From: Nitrospirota bacterium
GTDB lineage: Bacteria > Nitrospirota > Nitrospiria > Nitrospirales > Nitrospiraceae
NCBI GenBank assembly: GCA_020027965.1
Contig: JAHRHE010000004.1
Location: forward strand, 1 to 64,000
Length of the DNA stretch: 64,000 nt
Direction: 5' to 3'
The translations under genes were made by a program, and so were the position numbers. The notes under the pieces are model-generated. The model saw nothing but the letters and a program-made list of their open reading frames with translations. It was not told the DNA's origin and searched no databases. Positions 1 through 64,000 of the stretch are shown here, in pieces. Position 1 is the first letter of the stretch. The number at the start of each line of letters is the position of its first letter.

Positions 1-99
1 ACCCTGGACCGGTCGTTCCTGACCGCGCGAGTGGGCCGCCTCCTGCCGGCCAAGCAACGAGAAGTCGACGCCGGCCTGCGTCTCGTTATGGCACTCTAA
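1..99 (+). CDS. PemK/MazF-family toxin, C-terminal fragment (runs off window)
   Basis: Frame 1 is open from the first base to a TAA at 97-99 and gives 32 residues with the pattern LDRSFLTARVGRLLPAKQ, then a helix ending LRLVMAL. This resembles the C-terminal helix of PemK/MazF endoribonuclease toxins, where an R-x-G-R-L segment is followed by a final helix built on a (V/L)xxALRxxLGL pattern. The start and catalytic part lie outside the window. The toxin-antitoxin genes further along fit a TA-rich border. The call rests on about 30 residues only. Confidence 0.6.
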   Translation, partial: TLDRSFLTARVGRLLPAKQREVDAGLRLVMAL

Positions 100-395
100 A
101 GGAGTCGTGTGGTGCTGGGGTTCGACTAAGCGAGCCCGGTGTTACCCGCCTTCGCAGAAATGGAACACAAAAGATGCCAGGCTGGTGTTCGGAGCGGATG
201 GAGAACATGTGCCAGGAGTCGCTTCTACCTTGAACGGCAAGGCATTGATCCCTACCATTGACAGGACCATCCCTACACAGTAGCCTGGCCCCATTATTTC
301 CCTGTCCCCATGACTTCCATTCGAACGGCGCGTAGCGGGCGGCTGACCTTGCGTGCGGAGCGCTCGATCATCTGAGGAACAGGAGGATACACCTC
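100..395. other. Intergenic stretch, no gene seen
   Basis: About 296 bases separate the toxin tail from the next gene. A TTGACA lies at 258-263, but the hexamer 17 bases later (TAGCCT) is a poor -10, so a promoter is only possible. A strong Shine-Dalgarno sequence, AGGAGG, lies at 381-386 and belongs to the next gene. No ORF with protein-like composition or RNA gene is visible. Confidence 0.5.
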
Positions 396-1433
396 ATGCG
401 TTGGCTCGTCTCGGTTGCCTTGTGCGGCTGGCTCGGCGCGGTGTCGATCGGGATCGCTCAGCCGGCAGACCTACCGGCCTCAGGCGGACCGACCCCGGGC
501 GTCCGGTTAGGGACTGCCATTACGCCGAAGAATTTCCCTGCCTCTTCGATGACCGATATCGATGAGGCCTTCCAACTCGCCAAGGGCATCGGCGATCACA
601 CCGTGTTCATCTACCAGTGGAAGGACCTGAACCCGGTGGTAGCCAAGCTCATGATCGAGAAATCCAGACAGGCCGGATTGGTTCCGATTGTCGGCCTGAG
701 CCCGACCACGCTGGACCAGGACCGCAAGGAGCTGGACCTGCCGTTCCTTGTCCGCCTGCTGGCCGGCCCCAATCCGTCGTTCGCGAATCCCATCGTCAGG
801 GAGGCATTCAAAGACGCGGCGAGAGAACTGGCTCGCTTACAACCGCCCTACCTGTGCCTGGCGACCGAGATTAATTTTCTCGCCATTCACCGCCTGCCCG
901 AGTACCTGCACTTTGCCAGCCTCTATAAGGAAGCCTACCAGGAGGTGAAGCGGATCTCCCCGGGCACGAAGGTGTTCGTGACCTTTCAATGGGAGTGGGT
1001 GCGCATCCTGGACGCCAAGGAGCTTGACAAGATCCAAGAGCATAGCCGAGTGATTGACATTTTCCGGCCTGCGCTGGACGTCGTGGGCTTTACGACCTAT
1101 CCCTCCCCGTTCCATGGAACCCCGGCAGAACTGCCGCCTGACTATTATGCCTGGATGTACCACCACATCAGCAACGCGGATGACGTGCTGTTCATGGAGG
1201 TCGGCTGGCCCACGTCGGGGACTGGCAGCGACGCCGAACAGGTCGCGTACATTCAACGATTGCCGGCGCTGTTGACGGGCATCAACGTGAAGGTGGTGGC
1301 GTGGGCGCTGCTGCATGACGTGGGGGTGGCGGCCTTCGGCGCCGATCTCAATACCGTCGGTCTGCTGACCCGAACCGGTGAACGAAAGCCGGGATACGGA
1401 ACCTTCCGAGCGTGGAGGGACGCCATCCGATGA
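396..1433 (+). CDS. Secreted glycosidase-like (GH-A TIM-barrel type) protein
   Basis: The product is 345 aa with a signal peptide (hydrophobic residues about 4-20, then AQPA) and is probably periplasmic or exported. AGGAGG nine bases before the ATG supports the start. The rest reads as one TIM barrel: a strand ending in ATEIN (Glu159) and a later strand ending in MEVGWP (Glu268). In clan GH-A glycosidases the acid/base sits after strand 4 and the nucleophile on strand 7, so these are candidate catalytic residues. There is no conserved Asn directly before Glu159 as in classical NEP motifs, so the substrate and even activity are uncertain. It is flanked by TA genes and is probably monocistronic. 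Confidence 0.55.
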   Translation: MRWLVSVALCGWLGAVSIGIAQPADLPASGGPTPGVRLGTAITPKNFPASSMTDIDEAFQLAKGIGDHTVFIYQWKDLNPVVAKLMIEKSRQAGLVPIVGLSPTTLDQDRKELDLPFLVRLLAGPNPSFANPIVREAFKDAARELARLQPPYLCLATEINFLAIHRLPEYLHFASLYKEAYQEVKRISPGTKVFVTFQWEWVRILDAKELDKIQEHSRVIDIFRPALDVVGFTTYPSPFHGTPAELPPDYYAWMYHHISNADDVLFMEVGWPTSGTGSDAEQVAYIQRLPALLTGINVKVVAWALLHDVGVAAFGADLNTVGLLTRTGERKPGYGTFRAWRDAIR

Positions 1434-1499
1434 GCTATCACGGCTCAAGGAGAACAAGGTGCCAGGATCCTTTTCAGCGTTCAGGCGTCTTTTCCAGGG

Positions 1500-1910
1500 T
1501 CATTCCGGCGGGAGCACGACGAGCTCCGAATGCTTGGCAATGTGCAGGAAGTCCCGATCCGCGGTTAGGAGGGGGTACCCGTGCTCGATGCAGGCCGCCG
1601 CGATCAGACAGTCGATGGCCCCGGCCTGGATACCCTTTGAACGACAGCGCTGCCGTAATGCTGCGGCGGCCACATAGGTCCCTCGTTCGAGGGGCATCAA
1701 CGGAAACGGGTCAAGGAGACGGACCAGCCAGTCAACATCCTTCTTACTGCGCAGGCCATCAAGGAGCTCCTGAAGAATATTGCCTGTGAGAAAGATCCCG
1801 TCATCTGCTTCGATGTGGGCACGAAACGCTCGGACGTACGGATGGTTCTCGTCCACCAGTGGGCGTCGCAGTACCAAGGACCAGACCGAGGTATCAACGA
1901 CGAGGTTCAC
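1500..1910 (-). CDS. vapC: VapC-type PIN-domain ribonuclease toxin
   Basis: This 136-aa protein has the layout of a VapC toxin: VVDTSVW at the N terminus (Asp6), Glu48 in LQELLDG, Asp100 in GAIDCLIAA and TADRDF at 117-121. These acidic residues make the Mg-dependent active site of PIN nucleases. Its start overlaps the end of the upstream antitoxin gene by 17 bases, as in coupled vapBC operons. VapC toxins typically cleave tRNA or rRNA when the antitoxin is lost; the target here cannot be told from sequence. Confidence 0.93.
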   Translation of the reverse strand: MNLVVDTSVWSLVLRRPLVDENHPYVRAFRAHIEADDGIFLTGNILQELLDGLRSKKDVDWLVRLLDPFPLMPLERGTYVAAAALRQRCRSKGIQAGAIDCLIAAACIEHGYPLLTADRDFLHIAKHSELVVLPPE

Positions 1911-2106
1911 GCCCGAGCCGGTCTTGTTTGTATTGCCAGTCCTCTCGGAAGCGGAACGTCCCGAGAGCCCTCATGACCTTGCGTTGGCGCCTGCGTAAGA
2001 TAAACTCCTCCAACGCCTTGGTGACGGTGTCCTTTTTTGTCCGGAGCTTCCCGACCCGCTTCGCTTCCTGCAGCAGCTTGTCATCGATGGCTAAGTTCGT
2101 TGCCAT
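1894..2106 (-). CDS. vapB: VapB-type antitoxin
   Basis: The 70-aa protein starts MATNLAIDDKLLQEA and continues with KKDTVTKALEEFILRRRQRK. That is the pattern of ribbon-helix-helix type VapB antitoxins (DUF2191 group), in which the N-terminal strand binds DNA and the C-terminal tail binds the toxin. GGAGAGG precedes the ATG. A TGTGTA inverted repeat just upstream (2117-2133) is a likely autoregulatory operator. It is the first gene of a two-gene operon with the PIN toxin. Confidence 0.9.
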   Translation of the reverse strand: MATNLAIDDKLLQEAKRVGKLRTKKDTVTKALEEFILRRRQRKVMRALGTFRFREDWQYKQDRLGREPRR

Positions 2107-2116
2107 ATCCTCTCCG

Positions 2117-2164
2117 TGTGTAGACGTTACACATAGGTTACTCCCCTGCCTCAGATGAAGTCAA
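2117..2164 (-). promoter_or_regulatory. vapBC promoter with inverted-repeat operator
   Basis: On the minus strand a -35 TTGACT (2159-2164) and a -10 TAACCT (2135-2140) are 18 bases apart. Transcription would start near 2128. A perfect inverted repeat, TGTGTA (2117-2122) and TACACA (2128-2133) around a 5-base centre, covers that start point 11 bases before the vapB ATG. This is where a VapBC complex would bind to repress its own operon. The hexamers are only moderately good; the repeat itself is clear. Confidence 0.55.
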
Positions 2165-2401
2165 ATGTATCCTTGGTGCAGGATGGCATTCGGCGACAGG
2201 AAGGGGTCTATCACTTTTGTGCGGTGGCCCAGGGGCACGCGACCGTGCTCCCGAAGAGCCTACGCTACCTCAGCCGATTGCAGGTCGAGCCGGCCAATCT
2301 CTCTCTGCTCAACGATGCTCTACCATCCGCGAAACCCGGACCAGCTCATGCTCTCAATCATGCATTCTCCTCACTGTTAATCTGACCACATTTCTGGCTT
2401 G
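2165..2401. other. Intergenic stretch between two TA loci, no gene seen
   Basis: The space between vapB and the next toxin gene totals about 320 bases. Apart from the promoters at its two ends it holds no ORF with recognisable protein features, no hairpin-plus-T-run and no repeat that I can support. Confidence 0.5.
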
Positions 2402-2406
2402 AATTC

Positions 2407-2415
2407 TGCTATACT
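2407..2415 (+). promoter_or_regulatory. Extended -10 promoter of the RelE-like toxin gene
   Basis: TG at 2407-2408, one base, then TATACT at 2410-2415 forms an extended -10 element. No good -35 is visible, as is common for extended -10 promoters. The expected start site near 2422 leaves a leader of about 5 bases before the ATG at 2427, so translation would be close to leaderless. No Shine-Dalgarno sequence is present. Confidence 0.55.
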
Positions 2416-2426
2416 CTCAACCTTAG

Positions 2427-2744
2427 ATGTCCTATCGGATTGAATTCGTCAGCGCCGCGACAAACGACCTGCGTGCATTACGAAAGAGTGATCGCGTCAA
2501 AGTGCTGCACAGGATTGAACGACACCTGGGGCACCAGCCGACGCGACAGAGCAAGAGCCGCATTAAAGCATTGCGACCCGGGACCTACCCGCCCTATCGT
2601 TTACGGGTGGACGAGTTCCGTGTCTATTACGATGTTAAGGAGCCCGAGCGGTTGGTCATTGTGTTTGGAGTTGTGCTGAAGACACGATCAGCGGCCTGGC
2701 TCACCCAATCAACGACGGAACGCTGGAAGGGAGATGAGCCATGA
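2427..2744 (+). CDS. RelE/ParE-superfamily toxin
   Basis: The 105-aa product begins MSYRIEFVSAATNDLRAL and continues with RIKALRPGTYPPYRLRVDEFRVYYDV. This is the RelE/ParE fold: an N-terminal strand and two helices, then a sheet with the Arg/Tyr-rich core LR-(x)n-YRLRV-(x)n-RVYYDV. Family members cleave mRNA on the ribosome (RelE) or inhibit gyrase (ParE); which applies is not clear. The stop overlaps the next start as ATGA, so toxin precedes antitoxin, the reverse of the commonest TA order (but known for HigBA-type systems). Confidence 0.85.
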   Translation: MSYRIEFVSAATNDLRALRKSDRVKVLHRIERHLGHQPTRQSKSRIKALRPGTYPPYRLRVDEFRVYYDVKEPERLVIVFGVVLKTRSAAWLTQSTTERWKGDEP

Positions 2745-3022
2745 AAGTGGTACCACTGAACGAGGTCAAGAATCGTCTGTCCGCCTATTTAAAGATGGCC
2801 AAGAGGGAGGACATCGTGGTCACCAAAAATGGGCGAGCCACCGCAGTGTTGCACGGAGTCACCGATGAGGACTTGGAGGACTTCCTGTTTGAGTCTGATC
2901 CGAAGTTCATCGCTCGCATTGAATCGCTCCGGCGGCAGTACCGGCGGGAAGGTGGCACTGCGATCCAGGACGTCCGCAGGGAATTGGGGTTGACACGTCG
3001 ATCACCTCGCAAAAAGAAATAG
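2741..3022 (+). CDS. Phd/YefM-family antitoxin
   Basis: This 93-aa protein has the Phd/YefM N-terminal pattern VPLNEVKNRLSAYLKMAKRE, then DIVVTKNGRATAVLHGVTDEDLEDFL. Family members bind their operon promoter through this domain and neutralise the toxin with the C-terminal tail. The ATG overlaps the toxin stop (ATGA), so translation is probably coupled. The tail is basic (RRSPRKKK). The partner is RelE-like, a usual pairing for YefM-type antitoxins. Confidence 0.85.
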   Translation: MKVVPLNEVKNRLSAYLKMAKREDIVVTKNGRATAVLHGVTDEDLEDFLFESDPKFIARIESLRRQYRREGGTAIQDVRRELGLTRRSPRKKK

Positions 3023-3086
3023 CACCGGAGCGTGACATTGCCAGCCAGGAGTGGTAAAAGAGCCGGACGGGAGGATTCGACTCCTC

Positions 3087-3578
3087 ATGAAGACACGGTG
3101 CGAGCAATGCGGCGCAGATTTCGTGCAACGGATCAGACCGGACGGGGTCCTCGAACGGCTGGCCTGCCTCTTGTTCATTTATCCCTTTCGCTGCCAGCTC
3201 TGCACGCACCGCTTCCGCGCCTTCCTGCCGAGCGCCGCCGTTCTTGGGCAGAAGGTGGACCGGCGCCAGTACGTGCGCTTCTCTGCCCGGTTCCCGGTCA
3301 CGTTTGCAGGCGAGACAGCACGGGGTCAAGGCACGGCGACCGATATTTCGATGGGGGGGTGCGCGCTGGAGTCAGACGCAACGCTCATGCCGAGCATGGT
3401 CCTGAAGTTGAAACTGCGCGTCTCTGAGCATGCGCTTCCGGTCGAGGTGGAGGCGGCGGTCGTGCGCTCCATTCGCTCCAAGATCGCCGGGCTGGAATTC
3501 GTGCGGTTCGCGCCTCAAGAGAAGTACCGCCTGAACCAATATGTCGCCGGGTTGGTGTTCACCCATCGCAAAGACTAG
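3087..3578 (+). CDS. PilZ-domain protein with N-terminal zinc ribbon
   Basis: I start this at ATG 3087 (163 aa), where MKTRCEQCG opens the protein and GGGAGG lies about 12 bases upstream; a GTG at 3051 is also in frame. The first 45 residues carry two CxxC pairs (CEQC and CQLC), a likely zinc ribbon. A PilZ domain follows, with RRQYVR (the RxxxR motif) and TDISMGG (the DxSxxG motif). These are the two cyclic-di-GMP contacts, so it is probably a c-di-GMP responsive adaptor. No enzyme or pilus gene is adjacent, so its output is unknown. Confidence 0.8.
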   Translation: MKTRCEQCGADFVQRIRPDGVLERLACLLFIYPFRCQLCTHRFRAFLPSAAVLGQKVDRRQYVRFSARFPVTFAGETARGQGTATDISMGGCALESDATLMPSMVLKLKLRVSEHALPVEVEAAVVRSIRSKIAGLEFVRFAPQEKYRLNQYVAGLVFTHRKD

Positions 3579-3611
3579 GCCAGAGACCCTCCGTTCGGCA
3601 CGCCTGCCATT

Positions 3612-4532
3612 TCACGATCCCCCTGTTCTGGCATCTTTACTCCGACGTAAGAGTACATCGAATTCGCAGACCCGCAGGTCTTCATCCGAGAAGCGTCTGA
3701 ACTCGTCGGACAACTTCTCCCTCGGAGTGGGCAACGCGTCCCATCTTTTCACTTCAAGCACATCTGCCACAAAACCTGCTCTGCTAAAGATGTCTATCAT
3801 TTCTGAGTACCTCAACCGGTTCGTGTAGAAGCCTGATCTCGCCATGACTGGCGACTCCCAGATTCGTTCCGAGAATCTCAGGTTGTTCAATGCATCGCAC
3901 AGATTATCTTTGAGATCCACCGTATGCGAGCAGACGCCCTCTGGACGCAGGATACGCCGCACTTCGCGCATGACGTCAACAAACTCGCCACGCCTGATGT
4001 GCTCAAGCACGTGATGTGACCAGACAAAATCAACTGATTCTTTCGGTAGCGCTCGAAGGGACGCCAGACCACCCGTCAAGTATTTAGCATTGCAACTCGC
4101 CAGCACCCCTTCCATAGTGATGGGCTCCGCAAGACGTGGCACAGCACATCCTTGCCCTGAGAGGTATGCCGCCATGCGTTTATATGTCTTCCCATCTTCC
4201 CGAGCGAACTGTCCGGTATCGACAAGGTAACTCGCCGTGGCCCCGAATGCGTATGCGATCATTGCTGAGCATATGGAGTCTCCCGGTCCGATCTCCAATA
4301 CCACACCACCCTCGTGCTCCCGTGCGCCGGCCGCCCTCGAAAAATGTTTCTCTACCACGGCGAAGGCATACTCAGGGTGATCCATGTCTCCGAGTCGAAA
4401 CAATCCCACCCGTCGCCAAAACCCGTAGTCCACAGGAAGGCGAGACAATACCAACTTTGCTCCGATCTTCACGTGCCACGGAACGCGTGCTGTGATGTAC
4501 CTAACACTCCGCATCGCAGTATTCAGATTCAT
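3612..4532 (-). CDS. SAM-dependent methyltransferase (class I), lower-GC gene
   Basis: The 306-aa protein has the class I methyltransferase motif VVLEIGPGDS near residue 78, a later acidic strand end (SVDFVWSHHVLEHIRRGEF) and an LRPEGV post-core segment. SVDFVWSHHVLEHI is typical of methyltransferase domain 11/23 proteins found in sugar and surface-glycan clusters. The substrate cannot be told. The gene is visibly richer in A+T than its neighbours and has no partner nearby, so recent acquisition is likely. It converges on the PilZ gene with only 33 bases between stops. Confidence 0.75.
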   Translation of the reverse strand: MNLNTAMRSVRYITARVPWHVKIGAKLVLSRLPVDYGFWRRVGLFRLGDMDHPEYAFAVVEKHFSRAAGAREHEGGVVLEIGPGDSICSAMIAYAFGATASYLVDTGQFAREDGKTYKRMAAYLSGQGCAVPRLAEPITMEGVLASCNAKYLTGGLASLRALPKESVDFVWSHHVLEHIRRGEFVDVMREVRRILRPEGVCSHTVDLKDNLCDALNNLRFSERIWESPVMARSGFYTNRLRYSEMIDIFSRAGFVADVLEVKRWDALPTPREKLSDEFRRFSDEDLRVCEFDVLLRRSKDARTGGS

Positions 4533-4627
4533 CGTTCAGATCTTCCGCTCACGGGATCCGCGCCAGAGCCAGAACGCCGGCTTGACCCGCGATGGTCAGA
4601 CCGAGGTCGCTCGCCTTCCACAGAAAG

Positions 4628-5338
4628 CTACGAGCGGATGAGGGTGCCGAAGGCGGCGAAGAGCTGGCCGGTGAGGTACTGAGTCGCGTGCGAATCACCC
4701 GACCCCTTCTTGCGCAGGAAGTCGTTGAGCACGCGCCCATCGCTGGTCCGGTGCGTGTTGGGCTTCCCTAAATTCATCCGATAGCGCTCAATCCCTCCCG
4801 AGACCCGGCTCACGAACACCACGGTGCCGTCGCTCTCAACCCGCTCCACCAGCCCCACGTGCGTGAGCGGATCGTTGAAGTGGCCGTCGCTGTTGAAATC
4901 CCAGGTGTTGTGAAAGAACACCAGGTCGCCGGGATGGACGGTTGGGCCATAATGGATTCGCCCGTGGCGCAGGACATGCCCATAGATGCGCCCGACGCCA
5001 TTGCCGCCATCCAACTCCCCCAGATCATCGTACAAATCAATTCCTTGCGTGACATACACGCCCCGGACGAGACCCGAGCAGTCGAAGGTAAAGCGCCGGC
5101 CGCCCACTTCGATTCGTGAGCTCCCGACGAATCCGACGGCTACCTGTACCAGCGCCTGTTGCTTGGATGTCTCCACGATGATGTCACAGCAGATTCGTCC
5201 CTCCGCCCCCCTGATGGGAAACACATCGTCACTCAGCTCATCTGATCGCGTGGCCGCCTGGTGCATGCTTGAGGGGGCAGCCATGGCGCAGGCCTGGAGT
5301 ACGACCGCGAACAGAACGGCCAGGAGACTGAACGCCAT
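4628..5338 (-). CDS. NlpC/P60-like cysteine peptidase lipoprotein
   Basis: Starting at ATG 5338 gives 236 aa with a lipoprotein signal ending VLQAC (Cys17); an earlier start at 5404 would add 22 residues before it. The domain has FTFDCSGLVRGVY (nucleophile Cys before Ser-Gly-Leu), GDLVFFHNT and DPLTHVGLVERV (His). That is the order of NlpC/P60 or CHAP-type cell-wall peptidases and amidases. It would be an anchored periplasmic enzyme acting on peptidoglycan. It is not in an operon with a recognisable cell-division gene. Confidence 0.7.
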   Translation of the reverse strand: MAFSLLAVLFAVVLQACAMAAPSSMHQAATRSDELSDDVFPIRGAEGRICCDIIVETSKQQALVQVAVGFVGSSRIEVGGRRFTFDCSGLVRGVYVTQGIDLYDDLGELDGGNGVGRIYGHVLRHGRIHYGPTVHPGDLVFFHNTWDFNSDGHFNDPLTHVGLVERVESDGTVVFVSRVSGGIERYRMNLGKPNTHRTSDGRVLNDFLRKKGSGDSHATQYLTGQLFAAFGTLIRS

Positions 5339-5492
5339 CGTGGAGTAGGCGTTAGATGACGCAATCACGACACGCCAGTATATCGCTTGGTATACATTCG
5401 GCACAACCAGCGGACATTCCGAGCCTGGTGTAGAGTCGGCTCACACTTGCGGCGTCGCAGCTCGCCGGTTCGGTAAGATCCTCCTGCCTAGC

Positions 5493-5520
5493 TGGACAGA
5501 CTCACGCATCCGGGTATAAT
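5493..5520 (+). promoter_or_regulatory. Sigma-70 type promoter of thiD
   Basis: TGGACA (5493-5498) and a perfect TATAAT (5515-5520) are 16 bases apart. The start site would be near 5527, before both candidate thiD starts. No TPP riboswitch elements lie between promoter and gene, so thiamine control by that route is not indicated. Confidence 0.75.
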
Positions 5521-5612
5521 GTCCGCCAAGTAGTTTACCGTGAGGGGAAGCGCTGGCGATGCAGGCTCCGATGCCGGTCCGGACCGGCACCCTGCAGCGG
5601 AATGAAGCAACC

Positions 5613-6401
5613 ATGAAGCAGGTGCTCACGATTGCCGGGTCCGATTCCGGAGGCGGCGCTGGCATCCAGGCGGACCTCAAGGCCATGTCGGCCAACGGGG
5701 TGTTCGGAATGTCCGTGATCACTTCGATCACGGCCCAGAACACGAAGGACGTCACCGCCGTCTATGACCTCCCGGTTTCAGTCATTGAGGCGCAACTCGA
5801 CGCCATCTTCGATGACTTCGAGGTGACCGCGGTCAAGACCGGCATGCTGTCTTCGGCTGCAATCGTAGACGCCGTTAGTAGAAAACTGCTACAGTATAAA
5901 GCCTCGACCCTGGTCGTGGATCCCGTAATGGTCGCCAAGAGCGGGCATGCACTCTTGCAGCCCGACGCGGTGGAGAGGGTCAAGGCAGCGTTGATTCCGC
6001 TCGCGCTCCTGGTCACGCCGAATCTTCACGAGGCCGAACGATTGTCCGGCCTTCAGATCAAATCGCTGGCCGATGCCAGGGCGGCGGCCAAGGTCATCCA
6101 TAAGCTCGGCTGCCGGCACGTCTTGGTCAAGGGCGGGCATCTGCTCGCGGAGAAGGGGACTGATTTGCTGTACGACGGCCGATTTTTCACCGTGTACAAG
6201 GGCGAGTTCATCGACACGCCCCATACACATGGAACCGGCTGCACTTACGCTTCCGCGATCGCAGCTCAACTGGCAAAAGGCAAGCTACTTCCTGAGGCTG
6301 TCCAAGCAGCCAAGACCTACATCACCGAAGCGATCCGCCACCATCTCGCGATCGGCCACGGCAAGGGCCCCACAAACCCTTTCTATTTCTTGCCCGAATG
6401 A
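5613..6401 (+). CDS. thiD: Hydroxymethylpyrimidine/phosphomethylpyrimidine kinase
   Basis: ThiD phosphorylates HMP and then HMP-P to make HMP-PP for thiamine synthesis in the cytoplasm. The protein opens with [18 protein letters not shown] and carries [47 protein letters not shown] and [10 protein letters not shown], the full ribokinase-fold set with the GTGC anion hole. From 5613 it is 262 aa, the normal length. An in-frame ATG at 5559 has a better ribosome site (GAGGGG) but adds 18 residues not typical of the family. It is followed after 10 bases by a membrane-protein gene. Confidence 0.95.
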
Positions 6402-6411
6402 GGGAGCGACC

Positions 6412-7704
6412 ATGACACGTTTGCAGTTTCGTCCCGCACTGTTCCTGCTCACCGGCCTTTTCTGGCTCCTGCTGGCCTCGGCGGTTGGCCTGGTGCTCTT
6501 TCTGGCGATCCTACGGGGTGTGCCGACTTCCCAGGCGGCAGCCCTGGTTCACGCGCATGGCGCGATGGTCGGAGGAGTCGCTCAGATCGCCCTGGGTGCC
6601 CTGATCGCCTTCCTCCCATCCTTTTTCAGGATGGGGCAGGGCCGCTCGGACTCCCATCCAGTGCTGTTCACGGCGATCAACGCCGGCGCGGTCGGGATTG
6701 CGGCCGGATTCGGCTTCGGACAGTACCTGCTGGTCTCCGCGTCGGGTTTGCTCGTCCTCTTCGCCTTCCTTTCCCTGTGCCGCGATGCACTCGGCAGCCT
6801 GCGACCGATCCTGGCCGCCCCCCCGCTCGATCTGTGGCTCTATGGCCTCGCAGGGCTCGCCCTCCTGGCCGGGCTCCTGGTCGGAGAGGCGATGGCCCTT
6901 CGGGCGGTCCCGCAGATGATGATCGGTCATATGCGGCTCGCCCACATGCACTTCATCCTGCAAGGATTCCTGACTCTGGCCATCGTGGGGGCCATGCATA
7001 CCGTGTTTCCCGCCATGCTCAGGGGAGCTCTATACAGTGACTCAATGGCTCGGATGACGTTCGTATTACTCCCGGGTGGCATTCTCGCGCTGATCGGCGG
7101 CTTCCTGTCGTCCCAACTCTGGATCGAGATCGGCGGAGGCCTGGCCATGCTGACCGCCTCGGCGCTGTATGGTTCCAACATCGCCCAGACCTGGATCAGC
7201 GCGGGGAAACCCCGAACCGCAGCGTTGGATCATCTCCTGATGGCCACCTTCTTTCTTGTGGTGACCATGGGCGGCGGCCTTCTGGTGGCAGCCAACGCCC
7301 TCTGGGACCCTCCGAAGATTCCCTTCGGCAAGCTCCATCTCGTGGCCTACACGCATTTGGCGTTTTTGGGCTTCATTCTCCAAACCATCTTTGGCGCCCT
7401 GTCGCATTACTTGCCGAGCATGCTGGCGGACGAACGGACCACCAGCCATAAGAAGCGCGAGCCGTACCTGGCCGAGCTGACCGGCATCGTCGAGCGATGG
7501 CGCTCGATCCAGGTGGGCGCGTTCAACCTGGGGACGATCGGGTTGTCACTGGTCGCAGCGCTGGTGTGGCAGTTCAGCCTGAATTCGCTGCCCGTTCAGA
7601 CCGCCGCCTGGCTCAGCGCCGGCCTGCTGCTACTCGGGCTCGGCCTCTTCGGAATGAAAGCGGTCTTGCTCGTAATCAGCCAGCCCACGGGGGAGCCCGA
7701 TTGA
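6412..7704 (+). CDS. Polytopic membrane protein, haem-copper oxidase subunit I/NnrS-like
   Basis: The 430-aa protein starts at ATG 6412 behind GAGGGAGC and is almost all membrane, with about twelve hydrophobic segments. Histidine pairs recur at segment ends: HAHGAMVGG near 47, GHMRLAHMHFILQG near 175 and HLVAYTHLAFLGF near 315. Such spacing is seen in cbb3-type oxidase subunit I and in NnrS-like haem or copper membrane proteins. No oxidase subunit II or III is next to it, so I do not call it a terminal oxidase. It follows thiD by 10 bases, probably by co-transcription only. Confidence 0.5.
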   Translation: MTRLQFRPALFLLTGLFWLLLASAVGLVLFLAILRGVPTSQAAALVHAHGAMVGGVAQIALGALIAFLPSFFRMGQGRSDSHPVLFTAINAGAVGIAAGFGFGQYLLVSASGLLVLFAFLSLCRDALGSLRPILAAPPLDLWLYGLAGLALLAGLLVGEAMALRAVPQMMIGHMRLAHMHFILQGFLTLAIVGAMHTVFPAMLRGALYSDSMARMTFVLLPGGILALIGGFLSSQLWIEIGGGLAMLTASALYGSNIAQTWISAGKPRTAALDHLLMATFFLVVTMGGGLLVAANALWDPPKIPFGKLHLVAYTHLAFLGFILQTIFGALSHYLPSMLADERTTSHKKREPYLAELTGIVERWRSIQVGAFNLGTIGLSLVAALVWQFSLNSLPVQTAAWLSAGLLLLGLGLFGMKAVLLVISQPTGEPD

Positions 7705-7870
7705 GCGTTCTCACATAATGATTGCTTATTCCGGGAGAATGATCAAAAATTAGCCCGATCCTGAAACCAAGCGATTCGGCTCGCCTGTGCGAAATCGCAT
7801 GAGATGATCGGTCGGGTGCTCAGTCTCTTGGACCCCGACAGCAAGCGATCTCACGAAGAAAGGGGGATGC

Positions 7871-9109
7871 ATGCCTGACCGGAGCATCACGATCCTGCCC
7901 GAGCAGTGGCAGGCCTTCTTCCAGCTTCTCGCCGTCCCCGTGGCCTGGATACCCGGCATGCAGGACGTGTTGGTGGAGTTCGTCCTGTTTTCCTCTTCCG
8001 GCTGGGTCGCGGTCGCCTACTATCTTTTCCTTCTCTTTCCAGTCTTGCTCTGGCTGAGCGCTGTCTGGTGTACCCAGCTTTCGATCTACACGCTCCCGTT
8101 TCGTTCCGGACGGCTGGAGTTTCTCAAGATGCTCCTGCTCGCGTGGTGGGACGCCGCGCTAGCCGTGTGGACCTTCTGGGTGGGACTGGCCAGGTTCGTC
8201 GTCGTCGTCGTCGGATGGATCTTCACGCTGGCCCGGCTCGCGCTGAAATTGCTGGCGGAGACCGTACGCCAGCTCGTCACCCTGCCCTTTAGTATGGGAG
8301 GGCAGATGACCCAGTCCTACTTCCAGCCCGGAGTCCCCTGGGTCGCGTTCCTGTTAATTGTGTTTTGGTGTCTGCTGGAGGCGGTGATCTTCACCTACGT
8401 GCTCCAACCGACCGTGACCGAAGTCTTGGCCGGCATTGTGGGCACAGAGGCTTCGCCCTTCACCGCACCACTCCTGTTCGTCTTTCTGTTTGTTCTCATC
8501 ATGGGAAGCTTTGCGTGTATCCAGGTGCTGGCGGATTCTGTGAAGAACCGGCAGTACAAGTTCCTCGTGCAGATGATCCTGGTCGAGCTGTTCGTGATGA
8601 CCTTCGAGGTGATGTTCCTATACCGGGAGCTGGTGGACGCCATCACGCCTTGGATCGCCCAGCAGACGTCCGAGAAGTTCCGGCCCGGGATCGTCTTCAC
8701 GCTGGCCCTGGCGACGTTCGGATGGGTGGGAGTCCGCGGCATGACCTGGTTCTTGTTCGGACAGTTCGGGACCCCGCCGTTGCTCGCTTTCATCTCACGC
8801 CAGCCGCTCGTCCATCCGGAAGGGAAGGGAGCCGCAGCCGCGGCTCCGTCGGCCGTCCGGAACTGGTGGCGCGCCCCCCTCGACGACCTCAAGAATGAGG
8901 TCGGGTGGTTACACGATCGGGGCAATGAGCTCATGGAGTACCTGACCCTCCCCTTCCTCCATATCGTGGCGGCTGCCTTGAATTTCGCCATGATCTTGGT
9001 CGCCTCCCGTCCGGTCTTCAGTATTCCGTTCAAGAGTCTCAAGGAAGTGCTGGAATCCAGGGAAATCCTGGCTTCCCTTCGCTTACACCCGAAGAAGGTG
9101 GCCTCATGA
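7871..9109 (+). CDS. Multi-pass membrane protein of unknown function
   Basis: This 412-aa protein has about eight to nine hydrophobic segments, for instance at roughly 30-60, 90-130, 160-180, 200-225, 235-260, 280-310 and 370-390, separated by short loops. A loop rich in Ala/Pro lies near 330-345. I recognise no family motif. The last codons overlap the start of the next gene as ATGA (9106-9109), so it is translationally coupled to a von Willebrand-type lipoprotein. The pair may form one envelope complex. Confidence 0.75.
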   Translation: MPDRSITILPEQWQAFFQLLAVPVAWIPGMQDVLVEFVLFSSSGWVAVAYYLFLLFPVLLWLSAVWCTQLSIYTLPFRSGRLEFLKMLLLAWWDAALAVWTFWVGLARFVVVVVGWIFTLARLALKLLAETVRQLVTLPFSMGGQMTQSYFQPGVPWVAFLLIVFWCLLEAVIFTYVLQPTVTEVLAGIVGTEASPFTAPLLFVFLFVLIMGSFACIQVLADSVKNRQYKFLVQMILVELFVMTFEVMFLYRELVDAITPWIAQQTSEKFRPGIVFTLALATFGWVGVRGMTWFLFGQFGTPPLLAFISRQPLVHPEGKGAAAAAPSAVRNWWRAPLDDLKNEVGWLHDRGNELMEYLTLPFLHIVAAALNFAMILVASRPVFSIPFKSLKEVLESREILASLRLHPKKVAS

Positions 9110-9882
9110 AACCGTTCCGTTCCTTCTTCACAACGACACTGGCAGGGGCCGCGATGCTGCTGGTCGTGCTGGCGAGCTGCACGTTTCAGCCCAGCGAGCA
9201 GCGGAAGCCGCGCACGACCCTCTTCGTCGGGCTGGACGCCAGCGGATCGTTCAAACAGTCCGGGGTCTACGACAACTCCGTGACCTTCCTCGCCCACTAC
9301 ATCTATGGCCATCTCAACGAACTGGGCGGGCTGGACAAACCCCAGGCCCTGTTCGTGGCCAGCGTGGGCGGCAAGGCCCGGGGCGAGCCAAAGACCTTCC
9401 ACCCGATCCATGACTTCCAGGGCAAGAGCATCGAGCAGATCGAGGCGGACCTTCGCGCCTGGTTCGCGCCGAACGATGTCTTTACAGATTTCAACCCGTT
9501 TTTCCAAGAAGTCGCGCGCATTACGAAAGAGCGAAATCTGGTCCTCGCTCCGATCACTGTAATGGTGGTCACGGACGGCCTCCCCGATATCCCCGGCCTC
9601 AAGGCTGGAGCGCAAGCCGTGTTCGAGCAGATCAACTTCAGCGCGCTGGAGTATCTCTCCCGGAATATTACCGTCCGGCTGGTCTATGTGAACCCCAAGA
9701 TCGCGGAACAGTGGCGAACCTACGTCCCGCGACAACGGGTCCGCTTGTGGACCGTCGATGCCGAGGTGATGAAGGGCTGGAAAAATCAGATGCAGCCCGG
9801 CGTTGAGCCGGGCCAGCAGGACAAGTTCTGGAAATGGGTGCAGGATAACGTGGACTTCAAAGTCCGCTCCAACAAGCTCTGA
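9106..9882 (+). CDS. Lipoprotein with von Willebrand factor A-like fold
   Basis: The 258-aa product has a lipoprotein signal ending VLASC (Cys25). It is followed by TTLFVGLDASGSFKQSG, where D44-x-S46-x-S48 is the metal-binding MIDAS motif of VWA domains. A later strand, ITVMVVTDGLPDIPG, fits the second VWA strand with its Asp-Gly end. It is likely an outer- or inner-membrane anchored adhesion or scaffold protein facing the periplasm. Its start overlaps the preceding membrane-protein stop, which suggests they work together. Confidence 0.75.
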   Translation: MKPFRSFFTTTLAGAAMLLVVLASCTFQPSEQRKPRTTLFVGLDASGSFKQSGVYDNSVTFLAHYIYGHLNELGGLDKPQALFVASVGGKARGEPKTFHPIHDFQGKSIEQIEADLRAWFAPNDVFTDFNPFFQEVARITKERNLVLAPITVMVVTDGLPDIPGLKAGAQAVFEQINFSALEYLSRNITVRLVYVNPKIAEQWRTYVPRQRVRLWTVDAEVMKGWKNQMQPGVEPGQQDKFWKWVQDNVDFKVRSNKL

Positions 9883-9917
9883 TCGTCCCGCTCTCGTTCT
9901 CGCGCCCGTCCCAAACC

Positions 9918-9926
9918 TGTTACAAT
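9918..9926 (+). promoter_or_regulatory. Extended -10 element abutting a start codon
   Basis: TG (9918-9919), one base, then TACAAT (9921-9926) forms an extended -10 element without a convincing -35. The start site expected near 9933 coincides with the ATG at 9934, so the alpha/beta hydrolase mRNA would be leaderless. The alternative ATG at 9925 lies inside the hexamer, which argues against it. Confidence 0.5.
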
Positions 9927-9933
9927 GCCCGCT

Positions 9934-10722
9934 ATGGTAGGCACCGAGCAGGCATTGACGTTCACGGATCCCGCCGGCCGTGCCGTGGCCGGCGTCCTCA
10001 CCACGCCTCCCGCCTCCACCGACCGCCTGGTCGTGCTGTGTCACGGCTTCCTGTCCAACAAAAACAGCAACACGAACAGAGCCCTGACTCCTCGGCTGAT
10101 CGAGCGGGGCATCGCCACCTTTCGGTTTGATTTTCTCGGCCAGGGCGAGAGTCAAGGACTATTCGAGCAGATCACCGTGACGGCTGCCCTGGATCAGGCC
10201 CGGGCCGCGATGGAGCGGGTTTCTTCCATGGGATACCGGCGACTGGGTCTGGTTGGATCGAGCTTCGGCGGGCTGATCGCCACCCTGGCGGCCGGTGCAG
10301 CTCCAGAGCATGGAGCCTCTCCCCTTGCTCTGGCGCTGAAATGTCCTGTCCCAGACTTTCCGGAGATGCTGCGCCTGGAGTTCGGAGAGGCCGGGATGGA
10401 GCGATGGAAAGAGGCGGACGAAATCCCGAATGTGACCGGCGGAACCGAGCCGATCGCCCTTCGCTTCTCTTTCTATATTGACAGCCTGGCGCACGACGCC
10501 TACAAGGCAGCGGAGGCGATCCGCGCACCGGTCCTGATCGTGCAGGGGGACGCGGACGAGTATGTCCCCCTCCACCAATGCCGGCGCCTGTACGAGGCGG
10601 TACAAACGAAGAAGCGTTTGGAGATCCTCACGGGAGCCGACCATGGGTTCAGCAAGCCGGAGGACTTCCAAACACTGACGACCCTGCTCGCCGACTGGAT
10701 GTTCCAACACCTGCCGGCCTGA
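9934..10722 (+). CDS. Alpha/beta-hydrolase (serine esterase type)
   Basis: From ATG 9934 the protein has 262 aa. It shows VVLCHGFLSNK (oxyanion His-Gly), FRFDFLGQGES, the nucleophile elbow LVGSSFGGLIA (Ser110), VLIVQGDADEYVP (acid Asp) and GADHGFSKPED (His), so the catalytic triad is complete. It lacks a signal peptide and is cytoplasmic. It resembles short-chain acyl or dienelactone-type hydrolases that act on small esters; substrate unknown. An in-frame ATG at 9925 is less likely because it overlaps the -10 element. Confidence 0.85.
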   Translation: MVGTEQALTFTDPAGRAVAGVLTTPPASTDRLVVLCHGFLSNKNSNTNRALTPRLIERGIATFRFDFLGQGESQGLFEQITVTAALDQARAAMERVSSMGYRRLGLVGSSFGGLIATLAAGAAPEHGASPLALALKCPVPDFPEMLRLEFGEAGMERWKEADEIPNVTGGTEPIALRFSFYIDSLAHDAYKAAEAIRAPVLIVQGDADEYVPLHQCRRLYEAVQTKKRLEILTGADHGFSKPEDFQTLTTLLADWMFQHLPA

Positions 10723-10747
10723 TGAGGAGAATTGGAGAGACCTGACG

Positions 10748-11215
10748 ATGCCGGACACACAGAGCTTGCGACAGGAGCAACTGGACGTGTTGAGAATCCT
10801 CTACCCCTGGTACAAGGAGGAAGTGTTCCGTCGGCGGGAGCAGATGATGCGCCTGACCGCCTTCGCCAGCGCGTTCCTGGTGTTGCTCCTCGTCACGATG
10901 CTGGCCGTGCCGTCCAGGCCTCGCCCGGACTTCACGGTCGCGCTGTTTGCCATCACCGGCGTCGCCTTGTTCTCAGCCATCTTTGCCTACCTGATCCTGC
11001 AACAGCGTACTCGCCACCGCATGGCCAAGCAGGCGCTGATCGAGATTGAGCGGGTGCTGGGTCTCTATGACGAAGGGCTGTACCTGGTGGGGAAAGCCCT
11101 GTATCCCGAGGACTGGCAGACCGCCTGGCTGGGCGATAAGAGCGTGACGATCTATCTCGTCGTGCTTGCCGCGCTGACGGTCTTGGTCATCGCAGCGGTG
11201 TTAGTCGGACCCTAG
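10748..11215 (+). CDS. Small membrane protein of unknown function
   Basis: The 155-aa protein starts behind GGAGAATTGGAGAG. It has a soluble, helical N terminus (LDVLRILYPWYKEEVFRRREQM), two hydrophobic segments at about 38-58 and 66-86, a helix with charged residues, and a final hydrophobic segment at about 133-152. I recognise no family. It may be co-transcribed with the hydrolase 25 bases upstream and with the damaged gene that follows after 5 bases. Confidence 0.65.
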   Translation: MPDTQSLRQEQLDVLRILYPWYKEEVFRRREQMMRLTAFASAFLVLLLVTMLAVPSRPRPDFTVALFAITGVALFSAIFAYLILQQRTRHRMAKQALIEIERVLGLYDEGLYLVGKALYPEDWQTAWLGDKSVTIYLVVLAALTVLVIAAVLVGP

Positions 11216-11220
11216 GGGAC

Positions 11221-11808
11221 ATGGAACGGGTGATCGACCTTCCTGCCAGGCAAGCCCCTAAGCACTTGCGTGTTTATCTCGCACTCTTAGCTGCAGCGGT
11301 TAGCACACTGGCCGTCGTTCTCATGCGCCTGAACTGGGACTTCATTTGGCACTTGCAGTCGTATGTCACGCTGGGAACCTGGGAACCAAGAGGACTCCCC
11401 TCTCGCGTTCCTTCCAATGTGTTAATCCTCTGGATTCTGCTATCCTTCATTTCCGGCTTCATTTCCGGAGTACTGCTCACTCCGTTCGCGGTTCGCAAGT
11501 TCTTTTCCTCTACTTACAAAGCCCACGGTTTCCCGATGACAGGCATCTGCATTGGAGCTCTGTGTGGCTCCTGTGATTGACTCCTGCTCTTATTGCTCAA
11601 CGCAAGCCTCAGTTTTGTCGGGTTTATACTGTTTCTGGGACAATACCCCGATATCAACACGACGTTGCGCTTCTTCTCGCCGTATTTCTCAAGAGCGGCG
11701 ATGGTCTATTGGGTGTTTGCGGCAGCAATCGGCGCAGCTGTCGGTGTCGCAACGGAAGTATTCCTTCGGCGGTCCGTTCTTAAAGTACGCACACTAGAGG
11801 TAGGTTGA
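11221..11808 (+). pseudogene. Membrane protein ORF interrupted by one in-frame TGA
   Basis: From ATG 11221 the frame codes 119 residues, meets TGA at 11578-11580, and then stays open in the same frame to 11808. Both halves are hydrophobic and read like one four-segment membrane protein of 195 residues; the stop falls inside a hydrophobic stretch (GALCGSCD, stop, LLLLLLNASLSF). A single nonsense change, a sequencing error or stop readthrough would all explain it. There is no selenocysteine element that I can identify after the TGA. The gene is less GC-rich than its neighbours. Confidence 0.6.
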
Positions 11809-11860
11809 CTGGGATCCTACCTGCGCTTTTTCTTATTTTTTCCCCATCCACCTCACTTCT

Positions 11861-11894
11861 GACGCGTCACTCGTCACCCGTCACGCGTCACGGC
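11861..11894. repeat. Heptamer array, word NCGTCAC
   Basis: Four exact tandem 7-mers, GCGTCAC, TCGTCAC, CCGTCAC and GCGTCAC, fill 11864-11891 between two converging genes. The first base of each word varies while CGTCAC is fixed. The same word family recurs near 18.1, 20.0, 26.7 and 34.9 kb. No clear inverted partner block is next to this copy. Confidence 0.85.
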
Positions 11895-11898
11895 ATTT

Positions 11899-12543
11899 TT
11901 ACTGCGCGACCCACACCACTTCAGTGTCCAGAATCTCCCAGGTTTGTCCGGTTCTCCGCAGCAGGATCAGGAAGCCGGCGCCGGTTCCGTCCGGCCGGTA
12001 GTCGCCTACATAGACCAGCGCCTGAGTCTGGCCGCGGTTAAATCCGACGCGCGAGAAACCCAGCGTGCCGACCGCGGACGGGGGACCTTGGGCCGGCCTG
12101 CCCCGGGGCCATGCCGCGGGGATCGGTGCGAGCGAGACCTCCGGCCGTTCGGCTTCCTGCCCAGAGACGAACCGATAGGACACCCCGAAATTGAATCGGG
12201 CCTCCAGCCTCGAAGGACGGCGGATCTTTGCAAGGAAGTTCGTGATGAGGTCCAGTTCAAGCGTGCCCTCGAAGAACTCGTTCTCCTCGAAGGAGGCGCG
12301 CGTCGGCGGTTCCTTATCCTGGGGATTGAGCCGCGTGACCGTCTGCCGGTCAATCAAGACGAGGGTGGTCTGAGACGTCAGGAACTTGTCCTGGATCACC
12401 CGGTCGTAGATCAGGTACTCCTCGGGGGGAACCAGCTCCGGCTTCTCACGAGGCGGGGCACCAGAGTCAGCGCTCGCGAGACCGGCCACCAGCAGCGCGG
12501 CGCACGCGATCGGCAGGACGCGGGAATAGAGGGCAAGACGCAT
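11899..12543 (-). CDS. Exported protein of unknown function
   Basis: The 214-aa protein has a signal peptide (MRLALYSRVLPIACAALLVAGLASA) and a mature part with mixed strands and no cysteine, for example LIYDRVIQDKFLTSQTTLVLI and a C-terminal strand ending WEILDTEVVWVAQ. I recognise no family. The -10 of its promoter ends 7 bases before the ATG, so the mRNA is probably leaderless; there is no Shine-Dalgarno sequence. It diverges from a coiled-coil lipoprotein gene, with which it shares the intergenic region. Confidence 0.75.
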   Translation of the reverse strand: MRLALYSRVLPIACAALLVAGLASADSGAPPREKPELVPPEEYLIYDRVIQDKFLTSQTTLVLIDRQTVTRLNPQDKEPPTRASFEENEFFEGTLELDLITNFLAKIRRPSRLEARFNFGVSYRFVSGQEAERPEVSLAPIPAAWPRGRPAQGPPSAVGTLGFSRVGFNRGQTQALVYVGDYRPDGTGAGFLILLRRTGQTWEILDTEVVWVAQ

Positions 12544-12550
12544 ACGGAGC

Positions 12551-12580
12551 AGAATAGCCTGCCTGAGAATCGTGGGTCAA
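12551..12580 (-). promoter_or_regulatory. Promoter of the exported-protein gene, leaderless type
   Basis: On the minus strand TTGACC (12575-12580) and TATTCT (12551-12556) are 18 bases apart. The start site should fall at about 12544-12543, the A of the ATG itself. Hexamers match consensus in five and four of six positions. Confidence 0.55.
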
Positions 12581-12615
12581 ATCGCTTCGGTTATTCTGCG
12601 GGAAGCTGAGAAGAT

Positions 12616-12644
12616 TTGCATTGTGACCGAAAGGGCCCTACAAT
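12616..12644 (+). promoter_or_regulatory. Candidate promoter of the coiled-coil lipoprotein gene
   Basis: TACAAT (12639-12644) matches the -10 consensus in five positions; TTGCAT (12616-12621), 17 bases upstream, is a weaker -35. Transcription would start near 12651 and leave a leader of about 60 bases with GGAGG before the GTG at 12710. It lies back to back with the minus-strand promoter at 12551-12580. Confidence 0.45.
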
Positions 12645-12709
12645 CCGTCCGCTGACCGGTTGAGCCGTCTCAACCATGAACCCCTGCAACCATTCTGGAG
12701 GAACCTCAC

Positions 12710-13465
12710 GTGCTGAGTTGTGAACGCGCGGCGAACGATCGACAGTGGCACCTCTCGCGCATTGGCATGCTCCTCCTGGCCGGCGCGGCCTCCTTGACCC
12801 TCGGCTGCAAGCCCGACGACTCGCCGCTCAAAGAGGAGAACGCGACCCTGCGGAAGCAGGCGTTGAAGCAGGAGTCGGTGATCGTCTCCCTGCAGGATGG
12901 CAACAAGGTCATGCAGCAGCAAATTGACCTCCTCAACCAGGAGCTGCGGGAAGCGAAGAAAGGCACGGAGCGAGTCGAGGCCGAACGGAAAGCGTTGGCG
13001 GCCAAGCTGGACGCGCTGGTGGCGGACAACCGGAAGCTGGTCGCGGAGTCCGAGCGGCAGGCGGCGGTGAAGGCCTCCCAAACGATTCGCGTAGAGGAGA
13101 AAGGCGGCCAGTCCGAGGAGCTGCCCCAACCCCTCGCCGCAGTCAGTAAGGCCGTTGAAGAGGCCCTGGTACGCAACGGATATGTCGTAAGGGTGGGCGT
13201 GAGGACGGACCAGCATGCGGTCTATGTTACCCAGCGCAAGGTCTCGGCACCGGCCTCACTGGAGGTGCCCGGATTCCGGAACCAATACCTGGTGTCTTTG
13301 CAAACGCTCCCCACCAAGGGGACCCGGCTGAGTGTGAAAGCCGAGTTTGAGAAGATGGCGCAGGGGAACCGCATCCTCGCGGCGGCTCCTGAGGAGACAG
13401 CCGAAATCGAGCGGCGGCTCATCGCGGAGATCGCTAAAGCGGCCGCGGCGCCCGGGAAGATTTAG
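12710..13465 (+). CDS. Lipoprotein with long coiled coil
   Basis: GTG 12710 is preceded by GGAGG at 12697-12701. The 251-aa protein has a signal ending SLTLGC (Cys33), then about 90 residues of charged heptad helix (KEENATLRKQALKQESVIVSL and onward). A C-terminal domain of about 110 residues has strands but no known motif. Anchored in a membrane and extended into the periplasm, it may act as a spacer or scaffold; no enzyme motif is seen. The following gene starts 8 bases after its stop, so the two are probably co-transcribed. Confidence 0.75.
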   Translation: MLSCERAANDRQWHLSRIGMLLLAGAASLTLGCKPDDSPLKEENATLRKQALKQESVIVSLQDGNKVMQQQIDLLNQELREAKKGTERVEAERKALAAKLDALVADNRKLVAESERQAAVKASQTIRVEEKGGQSEELPQPLAAVSKAVEEALVRNGYVVRVGVRTDQHAVYVTQRKVSAPASLEVPGFRNQYLVSLQTLPTKGTRLSVKAEFEKMAQGNRILAAAPEETAEIERRLIAEIAKAAAAPGKI

Positions 13466-13472
13466 GAGCCCC

Positions 13473-14450
13473 GTGGAAGCCAGGATGGCTGGGCCCGATT
13501 CCAGAAGCACGGGCACAAGAGCACTGGCTCTCCTGTCTAGCGTCGCGATCATGATCGCGGCCTGGTGCGGACCAGCGAGCATCAAGGCGCACGCTCAGTC
13601 GCCGAAGCAGTTGCAGACCCGCGCCGAGGCCGTGGCGCGTCACGCCAAGCCCGTGCCCATGGTCACCGTCCCTGCCGGCTGGTTCTTGATGGGCACTCAG
13701 GCCAAGGCGGTTCCGTCCCTTGCCCTTGCACGGCCATTCGACGACACCGAGGTCCCCCAACGGCGCATTTGGCTGGACGCGTTTGAGATCGACCGCGATG
13801 AGGTGAGCCTGGGCAATTATCTGGATGCCATTCTGAAAAAGCCCAGGGCGCTTCCGCCGGACCTTGCCGAACTTGAGGCGCTGAGGCAGTTGGCGGAGTT
13901 CGCGAGCCTGCTCCTCAGACCGAAGAGGCCTCCGGACAAGGTGGTTGCCTCCTGGCCGGCGATCAAGGTGACCTGGTTTGAGGCAGACACCTATTGTCAT
14001 ACGGCGGGCAAACGCCTGCCGAGCGAAGCTGAGTGGGAAAAGGCCGCCCGCGGCGAGACTGGCCACCTCTTTCCATGGGGGAATGCCGCGCCGGATTCAC
14101 GACGGGCGGTCTTTGCCCAGGTCGCGAATAGGACGAGTCAGAATGACCTTCTCGTGAAGCCCGTCGATAGTTTGCCGGATGGACGCAGCCCCTTCGGTCT
14201 CCACCACATGGCCGGCAATGTGGCTGAATGGGTGGAGGATTGGAGCGGCACCGATTCCTATGCCTCGATGCCGGATCGCAATCCCACGGGCCCGACGAAC
14301 GGGCGATCCAAAGTCGTGCGCGGCGGGTCTTGGAAGAGCATCCCACCCCTGCTGCGTGCCGCCACACGAGGCGGCGCGCCCCCGGACCAGCGAGCGACGA
14401 CCATTGGGTTTCGTTGCGCCAAGTCGGTATCCGGACGAAGAGCACCATAA
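13473..14450 (+). CDS. Exported formylglycine-generating-enzyme-fold (FGE-sulfatase) protein
   Basis: I start at GTG 13473 (325 aa), which has AGGAG just upstream; ATG 13485 is an alternative. A hydrophobic signal ends near AHAQ. The rest is an FGE-sulfatase (SUMF1-like) domain: VTVPAGWFLMGT, RLPSEAEWEKAARG, LFPWGN, MAGNVAEWVEDW, VRGGSW and a final GFRCA. True formylglycine enzymes have two catalytic cysteines near the C terminus; here only the one in FRCA is in the usual place, so it may serve as a binding or lectin-like domain instead. It sits in a run of envelope genes. Confidence 0.85.
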   Translation: MEARMAGPDSRSTGTRALALLSSVAIMIAAWCGPASIKAHAQSPKQLQTRAEAVARHAKPVPMVTVPAGWFLMGTQAKAVPSLALARPFDDTEVPQRRIWLDAFEIDRDEVSLGNYLDAILKKPRALPPDLAELEALRQLAEFASLLLRPKRPPDKVVASWPAIKVTWFEADTYCHTAGKRLPSEAEWEKAARGETGHLFPWGNAAPDSRRAVFAQVANRTSQNDLLVKPVDSLPDGRSPFGLHHMAGNVAEWVEDWSGTDSYASMPDRNPTGPTNGRSKVVRGGSWKSIPPLLRAATRGGAPPDQRATTIGFRCAKSVSGRRAP

Positions 14451-14468
14451 AAGCGATCCACCTGAACG

Positions 14469-14873
14469 ATGCGACGGGCTGATACCGTGGCCACGCGAAG
14501 CGCGCTGATAATCCCGATTGTGATCACCTGGCTGGGACTGTCCGGCTGCCCCGCGGCGCCGTCCTACAGGGCCTATCTGGCCCAGCAAGCCCTGATGGGC
14601 AAGACCAAGCAAGAGGTCGTGGCCTGCGCCGGGCAGCCGCTCCGCGAGAGCGAAAGCGGTGAGGTCAAGGTCCTGATCTATTATAAAGAGGCGGAAACCT
14701 TGGAGCGGGCCCCAGTCGGATCCAAGACCAGCATCCCGGGTGTGCGCCACGGCTGCAGGGCCAGAGTCCTCCTGAAGGAGGATCGCGTCGCCAGCGTCCA
14801 GTACGAGCCTGTGCCGGACTACATGGCGGCCTACGACCACTGCGAAGGGATCTTCGCGCCCTGTACGCAGTAG
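14469..14873 (+). CDS. Small lipoprotein, BamE/SmpA-like fold possible
   Basis: The 134-aa protein has a lipoprotein signal ending LGLSGC (Cys27). A short domain follows with MGKTKQEVVACAGQP, resembling the MTkxEVxxllGxP helix-turn of BamE/SmpA-like proteins, and strands at KVLIYY and RVASVQYEPV. Four further cysteines (VACAG, RHGCRA, DHCEG, APCTQ) could pair in the periplasm. The match is to one motif only, so function is open. It begins 18 bases after the FGE-like gene and is probably in its operon. Confidence 0.65.
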   Translation: MRRADTVATRSALIIPIVITWLGLSGCPAAPSYRAYLAQQALMGKTKQEVVACAGQPLRESESGEVKVLIYYKEAETLERAPVGSKTSIPGVRHGCRARVLLKEDRVASVQYEPVPDYMAAYDHCEGIFAPCTQ

Positions 14874-14965
14874 CCTGCCCCCGTACGAAGAAACTGCTTT
14901 TTGTTGACAGTTCCAGCCAACCGTAAGATTCTACGCTGGTCAACCCTTCAGAGCTCTGTTTGCCG

Positions 14966-16459
14966 ATGAGTACCTCCACAAGCATCCATGACATCAAGAC
15001 ACTGGTCCTGTCGTTCCATCCCCTCATCGTCATCGAGACGGTGGAGGAAGACCGCGTGCGCGCCCTCCTGCTGTCGGTCGCCGCGCAGCTCAGACTGCCG
15101 CTCTTTGAATGGTCCGTGACCCGTGGCCTGACGCGGGCAGAGGAACCGCAAGCCATGCACCGCATGACCGCCGACGCGCTGGCCCTGCTGCAGCATCTGC
15201 AGGGACTCAGCATCCAGGGCATGTTTTTGCTCAAGGACTTTTCCCGGCATCTCAGCGACGCGGCCGCGGCCCGGCAGTTCCGCGAACTGGCAGCGCAGTT
15301 CACGCAGAAACGCTCGACCATGGTGCTCACCGGCGAGGCCGTCGAACTGCCGCACGAGATCGAGTCTACGGCCGTCCGTTACCACATGAGCCTGCCAGAC
15401 CGCGCCGAGCTCAACGAGGTCGTCAATCACGTACTGCGCTCCCTTGGAACCAAGGCACCGATTCCAACTCAGCCCGGCTCACAGAACCGGGAGGAGCTCT
15501 TGCGCGCCCTCCAGGGCATGACCCTGAATCAGGCCCGTCAAGCTGTGGCCTATGTGGCTCTCAAGGATGGCACACTCGCCTCCAATGATATCCATAGCTT
15601 GCTGGATCGCAAAGCCCAGATGATCCGCGAGGGCGGCCTGCTGGAGTACTATCCCAGCGAAGACAACCGCTTCCAGCTCGGAGGGTTCGCGAATCTCAAG
15701 GCCTGGCTGGAGCGGGCGCGTGTGGGGTTCAGCCAGGAGGCGCGCGCGTTGAACCTGACGCCGCCGCGCGGCATCCTGATCGTCGGCGTGCCCGGATGCG
15801 GCAAGTCGCTGGCCGCGAAGGTGATCGCCCGGGACTGGAAGCTCCCGCTGCTGAAACTGGATGCGGGACGGCTCTTCGACAAATTCATCGGCGAATCCGA
15901 AAAGAACTTCCGCAAGGCGATCGCCCTGGCCGAATCGATGGCACCGGTCGTGTTCTGGATCGACGAGATCGAGAAAGGCATGGTCGCGGCCGGAAGCGGC
16001 GAGGCCGACGCCGGGCTCAGCCGCCGCCTCTTCGGTGCCTTTTTGACCTGGTTGCAAGAAAAGCGTCAGGAGGTGTTCGTGGTCGCCACAGCCAACGATC
16101 TCTCAATTCTGCCTCCCGAGCTCCTCCGCAAAGGCCGCTTCGACGAGATCTTCTTCGTGGACCTGCCGAACCAGGAAGAGCGCGAAGCGATTCTCAAGAT
16201 CCACCTCGTCCTGCGCAAGCAGGAAGTCAAGAACTTCGATTTGCCGCAGATCCTCGTGGCGTGCGAAGGCTTCAGTGGGGCCGAGATTGAGCAGGCGGTC
16301 GTCGCGGCGCTCTACCGGGCCCTCGCCGCGAAACGCCCGCTCGACACCGCCCTGCTGCTCGAGGAACTCCGCCAGACCGTGCCGCTCTCTGTGTCCCGCC
16401 GCGAGGACATCGCCCGGCTGCAGGAGACGGCCCGTGACCGGTTCGTGAGTGTCCGCTAA
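14966..16459 (+). CDS. AAA+ ATPase, Ycf46-like
   Basis: The 497-aa cytoplasmic protein starts at ATG 14966. Residues about 1-240 form the N-terminal domain typical of Ycf46-like proteins ([20 protein letters not shown]). An AAA+ module follows with Walker A GVPGCGKS at 274-281, Walker [12 protein letters not shown] near 330, sensor 1 ATANDLS and the arginine-finger region [11 protein letters not shown]. Such proteins are widespread ATPases of largely unknown cellular role. A TTGACA at 14904-14909 may be its -35, but no good -10 follows. Its TAA overlaps the stop of the converging gene. Confidence 0.85.
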
Positions 16460-17244
16460 TCCCGTTGCGTTTGCCGAGACGCCCGCAGATAATCCGGCAG
16501 TCGCGTCCCGCCGTCGCGGAATGCGATCTTGATTTGATCCCAGGTCAGACCGATGGCGCCACGGAGGTCGGCTTCGAGCATGTTCGCCCCTTCGAGGTGG
16601 GTGCCGATCAGGTATGCCTCCTGAAGATTCGCTCCCTTGAGCAAGGCCCCTTCCAGCCGGGCTTCACCCAAGAACGCTTCCTGAAGATCTGCGTGCAGAA
16701 GGACGGCCTGCTCCAGATGTGCGCCTCTGAAGATCGCCCACTTCAGATGCGCCCCGGTCAGGTCCGCGCCCTCCAGGTGGGCACCGCTGAGAATGGCCCC
16801 TTCCAGGTGGGTTCCTTTGAAATTGGCTCTTCTGAGGTCCGTGCGCGCGAGGTTGAGTCGCTCGGCTTCGCCATCCTGATAAGTCCGGGCGCGCCGCCCC
16901 AGAACGGTCAGGATGGCTTGAATGTCCGGAGCGCGCTTCGGTAAGGGTTGATCAGCCAGAGGGGTTCGGCTGTCTTTCCAGGCCGAACGCTCCCGAACAA
17001 AGGCCGTGAGGACTTCCAGTACGCTCCGGTAATCCTTCTCCGAGACCACGGCGATGCCTTCCAGCGCGTACACCCCACCCAGACGAATTTCAAGGTTCTC
17101 ACTGGCAAGTTGGTTGACCGCCAGTGGGAATCGATCCGCGATCTGGGCTTCGTGCGCCCCCCGAAGGGCATCAAGGGTGAGATACAATCCGACGACGAGC
17201 GCCGCAGTGCACAGGTAGAGGATGAGGGTCTTCTGATCGCGCAT
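16456..17244 (-). CDS. Membrane-anchored pentapeptide-repeat protein
   Basis: From ATG 17244 the protein has 262 aa; an in-frame start at 17319 would overlap the upstream gene. Residues about 5-25 (TLILYLCTAALVVGLYLTL) form one membrane anchor. From about 128 to 240 the sequence is pentapeptide repeats of the A(D/N/H)LxG type (LRRANFKGTHLEGAILSGAH and similar), which fold as a square right-handed beta helix. Such proteins often bind other proteins; no partner is evident. It follows the membrane-protein gene on the same strand. Confidence 0.85.
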   Translation of the reverse strand: MRDQKTLILYLCTAALVVGLYLTLDALRGAHEAQIADRFPLAVNQLASENLEIRLGGVYALEGIAVVSEKDYRSVLEVLTAFVRERSAWKDSRTPLADQPLPKRAPDIQAILTVLGRRARTYQDGEAERLNLARTDLRRANFKGTHLEGAILSGAHLEGADLTGAHLKWAIFRGAHLEQAVLLHADLQEAFLGEARLEGALLKGANLQEAYLIGTHLEGANMLEADLRGAIGLTWDQIKIAFRDGGTRLPDYLRASRQTQRD

Positions 17245-17264
17245 CAGGCTAAATAACGCGTTAG

Positions 17265-18365
17265 TTATCGCTGACCTGTCGAAGCTCGACCAGGAAGCAA
17301 ACTGGCAATTACCACACATTCCAGGCCGAACGGCAGGTAGCCGGCGTACCCGAGCAGCGGCATCTCGAAGAGCTGAAAGCGATGCACGAAGGGCACGGCG
17401 TACTCCCAGTGGGCCAGACTCTTAAAATTCCATATCTCCCAAAAGAATCCACACTGCAGCGCCGCAAGGGCCGGGATCCAGACCGCCCGCCAATCACCGC
17501 GCTGCACGGATGAGAAGATCGTCTCTTCGCCCGACACCACTTGCAGCGACACGATCACCAACAAGGGCGAGACCCACAGCAGCGGGAACAGATAATCCGG
17601 CCAGATCCCGATGCCCATGAGTCCGGCGCTCGCACAAAGCAGCACGCCCCACCCGAGCATGGTGGCATGTTTGATCCGCATTGGCCAGAGATTCTGGAGT
17701 GCCAGGCTCAATCGTGGGAAGGTGGACAACCACTCGGTGGTGCCAAGCACGGCCGGCAGCACCGTCGAAAACGGCGGCGTGGCATACCAGACATACTCCA
17801 CCGGGCCAAGCTCGCTGATCCCCTCGTAATACCAGTTCTGTACAAAGCGATTCAGGTATTCAAAGAACCACCAGAACGCGGCACTCAAGGCGACCAGCGT
17901 CAGCAAATAGCCGGGTCTGTCCTTGAGCATGCAACGCCCGCTGCGGCGGAACGTAAGGGCGTTGATCACGAGGATATAGCCGACCCATAGCGGGGTGAAC
18001 GTATGCCGCTGCAGGTCTTCGAGCCACGCGAATCGGTTCCAGGCCAGCACCCAGGCTACTGCGGTGAGCATCACGCCGAGCCAGCCCCACCATGGGAGGC
18101 GTGACGCGTGACGGGTGACGCGTGACGCGTCACGAGACACACGAGCGGTCAGAATCCTGATCAGGAAGGGACTCACCATGACCAGGACGAAAAGCGCAAG
18201 ACCGATGAAGGCCGCCCACGAGAAGGGCGCATGCTCGACATAGCGGGTCACCGGCGGAAATTCCAGGTACTGCGCGACCGGCTTCCCGGCCACGGCCACT
18301 CCGAGCATCGGCAAGCCGACGAGGAGCGTAACGATGACCTGGACCTTGATCGAGAGCGATTTCAC
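17265..18365 (-). CDS. Multi-pass membrane protein carrying a translated repeat array
   Basis: The 366-aa protein has about nine hydrophobic segments (for example at 8-28, 47-70, 92-112, 125-140 and 150-170). No family motif is recognised. Residues about 73-89, between the second and third membrane segments, are encoded by the 35-base heptamer array at 18101-18135. They read SRDASRVTRHASR, a basic stretch unlike the rest. The word has no stop in any frame, so the array adds a loop without breaking the gene. The next gene begins close behind. Confidence 0.75.
   Translation of the reverse strand: MKSLSIKVQVIVTLLVGLPMLGVAVAGKPVAQYLEFPPVTRYVEHAPFSWAAFIGLALFVLVMVSPFLIRILTARVSRDASRVTRHASRLPWWGWLGVMLTAVAWVLAWNRFAWLEDLQRHTFTPLWVGYILVINALTFRRSGRCMLKDRPGYLLTLVALSAAFWWFFEYLNRFVQNWYYEGISELGPVEYVWYATPPFSTVLPAVLGTTEWLSTFPRLSLALQNLWPMRIKHATMLGWGVLLCASAGLMGIGIWPDYLFPLLWVSPLLVIVSLQVVSGEETIFSSVQRGDWRAVWIPALAALQCGFFWEIWNFKSLAHWEYAVPFVHRFQLFEMPLLGYAGYLPFGLECVVIASLLPGRASTGQR
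18101..18135. repeat. Heptamer array GTGACGN inside a coding sequence
   Basis: Four 7-mers, GTGACGC, GTGACGG, GTGACGC and GTGACGC, plus one inverted word GTCACGA fill exactly 35 bases. They lie within the membrane-protein gene at 17265-18365. This is the same word family as the intergenic arrays at 11.9, 20.0, 26.7 and 34.9 kb. Confidence 0.9.
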
Positions 18366-18522
18366 CGCAAGAGCTTATCTAGATCGGTCAGGATTGCGCG
18401 CAAACCTGAATGAACGGGGGATGGAAAAATGGTGAGAGAAGCCGAACCTTACAACTCAGCTGCCTGGACGCTTTTAACGACCAGCCAACGCTTCAGGTAC
18501 CCGCGCGCTTCGTTCTTCGTCA

Positions 18523-19956
18523 TCATGCCGTGACTTTAGCCAGCTTGCCGGCACGGAGGTATTGGTCCACGCCGGCAGCCATCTTCCGTCCCTCGGCGAT
18601 GGCCCACACGATGAGCGAGGCGCCGCGCTTGACGTCCCCGCCGGCGAACACGCCCTCCACGCTGGTCATGCAGTTCTCATCCACGGCCACGGCGCCGCGC
18701 GCGTCGTACTTCACATTCAGGCTGTCCAACAAGCCGTTCTTGACGGGCCCCGTGAAGCCCATGGCCAGGAGCACCAGATCCACCTCCATCTCGAAGTCGG
18801 TGCCCGGCATCGGCGTGAATTGACCCTTCTCGAATGCCACGCGGTGTGCGTGCAGCTTCGTGACGTGACCGTTCCGGCCGGTGAACTTGGTCGTCGAGAC
18901 GCTCCACTGGCGGTCGCACCCCTCTTCGTGCGCATGCGAGGTCCGGAGCTGCATCGGCCAGAGGGGCCAGGGCGTTGAACCGGCCCGCTTGGGTGGAGGC
19001 TCGGCCAGCAGCTCGAATTGGTGCACTTCGATGCAGCCCTGCCGGTGGGTCGTGCCCAGGCAATCGGAGCCCGTGTCGCCGCCGCCGATAATGACCACGC
19101 GCTTGCCCTTGGCCGTGATGGGTTCCTCCAGGATGGGGTCGCCGGCGTTCCGTTTGTTTTGCTGGGTCAGATAGTCCATCGCCAGGTGGATTCCCTCCAG
19201 CTCCCGACCCGGGACAGGCAGCTCGCGGGCCTGCTCGGCGCCATTCGCCAGACACACGGCGTCAAACTGCCGTTGCAATTCTTCCCCGCTGATGTCCACA
19301 CCGACATGGACATTGGGCTTGAACTCTACGCCCTCGGCCGTCATCTGCTCCAGCCGGCGATCAATGACCCACTTCTCCATCTTGAAGTCGGGAATGCCGT
19401 AGCGCAGGAGGCCCCCGATGCGGTCGGCCTTTTCGAAGACGGTCACGCGATGGCCCGCGCGCGCGAGTTGTTGTGCCGCGGCCAGGCCGGCCGGCCCGGA
19501 CCCGACGATGGCCACGGTCTTGCCTGTTCGTGTGACCGTCAGAATGGGCTCCACCCAGCCCTCATCGAAGCCCTTGTCGATGATGTTCCACTCGATCACC
19601 CGGATCGAGACCGGATCTTCGTTGATCCCCAGGACGCAGGCAGACTCGCAGGGAGCCGGGCACAGGCGCCCGGTAAACTCGGGGAAGTTATTGGTGGTGT
19701 GCAGCGCTTTCAGCGCGTCCTTCCAACGGCCCCGGTGCACCAGGTCGTTCCACTCGGGGATCAGGTTCACAACCGGGCACCCGTTGGCGCTCTGGCAGAA
19801 GGGAACCCCGCAGTCCATGCAGCGCGCCCCCTGGGCCTTGAGCGTGTCTTCGGGAAGCGGCTCGTAGAACTCCTTCCAGTCCCGGATGCGAACCTCGACC
19901 GGCCGGCGCTTGGGGCCCTCCCGGGCGTATTTCATGAATCCTTTCGGGTCAGCCAT
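18523..19956 (-). CDS. gltD: Glutamate synthase (NADPH), small subunit
   Basis: The 477-aa subunit passes electrons from NADPH through FAD and iron-sulfur centres to GltB. It has the N-terminal cysteine clusters (CMDCGVPFC and CPAPCESAC), the FAD motif VAIVGSGPAGLAAAQ near 148, the FEKADRIGGLLRYGIPDFKM segment and the NADPH motif VVIIGGGDTGSDC near 285. Length is typical. It lies 87 bases after gltB on the same strand, so it is a gltBD operon; the gap contains two repeat arrays rather than a promoter I can see. Confidence 0.96.
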   Translation of the reverse strand: MADPKGFMKYAREGPKRRPVEVRIRDWKEFYEPLPEDTLKAQGARCMDCGVPFCQSANGCPVVNLIPEWNDLVHRGRWKDALKALHTTNNFPEFTGRLCPAPCESACVLGINEDPVSIRVIEWNIIDKGFDEGWVEPILTVTRTGKTVAIVGSGPAGLAAAQQLARAGHRVTVFEKADRIGGLLRYGIPDFKMEKWVIDRRLEQMTAEGVEFKPNVHVGVDISGEELQRQFDAVCLANGAEQARELPVPGRELEGIHLAMDYLTQQNKRNAGDPILEEPITAKGKRVVIIGGGDTGSDCLGTTHRQGCIEVHQFELLAEPPPKRAGSTPWPLWPMQLRTSHAHEEGCDRQWSVSTTKFTGRNGHVTKLHAHRVAFEKGQFTPMPGTDFEMEVDLVLLAMGFTGPVKNGLLDSLNVKYDARGAVAVDENCMTSVEGVFAGGDVKRGASLIVWAIAEGRKMAAGVDQYLRAGKLAKVTA

Positions 19957-19963
19957 TTCCTGT

Positions 19964-20038
19964 TTCGTTCCTCGTATCTCGTGAAGCGTATCTCGTTTCG
20001 GAATTCCGACGCGTCACCCGTCACTCGTCACGCTTCAC
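19964..20038. repeat. Two adjacent heptamer arrays between gltB and gltD
   Basis: The first block, 19964-19998, holds five 7-mers of type NTCGTNN: TTCGTTC, CTCGTAT, CTCGTGA, AGCGTAT and CTCGTTT. After 12 bases a second block at 20011-20038 holds GCGTCAC, CCGTCAC, TCGTCAC and GCTTCAC. Two different words therefore keep the same 7-base period side by side. The arrays fill most of the 87-base gap inside the operon. Confidence 0.85.
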
Positions 20039-20043
20039 GCCTC

Positions 20044-24594
<4,551 letters not shown>

Positions 24595-24721
24595 CTGATT
24601 GCTGAATCCGGTGAAGGGTTGCGCTGTGTGACGGATCTTCAAAGTGATTGAGGAACCTCGGCTTTTGGTACGCTGTGTGACCGCTCCCGAGGCCGAACAG
24701 CTCGGGCGGGATTGAATTGTC

Positions 24722-24751
24722 ACCTTACTGGATGGGGCAGGATTCTGTCAA
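24722..24751 (-). promoter_or_regulatory. Candidate gltB promoter
   Basis: On the minus strand TTGACA (24746-24751) is followed after 18 bases by TAAGGT (24722-24727). Transcription from about 24715 leaves a leader of roughly 120 bases before ATG 24594. It is divergent from the promoter at 24786-24815. The -10 is weak. Confidence 0.45.
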
Positions 24752-24785
24752 GCCAACGGTCCCGATGACTCCCTCGGAGCGATGC

Positions 24786-24815
24786 TTGACATCACGCGGG
24801 CCGCTGACCTAGTAT
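24786..24815 (+). promoter_or_regulatory. Promoter of the polyprenyl synthase gene, leaderless type
   Basis: TTGACA (24786-24791) and TAGTAT (24810-24815) are 18 bases apart. The start site expected near 24822 is the A of the ATG. No Shine-Dalgarno sequence precedes this ATG, so a leaderless mRNA is likely. Confidence 0.55.
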
Positions 24816-24821
24816 CCCGGA

Positions 24822-25826
24822 ATGAAAAACGGCCTCACGACCACCACCATTCGCACGATGGCGGACGTGTGGGAAGCCTACCGTGACGAATTAGAAGGGG
24901 TTGAGGACCAGGTTCGCAAGAACGTGGACTCGACGGTGGCCCTGGTCAACACGGTGGCCGCCCATATCCTCAGCAGCGGCGGCAAGCGCATCCGCCCGTT
25001 GTTGCTGCTCCTCTGTGCGCGCCTCTGTGGTTACACGGCTAAAGACGACCTTATCCTCGGCAGCCTCGTCGAATTCATTCACACCGCGACCCTTCTCCAC
25101 GACGACGTGGTGGATGACGCGGACCTCCGGCGAGGCCGGCGGACCGCGCGCAAGGTCTGGGGCAATCAAATCAGCATCCTGGTCGGCGACTATCTCTATT
25201 CGAAGGCCATCTGCAAGATCGTCGGATTCCAGAATCAGGGGATCAACGAGGTCCTGTCCGAGGCCTGCCGAAAGATGGCCGAGGGCGAGGTGCTCCAGCT
25301 CTATTACAACGGCAACCCGCTGATCACGGAATCCGAATATCTCCGCATCGTGGAGCACAAAACCGCGGGCCTGATCGCCGCCTCCTGCCGTATCGGGGCC
25401 ATCGTTGGAGAGGCGCCGTTTGAGCAGCAGGCGGCTCTCTTCCGGTTCGGCCAGCACATCGGCATCGCGTTCCAGCTTGCCGACGACACGCTGGACTATG
25501 TCGCCAACGGCGACCGCCTCGGAAAAACTCTCGGGCAGGATCTCCGACAGGGTCGGGCCACGCTCCCACTCCTACACCTGCTGCAGCATTGCTCGGCCGA
25601 GGACAAGCAGATGATCAAGGATCGAATGGAGACCCGGACCCTCAACGAGGCAGACCTGCTTCGGCTCCTCTCCCTGATGAAGGACTACGGCTCCATCGTC
25701 TACGCCATGGAGCGAGCGCGGGAGTTCGTGGTCGCGGCCAAACGGGACCTGGTCTCCTTCGAGGATACCCCACCGAAGCGAGCTCTGTCGGTCGTCGCGG
25801 ATTATATGGTGAACCGAGATCGGTAG
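24822..25826 (+). CDS. ispB: Trans-polyprenyl diphosphate synthase (octaprenyl type)
   Basis: The 334-aa enzyme extends farnesyl diphosphate with isopentenyl diphosphate to make the side chain of respiratory quinone. It has GGKRIRPLLL, the first Asp-rich motif LLHDDVVDDADLRRG (Asp94 onward), the second, QLADDTLDYV, and GRATLPLLHL. The small subset of residues before the first Asp motif that sets chain length (FIHTAT) fits a long-chain product. A start at ATG 24858 is also in frame. The promoter position favours 24822. Symbol by family; chain length is not proven. Confidence 0.88.
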   Translation: MKNGLTTTTIRTMADVWEAYRDELEGVEDQVRKNVDSTVALVNTVAAHILSSGGKRIRPLLLLLCARLCGYTAKDDLILGSLVEFIHTATLLHDDVVDDADLRRGRRTARKVWGNQISILVGDYLYSKAICKIVGFQNQGINEVLSEACRKMAEGEVLQLYYNGNPLITESEYLRIVEHKTAGLIAASCRIGAIVGEAPFEQQAALFRFGQHIGIAFQLADDTLDYVANGDRLGKTLGQDLRQGRATLPLLHLLQHCSAEDKQMIKDRMETRTLNEADLLRLLSLMKDYGSIVYAMERAREFVVAAKRDLVSFEDTPPKRALSVVADYMVNRDR

Positions 25827-26076
25827 TCGCACAGGACATTAGGGACTCGGTAATCAGCTCGTCGAGTTCACGGAACGCGGAAGGTCCAGGGCGAAGCGGA
25901 ACAAGTCACGCGTGAACGGCACCGGTGGCGTTGGACGACTGCCATCTTGTCTCTTAACGGTTGGCTTCTGCTTTCGGGAAGGGCCAGGCCTTCAACCCCG
26001 TGCCCGACGCCCTCTTGAGCCCCTCCTCGTCCCTCACCTACTGAGCGCTGACGTCTGATGGCTGACGGCTTTGCAG
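25827..26076. other. Intergenic stretch with a short heptamer array at its end
   Basis: This 250-base gap holds no ORF I can support. A GTCACGC, GTGAACG pair at about 25907-25920 resembles the heptamer word of other arrays. At 26047-26067 lie three tandem 7-mers, GCTGACG, TCTGATG and GCTGACG, directly before the AMMECR1 start. Nothing else is evident. Confidence 0.55.
26047..26067. repeat. Heptamer array, word GCTGACG
   Basis: Three tandem 7-mers GCTGACG, TCTGATG and GCTGACG end ten bases before the ATG at 26077. The word is close to GCTGATG in the element at 42.5 kb. The array sits where a Shine-Dalgarno sequence would be expected, and none is present. Confidence 0.7.
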
Positions 26077-26604
26077 ATGGCCCGAGCGGAACATCCCTTG
26101 GTCAGGCTGGCGGCGGAGGCGATTTCGGCATTTCTCAGGCGTCAGCAGATCATTGAGCCGCCAGAGAGCCTCTTCTTCGAGGTTCCAGCGGCTCTTCTTC
26201 CCGCCGGAGTATTCGTTTGCCTCAAGCGGGAGGGCCGCTTGCGCGGGTGCATTGGGACCACTGAGCCGATCCGCAAGACGATGGCGGCCGAGGTCATCGA
26301 GATCGCCATCGGGGCCGCGACACGAGATCCGCGATTTCCGCCGCTCGAATGGGCTGAACTGGACGATCTGGAGATTTCGGTGGACGTGCTGGGTCCCTCC
26401 GAACGAGTCTCGAGCCTGGAGGCGCTGGACCCCCGCCGGTACGGCATCGTGGTCCGATCCGGCGAGCGGCACAGCGTGCTCCTGCCGGATCTGGAGGGAA
26501 TCAATTCGGTGGCGGCGCAAGTAGAGGCGGCCCGGGAGAAGGCCGGCCTCGGATCTGATGAAGTCATCGAGCTGCTGCGGTTTGAAGCCACCAGGTACCG
26601 TTAG
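26077..26604 (+). CDS. AMMECR1-domain protein
   Basis: From ATG 26077 the protein has 175 aa and is cytoplasmic. It has the AMMECR1 hallmark GRLRGCIGTTEPIRKTMAAE near 55, followed by AATRDPRFPPLEWAELDDLEI and SVDVLGPSERV, the conserved order of this family. The biochemical role of AMMECR1 proteins is not settled; archaeal and bacterial members often lie beside MEMO or radical-SAM genes, which are not seen here. It is followed by a hairpin that looks like a terminator. Confidence 0.88.
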   Translation: MARAEHPLVRLAAEAISAFLRRQQIIEPPESLFFEVPAALLPAGVFVCLKREGRLRGCIGTTEPIRKTMAAEVIEIAIGAATRDPRFPPLEWAELDDLEISVDVLGPSERVSSLEALDPRRYGIVVRSGERHSVLLPDLEGINSVAAQVEAAREKAGLGSDEVIELLRFEATRYR

Positions 26605-26713
26605 GCGTGACACGTGATGAGTAATGTGTGAAGGGTGTTAGGTGATAACCTTTGGATTTATCACCTTCCTCTTTGGCTCTGACGCACCACGCGTCACGCG
26701 TGACGCGTCACGA
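26605..26713. repeat. Degenerate heptamer element before the DUF1015 gene
   Basis: The left part (26605-26640) is rich in GTG-type words such as GTGACAC and GTGATGA. The right part at 26684-26711 has GCACCAC, GCGTCAC, GCGTGAC and GCGTCAC as consecutive 7-mers, with one word inverted. The terminator hairpin lies between them. The left arm is too diverged for a firm reading. Confidence 0.6.
26641..26674 (+). terminator. Hairpin terminator after the AMMECR1 gene
   Basis: GGTGATAA (26641-26648) and TTATCACC (26658-26665) form a perfect 8-bp stem with a 9-base loop. TTCCTCTTT follows at 26666-26674. The T-run is interrupted, so termination may be partial. Confidence 0.55.
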
Positions 26714-26721
26714 GAGATCCA

Positions 26722-28068
26722 ATGGCCAATGTGATTCCTTTCAGAGGTGTGCTGTACGACCCGGAGGCCGTCAAGGACATGGCCCGGGTGGTGGCGCCGC
26801 CGTACGACGTGATTGACGCCCAAGCTCAACAGGTACTGTACGATCGCCATCCGAACAACGTGATTCGATTGGAGTTGGGGCTGGACCGCCAGGGTGACAG
26901 GCCGGACCGCAACCGGTACACCCGCGCGGCCGGTCTGCTCGGGGAGTGGCTGGCGAACGGCACCCTCCGCCGTGACCAGAAGCCCGCGGTCTATCCCTAC
27001 TCAATCGACTATCGGGTCCAGGGAAGCGAGCCGGACGGGGACCGCCGCGTCCTCAAGGGTTTCCTCACCACCATCGAGCTGGAGGAGTTTGAACGCGGCG
27101 GCATCTTGCCCCACGAGCACACCCAGCCGGCCGCGAAGACGGACCGGCTGCGGTTACTCGAGGCCTGCCGGGCTCATTTCAGTCCCATCTTCTCGTTGTT
27201 TTCCGACCCTGAGGGGACGATTCTCCAGCTCGTGGAGAAATCGATTGATGCCGACAAACCCCTGATCGATTTCACGGACGAATCAGGGTTCCGGCACCGG
27301 CTCTGGTCCGTCACCGATCGGAGCATCCTCGACCAGGTCGTGGCCGCGATGAGCTCGCGCCGGCTGTTCATCGCGGACGGACATCATCGCTATGAGACCG
27401 CCCTCGCCTACCGCCGCCAGAGAAGAGAGCAGGACCGCCCCACGGGCTCCGGACTTCCCCAAGCCTCCGGTGCGCGCCGGTCTTACGACAGCGTGCTCAT
27501 GCTCTGTTCCGGTCTGGAAGACCCGGGGCTGACGGTGTTGCCCACCCATCGTGTTCTCAACAGGCCCCTCCCCGCAGCCGACCGAATTCTGGAGCTTCTA
27601 CGTGGGGAGTTCGCGATCGAGGAGTTCCGGTTCGACGGACAGGGCGAGCCGGACACGCGGCGGCGCTTTCTGCAGGCCCTCCGGAATCACGGGCAAAGGG
27701 GACAGGCCTTCGGCCTGGCCTTGCGCGACGCCGAGGCCTATTATATTCTCGGCCTCGGGTCGTCTCCCCGTTCAGCGCCCGGTGGGTCTCCGCGGGACCG
27801 GCTCGACGTCTCGGTGCTGCATCATCAGGTATTGACGAAGCTGTGCCCCTCGCAGACCGACGAAGGCGGCCTTCTGTATACGAAGGACGATCACGAAGCC
27901 CTTGAACTGGTGCGGCGGGGATCGGCGACGGCCGCCCTGCTCCTCAATCCCACGAAAGTGAGGGAGGTCCGCGACGTCGCCGCCGCGGGCGAGCGCATGC
28001 CGCACAAATCCACCTATTTCTTTCCGAAACCCCTCACCGGCTTGGTGATGAACGTGATGGAGGACTAA
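26722..28068 (+). CDS. DUF1015-family protein
   Basis: The 448-aa protein begins MANVIPFRGVLYDPEAVKDM and has VVAPPYDVIDAQAQ, the HPNNVIRLELG segment, and FIADGHHRYETALAYRR near 215. These are the markers of DUF1015 (HHR-containing) proteins found across bacteria and archaea. Function is unknown; the GHHRYETA segment has been suggested to be an active or ligand site in the family but this is not established here. It ends just before a lower-GC gene on the same strand. Confidence 0.88.
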   Translation: MANVIPFRGVLYDPEAVKDMARVVAPPYDVIDAQAQQVLYDRHPNNVIRLELGLDRQGDRPDRNRYTRAAGLLGEWLANGTLRRDQKPAVYPYSIDYRVQGSEPDGDRRVLKGFLTTIELEEFERGGILPHEHTQPAAKTDRLRLLEACRAHFSPIFSLFSDPEGTILQLVEKSIDADKPLIDFTDESGFRHRLWSVTDRSILDQVVAAMSSRRLFIADGHHRYETALAYRRQRREQDRPTGSGLPQASGARRSYDSVLMLCSGLEDPGLTVLPTHRVLNRPLPAADRILELLRGEFAIEEFRFDGQGEPDTRRRFLQALRNHGQRGQAFGLALRDAEAYYILGLGSSPRSAPGGSPRDRLDVSVLHHQVLTKLCPSQTDEGGLLYTKDDHEALELVRRGSATAALLLNPTKVREVRDVAAAGERMPHKSTYFFPKPLTGLVMNVMED

Positions 28069-28135
28069 CGGACTCACTTCTCCATTCGAACCGAAGGCGC
28101 ATAATGAACGGAACCTTGCTCCCCAGAGATGCACA

Positions 28136-28906
28136 ATGTGGGCATTTGACTACCGCTTCTTCCCAAATCAAAAGCGAATCAGCATATCCGATTTCATGGA
28201 TCAGCACTGCTGGCCACTAATTGGAGAACTAATTAAATGCGGACAAGTAGGAGATTCCGGCGACCTCGTCATCCAGGGTTCCATTGTTAAGTATCTGGGC
28301 GCGTGTCCAGAGAAAGTGTCACTATCCCCACGATTTCATTCCAAATGGGCAGCACGTTCCTATGCGAGGGTCTTAAAGCATTCCCTGCGTCCACCAAGCT
28401 GGAAGATTCTCGGATGCCTGGTTCATGCCGGGGCTAACTGTACGTGCGCAAGGAGATCTGACCTTATTCTAAGTGAAAACTTTCTGTCAATTGCTTCGCC
28501 GATTACTTGCGGTAAATGCGGCTTGCACGTCCCACTCTATCGCCTTCGGTCGTTAACGATGGATGAACAGCTAGGCGTGCAGCTGTGGAACCAGGCGTAC
28601 AGGCATTCCGACGCTCTCTTTATAGGCTCAGGAGTGGGAGAGCGCTTTGGGTACCAGCAGACGGCATCCTTTTCCAGTCCACTGTCGCAAGATGGTTGCA
28701 AAGTATGTAGACAGCTAGAGTTGAGGTTAAAGGTACCTGTGTATTACTACCTGAACAAGTATTATGGTGTATCGGAGAAAGCCGAGCGGAAAAGACGGTG
28801 CCCGCGATGTAGAGCCAATTGGCTACTCAGCAAGCCGTGGCTGAACCGTTATCACTTTAAATGTAAAAGATGTCGACTCATTTCAAACATAGCTTGGGAT
28901 GTCTAG
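28136..28906 (+). CDS. DUF2310-like zinc-ribbon protein, lower-GC gene
   Basis: The 256-aa protein ends with two zinc-ribbon pairs, RCPRCRAN and FKCKRCRLIS, after an earlier GCKVCRQ. The segment KRRCPRCRANWLLSKPW followed by KCKRCRLISNIAWDV resembles the C terminus of DUF2310 proteins, annotated as possible nucleic-acid binders. Base composition is clearly poorer in G+C than both neighbours and codon use is relaxed, so I infer recent acquisition. CATAAT at 28100-28105 may be its -10. No partner gene is evident. Confidence 0.6.
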   Translation: MWAFDYRFFPNQKRISISDFMDQHCWPLIGELIKCGQVGDSGDLVIQGSIVKYLGACPEKVSLSPRFHSKWAARSYARVLKHSLRPPSWKILGCLVHAGANCTCARRSDLILSENFLSIASPITCGKCGLHVPLYRLRSLTMDEQLGVQLWNQAYRHSDALFIGSGVGERFGYQQTASFSSPLSQDGCKVCRQLELRLKVPVYYYLNKYYGVSEKAERKRRCPRCRANWLLSKPWLNRYHFKCKRCRLISNIAWDV

Positions 28907-28990
28907 TCTTTTTTGGGCAAGGTTGTTGAGGAGGATTGTGCCCAAGCTACTCCTCTGCTTTTCGATCAACCTGCTGTAGCGGTGAAAACA

Positions 28991-29063
28991 GTGCTGAGGA
29001 CTCAGCAATGAGGACTGAGAGGAAAAATCCGGACCTCAGTCCTCAGCACTCAGTCCTCAGCAC
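28991..29063. repeat. Heptamer hairpin, words GGACTGA / CCTCAGT
   Basis: The left arm reads GTGCTGA, GGACTCA, GCAATGA, GGACTGA (28991-29018). The right arm reads CCTCAGT, CCTCAGC, ACTCAGT, CCTCAGC (29034-29061) plus AC. GTGCTGAGGACT (28991-29002) is a perfect complement of 29052-29063, and TGAGGACTGAG (29009-29019) of 29035-29045. The two nested stems make one strong hairpin that ends 21 bases before the NtrC-type gene, ahead of its ribosome site. Confidence 0.9.
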
Positions 29064-29084
29064 TTTCGTGTAGCTGGAGAAGGT

Positions 29085-30482
29085 ATGAAGGGCAAAATTC
29101 TCGTCGTCGATGATGATCAGGACATCGTCACCATGCTCAGGGATCGGCTGGAGTCCCTCGGCTTTGACACTGTGTCGGCTCCCGATGGAGCCCGCGCGCT
29201 CGAATTGATCGAGCTGGAGAGTCCCAACCTGGTCCTGCTGGACCTCGAGATGCCTCGGCTATCCGGTCTGGACGTCCTGAAGCGGCTGGCGCAGGCCAGG
29301 CAGACCGATCCCTCCGTCCATGACTTGCCGGTCATTGTGATGACCGCCCACGGCACCATCGCAAAGGCCGTGGAGGCCATGAAGGAGGGAGCCCAGGACT
29401 TCATCACCAAGCCGTTCGACGTCGACCATCTGCCGCTTGTCATCAAGAAGTCCCTTGAACGGGAAGCGCTCAAGAGACAGGTGGAGTGCCTTCGAACGGA
29501 TGTGGAGACGCGCTATGCGAGTATTGTCGGCACGAGTCAGAAGACCACCGCGCTCACAGAGCTTGCGCAACGCGCGGCTCTGTCGGACGCCAGCGTGCTG
29601 CTGTTGGGCGAAAGCGGAACCGGCAAGGAGCTGTTTGCGCGGCACATCCACCAGTGGAGCCCCCGGCGCGCGATGCCGTTCGTGGTGATCAACTGCGTGG
29701 CCCTGACCGAAACCCTGCTGGAGAACGAACTCTTCGGCCACGAAAGGGGCGCCTTCACTGGGGCCGATCGCCTGCAGAAGGGCCGGCTCGAGCTGGCGGA
29801 CGGAGGGACGGTGTTCCTGGATGAGATCGGCGATATGCCGGCTGGGCTGCAGGCCAAACTGCTCCGGGTCCTGCAGGACCACGAGTTTCACCGTGTCGGT
29901 GGGACACGGCTGGTCCGCGTCAACATCCGCATCATCGCCGCCACGAACAAAGACCTCACGCAGTCCGTCAAGGCCGGAAGTTTCCGCGAAGACCTCTTCT
30001 TCCGCCTCAATGTCGTCAGCCTCACCATGCCGCCGTTACGCGACCGGGCTCAAGACATCCCGCAGCTCGCAGAATTTTTCCTGACGCGGCATGCCCGAGA
30101 GGCCAAGAAACCGAAGCTTCGGTTGACCGAGGCGGCCGTCGCCGCCATGAGGCAGTATCGCTGGCCCGGGAACATCCGTGAACTGGAGAACGCAATCGCG
30201 CGCGCGGTGGTACTGACGCCGACGGACGAGATCGGGCCCGACCAACTGGCCCTCTGCTTCCCGGACGGATCGACCTCGGCCGCGAAAGGCCAGCCGAGTG
30301 AGTCCAACGACCTCTCCTACCACGAGTCCATGGAGCGGCACAGTCGCTCGATCATCTTGCAGGCGCTTCAGGAGGCGAATGGAAGCCAAACCAAAGCCGC
30401 CGAGCGCCTGAAACTCCAGCGAACCTATCTTGCGCGCCTCATCAGACAACGCAGCATTACCCCGGAGCCTCCGGCCAGTTGA
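29085..30482 (+). CDS. Sigma-54-dependent response regulator (NtrC family)
   Basis: The 465-aa protein has a receiver domain (VVDDDQD; phospho-acceptor Asp53 in LVLLDLEMP; Lys in ITKPFD). Next comes an AAA+ domain with Walker A GESGTGKE near 174, the sigma-54 loop ELFGHERGAFTGAD near 218 and Walker B GGTVFLDEIGDMP. A Fis-type helix-turn-helix closes it (GSQTKAAERLKLQRTYLARLI). It would activate sigma-54 promoters after phosphorylation. No histidine kinase gene is adjacent, so its partner is unknown. GGAGAAGG precedes the ATG, after a heptamer hairpin. Confidence 0.95.
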   Translation: MKGKILVVDDDQDIVTMLRDRLESLGFDTVSAPDGARALELIELESPNLVLLDLEMPRLSGLDVLKRLAQARQTDPSVHDLPVIVMTAHGTIAKAVEAMKEGAQDFITKPFDVDHLPLVIKKSLEREALKRQVECLRTDVETRYASIVGTSQKTTALTELAQRAALSDASVLLLGESGTGKELFARHIHQWSPRRAMPFVVINCVALTETLLENELFGHERGAFTGADRLQKGRLELADGGTVFLDEIGDMPAGLQAKLLRVLQDHEFHRVGGTRLVRVNIRIIAATNKDLTQSVKAGSFREDLFFRLNVVSLTMPPLRDRAQDIPQLAEFFLTRHAREAKKPKLRLTEAAVAAMRQYRWPGNIRELENAIARAVVLTPTDEIGPDQLALCFPDGSTSAAKGQPSESNDLSYHESMERHSRSIILQALQEANGSQTKAAERLKLQRTYLARLIRQRSITPEPPAS

Positions 30483-30517
30483 TTTTTCCCGTTCCCATCC
30501 TGGTAGGATAGGGACAG

Positions 30518-30586
30518 AGGCACGGGGCCCAGGCCAGGGTCTCTTGGATCCGCCTATCGCCTCGCGCCTCGAACCTCTGGCCTGCC
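30518..30586. repeat. Heptamer element, words AGGCNNN / GCCTNNN
   Basis: The right block holds GCCTATC, GCCTCGC, GCCTCGA, ACCTCTG and GCCTGCC at 30552-30586. The left block has AGGCACG (30518-30524) and AGGCCAG (30531-30537), the inverse word. The element fills most of the gap before the copper ATPase gene. The word is shared with the element at 41.2 kb. Confidence 0.8.
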
Positions 30587-30599
30587 TTCGGAGAACGCC

Positions 30600-33194
30600 A
30601 TGGCTCTTGATCCAGTCTGTGGCATGACTGTTGACGAACGGACGGCCCCCGCGACGTCTCTCTATCAGGGGCAGACCTATTATTTTTGCGCGCCCGGCTG
30701 CAAGCGCCGGTTCGACGCCGACCCCGAGGCGGCGCTGCGTGGCGGGTCGAAGGGCATGGGATCCCCAGCCGCGCCTGCCCAGATCGTGACCCTGATGCCC
30801 AAGCGAAGCACGGGTCCCGGGGAAGGGGGACGGCCTCCTAAGCACGGAACGGGGACAGGCACGGCTCGACTGAGCTCGCCGAAGTCCGCGCAGACGCGGA
30901 GCCAGTCCCCTACTCAGTCCTTGACCATCCCGATTGAGGGCATGTCCTGCGCGTCGTGCGTCGCCAAGATCGAGCACGGGCTGAGCGGGCTCGAAGGAGT
31001 GGTCCGCGCCTCGGTGAACTTGGCCACCGAACAGGCCACCGTCGACTACCTGCCCGGAGTCACGGGGCCGGCCGCGATCCAGGACCGGATTCGATCCCTC
31101 GGGTACATGCCGATCTTCCAGACCGCTCCAGGCGGCCAGCCCACGCGCGAAGCCGAGACGCCCGTGCTGAGGGACGAACGGAAGCAGGCTGCGTACCGGA
31201 GCCTCCGGATTCGGTTTTGGGTCGCCGCCGCACTAACCCTTCCGGTGATCGTGCTCGGCATGTCGGACCATCTCGGGCTCCATCTGCCGCAGCCGGTCTC
31301 CTTCTGGGTCCAACTCCTCCTGGCCACGCCGGTTCAATTCTGGGCGGGCTGGCAGTTCTACAAGGGGGCGCTGGCCGTGGCCCGCCACGGATCCACGGAC
31401 ATGAACACGCTCATCGCGATCGGGACCTCGGCCGCGTACCTCTACAGCCTGGTCGCCACCCTGGCTCCTGGAATCCTGGCGGCTGGAGGTGCGACACCCG
31501 CGGTCTACTTTGATACTTCCGCCTCGATCATCACCCTCATTCTGTTCGGCCGCCTGATGGAGACACGGGCCAAAGGACGTGCCTCCGAGGCGATCAGGAG
31601 ACTGGCGGGGCTTCAGCCCAGGGAGGCGCGGGTGATCCGGGAAGGCCGCGAGCAAGACATCCCGATCGAAGAGGTGCGGGTCGGCGATCTCATCATCGTG
31701 CGGCCGGGTGAGAAGATTCCGGTCGACGGCATTGTGCGCCAGGGAACCTCGGCCGTGGACGAATCCATGATCACGGGAGAAAGCCTGCCGATGGACAAGC
31801 AGCCGGGCGACCGCGTGATCGGCGCCACGCTGAACCGGGTCGGCAGCCTGCGGGTCGAGGCGACCAAGGTCGGCCGCGACACGGCGTTGGCCCGCATCAT
31901 CCGCCTGGTCGAAGAGGCCCAGGCAGCCAAGCCGCCCCTTGCCAAGCTGGCAGACCGGATCGCCGCCTACTTCGTGCCAGCCGTGATCGGGATTGCGGTA
32001 CTCACCTTCGCGCTCTGGCTGAGCTTCGGGCCGCCTCCTGCGCTCACCCATGCGCTCGTCAATTTCGTGGCCGTCCTGATCATCGCGTGCCCGTGCGCCC
32101 TGGGTTTGGCGACCCCCACCTCGATTATGGTCGGCATCGGGATGGGCGCGGAGCATGGCGTGCTGATTCGGAGTGGCGACGCACTCGAACGCGCGCAAGA
32201 CCTGACGACGGTGGTGCTGGACAAGACCGGCACCCTGACGCGCGGAGAGCCGTCCGTGAGGGCTGTGGTCCCCCTCGTGGAAGGCTGGACGGCCGATCGC
32301 ATCGTGGCGCTCGCCGCGGCCGCCGAACGCGGTTCGGAACATCCCGTCGGGGAAGCCATTGTCCGTCACGCGCGGGAGAAAGGCCTCCCGATCAGCGAAG
32401 CCAGCGAGTTCGCGGCCGTGCCCGGCCACGGCATCCACGCCACGGTGAACGAGGATTCAGGATCGCTCGCCCTGTACGTCGGGAATCTCCGCCTGATAGA
32501 GGCCCAGGGCATCGTGGTAGGTCCAGAGGGTGAAAAACACGCGGAACACCTTGCGTCCTCCGGCCTGACACCGCTGTATCTTGCGGTTAGGTGCACGCCT
32601 TCCTCTTCGAGCCCCGAAGGTCCGCGTGTGATCGGATTGATCTCGGTCGCCGATACACTCAAGGAGCATGCCCGCGAGGCTGTCGAGGCGCTGCACTGGA
32701 TGGGCCTTGAAGCGATCATGCTCACCGGCGACAACCCGCGAGCGGCCCGCGCGATCGCCGATCAGGCCGGAATCGATCGCGTGCTGGCGGAAATCCTCCC
32801 GGAGCAGAAGGGGCGCGAGATCAAGCGTCTCCAGGCCGAAGGCAAGGTCGTCGCTATGGTGGGGGATGGCATCAACGACGCGCCGGCTTTGGCCCAGGCG
32901 GACATCGGGATCGCGATCGGGACCGGGACCGACGTCGCGATGGAAACGGCCGATCTGACGCTCATGAGCGGAGACCTCCGTGGGGTCGTGACAGCGATTG
33001 CCCTCTCACGCGCCACGACCCGCAACATCAAGCAGAACCTCTTCGCGGCCTTTATCTATAATGTGTTGCTGATCCCGGCCGCGGCCCTCGGGCTCCTCAA
33101 CCCCATCTGGGCGGCAGCCGCCATGGCCCTCTCCTCCGTTAGCGTCGTCGGGAACGCCTTGCGCTTGCGGCGGTTCCGGCCGCCGACCCCCTAA
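30600..33194 (+). CDS. Copper-transporting P-type ATPase with N-terminal YHS domain
   Basis: The 864-aa pump exports Cu(I) from the cytoplasm. Residues 1-45 form a YHS metal-binding domain ([18 protein letters not shown]). Then comes a Pro/Ser-rich linker and an HMA domain with GMSCASC (Cys117, Cys120). The core has IACPCALG in the membrane (the CPC ion site), DKTGTLT with phosphorylated Asp541, TGDNPRAA and [12 protein letters not shown]. The CPC motif and this layout fit the PIB-1 copper class. It follows the sigma-54 regulator, which may or may not control it. GGAGA precedes the ATG. Confidence 0.93.
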
Positions 33195-33346
33195 GCTTGC
33201 ATCCGTCGACGAGGCGCCACCCGGCCTCTCTCATACAGGCAACTTCTCGGCAATTTCTCGGGCGATGCCACTAAGTAGGATTTCTCTCGCTTTACAAGCT
33301 CGTTCGTGGTACAAAAAATGATCGTCCAGGAGACAGCCAAAGACGT

Positions 33347-34096
33347 ATGTCATCTATCACCCTACCCGATTACCTGCCCTACCTCTTGCTGATTCTGGGG
33401 GTCCTCCTTGTCTGGGAGATCTATGACATCCAGGTCCGCAAGGGTCGTCTCCAGGCGATCGGTTTCATCAATCGCTCCGGGTTTCGGTTCTTTCTTCACA
33501 CCACACCCGAGGATAGCGCGACCTGCCCGACCTGCCGCGAGGCCAACGGCATGGCCTACCTCCCCTCCATCGTGGCGGCCGGAAAGTACCGGCCCGTCGC
33601 CAAGACGTGCACGAACCCGGCCGGATGCCGCTGTGTGATGGTCGGACTGTACGGAGCCTGGCCACAGGCGGAACGAGTTCGGGCAGGGCTGAAAAGGAAC
33701 GCCGGCCGAGGCCGCCTCTCCACCGACCAGATCGACGCACTGCTGGAGGGCGCCCGGGCCGGTCGGGCCGGCGCCACCGTGATCGATCGCTTGTCCCTCT
33801 GCCTCATGGAAGCCACGCGGACCGAAACGAGCGATCCGCAGTCGGCCATGGAACGCTACCGGCTTCTCCTGGACCAGGCCGACGATGCCCGTGACCAGGC
33901 CCTGGTCGTCCCCTCCTACCTTCGGCTCAGCGAGCTACTGGAGCGAGGCGGGCGCAAGGCTGACGCGCTGCGCGTGGTGGAGCAGTTCTTTAAGGTGTAC
34001 GGAGACAAACAGAAGCGACCACACGGACCCAGCGAGGCCCAGTTCGAGGCGATGAACCTCCGGAGGACCCGCCTCCAGAGGGTTGTCGTGGGATAG
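33347..34096 (+). CDS. Membrane-anchored helical-repeat protein of unknown function
   Basis: The 249-aa protein starts behind AGGAGA. It has one membrane segment at about 8-23 (YLPYLLLILGVLLVWEI). A cysteine-bearing section follows, with CPTCREANG near 61 and KTCTNPAGCRC near 90, that may bind metal. The C-terminal 120 residues are helical with TPR-like spacing (SLCLMEATRTETSDPQSAMERY). No family is recognised. It converges on murU with a 12-base gap. Confidence 0.65.
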   Translation: MSSITLPDYLPYLLLILGVLLVWEIYDIQVRKGRLQAIGFINRSGFRFFLHTTPEDSATCPTCREANGMAYLPSIVAAGKYRPVAKTCTNPAGCRCVMVGLYGAWPQAERVRAGLKRNAGRGRLSTDQIDALLEGARAGRAGATVIDRLSLCLMEATRTETSDPQSAMERYRLLLDQADDARDQALVVPSYLRLSELLERGGRKADALRVVEQFFKVYGDKQKRPHGPSEAQFEAMNLRRTRLQRVVVG

Positions 34097-34108
34097 ACGA
34101 GAGACCCA

Positions 34109-34843
34109 TCAGCTCTCGCGCGGAGTGAGATTCAGAAGGCCCGCCGTGACATCCCGCTGGGCCTGGGCGTACCGCTCAGGCGTTCCCACATCGGACCAAT
34201 AACCGGTCATTCCATACCCCACGATCATCGCATCAGCCTGCAGCTCGGCGACGTACGCGTCTAGAATCGAGGATTCCCGACCCTGGGGAAGATCCCGAAG
34301 CAGCCGCGCGCGCATCACATGGGCGCCCGCGAACATCCGTTTGACGGTCGGGCCGGGAGCCGCTCGACCGCGCCCGTTGATGCGGACGACGCGCTGCCGT
34401 GCATCGACCTCGACCGCCCCCCACCGGTCCACGTCGGGATCGTCCCGGAGCACCATCGTGGCCAGCGCGTCCTGTTCCCGATGAAAGGCGATCACCGCCC
34501 CGAGGTCCAGGTCCATCAGGGTATCGCCGTTGAGCACCAGAAACGGGTCTCCTCCGAAGAACGGCTCCGCCTGCTTGATGCCCCCGCCCGTCCCCAAAAT
34601 CATGGGCTCGCGCGAATAGGTGACGCGCATGCCGAGCCGTGAGCCATCGCCAAGTTCTTTTTCGATGACATGCCCGAGGTGGTGCAGATTGATGATGACG
34701 TCCTTGATGCCGTGCTGCCTCAGCAGGAGCAGATTCCACACGATCAGAGGCCGTCCGGCGATCGGCAGGAGCGGCTTGGGAAGGCTCTCGGTGAGCGGCC
34801 GCAGGCGGGTCCCGAAGCCAGCCGCGAGGATCATCGCTTTCAT
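34109..34843 (-). CDS. murU: N-acetylmuramate alpha-1-phosphate uridylyltransferase
   Basis: The 244-aa sugar-nucleotide transferase has MKAMILAAGFGTRLRPLTESLPKP with the GxGTRxRPLT motif, FLVLNGDTLMDLD (the metal-site Asp) and GGGI-type turn GTGGGIKQ. It lies downstream of an AmgK-like kinase on the same strand. In the AmgK-MurU route, recycled MurNAc is phosphorylated and then coupled to UDP, bypassing de novo UDP-MurNAc synthesis. The general family also contains mannose-1-phosphate guanylyltransferases; the neighbour makes MurU the better call. Confidence 0.8.
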   Translation of the reverse strand: MKAMILAAGFGTRLRPLTESLPKPLLPIAGRPLIVWNLLLLRQHGIKDVIINLHHLGHVIEKELGDGSRLGMRVTYSREPMILGTGGGIKQAEPFFGGDPFLVLNGDTLMDLDLGAVIAFHREQDALATMVLRDDPDVDRWGAVEVDARQRVVRINGRGRAAPGPTVKRMFAGAHVMRARLLRDLPQGRESSILDAYVAELQADAMIVGYGMTGYWSDVGTPERYAQAQRDVTAGLLNLTPRES

Positions 34844-34851
34844 ACACTAAC

Positions 34852-34965
34852 GTGACGGGTGACGGGTGACGGGTGACGGGAACACCAGAGCCCCCCAGCA
34901 ACCACATTCGCCGGACGAACGCTCAAGTCTTCACCGCCTGTCACGCGTGACGCGTCACCTGTCAC
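34852..34965. repeat. Heptamer hairpin GTGACGG / GTCAC between murU and amgK
   Basis: The left block is four perfect GTGACGG 7-mers at 34852-34879. The right block at 34938-34965 is CTGTCAC, GCGTGAC, GCGTCAC and CTGTCAC. The blocks are partly complementary across a 58-base spacer. It lies inside the putative operon, upstream of murU on the coding strand. Confidence 0.85.
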
Positions 34966-34969
34966 GGTC

Positions 34970-36088
34970 TCACTGCAGTTCAGGCACATATGGAGTCAGG
35001 TGCTTCCTGAGCGTGGCTAGCTCCGGGTATTTGACCAGGTTGCGACGGACATAGCCCAGCACGCGCGGGATATCGGCGATGAATTTGGGGTTGTGTTTGA
35101 CCCGGTCGAGATAGACGAAGCGGCCCGCCGCCTTCAGGTTCCGCTGGATGCTCGTCAGGTCGAAGAGCCGGCGAAACGTCTTCGGATCGCCGGCCGCAGG
35201 TCCATGCTCGGCCATGCGTTCGACGTAGCGGGCGATCAGCTCGTCGATCAACGAGTCCTCGAGCTCGATGTAGGCGTCGCGCAGCAGTGAAGCCAGGTCG
35301 TAGGTTGCCGGACCCATCAGGGCATCCTGAAAATCCAGCACCCCTAACCGCTGCCCTTCGCCACGACCACCGCGCACCATGAGGTTGCGGGAATGGTAGT
35401 CCCGGTGCGTGAACACGCGTGGCTGCGCCGCCAACAGCTCGGCGATCCCCTCGAACGCCGCTCGCACCGCCCGCTCATCGTCCGTGTCCATGGGCCTCCC
35501 CTGTCGAGCCACCACGCCATACTCCAGAAAATGGTCGAACTCCCACATCAGGAGTGGCACGTCAAAGCGCCGGTGAAAGGCCAGGCAGGCCGGGTTCGCC
35601 GGAGCCGTCGCCTCACGATGAATCCTCACCAGCGTGTCGATCGCCTCTCGATAGAGGCCGGCGACATCGACCCTGGACCCGTTCGCGCATGCCTGCGCCA
35701 GCAGGAGATCTCCGAAGTCCTCCAGGTAGAGCAGCCCGCCCGGTTGGTCGTAGTGGTACAGGAGCGGCACCGGCACATCGGCCTTGGCCAGGTGGTGTAG
35801 GATATTCATGAAGGGGAGTTCCGTGATCGACGTCGTGGCGCCGCTGACCGCCTCTTCCGATTGTTTGAACGCCTCGGGCTCCGCGAGCTGCATCAGGATC
35901 ACCGACCGAGGAGGTCCCCCTGTGATGTCCAACCGGAAGTACCGCCGGTTCGAGGCGTCCCCCGCAAGGGGGCTCATCCTGGCAAGGTGCCCACGAAAGG
36001 GAAGCGTGGTCCGAAGCGTCTCGGCGACGCGCGCGTGATCGGGAGGCGCACCCGCTTGTTTGGGAGGCGAAGGATCAATCGCGGTCAT
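34970..36088 (-). CDS. amgK: N-acetylmuramate/N-acetylglucosamine kinase (AmgK-like)
   Basis: From ATG 36088 the protein has 372 aa. It is an aminoglycoside-phosphotransferase-fold kinase: SPLAGDASNRRYFRL for ATP, VFTHRDYHSRNLMV (catalytic Asp in HRDxHxxN) and GVLDFQDALMGP (metal Asp). The SGDASxRxYxR start and FQDA ending are typical of AmgK, which phosphorylates the anomeric hydroxyl of MurNAc or GlcNAc. MurU follows downstream. A strong promoter sits so close to the ATG that the mRNA is probably leaderless. An earlier start at 36190 would contain the promoter and is rejected. Confidence 0.85.
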   Translation of the reverse strand: MTAIDPSPPKQAGAPPDHARVAETLRTTLPFRGHLARMSPLAGDASNRRYFRLDITGGPPRSVILMQLAEPEAFKQSEEAVSGATTSITELPFMNILHHLAKADVPVPLLYHYDQPGGLLYLEDFGDLLLAQACANGSRVDVAGLYREAIDTLVRIHREATAPANPACLAFHRRFDVPLLMWEFDHFLEYGVVARQGRPMDTDDERAVRAAFEGIAELLAAQPRVFTHRDYHSRNLMVRGGRGEGQRLGVLDFQDALMGPATYDLASLLRDAYIELEDSLIDELIARYVERMAEHGPAAGDPKTFRRLFDLTSIQRNLKAAGRFVYLDRVKHNPKFIADIPRVLGYVRRNLVKYPELATLRKHLTPYVPELQ

Positions 36089-36097
36089 ACAGATGGC

Positions 36098-36126
36098 ATT
36101 ATACGCAGGCCTGCGAGGCTTGTCAC
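36098..36126 (-). promoter_or_regulatory. Promoter of amgK-murU, leaderless type
   Basis: On the minus strand GTGACA (36121-36126) and a perfect TATAAT (36098-36103) are 17 bases apart. The start site would be near 36091, only about three bases before the ATG at 36088. No Shine-Dalgarno site can fit. This is the cleanest example of the leaderless pattern in the window. Confidence 0.75.
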
Positions 36127-36293
36127 GGCAAGGCGAACGAGCTATTCTTCTCTTCCCCTGGCCCAACAGGTCTCCAAAATGCCTTCCCACTCCCCACCGA
36201 GGAGACGGTAAGGGTGAGAGGTTGTGCAGTGCCGGGATAGATGCTGACCTCTAAGGGGTGCCTACTTAAGACTATCTGCAGCAGCGGAGGGCC

Positions 36294-37268
36294 ATGATGC
36301 ACTACGTTCACCTGGGCCGATCGGGAATGAGAGTCAGCCGCCTGTGTCTCGGCACCATGAACTTCGGGCCATACTCGACGGAAACCGAGAGCTTCCGGAT
36401 CATGGATCGCGCGCTGGAGCACGGCATCAACTTTTTCGACACCGCCAATGTCTACGGCGGCCGAACCGGGGAAGGTGTCACGGAACAGATCATCGGCCGC
36501 TGGTTCGCGAAAGGCGGCGGCAGGCGAGAGAAGGTCGTGCTCGCGACCAAGGTCTTCGGTCGGATGGGGGATTGGCCGAACCAATCGAAGCTGTCCGCGC
36601 TCCACATCCGGCGTGCCTGTGAGGACAGCCTGCGCCGCCTGCAGACCGACCACCTTGATCTCTACCAAATGCACCACGTTGACCGTGAGACGCCCTGGGA
36701 AGAGATCTGGCAGGCCATGGAGCAACTCTTTCGAGAAGGCAAGATCCTGTACGTGGGCAGCAGCAATTTCGCCGGCTGGCACATCACGCAGGCCCAGGAG
36801 ATCGCCAAGAGCCGCCACTTCCTGGGGCTCGTGTCGGAGCAGAGTCTGTACAATCTGAACGAACGGATGATCGAGTTGGAAGTAATTCCCGCGTGCGAGT
36901 CCTACGGGATCGGCCTCATCCCGTGGAGTCCCCTGGCCCGCGGCTTGTTGGCCGGCGCGTCTCCCCCGCCCTCGCAGGGACGGCGCGCGTCAGAGGAACT
37001 GCAGAAGGACCTCGTCCAACACCGCGCCAAGCTGGATGACTATGAGCACCTGTGCAAGAAGCTGGGCGAGCACCCAGCCGACACAGCGTTGGCCTGGCTG
37101 CTCCATCAGAAGGCCGTCACGTCGCCGATCATCGGGCCCCGGACAGTGGAGCAGCTGGATCGCTCGCTGCGGGCCTTGGACATCACGCTGTCTTCGGAGA
37201 CCCTCTCCCGCCTGAATGAGATCTTTCCGGGTCCTGGCGGCCCCTCGCCGGAGGCCTATGCGTGGTGA
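36294..37268 (+). CDS. Aldo/keto reductase
   Basis: The 324-aa NADPH enzyme starts MMHYVHLGRSGMRVSRL behind GGAGGGCC; the second ATG at 36297 is equally possible. It has FFDTANVYGG (Asp and Tyr of the catalytic tetrad), VLATKVFG (Lys), DLYQMHHVD (His), then GSSNFAGWHI and the C-terminal VTSPIIGPRT cofactor segment. It resembles YajO/IolS-type reductases (AKR11/12). The physiological carbonyl substrate cannot be told. Confidence 0.9.
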   Translation: MMHYVHLGRSGMRVSRLCLGTMNFGPYSTETESFRIMDRALEHGINFFDTANVYGGRTGEGVTEQIIGRWFAKGGGRREKVVLATKVFGRMGDWPNQSKLSALHIRRACEDSLRRLQTDHLDLYQMHHVDRETPWEEIWQAMEQLFREGKILYVGSSNFAGWHITQAQEIAKSRHFLGLVSEQSLYNLNERMIELEVIPACESYGIGLIPWSPLARGLLAGASPPPSQGRRASEELQKDLVQHRAKLDDYEHLCKKLGEHPADTALAWLLHQKAVTSPIIGPRTVEQLDRSLRALDITLSSETLSRLNEIFPGPGGPSPEAYAW

Positions 37269-37293
37269 CGCCGGGCTTCTGCGGGCTCAGGCT

Positions 37294-37716
37294 TCACCGA
37301 CCTCTCCACCTACCCATCCATCGCCACCCCGCCGCCCCGACCGTCGCGCCGATCGCGTCCATGAGTACATCCCAGGCCTCAGGCTGGCGAAACGGCACAA
37401 ACGCCTGGTGCACCTCGTCGGTGAACCCGTAGCCCGTTGACGTCACGATGGCCAGCAGCACCGCGTAGCGGGCGGCCCAGGCGCCGGCCGCATGGCGAAA
37501 CGCCCGATAGCAGAAGATGCTCAGGATGCCGTACTCGATGCCGTGCAGCGCCCTGTCACCGAGGTCCAGAATCAGTGAGGGCAGCGACTCGTCAGGATGG
37601 GACTGGGAAGAGAGGTAGAAAATCATCCCCGCCCACGCCACGACGGGCAGCCAATAGGGCCACACACGACCGGTCTCCGTGGCCCGTTCGTTTATTGCTT
37701 GAGTGGTGTTCAGCAT
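37294..37716 (-). CDS. VanZ-like membrane protein
   Basis: This 140-aa protein has four hydrophobic segments. It carries the VanZ pattern GDRALHGIEYGILSIFCYRA (conserved His, Glu/Tyr) and GFTDEVHQAFVPFRQPEAWDVLMDAIGA (Asp-Glu-x-His-Gln and Asp). VanZ family members are linked to glycopeptide resistance in some Gram-positives but most are uncharacterised. It converges with the reductase gene and diverges from the GH57 gene. Confidence 0.85.
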   Translation of the reverse strand: MLNTTQAINERATETGRVWPYWLPVVAWAGMIFYLSSQSHPDESLPSLILDLGDRALHGIEYGILSIFCYRAFRHAAGAWAARYAVLLAIVTSTGYGFTDEVHQAFVPFRQPEAWDVLMDAIGATVGAAGWRWMGRWRGR

Positions 37717-37809
37717 GACGCAGGTCCGCGTAGCTTTGTGATGCTGTTATATCGGATTTTCTCCTTCCCGTCGCCGAAAAAACCGGTTGGTGACGAGATG
37801 GGCCCCGCG

Positions 37810-37838
37810 TTGCAACCCTCCCACCCCTATGAGATACT
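37810..37838 (+). promoter_or_regulatory. Candidate promoter of the GH57 gene
   Basis: TTGCAA (37810-37815) and GATACT (37833-37838) are 17 bases apart. The start site near 37845 is four bases before an ATG at 37849. That ATG opens a six-codon frame, MNHGPS, whose stop overlaps the GH57 start as ATGA. Both hexamers match consensus at four positions. Confidence 0.4.
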
Positions 37839-37865
37839 CAGCCTGGCCATGAATCACGGACCATC

Positions 37866-40049
37866 ATGAAAACTGTCTGCGTCGCCTTCCTCTGGCACAT
37901 GCATCAGCCGTACTACACCGACCCGGTGCTGGGATCGGCGAGCATGCCCTGGGTCCGCCTTCACGCGACCAAGGCGTATTTCGACATGGCCTACCTGATC
38001 CAGCGCTTCCCGGCGATCAGGGCTACCTTCAACTTTACCCCGTCGCTGCTGATCCAGCTCAAGGAAGTCGCCTCTGGGTCGGTGCGCGATCTCTTTCTGG
38101 AGCACGCGCGCCGCCCGGCGGCTGAGCTCACGCCGGCCGAGCGCGCCTTTCTGCTGCGCCATTTCTTCGCCGCGAACTGGGGCACCATGGTCCGGCCCTT
38201 CCCACGGTATCACGAACTGCTGGCCAGGCGCGGCGCGGAGGTAACGGGCGGGCATCTCGATCAACTGGCCAGGCGGTTCACGACGCAGGAGCTCCTGGAC
38301 TTACAGGTGTGGCACAACCTGGGCTGGTTCGGCTATGGGGCGCTCGCGCGCTTCCCGCGGCTGGCCGCGCTTCGCTCCAAGGACCGCGGCTTTACGGAAG
38401 AGGAAAAGCTGGAGGTGCTCGCGCTCCAGCAGGAGGCCGTCAGCGAGATCATCCCCATGTACCGGCGGTTGGCCGAGTCCGGCCAGATCGAACTGACCAC
38501 CACTCCATTCTATCATCCGATCCTCCCGCTGTTGATCGATACGGATTTCGCCAGGCGGCCGCGCCCTGAGACGGTCCTTCCTCAACGGTTCCAGGCGCCG
38601 GAGGACGCGGACATGCAGATCCGGAACGCGGTGGCCTTCCACGCGGAGACCTTCGGGACACCACCGATCGGCTTGTGGCCGTCCGAGGGATCGGTCTGTC
38701 CGGAGATGGTTCCGATGGTCCACCGGGCCGGTCTTCGCTGGGTTGCGACCGACGAGGCCATTCTGGCCCGCTCGCTGGCATCCTGGGATCGCCAAGCTGC
38801 GCTCTATCAGCCCTACCGGATCGGGCACCCAGGGGAAGAGATCGCGATTCTGTTCCGCGACCGTGAGCTGTCCGACGCATTCGGATTCGTGTATGCCAAA
38901 AATACCCCTGAGTCGGCCGTGGAGGACGTGATGCGCCGCCTCGGCGGCATCGCCCAGCACGCCCCCGGCGATCGCCTGCTGGTCGCGATCATTCTGGACG
39001 GGGAGAACCCGTGGGAGCATTACTTCAACGGGGGTGAACCTTTCTTGTCCGGGCTGTACACCGAGTTGACGAAGGGATCGCTCCCAGGAGTCCCTGACGT
39101 ACGGATCTCGGCGGAGACCATCAGCCAGACGTTGGCCGTCGTGCCTCCGACCGCGACCCTTGACCACCTGCATTCGGGCTCCTGGATCAACGCCGACTTC
39201 AAGATCTGGCTGGGACACCCTGAGGACAACCGGGCCTGGGACCTCCTGCGGGACACGCGAGCTCAGCTGCTGGAAGTGGAGAAGAGCCTGCCTCCGGAAC
39301 AGGCGCGCGCGGCCTGGGAAGAGCTGTACGCCGCCGAAGGCAGCGACTGGTGCTGGTGGTACGGCGACGACTTTGATACCGATTACAAACCGGAGTTCGA
39401 TCGGCTGTTCCGCACCCACCTGCGCAACGTCTACGCGCGTACGGGTTTACCGGCGCCGGACTTCTTGAATGAGCCACTGGTCCGGATGCGGGAGCCAGAC
39501 TCCGTGCGCCAGCCCGTCGGCCTGCTGTCGCCGATTCTGGACGGGCTCGTCTCGGATTTCTTCGAGTGGCGGGAGGCCGGCACCATCGATCCCTCGCCCC
39601 CGCTGGGCGCCATGTGGAGGTCGAACCGGTTGTTTACTTACCTGGGGTTCGGTTTCAGCCTGGAAACGCTTTTCCTGCGGCTCGATCCCGACGAGACCCT
39701 CGTGAGCGAGCGGACCGCCCCTGAGGTGGAGGTCCGCCTTCACACGAGTACGGCCACGCACAAGCTGACTTTCTCACTGGCCCCACCGGGGCCGGATAGT
39801 TTTACCTTGTTCGTGGCCTCCTCCGGCGGCCCTTTCGCGCAGGTGGGCCGGTTCACCTCGATCTGCCGCCGGGAGGTGATCGAGCTGGCCGTCCGGTTCA
39901 AGGAGCTGAATCTGGAGGCGGGGCAGGACGTCAGGATGAGCGTGATCGTGATGCAGGACGGCCTGGAAGTGGAGCGGTACCCGCGGCAACACCCGGTGGC
40001 CTTGACCGTCCCGGATCAGGACTTCGAAGCGAGGATGTGGCGTGTTTAA
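37866..40049 (+). CDS. Glycoside hydrolase family 57 protein
   Basis: The 727-aa cytoplasmic protein opens with VAFLWHMHQPYY, the GH57 motif 1 with its His pair, then TFNFTPSLLIQL (motif 2). GLWPSEGSVCPEM near 275 carries the nucleophile Glu, and ILDGENPWEHY near 378 an acidic motif in the region of the acid/base. A long C-terminal beta-rich domain follows. GH57 enzymes act on alpha-glucans as amylases, branching enzymes or 4-alpha-glucanotransferases; which one is not clear. It is followed by galT, pointing to glycogen or maltodextrin handling. Confidence 0.88.
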   Translation: MKTVCVAFLWHMHQPYYTDPVLGSASMPWVRLHATKAYFDMAYLIQRFPAIRATFNFTPSLLIQLKEVASGSVRDLFLEHARRPAAELTPAERAFLLRHFFAANWGTMVRPFPRYHELLARRGAEVTGGHLDQLARRFTTQELLDLQVWHNLGWFGYGALARFPRLAALRSKDRGFTEEEKLEVLALQQEAVSEIIPMYRRLAESGQIELTTTPFYHPILPLLIDTDFARRPRPETVLPQRFQAPEDADMQIRNAVAFHAETFGTPPIGLWPSEGSVCPEMVPMVHRAGLRWVATDEAILARSLASWDRQAALYQPYRIGHPGEEIAILFRDRELSDAFGFVYAKNTPESAVEDVMRRLGGIAQHAPGDRLLVAIILDGENPWEHYFNGGEPFLSGLYTELTKGSLPGVPDVRISAETISQTLAVVPPTATLDHLHSGSWINADFKIWLGHPEDNRAWDLLRDTRAQLLEVEKSLPPEQARAAWEELYAAEGSDWCWWYGDDFDTDYKPEFDRLFRTHLRNVYARTGLPAPDFLNEPLVRMREPDSVRQPVGLLSPILDGLVSDFFEWREAGTIDPSPPLGAMWRSNRLFTYLGFGFSLETLFLRLDPDETLVSERTAPEVEVRLHTSTATHKLTFSLAPPGPDSFTLFVASSGGPFAQVGRFTSICRREVIELAVRFKELNLEAGQDVRMSVIVMQDGLEVERYPRQHPVALTVPDQDFEARMWRV

Positions 40050-40060
40050 AACAGAAGCAT

Positions 40061-40153
40061 ATGGCAAATGGCTTATGGCTAATGGTTGATGAGGAAGAAT
40101 CCTTCTCGCCCTCACTGCGACCATGAACCATCGACCATTGGCCATCAACCATT
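40061..40153. repeat. Heptamer hairpin, words ATGGNNN / CCATNNN
   Basis: The left block is ATGGCAA, ATGGCTT, ATGGCTA, ATGGTTG (40061-40088). The right block is CCATGAA, CCATCGA, CCATTGG, CCATCAA, CCATT (40121-40153). Within these, AATGGTTGATG (40081-40091) is a perfect complement of 40143-40153. It fills the gap between the GH57 gene and galT, ending 12 bases before the galT ATG. Confidence 0.92.
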
Positions 40154-40165
40154 CTTCGAGGAACC

Positions 40166-41170
40166 ATGCCTGAGTTGCGACGCGACCCGGTGATAGGGCG
40201 GTGGGTGATCATTTCAACGGAGCGGGCGAACCGGCCGCACGATTTCTTTCACCACGAGGTGAGGGTCCAGGCCTCGACCGGTCTCTGCCCATTCTGTCCG
40301 GGCCAGGAGTCCCTGACCCCGACCGAGATCCTGGCTTATCGGCCGCAGGGGGGCGAGCACAACTCTTCGGGCTGGACGGTCCGCGTGGTCCCCAACAAGT
40401 TCCCTGCGCTCCAGGTCGAGGGCGAGCTGGGCCGCGAGGGCATCGGTCTCTACGACCGCATGAACGGCGTCGGCGCCCATGAGGTGATCATCGAGACTGC
40501 CGACCATAAAGAGACCCTCGCCACCCTGTCCCCGAAGCTGATCGAGGACGTGCTCTGGGCATTCCGCGACCGCATCGTCGACCTCAAACGGGACGTGCGC
40601 CTGCGCTACATCCTCGTGTTCAAGAACCACGGGGCGGCCGCCGGAGCCACGCTGGAGCATACCCACTCGCAACTCATCGCCCTCCCCGTCATTCCGACCA
40701 ACGTTCTCGCCGAGATCGAGGGCTGCCGGACGCACTTCCAGCAGAAGGAGCGCTGCATTTATTGCGACATCATCCGGCAGGAGATCTCGGACCGGGCCCG
40801 CCTGGTGGCCGAGAACCCGGAATTTCTGGCGATCACTCCGTTCGCCTCGCGCTTCCCGTTCGAGATGTGGATCCTTCCCAAGAGGCACGCGGCCTACTTC
40901 GAGGAAAGCCAGAAGACCCAGTTCGACATGTTGGCCCGCACACTTTCGGAGTGTTTGCGCCGGATGGACCACGTCCTGACCAGGCCGGCCTACAATTACA
41001 TCCTGCACACCTCACCGCTGCACGAGAAGACCGGCGACTTCTACCACTGGCATATCGAGCTCATTCCGAAGCTCACGCAGGTCGCGGGATTCGAATGGGG
41101 CACCGGCTTTTACATCAACCCGGTGACGCCGGAAGAAGCGGCCAGAGTTCTGCGGGAAGCAGAAATCTGA
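40166..41170 (+). CDS. galT: Galactose-1-phosphate uridylyltransferase family protein
   Basis: The 334-aa HIT-superfamily enzyme swaps UMP between UDP-glucose and a hexose 1-phosphate. It has MPELRRDPVIGRWVIIS, zinc-site CPFCPG and CIYCDI pairs, VVPNKFPAL, GAHEVIIET and LEHTHSQLIALP with the catalytic His-x-His-x-Gln. Length is typical. Some relatives beside GH57 genes act as ADP-glucose phosphorylases, so the true substrate may be a glucan-derived sugar phosphate. GGAACC before the ATG is a weak ribosome site; coupling with the upstream gene is possible. Confidence 0.88.
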   Translation: MPELRRDPVIGRWVIISTERANRPHDFFHHEVRVQASTGLCPFCPGQESLTPTEILAYRPQGGEHNSSGWTVRVVPNKFPALQVEGELGREGIGLYDRMNGVGAHEVIIETADHKETLATLSPKLIEDVLWAFRDRIVDLKRDVRLRYILVFKNHGAAAGATLEHTHSQLIALPVIPTNVLAEIEGCRTHFQQKERCIYCDIIRQEISDRARLVAENPEFLAITPFASRFPFEMWILPKRHAAYFEESQKTQFDMLARTLSECLRRMDHVLTRPAYNYILHTSPLHEKTGDFYHWHIELIPKLTQVAGFEWGTGFYINPVTPEEAARVLREAEI

Positions 41171-41172
41171 GG

Positions 41173-41343
41173 AAGGCGCGGGGCGCGAGGCGATGGGCCA
41201 GCGGTACGGATCTGATCCAAGGCAACTGGAGAACCGGCTCAATGAAACGACAATAGCTCTCACTTTCCCAACCTCGCGCCTCTAGCCTAGTGCCTCGCGC
41301 CTGCGCAGGTGCCTCTTGCCTATCGCCTGGCGGGAAGCTTATC
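41173..41343. repeat. Heptamer element, words NNGGCGN / GCCTNNN
   Basis: The left block has AAGGCGC, GGGGCGC, GAGGCGA, TGGGCCA (41173-41200). The right block has GCCTCTA, GCCTAGT, GCCTCGC, GCCTGCG, then a five-base slip, then GCCTCTT, GCCTATC and GCCTGGC (about 41278-41331). The words are inverse in sense (GGCG versus CGCC/GCCT). The element fills the gap before the ThiS-like gene. Confidence 0.85.
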
Positions 41344-41351
41344 ATCCCCTC

Positions 41352-41546
41352 ATGAGAGTGCAACTGAGTCATCCCGAGCGGCAGGTGGAGGTCAAGGGCC
41401 CGAAGCGGGTTCGGGAACTGCTCCGCGACCTCAACCTGATCCAGGAAGCGTACCTGGTCATTCGAGGCGATGATCTCGTGACCGAGGACGAGCTGCTGAA
41501 GGACGAGGACGAAGTGGAAGTGCGACCGGTCATTTCGGGGGGCTAA
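41352..41546 (+). CDS. ThiS/MoaD-fold sulfur carrier, TtuB-like
   Basis: From ATG 41352 the protein has 64 aa and ends VISGG. A C-terminal Gly-Gly is the mark of beta-grasp sulfur carriers, which are adenylated and then hold sulfur as a thiocarboxylate. The order of strands (VQLSHPERQVEVKG, then RVRELLRDLNL, VIRGDDLVTEDELL, DEVEVRPV) fits ThiS/MoaD/TtuB. The tRNA-thiolase-like gene starts 32 bases downstream, so it most likely supplies sulfur to that enzyme. No E1-like activating gene is adjacent. Confidence 0.85.
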   Translation: MRVQLSHPERQVEVKGPKRVRELLRDLNLIQEAYLVIRGDDLVTEDELLKDEDEVEVRPVISGG

Positions 41547-41578
41547 TCGATGAGGGCCGATAGCTGAGAGCCAATACT

Positions 41579-42517
41579 ATGAAATGTAAGAAGTGCAAGA
41601 CGAAAGCGGTGATCGGGCTGCCCCGCCATAATGCCGCCTTCTGCAAGCCCTGTTTCAACGAGTTCGTGCACGATCAGGTGGCGCGGGCCGTCAAATCCGA
41701 GCGCATGTTCGGCCCGAAGGACCGTATCCTGGTCGCCGTGTCGGGAGGGAAAGACAGCCTGGCCCTCTGGGACATTCTGCTCAAGCTGGGCTACCGTGCG
41801 GACGGACTCTACGTGGATCTCGGCATTGCAGGGTACTCGGCACGATCCCGGGAGAAGGTGGAGCGGTTTGCGGAGACCACCGGCAAGCGCCACCAGGCGA
41901 CGCTCCTGATCCACACCGTCCAGGAAGAGGAAGGCGCGGGCATCCGAGAGCTGGCCGACCTGGTCAACCGCCCCACCTGTTCAGCCTGCGGGACGATCAA
42001 GCGCTACCAGTTCAACCGGGCCGCTGTCGACCACGACTACGACGTCATGGCCACCGGGCACAACCTGGACGACGAGGCTGCACGCCTGCTGGGCAACGTA
42101 CTGCACTGGCAGGAGGAGTATCTGGAAAAACAAGGGCCGAGCTTGCCGGCTTCCGTCGAAGGGTTCGCCAAGAAGGTCAAACCCCTCTACCGGCTGGCAG
42201 AACGCGAGCTCGCCGCCTATGCTGTCCTGAACCGGATTGATTATATCGTCGAGGAATGTCCGATGGCCAAAGGGTCCAAGATGCTCCTCTATAAGGACGT
42301 GCTGAACCGCCTGGAAATAGAATCGCCGGGTACCAAACAGTCGTTCTACTGGGGCTTTCTCGACAAGCAGGCGAAAGCCCAGCCGGCGCCAGTGTCAATG
42401 GCCGAAAAGGATCAGGCGACCCTCCATCCCTGCAGTCTCTGTCATCAGCCTACCACCGCCGAGATCTGCTCGTACTGTAGGATGATGGCACGGGCCAAGG
42501 CCGGCTCTCTGCGCTAG
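41579..42517 (+). CDS. tRNA 2-thiolation enzyme, TtuA/Ncs6-type
   Basis: The 312-aa protein has an N-terminal zinc site (Cys3, Cys6, Cys22, Cys25), an ATP pyrophosphatase loop SGGKDS at 55-60, TCSACG (Cys134, Cys137) and EECP (Cys227). A C-terminal zinc site CSLC and CSYC lies at 285-300. In TtuA, cysteines at the matching places bind a 4Fe-4S cluster used to thiolate T54 of tRNA. With the GG-ended carrier upstream this is a TtuB-TtuA-like pair. The tRNA position (54, 34 or other) cannot be read from sequence. Confidence 0.85.
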   Translation: MKCKKCKTKAVIGLPRHNAAFCKPCFNEFVHDQVARAVKSERMFGPKDRILVAVSGGKDSLALWDILLKLGYRADGLYVDLGIAGYSARSREKVERFAETTGKRHQATLLIHTVQEEEGAGIRELADLVNRPTCSACGTIKRYQFNRAAVDHDYDVMATGHNLDDEAARLLGNVLHWQEEYLEKQGPSLPASVEGFAKKVKPLYRLAERELAAYAVLNRIDYIVEECPMAKGSKMLLYKDVLNRLEIESPGTKQSFYWGFLDKQAKAQPAPVSMAEKDQATLHPCSLCHQPTTAEICSYCRMMARAKAGSLR

Positions 42518-42528
42518 CGCGGCCAAGA

Positions 42529-42662
42529 GCTGATGGCTGATGGCGTCGAGCCGGAGGACAAGAGCCAATGGCGTATAGCCAATGGCGAATAGCTCGAGAG
42601 TCCCCCTTCTTGCCATAGGCTCTCAGCCATCAGCCCTTCGGTTCTGGCTATTAGCCATCAGC
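42529..42662. repeat. Heptamer hairpin, words GCTGATG / AGCCATCAGC
   Basis: The left block starts GCTGATG, GCTGATG (42529-42542), followed by a second 7-base series GCCAATG, GCGTATA, GCCAATG, GCGAATA, GCTCGAG. The right part has AGCCATCAGC at 42625-42634 and again at 42653-42662, both perfect complements of GCTGATGGCT at the left end. It fills the gap between the thiolase gene and the DnaJ promoter. Confidence 0.88.
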
Positions 42663-42675
42663 CCCACACTCCTTC

Positions 42676-42704
42676 TTGAAAAGATGTGGCCGACCCCGTA
42701 TGCT
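42676..42704 (+). promoter_or_regulatory. Promoter of the dnaJ-like gene
   Basis: TTGAAA (42676-42681) and TATGCT (42699-42704) are 17 bases apart, giving a start site near 42711 and a leader of about 40 bases. No CIRCE inverted repeat of the HrcA type is seen, so heat-shock control by HrcA is not indicated. Confidence 0.55.
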
Positions 42705-42751
42705 GCAACGAGTCAGCGGCCTCCTCACGCAACCATGTCGAGCAATTGACG

Positions 42752-43798
42752 ATGGCATCCGTTCAGCGAGACTACTACGAGATTCTTGGTGTGCCTCGGA
42801 CCGCCACGCAGGATGAGATCAAAAAGGCGTACCGTCGGCTGGCCCGCCAGTACCACCCCGACCTCCATACCGGGGCTCGCAAAACCCCCATGGAGGAAAA
42901 GTTCAAGGAGGTCAACGAGGCACACGAAGTCCTGGGCGACCCCGAGCCGCGGAAGAAGTACGATCAATTCGGTCACCAGTGGCGGGAAGCGGAAGCGTAT
43001 CAACGGGCCAGACAAGAAGCGGGCGCCGGTGCCGCTCCCAACTGGGAGACGGGTGCAGAGTTCACCGCCGGCGAAGGCGCCGATTTCAGCGACATCTTCG
43101 AAAGGTTCTTCGGAGGCCGAGCGGGAACCGGAGGCGGCGCGACCTTCCGGGGATTTACCGCACCAGGGGCGGACCTGGAGGCCTCGGTCCGGGTGACCTT
43201 GCAAGAGGTCCTCACGGGAGCGACCCGCCGTCTGGAGCTGTTGGAACCGGTCCAGTGTACGGCTTGCAGCGGGACGGGCAAACAACAAGGAAAGGTCTGC
43301 ACCGCCTGCGGGGGAACCGGTTTCCGGGAGGAAACTCGGACGATCGAGGTCAAAATTCCGGCCGGCGTGCACGATGGCACACGACTGCGTGTGGCGGGGA
43401 AAGGGGCGCCTGGCATCCAAGGAGGACGACGCGGCAATCTGTATCTTCGCATTCACGTCGAGCCGGACAGGGTGTTTCATCGTCGCGGCGACGACGTGCA
43501 TGTCACGCTGCCTGTGTGGCCGTGGGAGGCGGCCCTCGGTGCCGAGGTTCTGGCGCCGACCCTCACTGATCCTGTCCGGGTCAAGGTTCCACCGCGAAGC
43601 CGTTCCGGCAAGGAACTACGGCTCAAGGGCAAGGGGCTCCCAACCCAATCCGGTGGACGCGGCGATCTGTTCTATACGCTCCAGGTTGATCTGCCGCCCA
43701 CTGTGTCGGAAGAAGAACAAAAACTCTACGAACAGCTCGCGCGGCTCCCTCATCCGGATCCGCGAGCCGACCTGCTCAAAGAGGCGCGGCATGGATAG
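42752..43798 (+). CDS. DnaJ/CbpA-type co-chaperone with reduced zinc finger
   Basis: From ATG 42752 the protein has 348 aa. Its J domain (YYEILGVPRTATQDEIKKAYR, with the HPD loop in YHPDLH) stimulates DnaK. A Gly/Ala-rich linker follows. The zinc section has only two CxxCxGxG motifs (CTACSGTG, CTACGGTG) where DnaJ has four. It ends with the C-terminal substrate domain (KIPAGVHDGTRLRVAGKG). Half a zinc finger places it between DnaJ and CbpA. Its stop overlaps the start of a CbpM-like gene, a usual CbpA neighbour. Confidence 0.85.
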   Translation: MASVQRDYYEILGVPRTATQDEIKKAYRRLARQYHPDLHTGARKTPMEEKFKEVNEAHEVLGDPEPRKKYDQFGHQWREAEAYQRARQEAGAGAAPNWETGAEFTAGEGADFSDIFERFFGGRAGTGGGATFRGFTAPGADLEASVRVTLQEVLTGATRRLELLEPVQCTACSGTGKQQGKVCTACGGTGFREETRTIEVKIPAGVHDGTRLRVAGKGAPGIQGGRRGNLYLRIHVEPDRVFHRRGDDVHVTLPVWPWEAALGAEVLAPTLTDPVRVKVPPRSRSGKELRLKGKGLPTQSGGRGDLFYTLQVDLPPTVSEEEQKLYEQLARLPHPDPRADLLKEARHG

Positions 43799-44123
43799 CT
43801 CGAACGAGATGAATAAGATCGAGCGGGTCGAGGCCGAGCCCATCAGCGGAGGTCGCCTGCGCGCCGAAGATCTCTGCGTGAGCCTGGGAATTGGCCGGGA
43901 GATCCTGGAAATCTGCTTACGATGGGAAGTGATCGACGCCCCGGAGCCAGGGGCAGGAGGAATCCCGTTATTTTCGGAGGCCGCGATGGAACGGGTGCGA
44001 CGTGGTGTGCGCCTGCACTATGACCTCGGCATCAACTGGGCCGGTGTCGCGGTGGTGCTCGATTTACTCGACCGCATGGAGGCTTTGGAGCGAGAGATGC
44101 ACCCCCGCTTTGAGGACATTTGA
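43791..44123 (+). CDS. CbpM-like chaperone modulator (MerR-like fold)
   Basis: The 110-aa protein starts at ATG 43791 inside the end of the dnaJ-like gene (ATGGATAG), so it is translationally coupled. It has GRLRAEDLCVSLGIGREILEICLRWEVID, FSEAAMERVRRGVRLHYDLGINWAGV and a final leucine-rich helix, the order seen in CbpM. CbpM binds the J domain of CbpA and inhibits it. The adjacent J-protein makes the call firm. Confidence 0.78.
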   Translation: MDSSNEMNKIERVEAEPISGGRLRAEDLCVSLGIGREILEICLRWEVIDAPEPGAGGIPLFSEAAMERVRRGVRLHYDLGINWAGVAVVLDLLDRMEALEREMHPRFEDI

Positions 44124-44150
44124 AGGCCGTTTAACTTGGGAGGTGTCGCC

Positions 44151-44354
44151 ATGACGTGTAACCTTGGAAATCTTGAACGGGCGATTCGCATCGTACTGGG
44201 TGTCGTATTGATCGGCATCGGATACCTCGCCGCGCTGCCGACTGGAGGAGCCATCGCGGCCTATGCGGTCGGCTTCATTGCCCTCGTGACCGGCGCGATG
44301 GGCTTTTGCCCGGCCTGGAAGCTGTTCGGAGTGAACACCTGTCCGACGAAATAA
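44151..44354 (+). CDS. DUF2892 small membrane protein
   Basis: From ATG 44151, behind GGGAGG at 44138-44143, the protein has 67 aa. It starts MTCNLGNLERAIRIVLGVVLIG and ends MGFCPAWKLFGVNTC, with two hydrophobic segments between. That is the DUF2892 pattern, also found in YgaP-type rhodanese fusions. Function is unknown. It lies between the chaperone pair and a Spy-like gene, all on the same strand. Confidence 0.85.
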   Translation: MTCNLGNLERAIRIVLGVVLIGIGYLAALPTGGAIAAYAVGFIALVTGAMGFCPAWKLFGVNTCPTK

Positions 44355-44373
44355 GCGAGGGACCTGGCTCCCT

Positions 44374-44400
44374 CCGTCGCTCGCCGTTTTTAGGCGACGG
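44374..44400 (+). other. Intergenic hairpin without a T-run
   Basis: CCGTCGC (44374-44380) and GCGACGG (44394-44400) form a perfect 7-bp stem; a competing TCGCC/GGCGA stem overlaps it around a loop of Ts. No T-run follows, so it is not a standard terminator. Confidence 0.4.
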
Positions 44401-44490
44401 CGAGCTAAGGAGTGTGCCTGTCCCCGTCCGACCCTCCCCGCATGTGAAAAGGCAACGATTGCCGTGTCGTTCACAGTTGGAGGCATGGAG

Positions 44491-45069
44491 ATGAGGATGA
44501 ACCAAAGAATTCTAACGGGAGTTCTGGCGGTCATGATGCTGTTGGGGCTCGGTGCGCAGGCGGCCTGGGCGGACGAGGAAGCCGGCTATCGGAAAGGCCA
44601 TGATGGCGGCTACAGCATGGGGACCCATCGGATGGGAGGACACCAGGGGAGCACCGGGCACTATCTTCGCCATCTGCTCCGTCATCACAAGGAGATCGGG
44701 CTGACGGATGATCAGGTTACCAAGTTGAAAACCATCCAGCTGGAGTTGGATCGCACGCGCATTAAGACCGAAGCTGATATCCAGGTCGCAGAGCGCGAGC
44801 TCGCAGCGCTGCTCGACGACGAGAAGGCCGACCTGGCGGCGATCGAGGCGAAAGTCAAGCAGAGCGAATCGCTTGAGGTTGGACTCCGCATGGCGGCCAT
44901 CAAGGCCAAGCGCGCGGCCATGGCCCTGCTCACTCCTGAACAGCGGGAGAAGGAGAAAGCTGAGCATGAGAAGATGATGCAGCAACACCGGTCGAGCGGG
45001 ATGGGCGGAGGTATGGGACACGGCGCCCCCTCGACGGCAGAGCCCAAGAAGAGTGACGGCAAGAAGTGA
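44491..45069 (+). CDS. Spy/CpxP-like periplasmic protein
   Basis: I choose ATG 44491, the best spaced from GGAGG at 44479; ATGs at 44485 and 44497 are in frame. A signal peptide ends near AAWA. The mature part is helical with the LTDDQVTKLKTIQLELDRTRIKTEADIQ segment and ends with LLTPEQREKEKAEHEKMMQQH. This LT-x-Q pattern is typical of Spy/CpxP-type periplasmic chaperones or heavy-metal resistors, induced by envelope stress. The tail is Gly/Met/His-rich and may bind metal. About 192 aa. Confidence 0.8.
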   Translation: MRMNQRILTGVLAVMMLLGLGAQAAWADEEAGYRKGHDGGYSMGTHRMGGHQGSTGHYLRHLLRHHKEIGLTDDQVTKLKTIQLELDRTRIKTEADIQVAERELAALLDDEKADLAAIEAKVKQSESLEVGLRMAAIKAKRAAMALLTPEQREKEKAEHEKMMQQHRSSGMGGGMGHGAPSTAEPKKSDGKK

Positions 45070-45100
45070 GTGATGCGCTGACGGACAAGGAGGGACTCTC

Positions 45101-45547
45101 ATGAAAACTGCTGGGACAATCACCGCGCTGTTGGCTGGACTCATCTTCGCCCTGGGCCTCCCGGCTTGTACGGAGGAACATGAATCCAAGAAGGAAGCGG
45201 AGCACAAGGAAGCCAAGAAGGAGGATGAATCCAAGGACAAGGCCGCGCTGGCCGCTTCGGCCAAGGTGACGATCGAGCAAGCGATCAAGACCGCCACTGA
45301 CAAAGTCCAAGGGAAAGTGATCGAGGCCGAGCTGGAGAAGGAAGACGAAACGCTCGTCTGGGAGGTCGAGATCGTCGGCGCCGACGGCAAGGTTGCGGAA
45401 CTCTACGTGGACGCAGGCACCGGTGCGCTTGTGCCGGGTGGTAAGAAGGAGGATGAGGAGACGAAGGCTGAAGAAAAGAAGAGTGAAGCGAAGCCGGCGC
45501 AGACTAAGCCGGATGCCAAACAGGAGAGAAAGGGTGCCGGCAAATAG
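45101..45547 (+). CDS. PepSY-domain lipoprotein with charged tail
   Basis: The 148-aa protein has a lipoprotein signal ending GLPAC (Cys23), a Lys/Glu-rich linker, then a PepSY-type domain ([26 protein letters not shown] and [22 protein letters not shown]). A second Lys/Glu-rich tail follows. PepSY modules are thought to inhibit peptidases or sense in the periplasm. It follows the Spy-like gene by 31 bases, so a joint envelope-stress role is plausible. Its stop is 11 bases before ilvD. Confidence 0.8.
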
Positions 45548-45557
45548 GAGGCCTCGG

Positions 45558-47231
45558 ATGGCGACGGACCCGAAGCACAAGAGCCACGACCTCACGGACG
45601 GCCCAGGAAGGGCGCCGGCCCGCGCCATGCTCAAGGCGGTGGGCTTCACCGACGATGACCTGTCCAAGCCTCTGGTGGGAGTCGCGAATACCTGGATCGA
45701 GGTGATGCCCTGCAACGCTCACCTGCGGCGGCTGTCCGCGAAGGTGAAAGATGGAATCAGGGCGGCCGGTGGGACCCCGATCGAGTACAACACCATCGCC
45801 GTTTCGGACGGGATCGCGATGGGCACGGAGGGGATGAAGGCCTCGCTCATCAGCCGCGAGGTCATCGCCGACTCGGTTGAGCTGGTCGCCCGCGGGCACC
45901 TGTTCGATGCGGTCGTGGCGCTCTCTGGATGCGACAAGACGATCCCCGGCACGGTCATGGCCCTGGCTCGCCTGAACCTCCCCTCACTCATGCTCTACGG
46001 CGGCTCGATCATGCCGGGGACGTTCCAGGGCCATGACGTGACGATTCAGGACGTCTTCGAGGCGGTCGGGGCTCACGCGGCCGGCAAGATGTCCGAGGCC
46101 GAGCTTCGTGATCTGGAGAACCATGCCTGCCCCGGCCCCGGTGCCTGCGGGGGACAGTTCACCGCGAATACAATGGCGATTGCCTTCGAGTTCCTGGGTA
46201 TTTCGCCGATGGGCTGTAACGGCGTCCCGGCGATGGACCCGCGCAAGGACGAGGTCGCCTTCCGATGCGGCCGGATGGTGATGGAGCTGCTCAAGCAGGA
46301 CGTGCGCCCGCGGCAGATCATCACGCGCAAGGCGTTGGAGAACGCGATCGCGGCGGTGGCTACGACGGGAGGGTCCACGAACGCGGTGCTGCACCTGTTG
46401 GCCGTTGCACGGGAGGCCGGGGTGCGGCTGACCATTGACGACTTCGACAAGCTCAGCCGAAAGGTCCCGCTGCTAGCCGACCTGAAACCAGGCGGCCGCT
46501 TCATGGCGGCCGATCTTTGGACGGCGGGGGGAACAACGCTTGTGGCAAAGCGGCTGCTGGATGCGGGTTTGCTGCACGCGGATCAACTGACCGTCACCGG
46601 CAAGACGATCGGTGACGAGGCTCGTCAGGCCATAGAAACACCCGGACAACAAGTATTGCGGCCGCTGACCAATCCGATCAAGTCCACCGGCGGCTTGGTG
46701 ATCCTGAAAGGGAACCTCGCACCGGAGGGGTGCGTCGTCAAGATGGCCGGGCACTCGATGATGTTGTTCAAAGGTCCCGCCAAGGTGTTCGACCGGGAGG
46801 AAGATGCGTTTGCCGCCGTGAAAGGCGGACAGATCAGGGCCGGCGATGTGGTGGTGATTCGCTACGAAGGGCCGGCGGGAGGGCCGGGCATGCGTGAGAT
46901 GCTGGGCGTGACGGCCGCCCTCGTGGGCGCGGGCTTAGGTGACTCGGTTGCCCTCCTCACCGACGGCCGGTTCTCCGGCGCCACCCACGGCCTGATGGCG
47001 GGCCACGTCGCGCCCGAAGCGGTCAAGAAGGGCCCGATCGCCGCGCTCAGGAACGGCGACCTGATCCGGTTCAATGTAGCGAAGCGACGGCTGGACGTGG
47101 AGCTGACCAAGAACGAGATCGCCGCCCGCCTGAAAAAGGTGAAGGCGCCCGTCCCTCGCTACACATCCGGCGTCATGGCCAAGTACGCCCGGCATGTCTC
47201 GTCGGCATCGGAAGGCGCGGTGACGAGCTGA
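45558..47231 (+). CDS. ilvD: Dihydroxy-acid dehydratase
   Basis: The 557-aa enzyme dehydrates dihydroxyacids in valine, isoleucine and leucine synthesis. It has [22 protein letters not shown], the cluster cysteines in [17 protein letters not shown] and [15 protein letters not shown], and C-terminal [20 protein letters not shown]. The start at ATG 45558 follows AGGAGGCC. Length is typical. It is preceded by the PepSY gene on the same strand; the order is probably chance rather than function. Confidence 0.97.
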
Positions 47232-47618
47232 GCGCAAGGGCTCATTGACGTGAGCCATCTTGCACATTTGCTGATCATCGAGGCCATATCAGATCATACC
47301 TGCTTTGAATTTTATTTGCCGGACTTCGAACGGGGATGCACGGGGTGATGAACTCCTCGGGCAGCCGATAGTCCCGGCACGCGGCCCGAAGGCGGCGGCA
47401 TTGAACGATGAGCCGATTGTCGCCCTGAATCCGGGGCGTCGATCCGCTTTAGAGGAGGTGGCAGAGCTGCAATTAGGCAGGGTATAGGGATAGTGGAGTG
47501 ATCGGGTTGACCTACCCCACCATCCCTGCGTTCGTGCAACTACAAAGGCCAATCAGCGAGGTTCTTCGGACTCTTTCTCCCTCTCAACCCATTTCCATCT
47601 CAAGCAGAACTCACCGCG
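47232..47618. other. Intergenic stretch between converging genes, no gene seen
   Basis: About 387 bases lie between the ilvD stop and the stop of the opposite gene. Short frames exist on both strands, but none has a ribosome site plus protein-like composition. I see no strong hairpin with a T-run. A decayed gene cannot be excluded. Confidence 0.45.
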
Positions 47619-48197
47619 CTATTTGAACTGAAAGTTCACGCGAACCGTGTGGAGTTCCGTGCCCCGCAAGAACGACAGATCGAGATGTGATGTGGCGCGA
47701 CCTTTCGGCAGCATGAACTCCTTGAAGCTTGTGCACCCGGTCAGCTCAACGTTTTGGTCCTGGTTCCCACCCCAACTCCCATCACTAAACTCTGCACTCG
47801 CGCCTTTCGGCGTGAGCGGAACGGCCGTGAATACAGCCTTTCCCAGATCTTGACCAAATGTCGTACCCCGGAAAGCAGTGGCAAGGCCATTGCCCCATAC
47901 GCTCCAGGAACCCAAGCCCTTTGAATCTTCGAAGACGTAAGTGATAGGCCCGGGACCGAGGTTCTGGACATACACACCGACCGGCACGCCAGTACTCGGC
48001 ACCGCTATGGTGCTCACAGGCACCAGTATCGACGAGGAGAATCGGACACCCGCGTCCGAATCGGTCTCCACGTTCTGGATCTCGCCTTTACTGTCGGGGC
48101 AGAAGTTCAACACGAGACCCGGAGATTGTGCGAACGCGAAGGAGCAAGAGAGGGCAATCGAAGCTACCACCCCGCTTAAGATCTTCAGGACTTTCAT
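47619..48197 (-). CDS. Exported protein of unknown function
   Basis: The 192-aa protein has a signal peptide ending SFAFA and a beta-rich mature part with two cysteines (LNFCPDS and LTGCTSF) that could pair. Segments such as VYVQNLGPGPITYVFEDSKG and KGRATSHLDLSFLRG suggest an Ig-like or pilin-like sandwich, but no family is recognised. GGGGAGG lies well placed before the ATG. Two copies of an AATCTTTATACTTAA-like sequence lie upstream. Confidence 0.7.
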   Translation of the reverse strand: MKVLKILSGVVASIALSCSFAFAQSPGLVLNFCPDSKGEIQNVETDSDAGVRFSSSILVPVSTIAVPSTGVPVGVYVQNLGPGPITYVFEDSKGLGSWSVWGNGLATAFRGTTFGQDLGKAVFTAVPLTPKGASAEFSDGSWGGNQDQNVELTGCTSFKEFMLPKGRATSHLDLSFLRGTELHTVRVNFQFK

Positions 48198-48267
48198 GGC
48201 TTGTTCCTCCCCATGTGTGATGGTTCACCGGGCATGTTCCTGCAAGCAGGAATTGCCCCGTACCGTT

Positions 48268-48301
48268 AATCTTTATACTTAACGTGCATCTTTACACTTA
48301 A
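48268..48301 (-). promoter_or_regulatory. Tandem 15-base repeats upstream of an exported-protein gene
   Basis: AATCTTTATACTTAA (48268-48282) and CATCTTTACACTTAA (48287-48301) differ at two positions and start 19 bases apart. On the minus strand the nearer copy contains TATAAA, a possible -10 for the gene at 47619-48197, about 75 bases away. Such spacing suits two regulator sites on one face of the helix, or a duplicated promoter. The gene's ribosome site is strong. Confidence 0.45.
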
Positions 48302-48740
48302 TTTATAGCAAGCCATGTGCCTATAACCCTAATCCATGTGATTTCCCTAACACTCTGTAATATCAATGCATCTGGTAGCTTTCTTTCCATTTCTTTATTC
48401 TCTTTATTGGTCTGGAGCATAAAGATCTGACAATTTTCGCATTCAGTCGCAGCATTTTGTTGTTCCTGACTAGGGCGTCCACTTATGCGAGGTGCTGATG
48501 CCACTAGTTTGACAGCGATGGTATCCAATTTTTCAGGGATTCGGTCAGTACATAAATAAACAGCAGCGCGAGAATACCTCAGAATGCTTTATGATCTTGT
48601 TCGCTTCGCTCTGGTTGGGATTACTTCCGTCAATGTTGTGCCGTATCCGGCGCCGCCACCGGCTACCTTCACTACCACCCTTGAGGGCAGGTGGGCTGGC
48701 AGCCTCAGCCTGCGCGCGTCCAGTCTGATTCCGGTGAAGC
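48302..48740. other. AT-richer intergenic stretch, no gene supported
   Basis: This part of an 1100-base gap is lower in GC than its surroundings. A 76-codon frame on the minus strand (48298-48528) has no ribosome site and overlaps the repeats at 48268-48301, so I do not call it. No hairpin or RNA gene is evident. Confidence 0.4.
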
Positions 48741-49071
48741 GGGCCTCGTGAAGCAAGAAGCGTCCCTGGACCCCTCGACTGAGCTCGGGACCCTGAGCTT
48801 GTCGATGGGTCGAACCTCAGGCTCGGGACGCCGTGAGCTCGTCCCTGGAATTCCCTCAGGACCCTGAGGCTCTCGAAGGGCATATCTCGCAAACAATCTA
48901 ACGAGGTACGAGCGACCCGCCTTCGCCACAGGCTCCTGCGGGTCCACCGACCCGTCGGCCAAAGCCTTTGGGCGGCGTGCCAAAGCCTTGGCGGAGGTGG
49001 ACGAGACACATACGACGCCGGAAGGTGCGCGACGCGCGTGCTTAGACCCGTTGCACTCCCAGAGCAACGGG
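48741..49071. repeat. Palindrome-rich repeat region
   Basis: Imperfect palindromes of the type TCGACTGAGCTC / GAGCTTGTCGA lie at about 48777-48811, and a related pair with CCCTCAGGACCCTGAGG at 48853-48869. An 11-base direct repeat GCCAAAGCCTT occurs at 48958-48968 and 48979-48989. A perfect 8-bp hairpin, CCCGTTGC and GCAACGGG, lies at 49047-49054 and 49064-49071. Palindromes with a CTGAGCTTGTCGA core are widespread in bacterial genomes. The 7-base period of other elements is absent. Confidence 0.6.
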
Positions 49072-49305
49072 TAACCCGGAGCCTGGCCGCCTCGCCCGCC
49101 CTGTATGCCCGTGTGCGCGCTCAGCAAGCAGGCGGGTCAGGCCGGTTGGCCGTCCGTCACTTCCGCGGGGCCTTCTCGCGAAGCTCAGCAACTGGGCTTC
49201 AAGAGCGAACTTCCCAGGCGGCTGCCTCTCGTGGGTCTTGCAGACCGCCCGCGGAGAGGAGTAGGATTGTTGTAGATAGACCCAGCACACCTAAGAGGAG
49301 GAGGG

Positions 49306-50316
49306 ATGGCTCGTCTGCGCAACAGAGACTGGCCCGTTGCGGCGTCTCTCTGGACTGCGCTCTTGCTCCTCTTCTTACCGACCGGTCCCCCCGCACAGGC
49401 CGCCTCGCACCAGCGCCCCTTCTGGACCGAGCAAGCCATGTTCCGCTTCGGGGAAGACCTGTTTTTTGTGGGCCGGGCTTCTTGCGCAAGATCGGAAGAG
49501 GATGGGCGGGACCAGTCCTTTCAACGCGGCTTGCGGGAACTGCTGAACTATACCCAGGCGTCCAGCGCGACGGGTCTCACGATCGAGACTCAAATGATGT
49601 TCCACGAGCGCGACAGCGCCGGCTGCCCCGCCGGGACCGTGACGGTCTGGCGCCTGCTACGCGTCGGCGCCGACAAGGTCGCCACCCTCGCAAAGGTGGC
49701 GGCGTACCGTCCCGCCCATGAGGGTCCTGTTGCCAGCGCTCCACCCAAGATGCTCGGACCGCACATCGGCATGTCCCGCGAGGAGGTCCTCCAGCGATTC
49801 GGCCGGCCCCGGTCCATCTCGATGAAGAATGGCGGCTTAGAGACGATCTGGCACTATCCTCGGCTCGGACTGTTGATCAGGTTTGACCAGGATGACGTGG
49901 TGGTTGGATGGAAGCTGAACGGGCACGAACAGCAGGGGGAAAAAGTCGAGTCTGGGGTTGGGGAGAGCAGGTCGACGGTCGACCTGACCTCTCGACTCCG
50001 CGACCTGGAAGAGACGCCCGATGGGCAGTTGAACATCGTGTATAACCGAGCTCACTTTCCATTCCCCTGGTCCCCCGCTGAAGAGCTTGCGCTGCCCCCT
50101 TCCGTGAATACCCTGCCTCGCGGTACGGAAGCGAAGTCTGCTCCGACATCGAGAACTCCCGGGCGTCAGGCACAAGTCCTGGAGAAACCGCTATCGGAGC
50201 CCGGTCCGTTTGAGCCGCCTCCGGCAGGGGGAGACGCGTCCAGCAGCCTCTATGATAGTCAGAACAGGATCATTCCGTACAGCATCGTGAAGGTCGGATT
50301 GCAGATCGCCAATTAG
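49306..50316 (+). CDS. Exported protein, paralogue of the Lon-like protein at 52319-53785
   Basis: The 336-aa protein starts behind GAGGAGGAGGG. After a signal ending near AQAA comes a domain of about 100 residues with FWTEQAMFRFGEDLFFVG, ELLNYTQASSATGL, two cysteines and TVTVWRLLRVGADKV. A BamE/SmpA-like module follows with IGMSREEVLQRFGRP and a strand pair. The C-terminal part is Pro/Ser-rich and has no Lon-like domain. The first 200 residues match the other protein position by position, so the two arose by duplication. Function is unknown. Confidence 0.75.
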   Translation: MARLRNRDWPVAASLWTALLLLFLPTGPPAQAASHQRPFWTEQAMFRFGEDLFFVGRASCARSEEDGRDQSFQRGLRELLNYTQASSATGLTIETQMMFHERDSAGCPAGTVTVWRLLRVGADKVATLAKVAAYRPAHEGPVASAPPKMLGPHIGMSREEVLQRFGRPRSISMKNGGLETIWHYPRLGLLIRFDQDDVVVGWKLNGHEQQGEKVESGVGESRSTVDLTSRLRDLEETPDGQLNIVYNRAHFPFPWSPAEELALPPSVNTLPRGTEAKSAPTSRTPGRQAQVLEKPLSEPGPFEPPPAGGDASSSLYDSQNRIIPYSIVKVGLQIAN

Positions 50317-50351
50317 GGTGCGCATCCCTCGAGTCGCTCCCTACGAATCTC

Positions 50352-50408
50352 CTCCGCTCTCCTCCTGCAGGTCTTCCTCTGACAGCGGGGAGAGGGAGTT
50401 CCTTCTCC
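50352..50408. terminator. Bidirectional hairpin between converging genes
   Basis: CTCCGCTCTCC (50352-50362) pairs with GGAGAGGGAG (50389-50398) with a single bulge or mismatch. TTCCTTCTCCC follows on the plus strand. It lies between the stops of the genes at 49306-50316 and 50428-50937. The T-run is broken, so strength is uncertain. Confidence 0.4.
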
Positions 50409-50427
50409 CAGCCCGATTCCACAGCGG

Positions 50428-50937
50428 TCATGGTACGCTGACGGTGAGCTGCTTGCGGCTGACCCCGCCCCCGGCATCCCCTACGCTGATGCGCACCGTA
50501 TGTTTACCTGAAGGCAGCTTGGCGTCGGGAATGTTGATTCCCTCGGGCGAAGTATAGGGTCGCACGCGGTCGGTGATGTCGATGGAGATGAGCTTCACCA
50601 CCGTGACTGCAAGCGTGGACAGGTCCACCGGCGCGCTGCGAGGCGTGAAGCGAACCAAGACCTCGAGCGGGGCCGGCCTGGAAGCTCCTTCCTCGGGCTT
50701 CATCAGCTCGATCATCGGGCCCGTATCCGGGGCCTCGCGACCGACGTCAAACGGTTTTCCCCCCGGTGGCGAGAGCATCCCCTCGGGTGCGGCAGGCTGC
50801 GCCGCCTCCTCAGGGGTAATCAGCCAGACCCCTTGCTCGGAGCCGGCCGCACGGGCCTGGCTCATGCTGAAAACCATGGCACCCGCGATAATCAGGCACC
50901 CGGCTACCCACCACGTGTTGACAGGCTCATGTTTCAC
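50428..50937 (-). CDS. Exported Ig-like protein of unknown function
   Basis: GTG 50937 follows AAGGAGG at a good distance, giving 169 aa. It has a signal peptide (CLIIAGAMVFSMSQARA), a Pro-rich linker, and a C-terminal domain of about 90 residues with PAPLEVLVRFTPRSAPVDLSTL, then LPSGKHTVRISVGDAGG. The latter is the closing pattern of Ig-like or cadherin-like beta sandwiches. It would sit in the periplasm or on the surface. The gene faces its left neighbour. Longer frames upstream lack a ribosome site. Confidence 0.65.
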   Translation of the reverse strand: MKHEPVNTWWVAGCLIIAGAMVFSMSQARAAGSEQGVWLITPEEAAQPAAPEGMLSPPGGKPFDVGREAPDTGPMIELMKPEEGASRPAPLEVLVRFTPRSAPVDLSTLAVTVVKLISIDITDRVRPYTSPEGINIPDAKLPSGKHTVRISVGDAGGGVSRKQLTVSVP

Positions 50938-51345
50938 GGCCCCTCCTTCACACAAGCGTGAGTCCCCGCTGGTCGGGCTCCTCGGCAAGATCGCCGCCCC
51001 GGGGATCCGTCGTTTCATGCGTATTATAGAACGTACGCCTGCCGACAACCAAGAGGCCCCAAGCACCCGGGGTCGCTCAGCTTCCGCGCGCCGGCCTCCG
51101 CAAGGCAGTCTTCGCAGGAGACGATGTCTTTGCACAGATTGCGCCGGTCTCCAGTCGAGGAGTAGGATAACAGGGAACCGAGCCGCTGGTCGGACTCGCC
51201 CTGCGACACGCATGCGCGGCCAGCCGCTGGTGCCAAGCGGTTACCGGATGAGGGGCTGCTCTATACCGATCAGGTCGCCGTCAGCATGCAAGTTGATACC
51301 CGGGCCTCATCTCGACCGACGGGAGAACCGCGGTTGGAGGGCAAC

Positions 51346-52275
51346 ATGGATCTGTTGGAACGCTTTGAGCAGGATCGCTGGGATGCTGTTGTTTCGCCCC
51401 ACGAACAGCGCCGCGCCCTCGAGTCCTTAGAGGGCGGCCGCGTGGTTTATTTCCCGCAGCTAGACTTCCCGTTCCAGGCTGCTGAGCGCGCCTTGTTGTC
51501 CAGGCAGTGGGACATGCGCGCCGACAAAAACATCAGTTACGCCCCGGACATCGGCTTGCTGAGAGGAGTGCGCGCGGACCTTCCTGATCGTGCGCTCCTG
51601 GTGGGGCTCATGCAACGCTTCGCCGATACAACCAAGCAGTTCCTTCGTCAGTTGCTGCCCACCTATGGACCGCAGCTCTCGCGTGCGCGGACCAGCTTCC
51701 GCCCCGTCGAAATCGCCGGTCGTCCCAGCTCTTACCGGAAGGACGACACCCGATTGCACGTCGATGCGTTCCCATCACGGCCGACCGGTAGCGCGCGCAT
51801 CCTGCGCGTCTTCTCCAACGTCAATCCCCACCGACAAGGACGCGCCTGGCGCCTCGGCGAGCCCTTTCCCGAGTATGCCCGTCGCTTCGCGCCCCGGATC
51901 CGCCCGCCGTTCCCAGGCAGCGCGACGCTGCTTCGCCTCTTCCGCATCACCAAGGGGTACCGGACCCTCTACGATCACTACATGCTCCGGCTGCACGACT
52001 TAGGGAAAGCCGACGTCGTGTACCAGCGGCAGGCTCCTCAGATGGCCTTCGATTTCCCTGCGGGCAGCACGTGGATTGTCTTCACGGACCAGGTGGTCCA
52101 CGCCGCTCACCGCGGTCAGCATCTCCTCGAGCAGACGTTTCACCTGCCCGTGGCCGTGCTGGCGAAGCCGGAACGGTCACCGTTGTGCGTGCTGGAACGA
52201 CTGACGGGAACCACGCTGACCGCGAACGCGTTAGGAGGAGAGAAGGGAACGGCCTCCTGTTCCGCCGCCGGATGA
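51346..52275 (+). CDS. Kdo hydroxylase-family dioxygenase (KdoO-like)
   Basis: From ATG 51346 (behind GGAGGG) the protein has 309 aa. It reads like the Kdo hydroxylase family: EGGRVVYFPQLDFPF near 30, DKNISYAPD, RTSFRPVEIAGRPSSYRKDDTRLHVDAFPSRPT with an iron-binding His-x-Asp, and a distal His in VVHAAHRGQ. KdoO converts the outer Kdo of lipid A-core to Ko using Fe(II) and 2-oxoglutarate. It suggests an LPS with Kdo/Ko. ATG 51286 is also in frame but lacks a ribosome site. Confidence 0.82.
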   Translation: MDLLERFEQDRWDAVVSPHEQRRALESLEGGRVVYFPQLDFPFQAAERALLSRQWDMRADKNISYAPDIGLLRGVRADLPDRALLVGLMQRFADTTKQFLRQLLPTYGPQLSRARTSFRPVEIAGRPSSYRKDDTRLHVDAFPSRPTGSARILRVFSNVNPHRQGRAWRLGEPFPEYARRFAPRIRPPFPGSATLLRLFRITKGYRTLYDHYMLRLHDLGKADVVYQRQAPQMAFDFPAGSTWIVFTDQVVHAAHRGQHLLEQTFHLPVAVLAKPERSPLCVLERLTGTTLTANALGGEKGTASCSAAG

Positions 52276-52318
52276 GGAAGCGGGCTCGCTCTGGGCGGGC
52301 TGAATTCCGGGAAGATGC

Positions 52319-53785
52319 ATGGTGCGTCCCCTCTACCACCACACCCGATGCCGCTCTGCCGGTTTCTTGGCCTCCCTCCTGGTACTCCCATTCCTGGCGG
52401 TGAACCCCGCTCCAGCAGAACCTCCCCCCCGCCCTTTCTGGGCCGAGCAGGCCATGTTCCGCTTCGGCGAGGATCTTTTCTTCGTGGGGCAGGCCTCCTG
52501 CGCGAAAACCCCTGAGGAAGGCCGTCAGCGAGCGTTTGTGCAGGGAGTCCAGGAGCTCCTGAACTACGCCCAAGCGCGCAGCGCGGCAGGCTTGGAGATT
52601 GCGACCCAGATGGTATTCGAGGAGGCGCCCGCGCCGGGCTGTCCGCCGCAAACGGTCACGGTGTGGCGGCTGCTCCGCGTCGATGCGGACAAAGTGACCG
52701 CCTTGCCGAAGGGCGCTCCGCCTCGGACCGCACCCGAATCCATTTCGGAACCCGCGGCGCCAAGAGACATTACGCCCCGGATCGGCATGTCCCGCGAAGA
52801 GATTCTCGAGCGATTCGGACGGCCCTGGTCCATCTCGATGCGAAAGGGTGGGGCCGAGACTCGTTGGACTTATCCGCGCTTCGGCCTGACACTCGTACTC
52901 GACGAGGATAATATCCTGAAACAGTGGCGCCTCGCTGGCCCGCAAGGGCGTGAGGAGAAAGCACCGGAGTTGAGGCCGAACGTCGAGAAGGGAGCGCCCG
53001 CTCTTGATCTCACCGCGCGCCTCCGGAGTTTGGAGAATACGCCGACACCGCTCGAAGGGACCCATGAGGGCCCTCCCCGCTCATCTCCCCCTGTCTCTGA
53101 GGGTTCGCTTCCGGCTGAAGGTCCGCCCCGGCGGCAGGTGTCTTCCCACGCATTCCCGCCGACCATGCGTACAGTTTCCGGCCTGGCCGCCGCTCAACCG
53201 CGGTTTGAGACCAAAGGGCTCGCTCCATCAGGCACGAAGTACCCTCGCTGCGATGTGGCCCTGTACAGTCTTTCGAACCAACACTTATCAGATGGGAGTG
53301 GACCACAGATTTCCTCAGACCACCGCTTTAGTGTGGGCACGGAAGCGCAGCTTCGAACGGCCACCAAGGCGGCAGCCAAGGCGAGTGGGTACGATCCACG
53401 GTTCCTTGCCATTCGACTCTCCATCAATCTGCCGGCTACTCTCGAAGCAACCTTTCCCCCTACCGAAGCAATTGACGCAGAAGGCTCAGTGGTCAGCTGG
53501 GCGGTCACGGTCGCATCGGCCATTCTCAACCACCCGGTGCGCCCCGACGTCGCAATCATCGGAACCATGGACGCCGATCTTCACGTCGGGCCCGTTGACG
53601 GCCTCGAAAGAAGGATCAGCGGCTGCCGTCAGTCCAGCCCGCTCGAGCTGGTTCTTTCAGCGAGCCAGAATTCGTTCGATCTGACCATGCGAGAGATGGG
53701 ATACGGCCTCACGCTCACGCAGGTGAACACGCTGGCCGACGCCTACGAAGCGGCGACCGGGCAGGATCTTCGTCCGCCTCGGTAG
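52319..53785 (+). CDS. Exported protein with degenerate Lon-protease-like domain
   Basis: The 488-aa protein has a signal ending near APA (residue 33). Residues 38-205 match the exported paralogue at 49306, including RFGEDLFFVG, the cysteine pair and IGMSREEILERFGRP. A Pro-rich linker follows. Residues about 340-485 resemble the Lon peptidase domain: AIDAEGSVVSWAVTVASAIL, HPVRPDVAIIGTMDADLHVGPVDGL, and a final helix. The Ser of GPSAG is not in register (EGSVVS, 388-393) and the catalytic Lys of GLKEK is Arg432. It is therefore probably a non-proteolytic scaffold. Confidence 0.7.
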   Translation: MVRPLYHHTRCRSAGFLASLLVLPFLAVNPAPAEPPPRPFWAEQAMFRFGEDLFFVGQASCAKTPEEGRQRAFVQGVQELLNYAQARSAAGLEIATQMVFEEAPAPGCPPQTVTVWRLLRVDADKVTALPKGAPPRTAPESISEPAAPRDITPRIGMSREEILERFGRPWSISMRKGGAETRWTYPRFGLTLVLDEDNILKQWRLAGPQGREEKAPELRPNVEKGAPALDLTARLRSLENTPTPLEGTHEGPPRSSPPVSEGSLPAEGPPRRQVSSHAFPPTMRTVSGLAAAQPRFETKGLAPSGTKYPRCDVALYSLSNQHLSDGSGPQISSDHRFSVGTEAQLRTATKAAAKASGYDPRFLAIRLSINLPATLEATFPPTEAIDAEGSVVSWAVTVASAILNHPVRPDVAIIGTMDADLHVGPVDGLERRISGCRQSSPLELVLSASQNSFDLTMREMGYGLTLTQVNTLADAYEAATGQDLRPPR

Positions 53786-53882
53786 CCTGTGGCGCAGCCC
53801 GCCCTCCGTGCTCGAGGCGCGGCGGCTGAAGCGGACGCTCTGTGAGACGTGAACCAGGATGCTTCGGGGCTGCGATGCAGGC

Positions 53883-55001
53883 TCAGTGGCTGCTGTAGAA
53901 GGCCTTGACCGTCTCCACCACGTAGACGAGCTGATCCTCGGCGAGTTCGGCGTAGATCGGCAGTGAGAGTACCTCTTCGGCCGCTCGCTCGGAAACCGGG
54001 AAGTCCCCCTTCTGATATCCGAGCTTCCGGTAGCATATCTGCAGGTGCATGGGAACCGGATAATACACTTCGGTTCCGATCCCCTTGTCTTTCAGGTAGG
54101 TTCGGACCTCGTCTCGCTGCTGGGCCCGGATCGTGAACTGGTTGAAGACGTGATAATTGCCCGTCTCCGTGACCGGGAGGACCACCCGCTCCAGCAGCTT
54201 GGCGTCCGCAAACAGCCGCTCGTAACGCGCTGCGTTGCGTCTTCGGCCCTCGGTCCAGCTACCCAGGTGCTTCAGCTTGACCCGCAGGATCGCGGCCTGA
54301 AGCGCGTCGAGACGGCTGTTGATCCCGACCCGTTCATGCACATAGCGCGTCCTGGAGCCATGCACGCGAAGCATGGCCAACAGGTCACTGAGTCCTCGGT
54401 CGTTGGTGGTAATCAGCCCCCCATCGCCAAACCCTCCGAGGTTCTTGGAGGGAAAGAAGCTGAAACACCCCGTATCTCCGAGTGCGCCAGCCCGGACCCC
54501 GTTCTGGGATGCGCCGATCGCCTGGCAGGCGTCTTCGATAATCGCCACTCCCTTGCGCTTGGCAATCTCCGTGATCGCTTCCATCTCGGCGCATTGCCCG
54601 AACAGATGGACCGGGATGATCGCCTTCGTGAGGGACGTGATCCTCTCTTCGATCCGGCTCGGATCCATGTTGAAACTGGCCGGGCGAATGTCCACAAAGA
54701 CAGGCCTCGCGCCCAGCCGGGAGATCGCACCGGCCGTCGCGAAAAAGGTAAACGGGACCGTGATGACTTCGTCACCGGGACCGATGCCGGCTGCCATCAG
54801 CGAGAGCAACAGCGCATCACTTCCGGAGGCCACTCCCACCGCATGGGCGGTCCCCACGTACGCCGCCAGCGCCTGCTCCAAATCAACCACCCGTGGCCCC
54901 AACACAAACCCTTGATCGTCGCAGATGGCCTCGATGGCCGCCAGGATCTCGCTTCGGATCGAGTGGTATTGCGCCTTCAGATCGAGGAGAGGAACGTTCA
55001 T
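53883..55001 (-). CDS. DegT/DnrJ/EryC1/StrS-family sugar aminotransferase
   Basis: The 372-aa PLP enzyme makes amino sugars from keto-sugar nucleotides. It starts MNVPLLDLKAQYHSIRSEIL and has VGVASGSDALLLSLMAAGIGPGDEVIT, EDACQAIGA (Asp near the pyridine N) and CFSFFPSKNLGGFGDGG with the PLP lysine in SKNLGG. FVLGPRVVDLEQ and the C-terminal HVFNQFTIRAQ fit the family. The product cannot be named. It is the last gene of the leftward polysaccharide cluster. Confidence 0.92.
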   Translation of the reverse strand: MNVPLLDLKAQYHSIRSEILAAIEAICDDQGFVLGPRVVDLEQALAAYVGTAHAVGVASGSDALLLSLMAAGIGPGDEVITVPFTFFATAGAISRLGARPVFVDIRPASFNMDPSRIEERITSLTKAIIPVHLFGQCAEMEAITEIAKRKGVAIIEDACQAIGASQNGVRAGALGDTGCFSFFPSKNLGGFGDGGLITTNDRGLSDLLAMLRVHGSRTRYVHERVGINSRLDALQAAILRVKLKHLGSWTEGRRRNAARYERLFADAKLLERVVLPVTETGNYHVFNQFTIRAQQRDEVRTYLKDKGIGTEVYYPVPMHLQICYRKLGYQKGDFPVSERAAEEVLSLPIYAELAEDQLVYVVETVKAFYSSH

Positions 55002-55010
55002 TCATGTCTC

Positions 55011-55088
55011 CATTGAATCGCTTTCTCGCTTGGTCGTTGATTCGTTGACATCAGTCAATCCCCCAATGATCCAATCATTCAATGCTTG
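55011..55088. repeat. Octamer-word hairpin, words TCGNNNNN / CAATNNNN
   Basis: The left block is TCGCTTTC, TCGCTTGG, TCGTTGAT, TCGTTGAC (55018-55049). The right block is CAATCCCC, CAATGATC, CAATCATT, CAATGCTT (55057-55088). CATTGAAT (55011-55018) and ATTCAATG (55077-55084) are perfect complements. The design equals that of the heptamer elements but with an eight-base period. It lies in the gap before the aminotransferase gene. Confidence 0.8.
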
Positions 55089-56109
55089 CCTGATGTACCA
55101 TACCCTTGGGCGGGGCTCAAGGATTTCCGCTCTCCAAGCGCCAGCACGAGCCGCTCGTATTCCCGTTCCTGGTGACGGACCATTTCCCGGATGTCGAACT
55201 CCTTAGTCAATGACTGGCCCTCTGCTCCCATCCGGGCTGCGATGTCCGGGTGAGCCAGAAGATGCAACACCCGTTCGGCAAGCCCGCGGATATCCCCCGG
55301 CTCCAGCAGGTGGCCGTTGACCCCGTCTTGAATCACTTCCGCAGCGCCGTCCACCCGCGTGCCCACCACCGGCACGCCGCTGGCCAGCGCTTCCAGATAC
55401 ACCCGCGGCAGACCTTCCCAGAGGGAGGTCAGGACACATAGATCGAGGCAGCGCATGATCTCGGGGACGTCCCGGCGCCAGCCGGTCAGATGAAATCGCC
55501 CGGTCAGCCCAAGCCGTCCCACCTCGGACTCCACCGCTGGACGCGGATTTGTCGTAGGGCCTGAAGATCGACTCCGCTCCTGACTACCGCACACTGCTCT
55601 GCCGAAAAAATCCCGAGCTCGATCCCGAGCCGGCGATTCGCCTCCGACACGGCGAAGAACCGCGTCGTGAACCGGCCTGTCGCGCGCTCCAGTTCGATCA
55701 GGAGCTGCCGAAGGAGCGGGTGTTGGTACCGGGTAAACCCGTAGCCATGGATGGAATGGATGATAATCGGGATTCCTGCGAGGCGCGCAGCCCAGCGTCC
55801 GAGAATGCCGGCCTTGGAGCTGTGCGTGTGCACGATCGCGGGCTTCAGCCGCCTGAGCAGGGCGGTGAGGGACCAGAGCGCGCGCAGATCGGCCAGAGGT
55901 CGGATCGGCCGCATGAGCGAGCGCACCTGGTGAAACTCGACCCCCGGTAACGCCCGCGCCTCTTCGTCCAGGAGACCGGGCTCGCCCGTGATCAACACGG
56001 GGCGGAATCGGGCGGGGTCGAGGTGGGACACGGTGAACAGGGTGTTCTGCTGAGCGCCGCCCAGCTCCAACTGGGTGATCATATGGGCAACCGGTACGCG
56101 GGTGGTCAT
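55079..56109 (-). pseudogene. GT4 glycosyltransferase broken by an internal deletion and frameshift
   Basis: From ATG 56109 the frame gives MTTRVPVAHMITQLELGGAQQ and IVHTHSSKAGILGR, then GVDLQALR, and ends early at 55504. A second frame then continues from RPAVESEVGRLGLTGRFHLTGWRRDVPEIM to the stop at 55079, with LCVLTSLWEGLPRVYLEALASGVPVVGT. These are the N- and C-terminal halves of one GT4 enzyme. The usual middle section (first strand and loops of the second Rossmann fold, about 40 residues) is missing, so the join near 55540 looks like a deletion of non-triplet length. An assembly error would look the same. Confidence 0.75.
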
Positions 56110-56115
56110 CGTCCA

Positions 56116-57444
56116 TCACGCGCGAACGGCCCGCGCCGATTCCGGGCTCTTCAGACGCTCGGCCAGCCGTTTGCCCTGCCCGATCGCGTCCTCCATCGAG
56201 CTGTGCTCCCACCGTCCGTACCGGCCGATCGAATGGATACCTTTGGCCTCCAACTCGGCCAGGATGGCCGGCAGGGCTCCCGCCCGGTGCCGATCGAACA
56301 GGACGTAGGCGTAGCGGATGTCCCGCACATCGGCCGTCACGATCTTCTCGTCCCGCCTGAAGATCCCGGCCTTTTCCAGTCCAGACTTGATGCGCTCGAT
56401 GAGCACGGACGTCTCGACCACGTCGGTCGGTTGGTGGGAAATCTCCACGTACAGCGAGCTGCAACCGGGGGGACCCAAGGCGGAGGAGAAGTTCATCGGG
56501 AATCCTGCCCGATAGAAGGGGTAGTCCCGTTCAGGGAAGTAGATCCAGTGTTTGTCTGAGACGCCTTCCCTGGCCACACCGAGGTTCACGTTATACACGG
56601 ACACGCACCGGAGCCCCTTCGCCGCTTCTCTGATCGCCTGCGGGAGGTCCGTGCAGCGTCGCACCAGCTCAGGGACGGGGATCGTGGACACGAGCGTGTC
56701 GTACTCCTCCGTCCGGACTCCATGGCACTTATCCTGGAACGTCGCGCGGCGACGCGCCGTGTCGACCTCGATCAGCTCGCACCCATGATGGACATTCGAG
56801 ACCCCGCCGAGGAAGGCCCTCGGCAGGGCTTCGATCCCGCCCTGAGAGGGGTACAGGAACGAGGGATTGTACCCGAAGGCTTTATCCTTGATGCCCAACG
56901 CCCCGTTCACCACATCCTTGAGCTCCGGCTTCGGCACAAGCCAGGAGACCCAATCCGAGGTCAGTTCATCCAACGGAACCTGCCAGAGTTTCTCATTGAA
57001 CGGCACCATGAAATGCTTAGCCATGCCCTCTCCAAGGTTCTCCAGAATCCAGGCCTTAAAGGAGCGCTCCTCAGGGGACTTCGTCGATGCCGGGGTCGTC
57101 AGGGTCGCGATGAATCCCAGCAGACACTCGCGAACCACCTCTGGCGGCAGGCCGAAGGTGTTCACCTGGAACGGATATTCCGTGTAGGTCTGATGGGAGT
57201 AGATATAGGAGCGACGGATGTGCTTTTGCAGGCGCCCGGTGAGCAACCCTTCAACGAGCGCCCGAATATCCGCCTGGCGAAAGTGCAGCAGATGGCCGGT
57301 GATATCGAAGGTGAAGCCGTCGAGTTGATAGGACCGGCACAGGCCGCCCACCTCCTGTTCCTTCTCAAACAGCCGGTACGGCACCCCATTCAGGTGAAAG
57401 GCAGCGCTCAACCCGGCCAGACCGGCTCCGACGATGACGATCAT
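56116..57444 (-). CDS. FAD-dependent oxidoreductase of the amine oxidase/UDP-galactopyranose mutase-like group
   Basis: The 442-aa protein starts MIVIVGAGLAGLSAAFHLNG (FAD-binding GxGxxG) at ATG 57444, behind GGAGAAGCC. It continues with FEKEQEVGGLCRSY, and ends with a SIGRYGRWEHSSMEDAIGQGKRLAERL FAD segment. Such genes occur in exopolysaccharide clusters beside glycosyltransferases and may reshape sugar rings or make double bonds, but the reaction is not known. It lies 2 bases from the WecA-like gene stop and 6 from the next gene, so one operon is clear. Confidence 0.8.
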   Translation of the reverse strand: MIVIVGAGLAGLSAAFHLNGVPYRLFEKEQEVGGLCRSYQLDGFTFDITGHLLHFRQADIRALVEGLLTGRLQKHIRRSYIYSHQTYTEYPFQVNTFGLPPEVVRECLLGFIATLTTPASTKSPEERSFKAWILENLGEGMAKHFMVPFNEKLWQVPLDELTSDWVSWLVPKPELKDVVNGALGIKDKAFGYNPSFLYPSQGGIEALPRAFLGGVSNVHHGCELIEVDTARRRATFQDKCHGVRTEEYDTLVSTIPVPELVRRCTDLPQAIREAAKGLRCVSVYNVNLGVAREGVSDKHWIYFPERDYPFYRAGFPMNFSSALGPPGCSSLYVEISHQPTDVVETSVLIERIKSGLEKAGIFRRDEKIVTADVRDIRYAYVLFDRHRAGALPAILAELEAKGIHSIGRYGRWEHSSMEDAIGQGKRLAERLKSPESARAVRA

Positions 57445-57446
57445 GA

Positions 57447-58490
57447 TCAGGCTTCTCCAGGACCGTCCGGCGCCGCGGTCGCCTGAAATACCCGCCGGGG
57501 TTTCGCGTCCATCCGAATGAGCACCACCGCCACGCCCCCCAGACCGGCCCCCGCGAGCCCGATCATGATGAGCGCCACCTGTTCCTGGACTAGCATGACC
57601 GTCACACCGATGCTCCCCATCAACACCGTACCCAAGTAGCTGAGCGCGACCACCTGCGAAACGGTGAGCCCCCATTGCCGGAGGCGGAGCGCCACATGAT
57701 CCGGGCTCCCGAGGAAGATCGGGAGCCCCCGGCGAAAGCGGACATACATGACGAAGAGCGTATCGAAGATCGGCACCCCCAGGATCAGGACGGGACTCAG
57801 CAGGGAGATACGATGGCCGTCCGTATATCGCCCGATCATCGCGAGCGCGCCCAGCATGAGCCCCACGAACAAGGCTCCCGCGTCCCCCATATAAATCGTC
57901 GCAGGATGGAAGTTGTATCGCAGGAACCCCAGCAGGCTGCCGGCCAGGGCCGCCAGCATGAACGCAATGGTCGTGTCGCCCTTCAGGACAGCCACCACAA
58001 GCAGAAAGGCCGCGCAGATGAGACCCACGCCGGCCGACAGCCCGTCCATAATATCGAGCAGATTAAACGCATTGATGATCCCGATCATCCAGAGGACGGT
58101 CAGCGCGATGTCCAGCCAGGCCGGCAAGGCGGCGATTTCGATCATGACACCGCTCTTGATCAAGACGAAGACCGCGAGGAACTGGCCGGCGAGCTTCGTC
58201 CCGGGCGACAGCACCCCGAAATCATCGATCAATCCGAGCATCATCACCAACGTCCCGGCCAGCACGATGCCCAGGACGTCCTGCCGGAACTCGAAGGTGA
58301 ACGCGAGGCTCACCAGGAAGGCCAGGTAGATCGCCAGCCCGCCGAGGTACGGGACCGGCTCGCGCTGGTGTTTGAGGCGTCCGTCGGGGTTGTCCACCAT
58401 GCCGTACTTGAGCGCGGCGCGGCGCGCCAATGGCACACCGTACATCGAGAGGAAGAACGCCAGCCCGAATGTCAACGCCAGCAGAAACAT
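57447..58490 (-). CDS. WecA/TagO-like polyprenyl-phosphate sugar-1-phosphate transferase
   Basis: The 347-aa membrane protein has about ten hydrophobic segments. It carries the family motifs YLGGLAIYLAF near 48, LGLIDDF (Asp pair near 90), NAFNLLDIMDGLSAG near 142, and GFLRYNFHPATIYMGDAGALFVG near 187. It transfers a sugar 1-phosphate, usually GlcNAc-1-P, to undecaprenyl phosphate and so starts glycan assembly. This makes the cluster a surface-polysaccharide system. The stop is 2 bases before the FAD enzyme start. Confidence 0.9.
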   Translation of the reverse strand: MFLLALTFGLAFFLSMYGVPLARRAALKYGMVDNPDGRLKHQREPVPYLGGLAIYLAFLVSLAFTFEFRQDVLGIVLAGTLVMMLGLIDDFGVLSPGTKLAGQFLAVFVLIKSGVMIEIAALPAWLDIALTVLWMIGIINAFNLLDIMDGLSAGVGLICAAFLLVVAVLKGDTTIAFMLAALAGSLLGFLRYNFHPATIYMGDAGALFVGLMLGALAMIGRYTDGHRISLLSPVLILGVPIFDTLFVMYVRFRRGLPIFLGSPDHVALRLRQWGLTVSQVVALSYLGTVLMGSIGVTVMLVQEQVALIMIGLAGAGLGGVAVVLIRMDAKPRRVFQATAAPDGPGEA

Positions 58491-58503
58491 CAGGTGCCTT
58501 CCC

Positions 58504-59739
58504 TCACGTCCGCGCCTCCCTCAGTCGACCGGCGCTCTCATAGAGGCTCTGGAGATAGTCCAGATAGGCATCCATGGAGTGTTGTCGCGTCACACGCTCC
58601 CGGGCACGAGCCCCCATCGCCGCAGCCTGACCGGCATCGTTGAGCAAACGGACGATCGCGTCAGCGACGCAGTCGGGTTTGGCTTCCACCCGCGCTCCGA
58701 CCGTCTCGTCCACCAGTCTCCAGGTCAGGCCGACATCCGTGGCGACCGCCGCCGCGCCGGAGGCCATGGCCTCCAGCAGCGCCTGCGATGGGTAATTGTC
58801 GGTCTGCTGTAAGGACACGAAGACCAGCGCCTCCGCCAGGATGGCCTCGACCTGGTCGCGCCATCCGACCTCCGTGCAGGAATCGAGCCCGTGCCGCTTC
58901 ACCAGCGCCTCGACCTGACGCTTGAGGGGGCCCTCACCCAGCACGAAAAAGCGAGCGGACGGGATCTGTTCATGGACCAGTGCACTGGCTTCCACGAAGA
59001 GACACGGGCTCTTTTCAGGAATGAATCGACCGGAGAATACCACCCACGGCCGTTTCGACGCAGCCGGCCGGAAGCGGGAGATGTCGAGGCAGCTTCCAGT
59101 CGAGACACGGATCCGCTCGGGCGGAATCCCTTCCCGCAAGAGCGCGTCACGAATCGGCTCGGTCAGAGCATCGACGATTCGGGCCAGCTTGAGCGACAGG
59201 CGGTACAGGGAGAGCCCCACCGGCAATCCGACCATATCACGGGGTGGGCCGACCACCGAGACGATCGCGGGCGGAGCCAACCCAGAGAGCTGCCACGGCA
59301 GCGCCACGTATGCCCCGCCGAGCACGAGGTGAACCGCATCCGGCCGACGCCGAATCAGCCACCACCCGACCGTTACGCACGCAACGGCATAGTCGAGTTT
59401 GCGCAGACCGAACGCCAGCGCCGCAGCGACTCGCTCCAGGCCTCCTCGCCAAGCCTCGTCGGTCCTGCCGGTGTTCCCCCTTTCGAGGTATCCGAACCAG
59501 CGGCGCGCGAACCGCCCCACCCGCTCCTTCAGCACCAGCGCGGGCCTTTCACCAGCGGCGAGCACGCCTGCCCGGATCAGCCCGGCCAGCAGGGACTCGT
59601 TGATGACGAGCGAAATCGGATAGTCCCTCGTTCGGAGGTTTCCATAGACCTGTCCGAATCGACGCTCGGCTCCACCCACGCTGCTGTTATTAAGGAGGAG
59701 CATCGCGACGTGCGGCGCGTGATGCAGTCGATTAATCAA
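58504..59739 (-). CDS. GT4 glycosyltransferase
   Basis: I use a TTG start at 59739, which follows GGAGG and overlaps the asnB stop (ATTGATTAA); ATG 59703 would cut into the first strand VAMLLLNNSSVGGAERRF. The 411-aa protein has the Rossmann pair VVFSGRFIPEKSPCLFVEA and the GT4 end with VSLQQTDNYPSQALLEAMASGAAAVATDVG (E-x7-E sugar-nucleotide site). The transferred sugar is unknown. It lies between asnB and the WecA-like gene. Confidence 0.88.
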   Translation of the reverse strand: MINRLHHAPHVAMLLLNNSSVGGAERRFGQVYGNLRTRDYPISLVINESLLAGLIRAGVLAAGERPALVLKERVGRFARRWFGYLERGNTGRTDEAWRGGLERVAAALAFGLRKLDYAVACVTVGWWLIRRRPDAVHLVLGGAYVALPWQLSGLAPPAIVSVVGPPRDMVGLPVGLSLYRLSLKLARIVDALTEPIRDALLREGIPPERIRVSTGSCLDISRFRPAASKRPWVVFSGRFIPEKSPCLFVEASALVHEQIPSARFFVLGEGPLKRQVEALVKRHGLDSCTEVGWRDQVEAILAEALVFVSLQQTDNYPSQALLEAMASGAAAVATDVGLTWRLVDETVGARVEAKPDCVADAIVRLLNDAGQAAAMGARARERVTRQHSMDAYLDYLQSLYESAGRLREART

Positions 59740-61711
59740 TGAACCTCCGCAGCCAACATTCCAGGTTGATCCACCGCCAGACCGCCGGACCCATCGCGCT
59801 CCGTCCCCCGCAATAGCCGCGGTAGAGTTCTGTGAGCGCAGGTGCGCGCCAGTAGGGACGCGCGCGCATGCGCTCAGAGCCAAGCAGGGCCTCGATGCGT
59901 GGACGAAGCACGCCCCGCAGCCACTGGTCCTGGGGCGTGACAAACCCCATTTTGTCATGCCGCAGCCGAATTCCTTCTGGCAACACGCCGATCATTGCTT
60001 CACGCAGCACCATCTTCGTCATCCCCTCCCTGAGCTTCAGCTCTGGCGGAAGACGCACGAGCCACTCAACGAGGCGGTGGTCCAGAAACGGCAGTCGAGC
60101 TTCCACTGAGAAAGCCATCGCGTTGCGGTCTTCGTAATGAAGGAGTGCAGGGAGGTCCTGGGTCAGCCCACGGACGACGTGTGCGCCGAGCACCGTGTGG
60201 CCCTCCAGGGATGGCCTGTCATCAGACGACATCGGTCTACGATACTGGCCGGCAAAGCCCGGATCCAGCCACTCGGCCTCACCCAGGACACGCGAGCGAA
60301 GCCATCGCACCGGGCCTCCCGGCAACAAACCCCTGGCGAGGCCAGCCAGCGCCGTGGCCTGGAGCCCGCCGTGCACACGGCGCCAGGCCGCCCACTCCCG
60401 CGCCGCTGAGATCCACTGTCCTCTCCTGATGCAATCCGTCAGGCGGGACCCGATGTAACCTGGATAGCCGAGGAGCACCTCATCCGCCCCCTGCCCGTCC
60501 AGCAAGACTTTCATACCCGCTCGCCCCGCAGCCCGCATCACCTCCCACTGGGCGAGGACGCTCGTACCGGCGAACGGTTCCTCCTGATGCCACAGGATCT
60601 CCGGGAGCGCGTCGAACAGGCGCACCGGATCAGGAAACACCTCGTGGTTGTCGGCTCCCGTCCGGGCCAGGACGGCCCGGATGTAGGCCCGCTCGTCATA
60701 GCGCGGGTCAGCGTGGCACGAGGAGAACGTCTGCGGCCGATGGCCGCGCCCGGCCCCGGGCAAGGCTTCGCCACCTGGTTGACCGGCCAGAAGGCGGCAC
60801 ATCAGACAGACGATCGTGGAGGAGTCCAGGCCGCCGCTGAGACAGCTTCCGACAGGAACATCCGCCCGCAGCTCCAGCCGTACACTGTCCTCAATAAGCT
60901 CACGCGTTCGGGCGGCGCCTTCGTCGGCGCTGACTGCGTTAGTCCCTTCGGGAACCTGCCACCACCGTTCGTGCGCGATACAGATCGGCCCCTCGGCTCT
61001 TCCGCCTCGAACCGTCAAACACTCACCGGGAGCCAATTGGTGGATTCCTTCAAAGAAGGTGTCGGTCGTATGGTCCTGGCGGGACCGCGTCAAGTAATCC
61101 AGCACGGCCGCCTGGTTTGGAACTCTGGCAAAGAAGGGATCCATGAGCAGTGCCTTGATCTCGGAGGCGAAGAGAAACCGCCGCGCATCTCGACGATAAT
61201 AAAACGGCTTGATCCCAAACCGGTCTCGAGCACAAAAGAGCGTGTGACTCCGATCGTCCCAGACTGCGAACGCGAACATCCCGTTCAGACGGTCCAGACA
61301 GGCCGGGCCCCACCGGCGGAAGGCTTCCAGCGCCACCTCCGTGTCGGACGAAGAGCGAAACCGGTGCCCCAGCGCCGTCAGCTCCCGGCGCAGCTCCGGG
61401 GCGTTGTACACCTCCCCGTTGTACGTGATCCAGTAATGCCCATCCTCGGTCCCCATCGGCTGATGCCCGAGCGGTGTCAGGTCCACGATCGCCAGCCGCC
61501 GATGCCCCAATCCTGCGGCATACTGGCCGCTCACGCGACAGTCGCTCAGCTTCCCGGCCACCGCGAGCGGCTTTTCCCGGTGGCCAAGCGCCAGCAGCAC
61601 GTAGCCCTCCCCATCAGGCCCGCGATGCGCGAGCGCCCTGGTCATGGCTTCGAGCAGCCGGACGTCCACCGGTCGATCGTCACCTTGTATGATTCCCGCT
61701 ATCCCGCACAT
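59732..61711 (-). CDS. asnB: Asparagine synthase-like amidotransferase
   Basis: From ATG 61711 the protein has 659 aa with catalytic Cys2 in MCGIAGI, then ALAHRGPDGEG and ITYNGEVYNAPELR (glutaminase domain). VGSCLSGGLDSSTIVCLM is the ATP pyrophosphatase loop, and VEARLPFLDHRLVEWL lies near the C terminus. AsnB makes asparagine from aspartate and glutamine. Inside polysaccharide clusters such enzymes often amidate sugar acids of the glycan, which I consider likely here. Its stop overlaps the next gene's start. Confidence 0.9.
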   Translation of the reverse strand: MCGIAGIIQGDDRPVDVRLLEAMTRALAHRGPDGEGYVLLALGHREKPLAVAGKLSDCRVSGQYAAGLGHRRLAIVDLTPLGHQPMGTEDGHYWITYNGEVYNAPELRRELTALGHRFRSSSDTEVALEAFRRWGPACLDRLNGMFAFAVWDDRSHTLFCARDRFGIKPFYYRRDARRFLFASEIKALLMDPFFARVPNQAAVLDYLTRSRQDHTTDTFFEGIHQLAPGECLTVRGGRAEGPICIAHERWWQVPEGTNAVSADEGAARTRELIEDSVRLELRADVPVGSCLSGGLDSSTIVCLMCRLLAGQPGGEALPGAGRGHRPQTFSSCHADPRYDERAYIRAVLARTGADNHEVFPDPVRLFDALPEILWHQEEPFAGTSVLAQWEVMRAAGRAGMKVLLDGQGADEVLLGYPGYIGSRLTDCIRRGQWISAAREWAAWRRVHGGLQATALAGLARGLLPGGPVRWLRSRVLGEAEWLDPGFAGQYRRPMSSDDRPSLEGHTVLGAHVVRGLTQDLPALLHYEDRNAMAFSVEARLPFLDHRLVEWLVRLPPELKLREGMTKMVLREAMIGVLPEGIRLRHDKMGFVTPQDQWLRGVLRPRIEALLGSERMRARPYWRAPALTELYRGYCGGRSAMGPAVWRWINLECWLRRFID

Positions 61712-61753
61712 CGTCGGATCGGTTACCCCTCTTCCGCCATGTCCCCGTCGCAC

Positions 61754-61914
61754 CCGATCGGATCTTCACCGCCCACCGCCCGCGGATGCCGCTTAGACCT
61801 ACCTTGGACCGTGATCAACAAGGTTTCGAGTTTATCCTGGTAATACACGTGTTCTCATACCCACGCTTCGCGGCGCGTTGGCCCTTCTCCATCGGTGCCG
61901 CCTGAGCCCGTCGC
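61754..61914. other. Intergenic gap upstream of asnB
   Basis: About 160 to 200 bases separate the GT4 stop and the asnB start. The minus strand has TTGATC and TAAGCG 17 bases apart, a weak promoter candidate, but no other signal. No ORF or repeat is visible. Confidence 0.35.
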
Positions 61915-63066
61915 CTAGTCTTGCGGGCAGACCCCTGCCAGGTTCCAATACAAGGTTTCCATCTTCGACATCTCGCGCTGCTGGTCGCCGACTTCCCTCA
62001 CCCTGGTCCGGTTTCTCATCGCGACATCCCGCCGCAGGCCAGCATCGCGCAACACGCCGATCACGGCCCCTGCGAGATCGCCATCGTCCGGATCAACAAG
62101 GAATCCGTTCATCCCGTGGCTAATGATCTCGGCATACTGGGGCAGCCGGTTCAGAATCGGCACGGTCCCACAGGCCATGGCCTCCAGCAGCGTGTTGGGC
62201 ATCCCGTCCGACCGCGGCACCATGACCACGGCATCGGCAAGGTTGAGCCAGAGCGGCATCTGCGAATGCGGAATTGTCCCGAGAAACCTGACCCGATCCG
62301 CCAAACCCAGGTCGGAGGCAAGCCTGCGCAGCCCGGTAACATAGTCGGGGTCAGCATGCGCTTCGGCCACCGCGAGCACCGCGTTAGGAACCTTCTCGCA
62401 CACCGCCGGCAGAGCTTTGACGATCCGATCGAGGTGGTAACATGGCTGTGCCAAACGTGGGCTGAAGATCACTCGGCTACCTTCACCAATGTCCCAACGC
62501 TCCCGCAGCGAGCGGACATCCAGGCCAGGCCTGAATAACCTTAGGTCCACCCCCCAGCCGATGCGGGCCATCCGCTTCACCTGAGGGAGCACCTCGCGGA
62601 CTCGTGTCTCCAAGTACGCGGAATGGACGGTCACCAGATCGGCCAGACCCAGTACGGTCCGCGTCAGCGTCCTGCTGTACGGCTCCTTGAAGGCACCCTG
62701 CTCCTCCAGCACATCGCTGCCCCAAGGTGTCACCACACAGGGATGGCCACCGGCGAGCGGCAGGCCCCAAGCCAGTCCTCGCAGATAATGGACATGCACC
62801 ACATCCGGATTCAGACGGCGCACCGTAAGCGCCATCCGAGCAGCGGACAGGAGCCGGGCCAGCTTGCGCGGTTCTGCCGGCCTACCAACCTCGACTTGTC
62901 GGAAAGCCAGAACCGGACCTTCCGCCGGCTCGACGGTGATCACCGTAGCCTCATGCCCTCTCTCGGCAAACCACTCGACCCAGCGCCGGAGTGAAACCGA
63001 GTCTGCGGGGCCTACAAAGCATAACCGTAGCCGCTTCACGGCACGTCCCCTCTGATCTCCGCTCAC
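61915..63066 (-). CDS. GT4 glycosyltransferase
   Basis: The 383-aa protein starts at GTG 63066, overlapping the upstream stop as GTGA; an in-frame GTG at 63039 with GAGGGG before it is an alternative. It has LRLCFVGPADSVSLRRWVEWF, VVHVHYLRGLAWGLPLA, GWGVDLRLFRPG, the VIFSPRLAQPCYHLDRIVKA strand and VVMVPRSDGMPNTLLEAMACGTVPI with the ExxxxxxxE pair. It lacks a signal peptide and acts at the inner face of the membrane. The sugar is unknown. Confidence 0.9.
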   Translation of the reverse strand: MSGDQRGRAVKRLRLCFVGPADSVSLRRWVEWFAERGHEATVITVEPAEGPVLAFRQVEVGRPAEPRKLARLLSAARMALTVRRLNPDVVHVHYLRGLAWGLPLAGGHPCVVTPWGSDVLEEQGAFKEPYSRTLTRTVLGLADLVTVHSAYLETRVREVLPQVKRMARIGWGVDLRLFRPGLDVRSLRERWDIGEGSRVIFSPRLAQPCYHLDRIVKALPAVCEKVPNAVLAVAEAHADPDYVTGLRRLASDLGLADRVRFLGTIPHSQMPLWLNLADAVVMVPRSDGMPNTLLEAMACGTVPILNRLPQYAEIISHGMNGFLVDPDDGDLAGAVIGVLRDAGLRRDVAMRNRTRVREVGDQQREMSKMETLYWNLAGVCPQD

Positions 63067-64000
63067 TCTCCAACTCTGGGTCGTTGTCCAACGAGACCCC
63101 GAACCAAGGCCTTTAACTCGCTCGCAGAGCGGCTCAGATCATGGTGCGTGGTCGCATACTCATGTCCACGATCCCCCAGCTTCGCTCGCAGTTCCTCAGA
63201 GCTGCAGATCTGCCCGGCCGCTGCCACCAGCCGTCCAAACGAGCCGGCCGCGCAGATTCCAATTCCGTGTTGCCTTAGCACCCCGTCCGGGTCGACCATC
63301 CATGAGAGAATCGGCGTCCCGTGCACGGCTGCCTGCACGAAGGTGTTGGGAAATCCCTCGTACGTCGAGGTGTTGATGAACAGCTTGGCCCGCTCAAAGT
63401 GCTGGTCCATGTCGCTCAATGGAACATCCTCATACACCGTAAGATTCACCAGCGTTCCGGCCCGCTCCTGGATCGTGGTCATCAGATCCTGGTACTCGGG
63501 GTGACGCATGACCACCATCACGCATCGCTCATTCGGGAGACGCTCGACCAGATCCAGAAACATCTGTGGCTGCTTCAGCGGATGCGTTCGGCCTACCCAT
63601 AGAACGGTGGTCCTCTGCTCGCCTGTGCGCTTCACGGTTGGGTGCCCGGTGCGGATCAGCCTACCCTCGATTCCATACCGCTCCCGCAGCCAATTCTGAT
63701 GCTCTCTGGTTTGACAGACCACCCCATCAGCTAGGCGCAGGCCGATCGGATAGAGCCACCGCAGGGAACCCCTCACCTGAGTGGACGGCTTGGAGAGATC
63801 AGCGTCGGACACCACGACGAACACGAACCGACGACGCAACAGGCGACAGATCAGCGCATACGCCCCTACCTCGACGCCGGCCCCGGCATGCAGGTACACA
63901 TCCGCGTCAATGGCGCGCAGGATGCCGTACATCGCCCAGAAGGCCGCCGCATAACGGGGCGCGGCCCCGAGCGGATCCCACCAGGTTCGGCCGGCTCGCG
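63063..64000 (-). CDS. GT4 glycosyltransferase, N terminus beyond window edge
   Basis: The frame is open to the end of the window: residues before the first internal ATG (63932) read RAGRTWWDPLGAAPRYAAAFWAMYGILRAIDADVYLHAGAG, so the protein starts outside. Visible parts include VVCQTREHQNWLRERYG, VLWVGRTHPLKQPQMFLDLVERL and FINTSTYEGFPNTFVQAAVHGTPILSW, the C-terminal half of a GT4 fold. Its stop overlaps the next gene start (GTGA). It is the first visible gene of the leftward cluster. Confidence 0.88.
   Translation of the reverse strand, partial: RAGRTWWDPLGAAPRYAAAFWAMYGILRAIDADVYLHAGAGVEVGAYALICRLLRRRFVFVVVSDADLSKPSTQVRGSLRWLYPIGLRLADGVVCQTREHQNWLRERYGIEGRLIRTGHPTVKRTGEQRTTVLWVGRTHPLKQPQMFLDLVERLPNERCVMVVMRHPEYQDLMTTIQERAGTLVNLTVYEDVPLSDMDQHFERAKLFINTSTYEGFPNTFVQAAVHGTPILSWMVDPDGVLRQHGIGICAAGSFGRLVAAAGQICSSEELRAKLGDRGHEYATTHHDLSRSASELKALVRGLVGQRPRVGE

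Follow-up and report, generated by a model that had tools for sequence, protein, structure and literature searches.

The window, meaning the whole 64,000-nt stretch of DNA that was analysed, comes from a Nitrospirota genome of 3.6 Mb, in which it is contig 146; the neighbours of its galT belong to Nitrospira and its kin. The gap between a glycosyl hydrolase family 57 (GH57) gene and galT, which is syntenic upstream of galT in most Nitrospira loci examined, holds two facing arms of 7-nt words (heptads), reading ATGGCAA, ATGGCTT, ATGGCTA, ATGGTTG and ATG in the 5′ arm and CCATGAA, CCATCGA, CCATTGG, CCATCAA and CCATT in the 3′ arm. This array (40061–40153) was wholly missed by Tandem Repeats Finder, and word-specific searches and standard tandem-repeat tools overlook most elements of this kind. 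The arrays of the window, with the two genes flanking the galT gap, are as follows.

11862–11892, no strand assigned: single array ACGCGTC in a convergent gap, with little partner
18099–18134, minus: in-frame coding heptad array GTGACGC in a variable loop of ORF 17265–18365
19947–20054, minus: two adjoining arrays, NTCGTNN and CGTCACN
26034–26083, plus: single array GCTGANG
26599–26622, plus: 5′ arm GTGANNN
26682–26705, plus: 3′ inverse arm CGTCACG
28990–29019, plus: 5′ arm GTGCTGA/GGACTGA
29035–29064, plus: 3′ inverse arm TCAGTCC/TCAGCAC, mostly mirrored in register
30537–30593, plus: C-rich heptad array GCCTNNN, with a weak partner at 30512–30528
34851–34880, no strand assigned: arm of four GTGACGG, the 3′ arm for minus-strand genes and G-rich on the plus strand
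34937–34966, no strand assigned: inverse partner of the 34851–34880 arm
37866–40049, plus: GH57 gene, upstream of the galT gap (Pfam PF03065)
40061–40093, plus: 5′ G-rich heptad arm ATGGYYR of the GH57-galT gap, by reading and by scan (best ungapped arm 40067–40091)
40118–40153, plus: 3′ C-rich inverse arm CCATNNN of the GH57-galT gap, by reading and by scan (end 12 nt upstream of galT)
40166–41170, plus: galT-like galactose-1-phosphate uridylyltransferase gene (Pfam PF01087)
41174–41210, plus: 5′ arm of the GGCGCGA/AGGCGAT family
41266–41302, plus: 3′ inverse arm GCCTNNN
42535–42586, plus: composite 5′ arm GCTGATG/AGCCAAT
42612–42663, plus: 3′ inverse arm of the GCTGATG/AGCCAAT array

The original prediction had listed period-7 blocks in a series of gaps, and every listed tract was read or detected at or near its predicted position. 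It had also held that most blocks have a second block with the inverse word. That part stands with amendments: partners are weak or absent at 11861 and at 30518–30586, and two partner arms had been overlooked (26599–26622 and 34937–34966), as had the coding-frame array at 18099–18134. The latter lies within a membrane-protein gene, where it encodes the stretch RVSRDASRVTRHASRL; the loop concerned is not conserved between orthologues. In genome G002 (L187) the orthologue carries heptad arrays of its own in the same loop, of the GATCTCG and CTTCACG types, and comparison of the two genes gave no clean insertion in either.

Period-7 signal and word families

Intergenic 7-base autocorrelation was scanned independently of sequence, using windows of 28 bases that needed 17 or more matches at the lag in question, in samples of about 420 kb of the genome of the window (248 gaps, 36.6 kb) and 400 kb of genome G011. 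At lag 7 the gaps of this genome gave 281 matches per 100 kb, against 3.3 in mononucleotide-shuffled gaps and 10.7 in coding DNA. Peaks were confined to multiples of 7 (139, 52 and 22 matches per 100 kb at lags 14, 21 and 28), with lags 4, 5, 8, 9, 10 and 11 near background. The same scan gave 118 in the gaps of relatives against 2.2 after shuffling, and no period-7 match in 50 kb of E. coli K-12. Arrays of this type are also carried by three loci outside Nitrospirota (L072, L078 and L084).

Recurring word families are GTGANNN, ATGGNNN, CTGAGNN, AGGCNNN and GAATNNN, each with a conserved core of 4–5 nt. Positions within a word differ in conservation beyond what uniform mutation of identical copies would give, the core being conserved and the other positions variable. 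In 51 of the 104 arrays examined in this genome the most frequent core was ATGG or GTGA, and rarer words formed a tail. The pattern (ATGGN3)x4 matched 39 times in the whole genome and its reversed control 0 times; for TGAG and GTGA such a control is unclean, the reverse of one word being able to equal a phase of another. Each genome holds hundreds of arrays drawn from a small lexicon of 7-nt words. Whole-genome counts of patterns of four cores at 7-nt spacing were used to compare the lexicons of five genomes, in the order ATGG/TGAG/AGGC/GAAT/GTGA.

Genome of the window: 39/10/10/8/82
G002: 0/6/7/68/48
G011: 12/5/4/1/188
G013: 48/8/5/6/19
G019: 15/5/4/1/73

Counts for all five patterns were near zero in families f2 and f4, and the GTGA pattern was patchy over the phylum sample (75 of 198 genomes). 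The claim that the word changes from locus to locus is half correct, as many words recur at many loci beside the tail of rarer ones. That the arrays have word length, degeneracy and inverted layout in common, and not one sequence, is supported. Since period 7 is far commoner than in shuffled sequence and the elements do not share a single consensus, the observation stands.

Several loci depart from the usual form. In genome G032 (family f3) GTGAN3 matched 51 times and the remaining four words not at all, and a 69 kb sample showed little period-7 signal; these matches are possibly a different repeat. In G036 four contigs (C166, C203, C206 and C422) carry perfect, long, undegenerate tandem AGGCTGA heptamers, and the genome is otherwise without such arrays. 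Three arrays stand side by side in a single gap of L089 (2308–2483; types GCGTGAT, GTGGTNA and CTGAGAA), as if gaps could accumulate several word families. A perfect GTGAAGC array reaches a contig end in G145 (C3, 2–54), which suggests that assemblies break at long arrays and that counts of these are too low.

Change at orthologous gaps and relation between the arms

In Nitrospira-type genomes at least nine types of inverted heptads occupy the same place in the galT gap (ATGGYYR, CGAGNNG, CGTGAAN, GTGAGGG, AGGCNAN, GTGCTGA, TTGAATG, TCAATGN and AGCGANN). Gap states were labelled by hand in 55 genomes, with 'none' and period 8 (two cases) among the states; on the galT tree of these genomes at least 23 changes of state were required (20 when 'none' was excluded). 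Apparent period 8 was seen in the galT gap of N. moscoviensis (L013, 9905–10000) and of L124, with the words GTGATCGA GTGAGTTG GTGATTTC; the others there have period 7. A second orthologous gap, compared in 41 species, likewise showed many word families. The same family was kept in 3/3 pairs at flank identities of at least 97%, 3/8 at 94–97%, 12/25 at 91–94%, 12/33 at 88–91% and 13/57 at 85–88% (ordered pairs, mutually non-independent). A different-family array was found in the orthologue, at 80–88% flank identity, for 33.6% of gaps with an array and 16.5% of those without, and above 88% for 23% and 8.4% (pairs again non-independent). This roughly twofold excess may reflect selection in favour of some hairpin, a site effect or the persistence of permissive sites.

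Alignment of orthologous gaps showed that close relatives differ by gain or loss of whole words, as expected from the slippage that had been proposed. Among indels of at least 4 nt in close pairs (gap alignments at least 88% identical), 10 of 15 in array gaps were exactly 7, 14 or 21 nt long, as against 1 of 13 where no array had been called in the gap. One-arm indels of whole words were seen in L045/L052 (7 nt), L016/L017 (7 nt), L038/L050 (14 and 21 nt) and L039/L040 (14 nt), and no mirrored, compensating indel was found in the opposite arm in the clean cases among close pairs. Whole hairpins were lost by deletion, with junctions at short direct repeats in two cases judged by eye (L014 and L043). 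In L039, compared with L038 and L050, the hairpin has been replaced as a unit with the gap edges kept (flank identity 96% and 92–93%). This hairpin shares 90% identity with its counterpart in the more distant L046, even though the L039 galT groups with those of L038 and L050; the likeness would fit an allele passed on through conserved flanks, or an old polymorphism.

As a word-permutation test of in-register copying was ambiguous (the register is set by the alignment), pairing in cis was compared with pairing in trans. Scores in this genome were 16.8 for arms of the same locus, 15.3 for arms of the same family at other loci and 8.5 for arms of other families, and a fraction of 0.45 of trans pairings equalled or exceeded the cis pairing. 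Duplex energies agreed with these scores, and G011 and relatives showed a modest cis advantage. Arms were common to several loci (56/80 and 27/54), loops seldom so (4/31 and 0/15). The two arms of a locus are mostly not copies of each other. Perfect palindromes do occur, as a minority; word-for-word mirroring was seen in L060 (26/26 mirrored), L032, L005 and the window array at 28990–29064. It had been proposed that a word spreads from a local seed and then inverts. The first step is weakened, genomes using a small common lexicon in genome-specific proportions. Inversion is not supported as a general rule, given the slight cis advantage over same-family arms, the one-arm indels without mirror change and the minority status of recent-looking palindromes.

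Placement, polarity and candidate explanations

Gap classes were counted with gene calls from a simple ORF heuristic, and on that basis arrays occupied 39% of tandem, 35% of convergent and 14% of divergent gaps of 60–130 nt in this genome, and 37%, 25% and 5% of longer ones; 49 of 125 tandem gaps held arrays as against 3 of 34 divergent gaps. In relatives, with the same heuristic, the counts for 60–130 nt gaps were 58/201 tandem and 0/40 divergent. The typical layout is a G-rich arm of 4–5 degenerate heptads followed by a C-rich inverse arm, with median distances in tandem gaps of 5–6 nt from the stop codon to the first arm and 10–11 nt from the second arm to the start codon. The 5′ arm had G>C in 97 elements and G<C in 10. 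Unpaired arrays kept the same polarity by position (near the stop, G 21 and C 4; near the start, C 27 and G 10). No U-tract followed the stem in any of 92 arrays, so the arrays are not intrinsic terminators. In this genome and relatives together, TGA codons occurred in 1.51 frames of the 5′ arms, against 0.73 in column-permuted words (z 8.7). Provision of stop codons was considered as a purpose of these arms and set aside, as the excess may reflect merely the GTGA/CTGA lexicon.

The genome is a metagenome assembly of 263 contigs, and such assemblies can invite the reading that arrays are artefacts or chance; the signal is more than 80-fold above shuffles, and arrays are present in the closed genomes of N. 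moscoviensis (NZ_CP011801, L013) and N. defluvii (FP929003, L057), leaving this reading a negligible probability. A stronger contender, possible though somewhat unlikely, is that the arrays are functional RNA hairpins of intercistronic 3′-UTRs that stabilise mRNA ends, insulate neighbour genes or mask C-rich Rho-binding RNA, the last through pairing with the G-rich arm, whose transcription comes just before. Selection would then keep the hairpin and not its sequence, so that words drift and get swapped. This accords with arms that span the gap from about 5 nt past the stop to about 10 nt ahead of the start, with the scarcity of arrays in divergent gaps and with the refilling of the same gap by other families. 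Predicted folds had z-scores of −2.8 to −8.2 in nine of ten cases and −2.5 in the tenth, although such predicted stability is what any inverted repeat gives. Against it, two tests detected no RNA-level selection: G-U pairs in the arms (121) were no commoner than A-C mismatches (133), and sense RNA was predicted to fold no better than antisense. Gain and loss of words in one arm went uncompensated, and U-tracts were lacking in the 92 arrays. No Rfam family matched within the window.

Dispersed, palindromic, intergenic elements in hundreds of copies, with hairpin polarity, also recall REP/REPIN- or MITE-like palindromes spread by a transposase (RAYT/Y1 or IS). This origin is very unlikely and already largely refuted. 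Copies have word families in common and not one consensus, loops are not copied between loci, and replacement occurs without net insertion. In array/no-array pairs no target duplication was seen, nor was a clean recent gain found among them. A RAYT/Y1 link was rejected in view of several array-rich genomes (G018, G016, G145, G009 and G180) in which no Y1 transposase (PF01797) match was found. A slim chance is given to putative protein-binding arrays, in which a multi-domain DNA- or RNA-binding protein would read the core at 7-nt spacing and leave the variable positions free. Conserved cores with spacers variable beyond uniform mutation, and identical cores across many genera, speak for such a reader; against it, the many cores per genome and per orthologous site would demand that a single reader recognise them without regard to sequence.

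The reading we prefer, with confidence about evenly balanced, is that the elements form a DNA-level class of repeat, dispersed inverted heptamer arrays of intergenic DNA, built from a small 7-nt lexicon by slippage and recombination. Arms gain and lose whole words separately, and 7-nt slippage in replication or repair would be the step by which they grow. Hairpins are lost by deletion, and the two junctions in L014 and L043 suggest that short direct repeats take part; hairpins are also replaced as units between close relatives. The gaps that they occupy lack promoters, and their polarity is fixed. New word families would enter a gap mainly through recombination with alleles of related strains, a route to which the L039/L046 likeness points, and spread within a family may involve exchange between arrays. 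The inverted pair would be kept where a self-pairing tract is tolerated or mildly useful in a co-transcribed gap, and promoters and most coding DNA would exclude such tracts. Against this explanation, the entry of a new family into a gap was not caught in any comparison, and slippage alone fails to explain a lexicon common to many genera or the G-first polarity; the roughly twofold excess of different-family arrays in orthologues of array gaps also counts against it. An improbable further proposal is a process dedicated to writing heptads, in which an enzyme or a templating RNA stepping by 7 nt would continually rewrite non-promoter gaps from the shared lexicon with fixed 5′-purine polarity. 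Unchanged sites would then receive hairpins made of new words, and each published one-word array (Xanthomonas, Beggiatoaceae, Geobacter, cyanobacteria) would be one dialect of this process.

Orthologous gaps with constant architecture (place, size and polarity) and many sequences form a natural experiment. Steps of 7, 14 and 21 nt, together with the polarity, are constraints on any model of repeat growth, and the question 'why seven?' becomes testable by strain comparison and mutation assays.

Comparison with known heptamer repeats

Cyanobacterial STRR are short tandem heptanucleotides in gaps, described as particular words, and at the level of that general description the Nitrospira arrays resemble them as tandem heptanucleotides in gaps. 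REP/REPIN elements are likewise dispersed intergenic palindromes, with a fixed consensus and a link to the RAYT transposase, neither of which is true of the Nitrospira arrays; MITEs have a common internal sequence, unlike the array loops. Searches of the literature turned up no description of these arrays in Nitrospira.

Fixed-word STRR had been named as the nearest parallel, and a closer one exists in the inverted heptamer pairs of Xanthomonas. Heptamer repeats have been described as GGGAATC in Xanthomonas and GGGGA(C/T)T in Anabaena (Rehm et al., 2015; PMC4692102). Xanthomonas genomes hold 70–75 inverted GGGAATC pairs each, mainly between aligned or convergent genes and seldom between divergent ones, the coding strand being G-rich just past the stop and the non-coding strand just ahead of the start; at conserved positions their length and sequence differ between two close species (PMC4692102). 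The 7-nt unit, intergenic location, inverted pairing, G-first polarity and paucity in divergent gaps all recur in the Nitrospira arrays. Xanthomonas has one G-run word per genome, capable of forming G-quadruplexes (PMC4692102), whereas no single quadruplex-forming G-run word was found in Nitrospira, where the many families have cores without GGG (GTGA, ATGG, TGAG, AGGC and GAAT), exact tandem copies are few and families are swapped at orthologous gaps.

TAACTGA direct repeats in Beggiatoaceae, cyanobacteria and Bacteroidetes are intergenic and adjoin start codons, related 7-mers split the sets, and Cyanothece strains differ mostly by 7-nt steps (MacGregor, 2015; PMC4679880). They are single-word direct repeats without an inverted partner and with related words rare (PMC4679880), in contrast to the inverted, many-worded Nitrospira arrays. 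In Geobacter metallireducens the heptanucleotide elements GGGACCG and MTYCTGA are described as 4–5 tandem heptamers at dozens of sites, a degenerate word among them (PMC2700814); each is an alignable family, and in the text examined inverted polar pairs are not reported, unlike in Nitrospira. The comparison suggests that several heptamer repeats published apart from one another are variants of a single phenomenon. What was already known is the one-word version with the same polarity, Xanthomonas GGGAATC; what is new here is that a genome has many word families, that families are swapped at orthologous gaps whose architecture is conserved, and that the two arms are independent.
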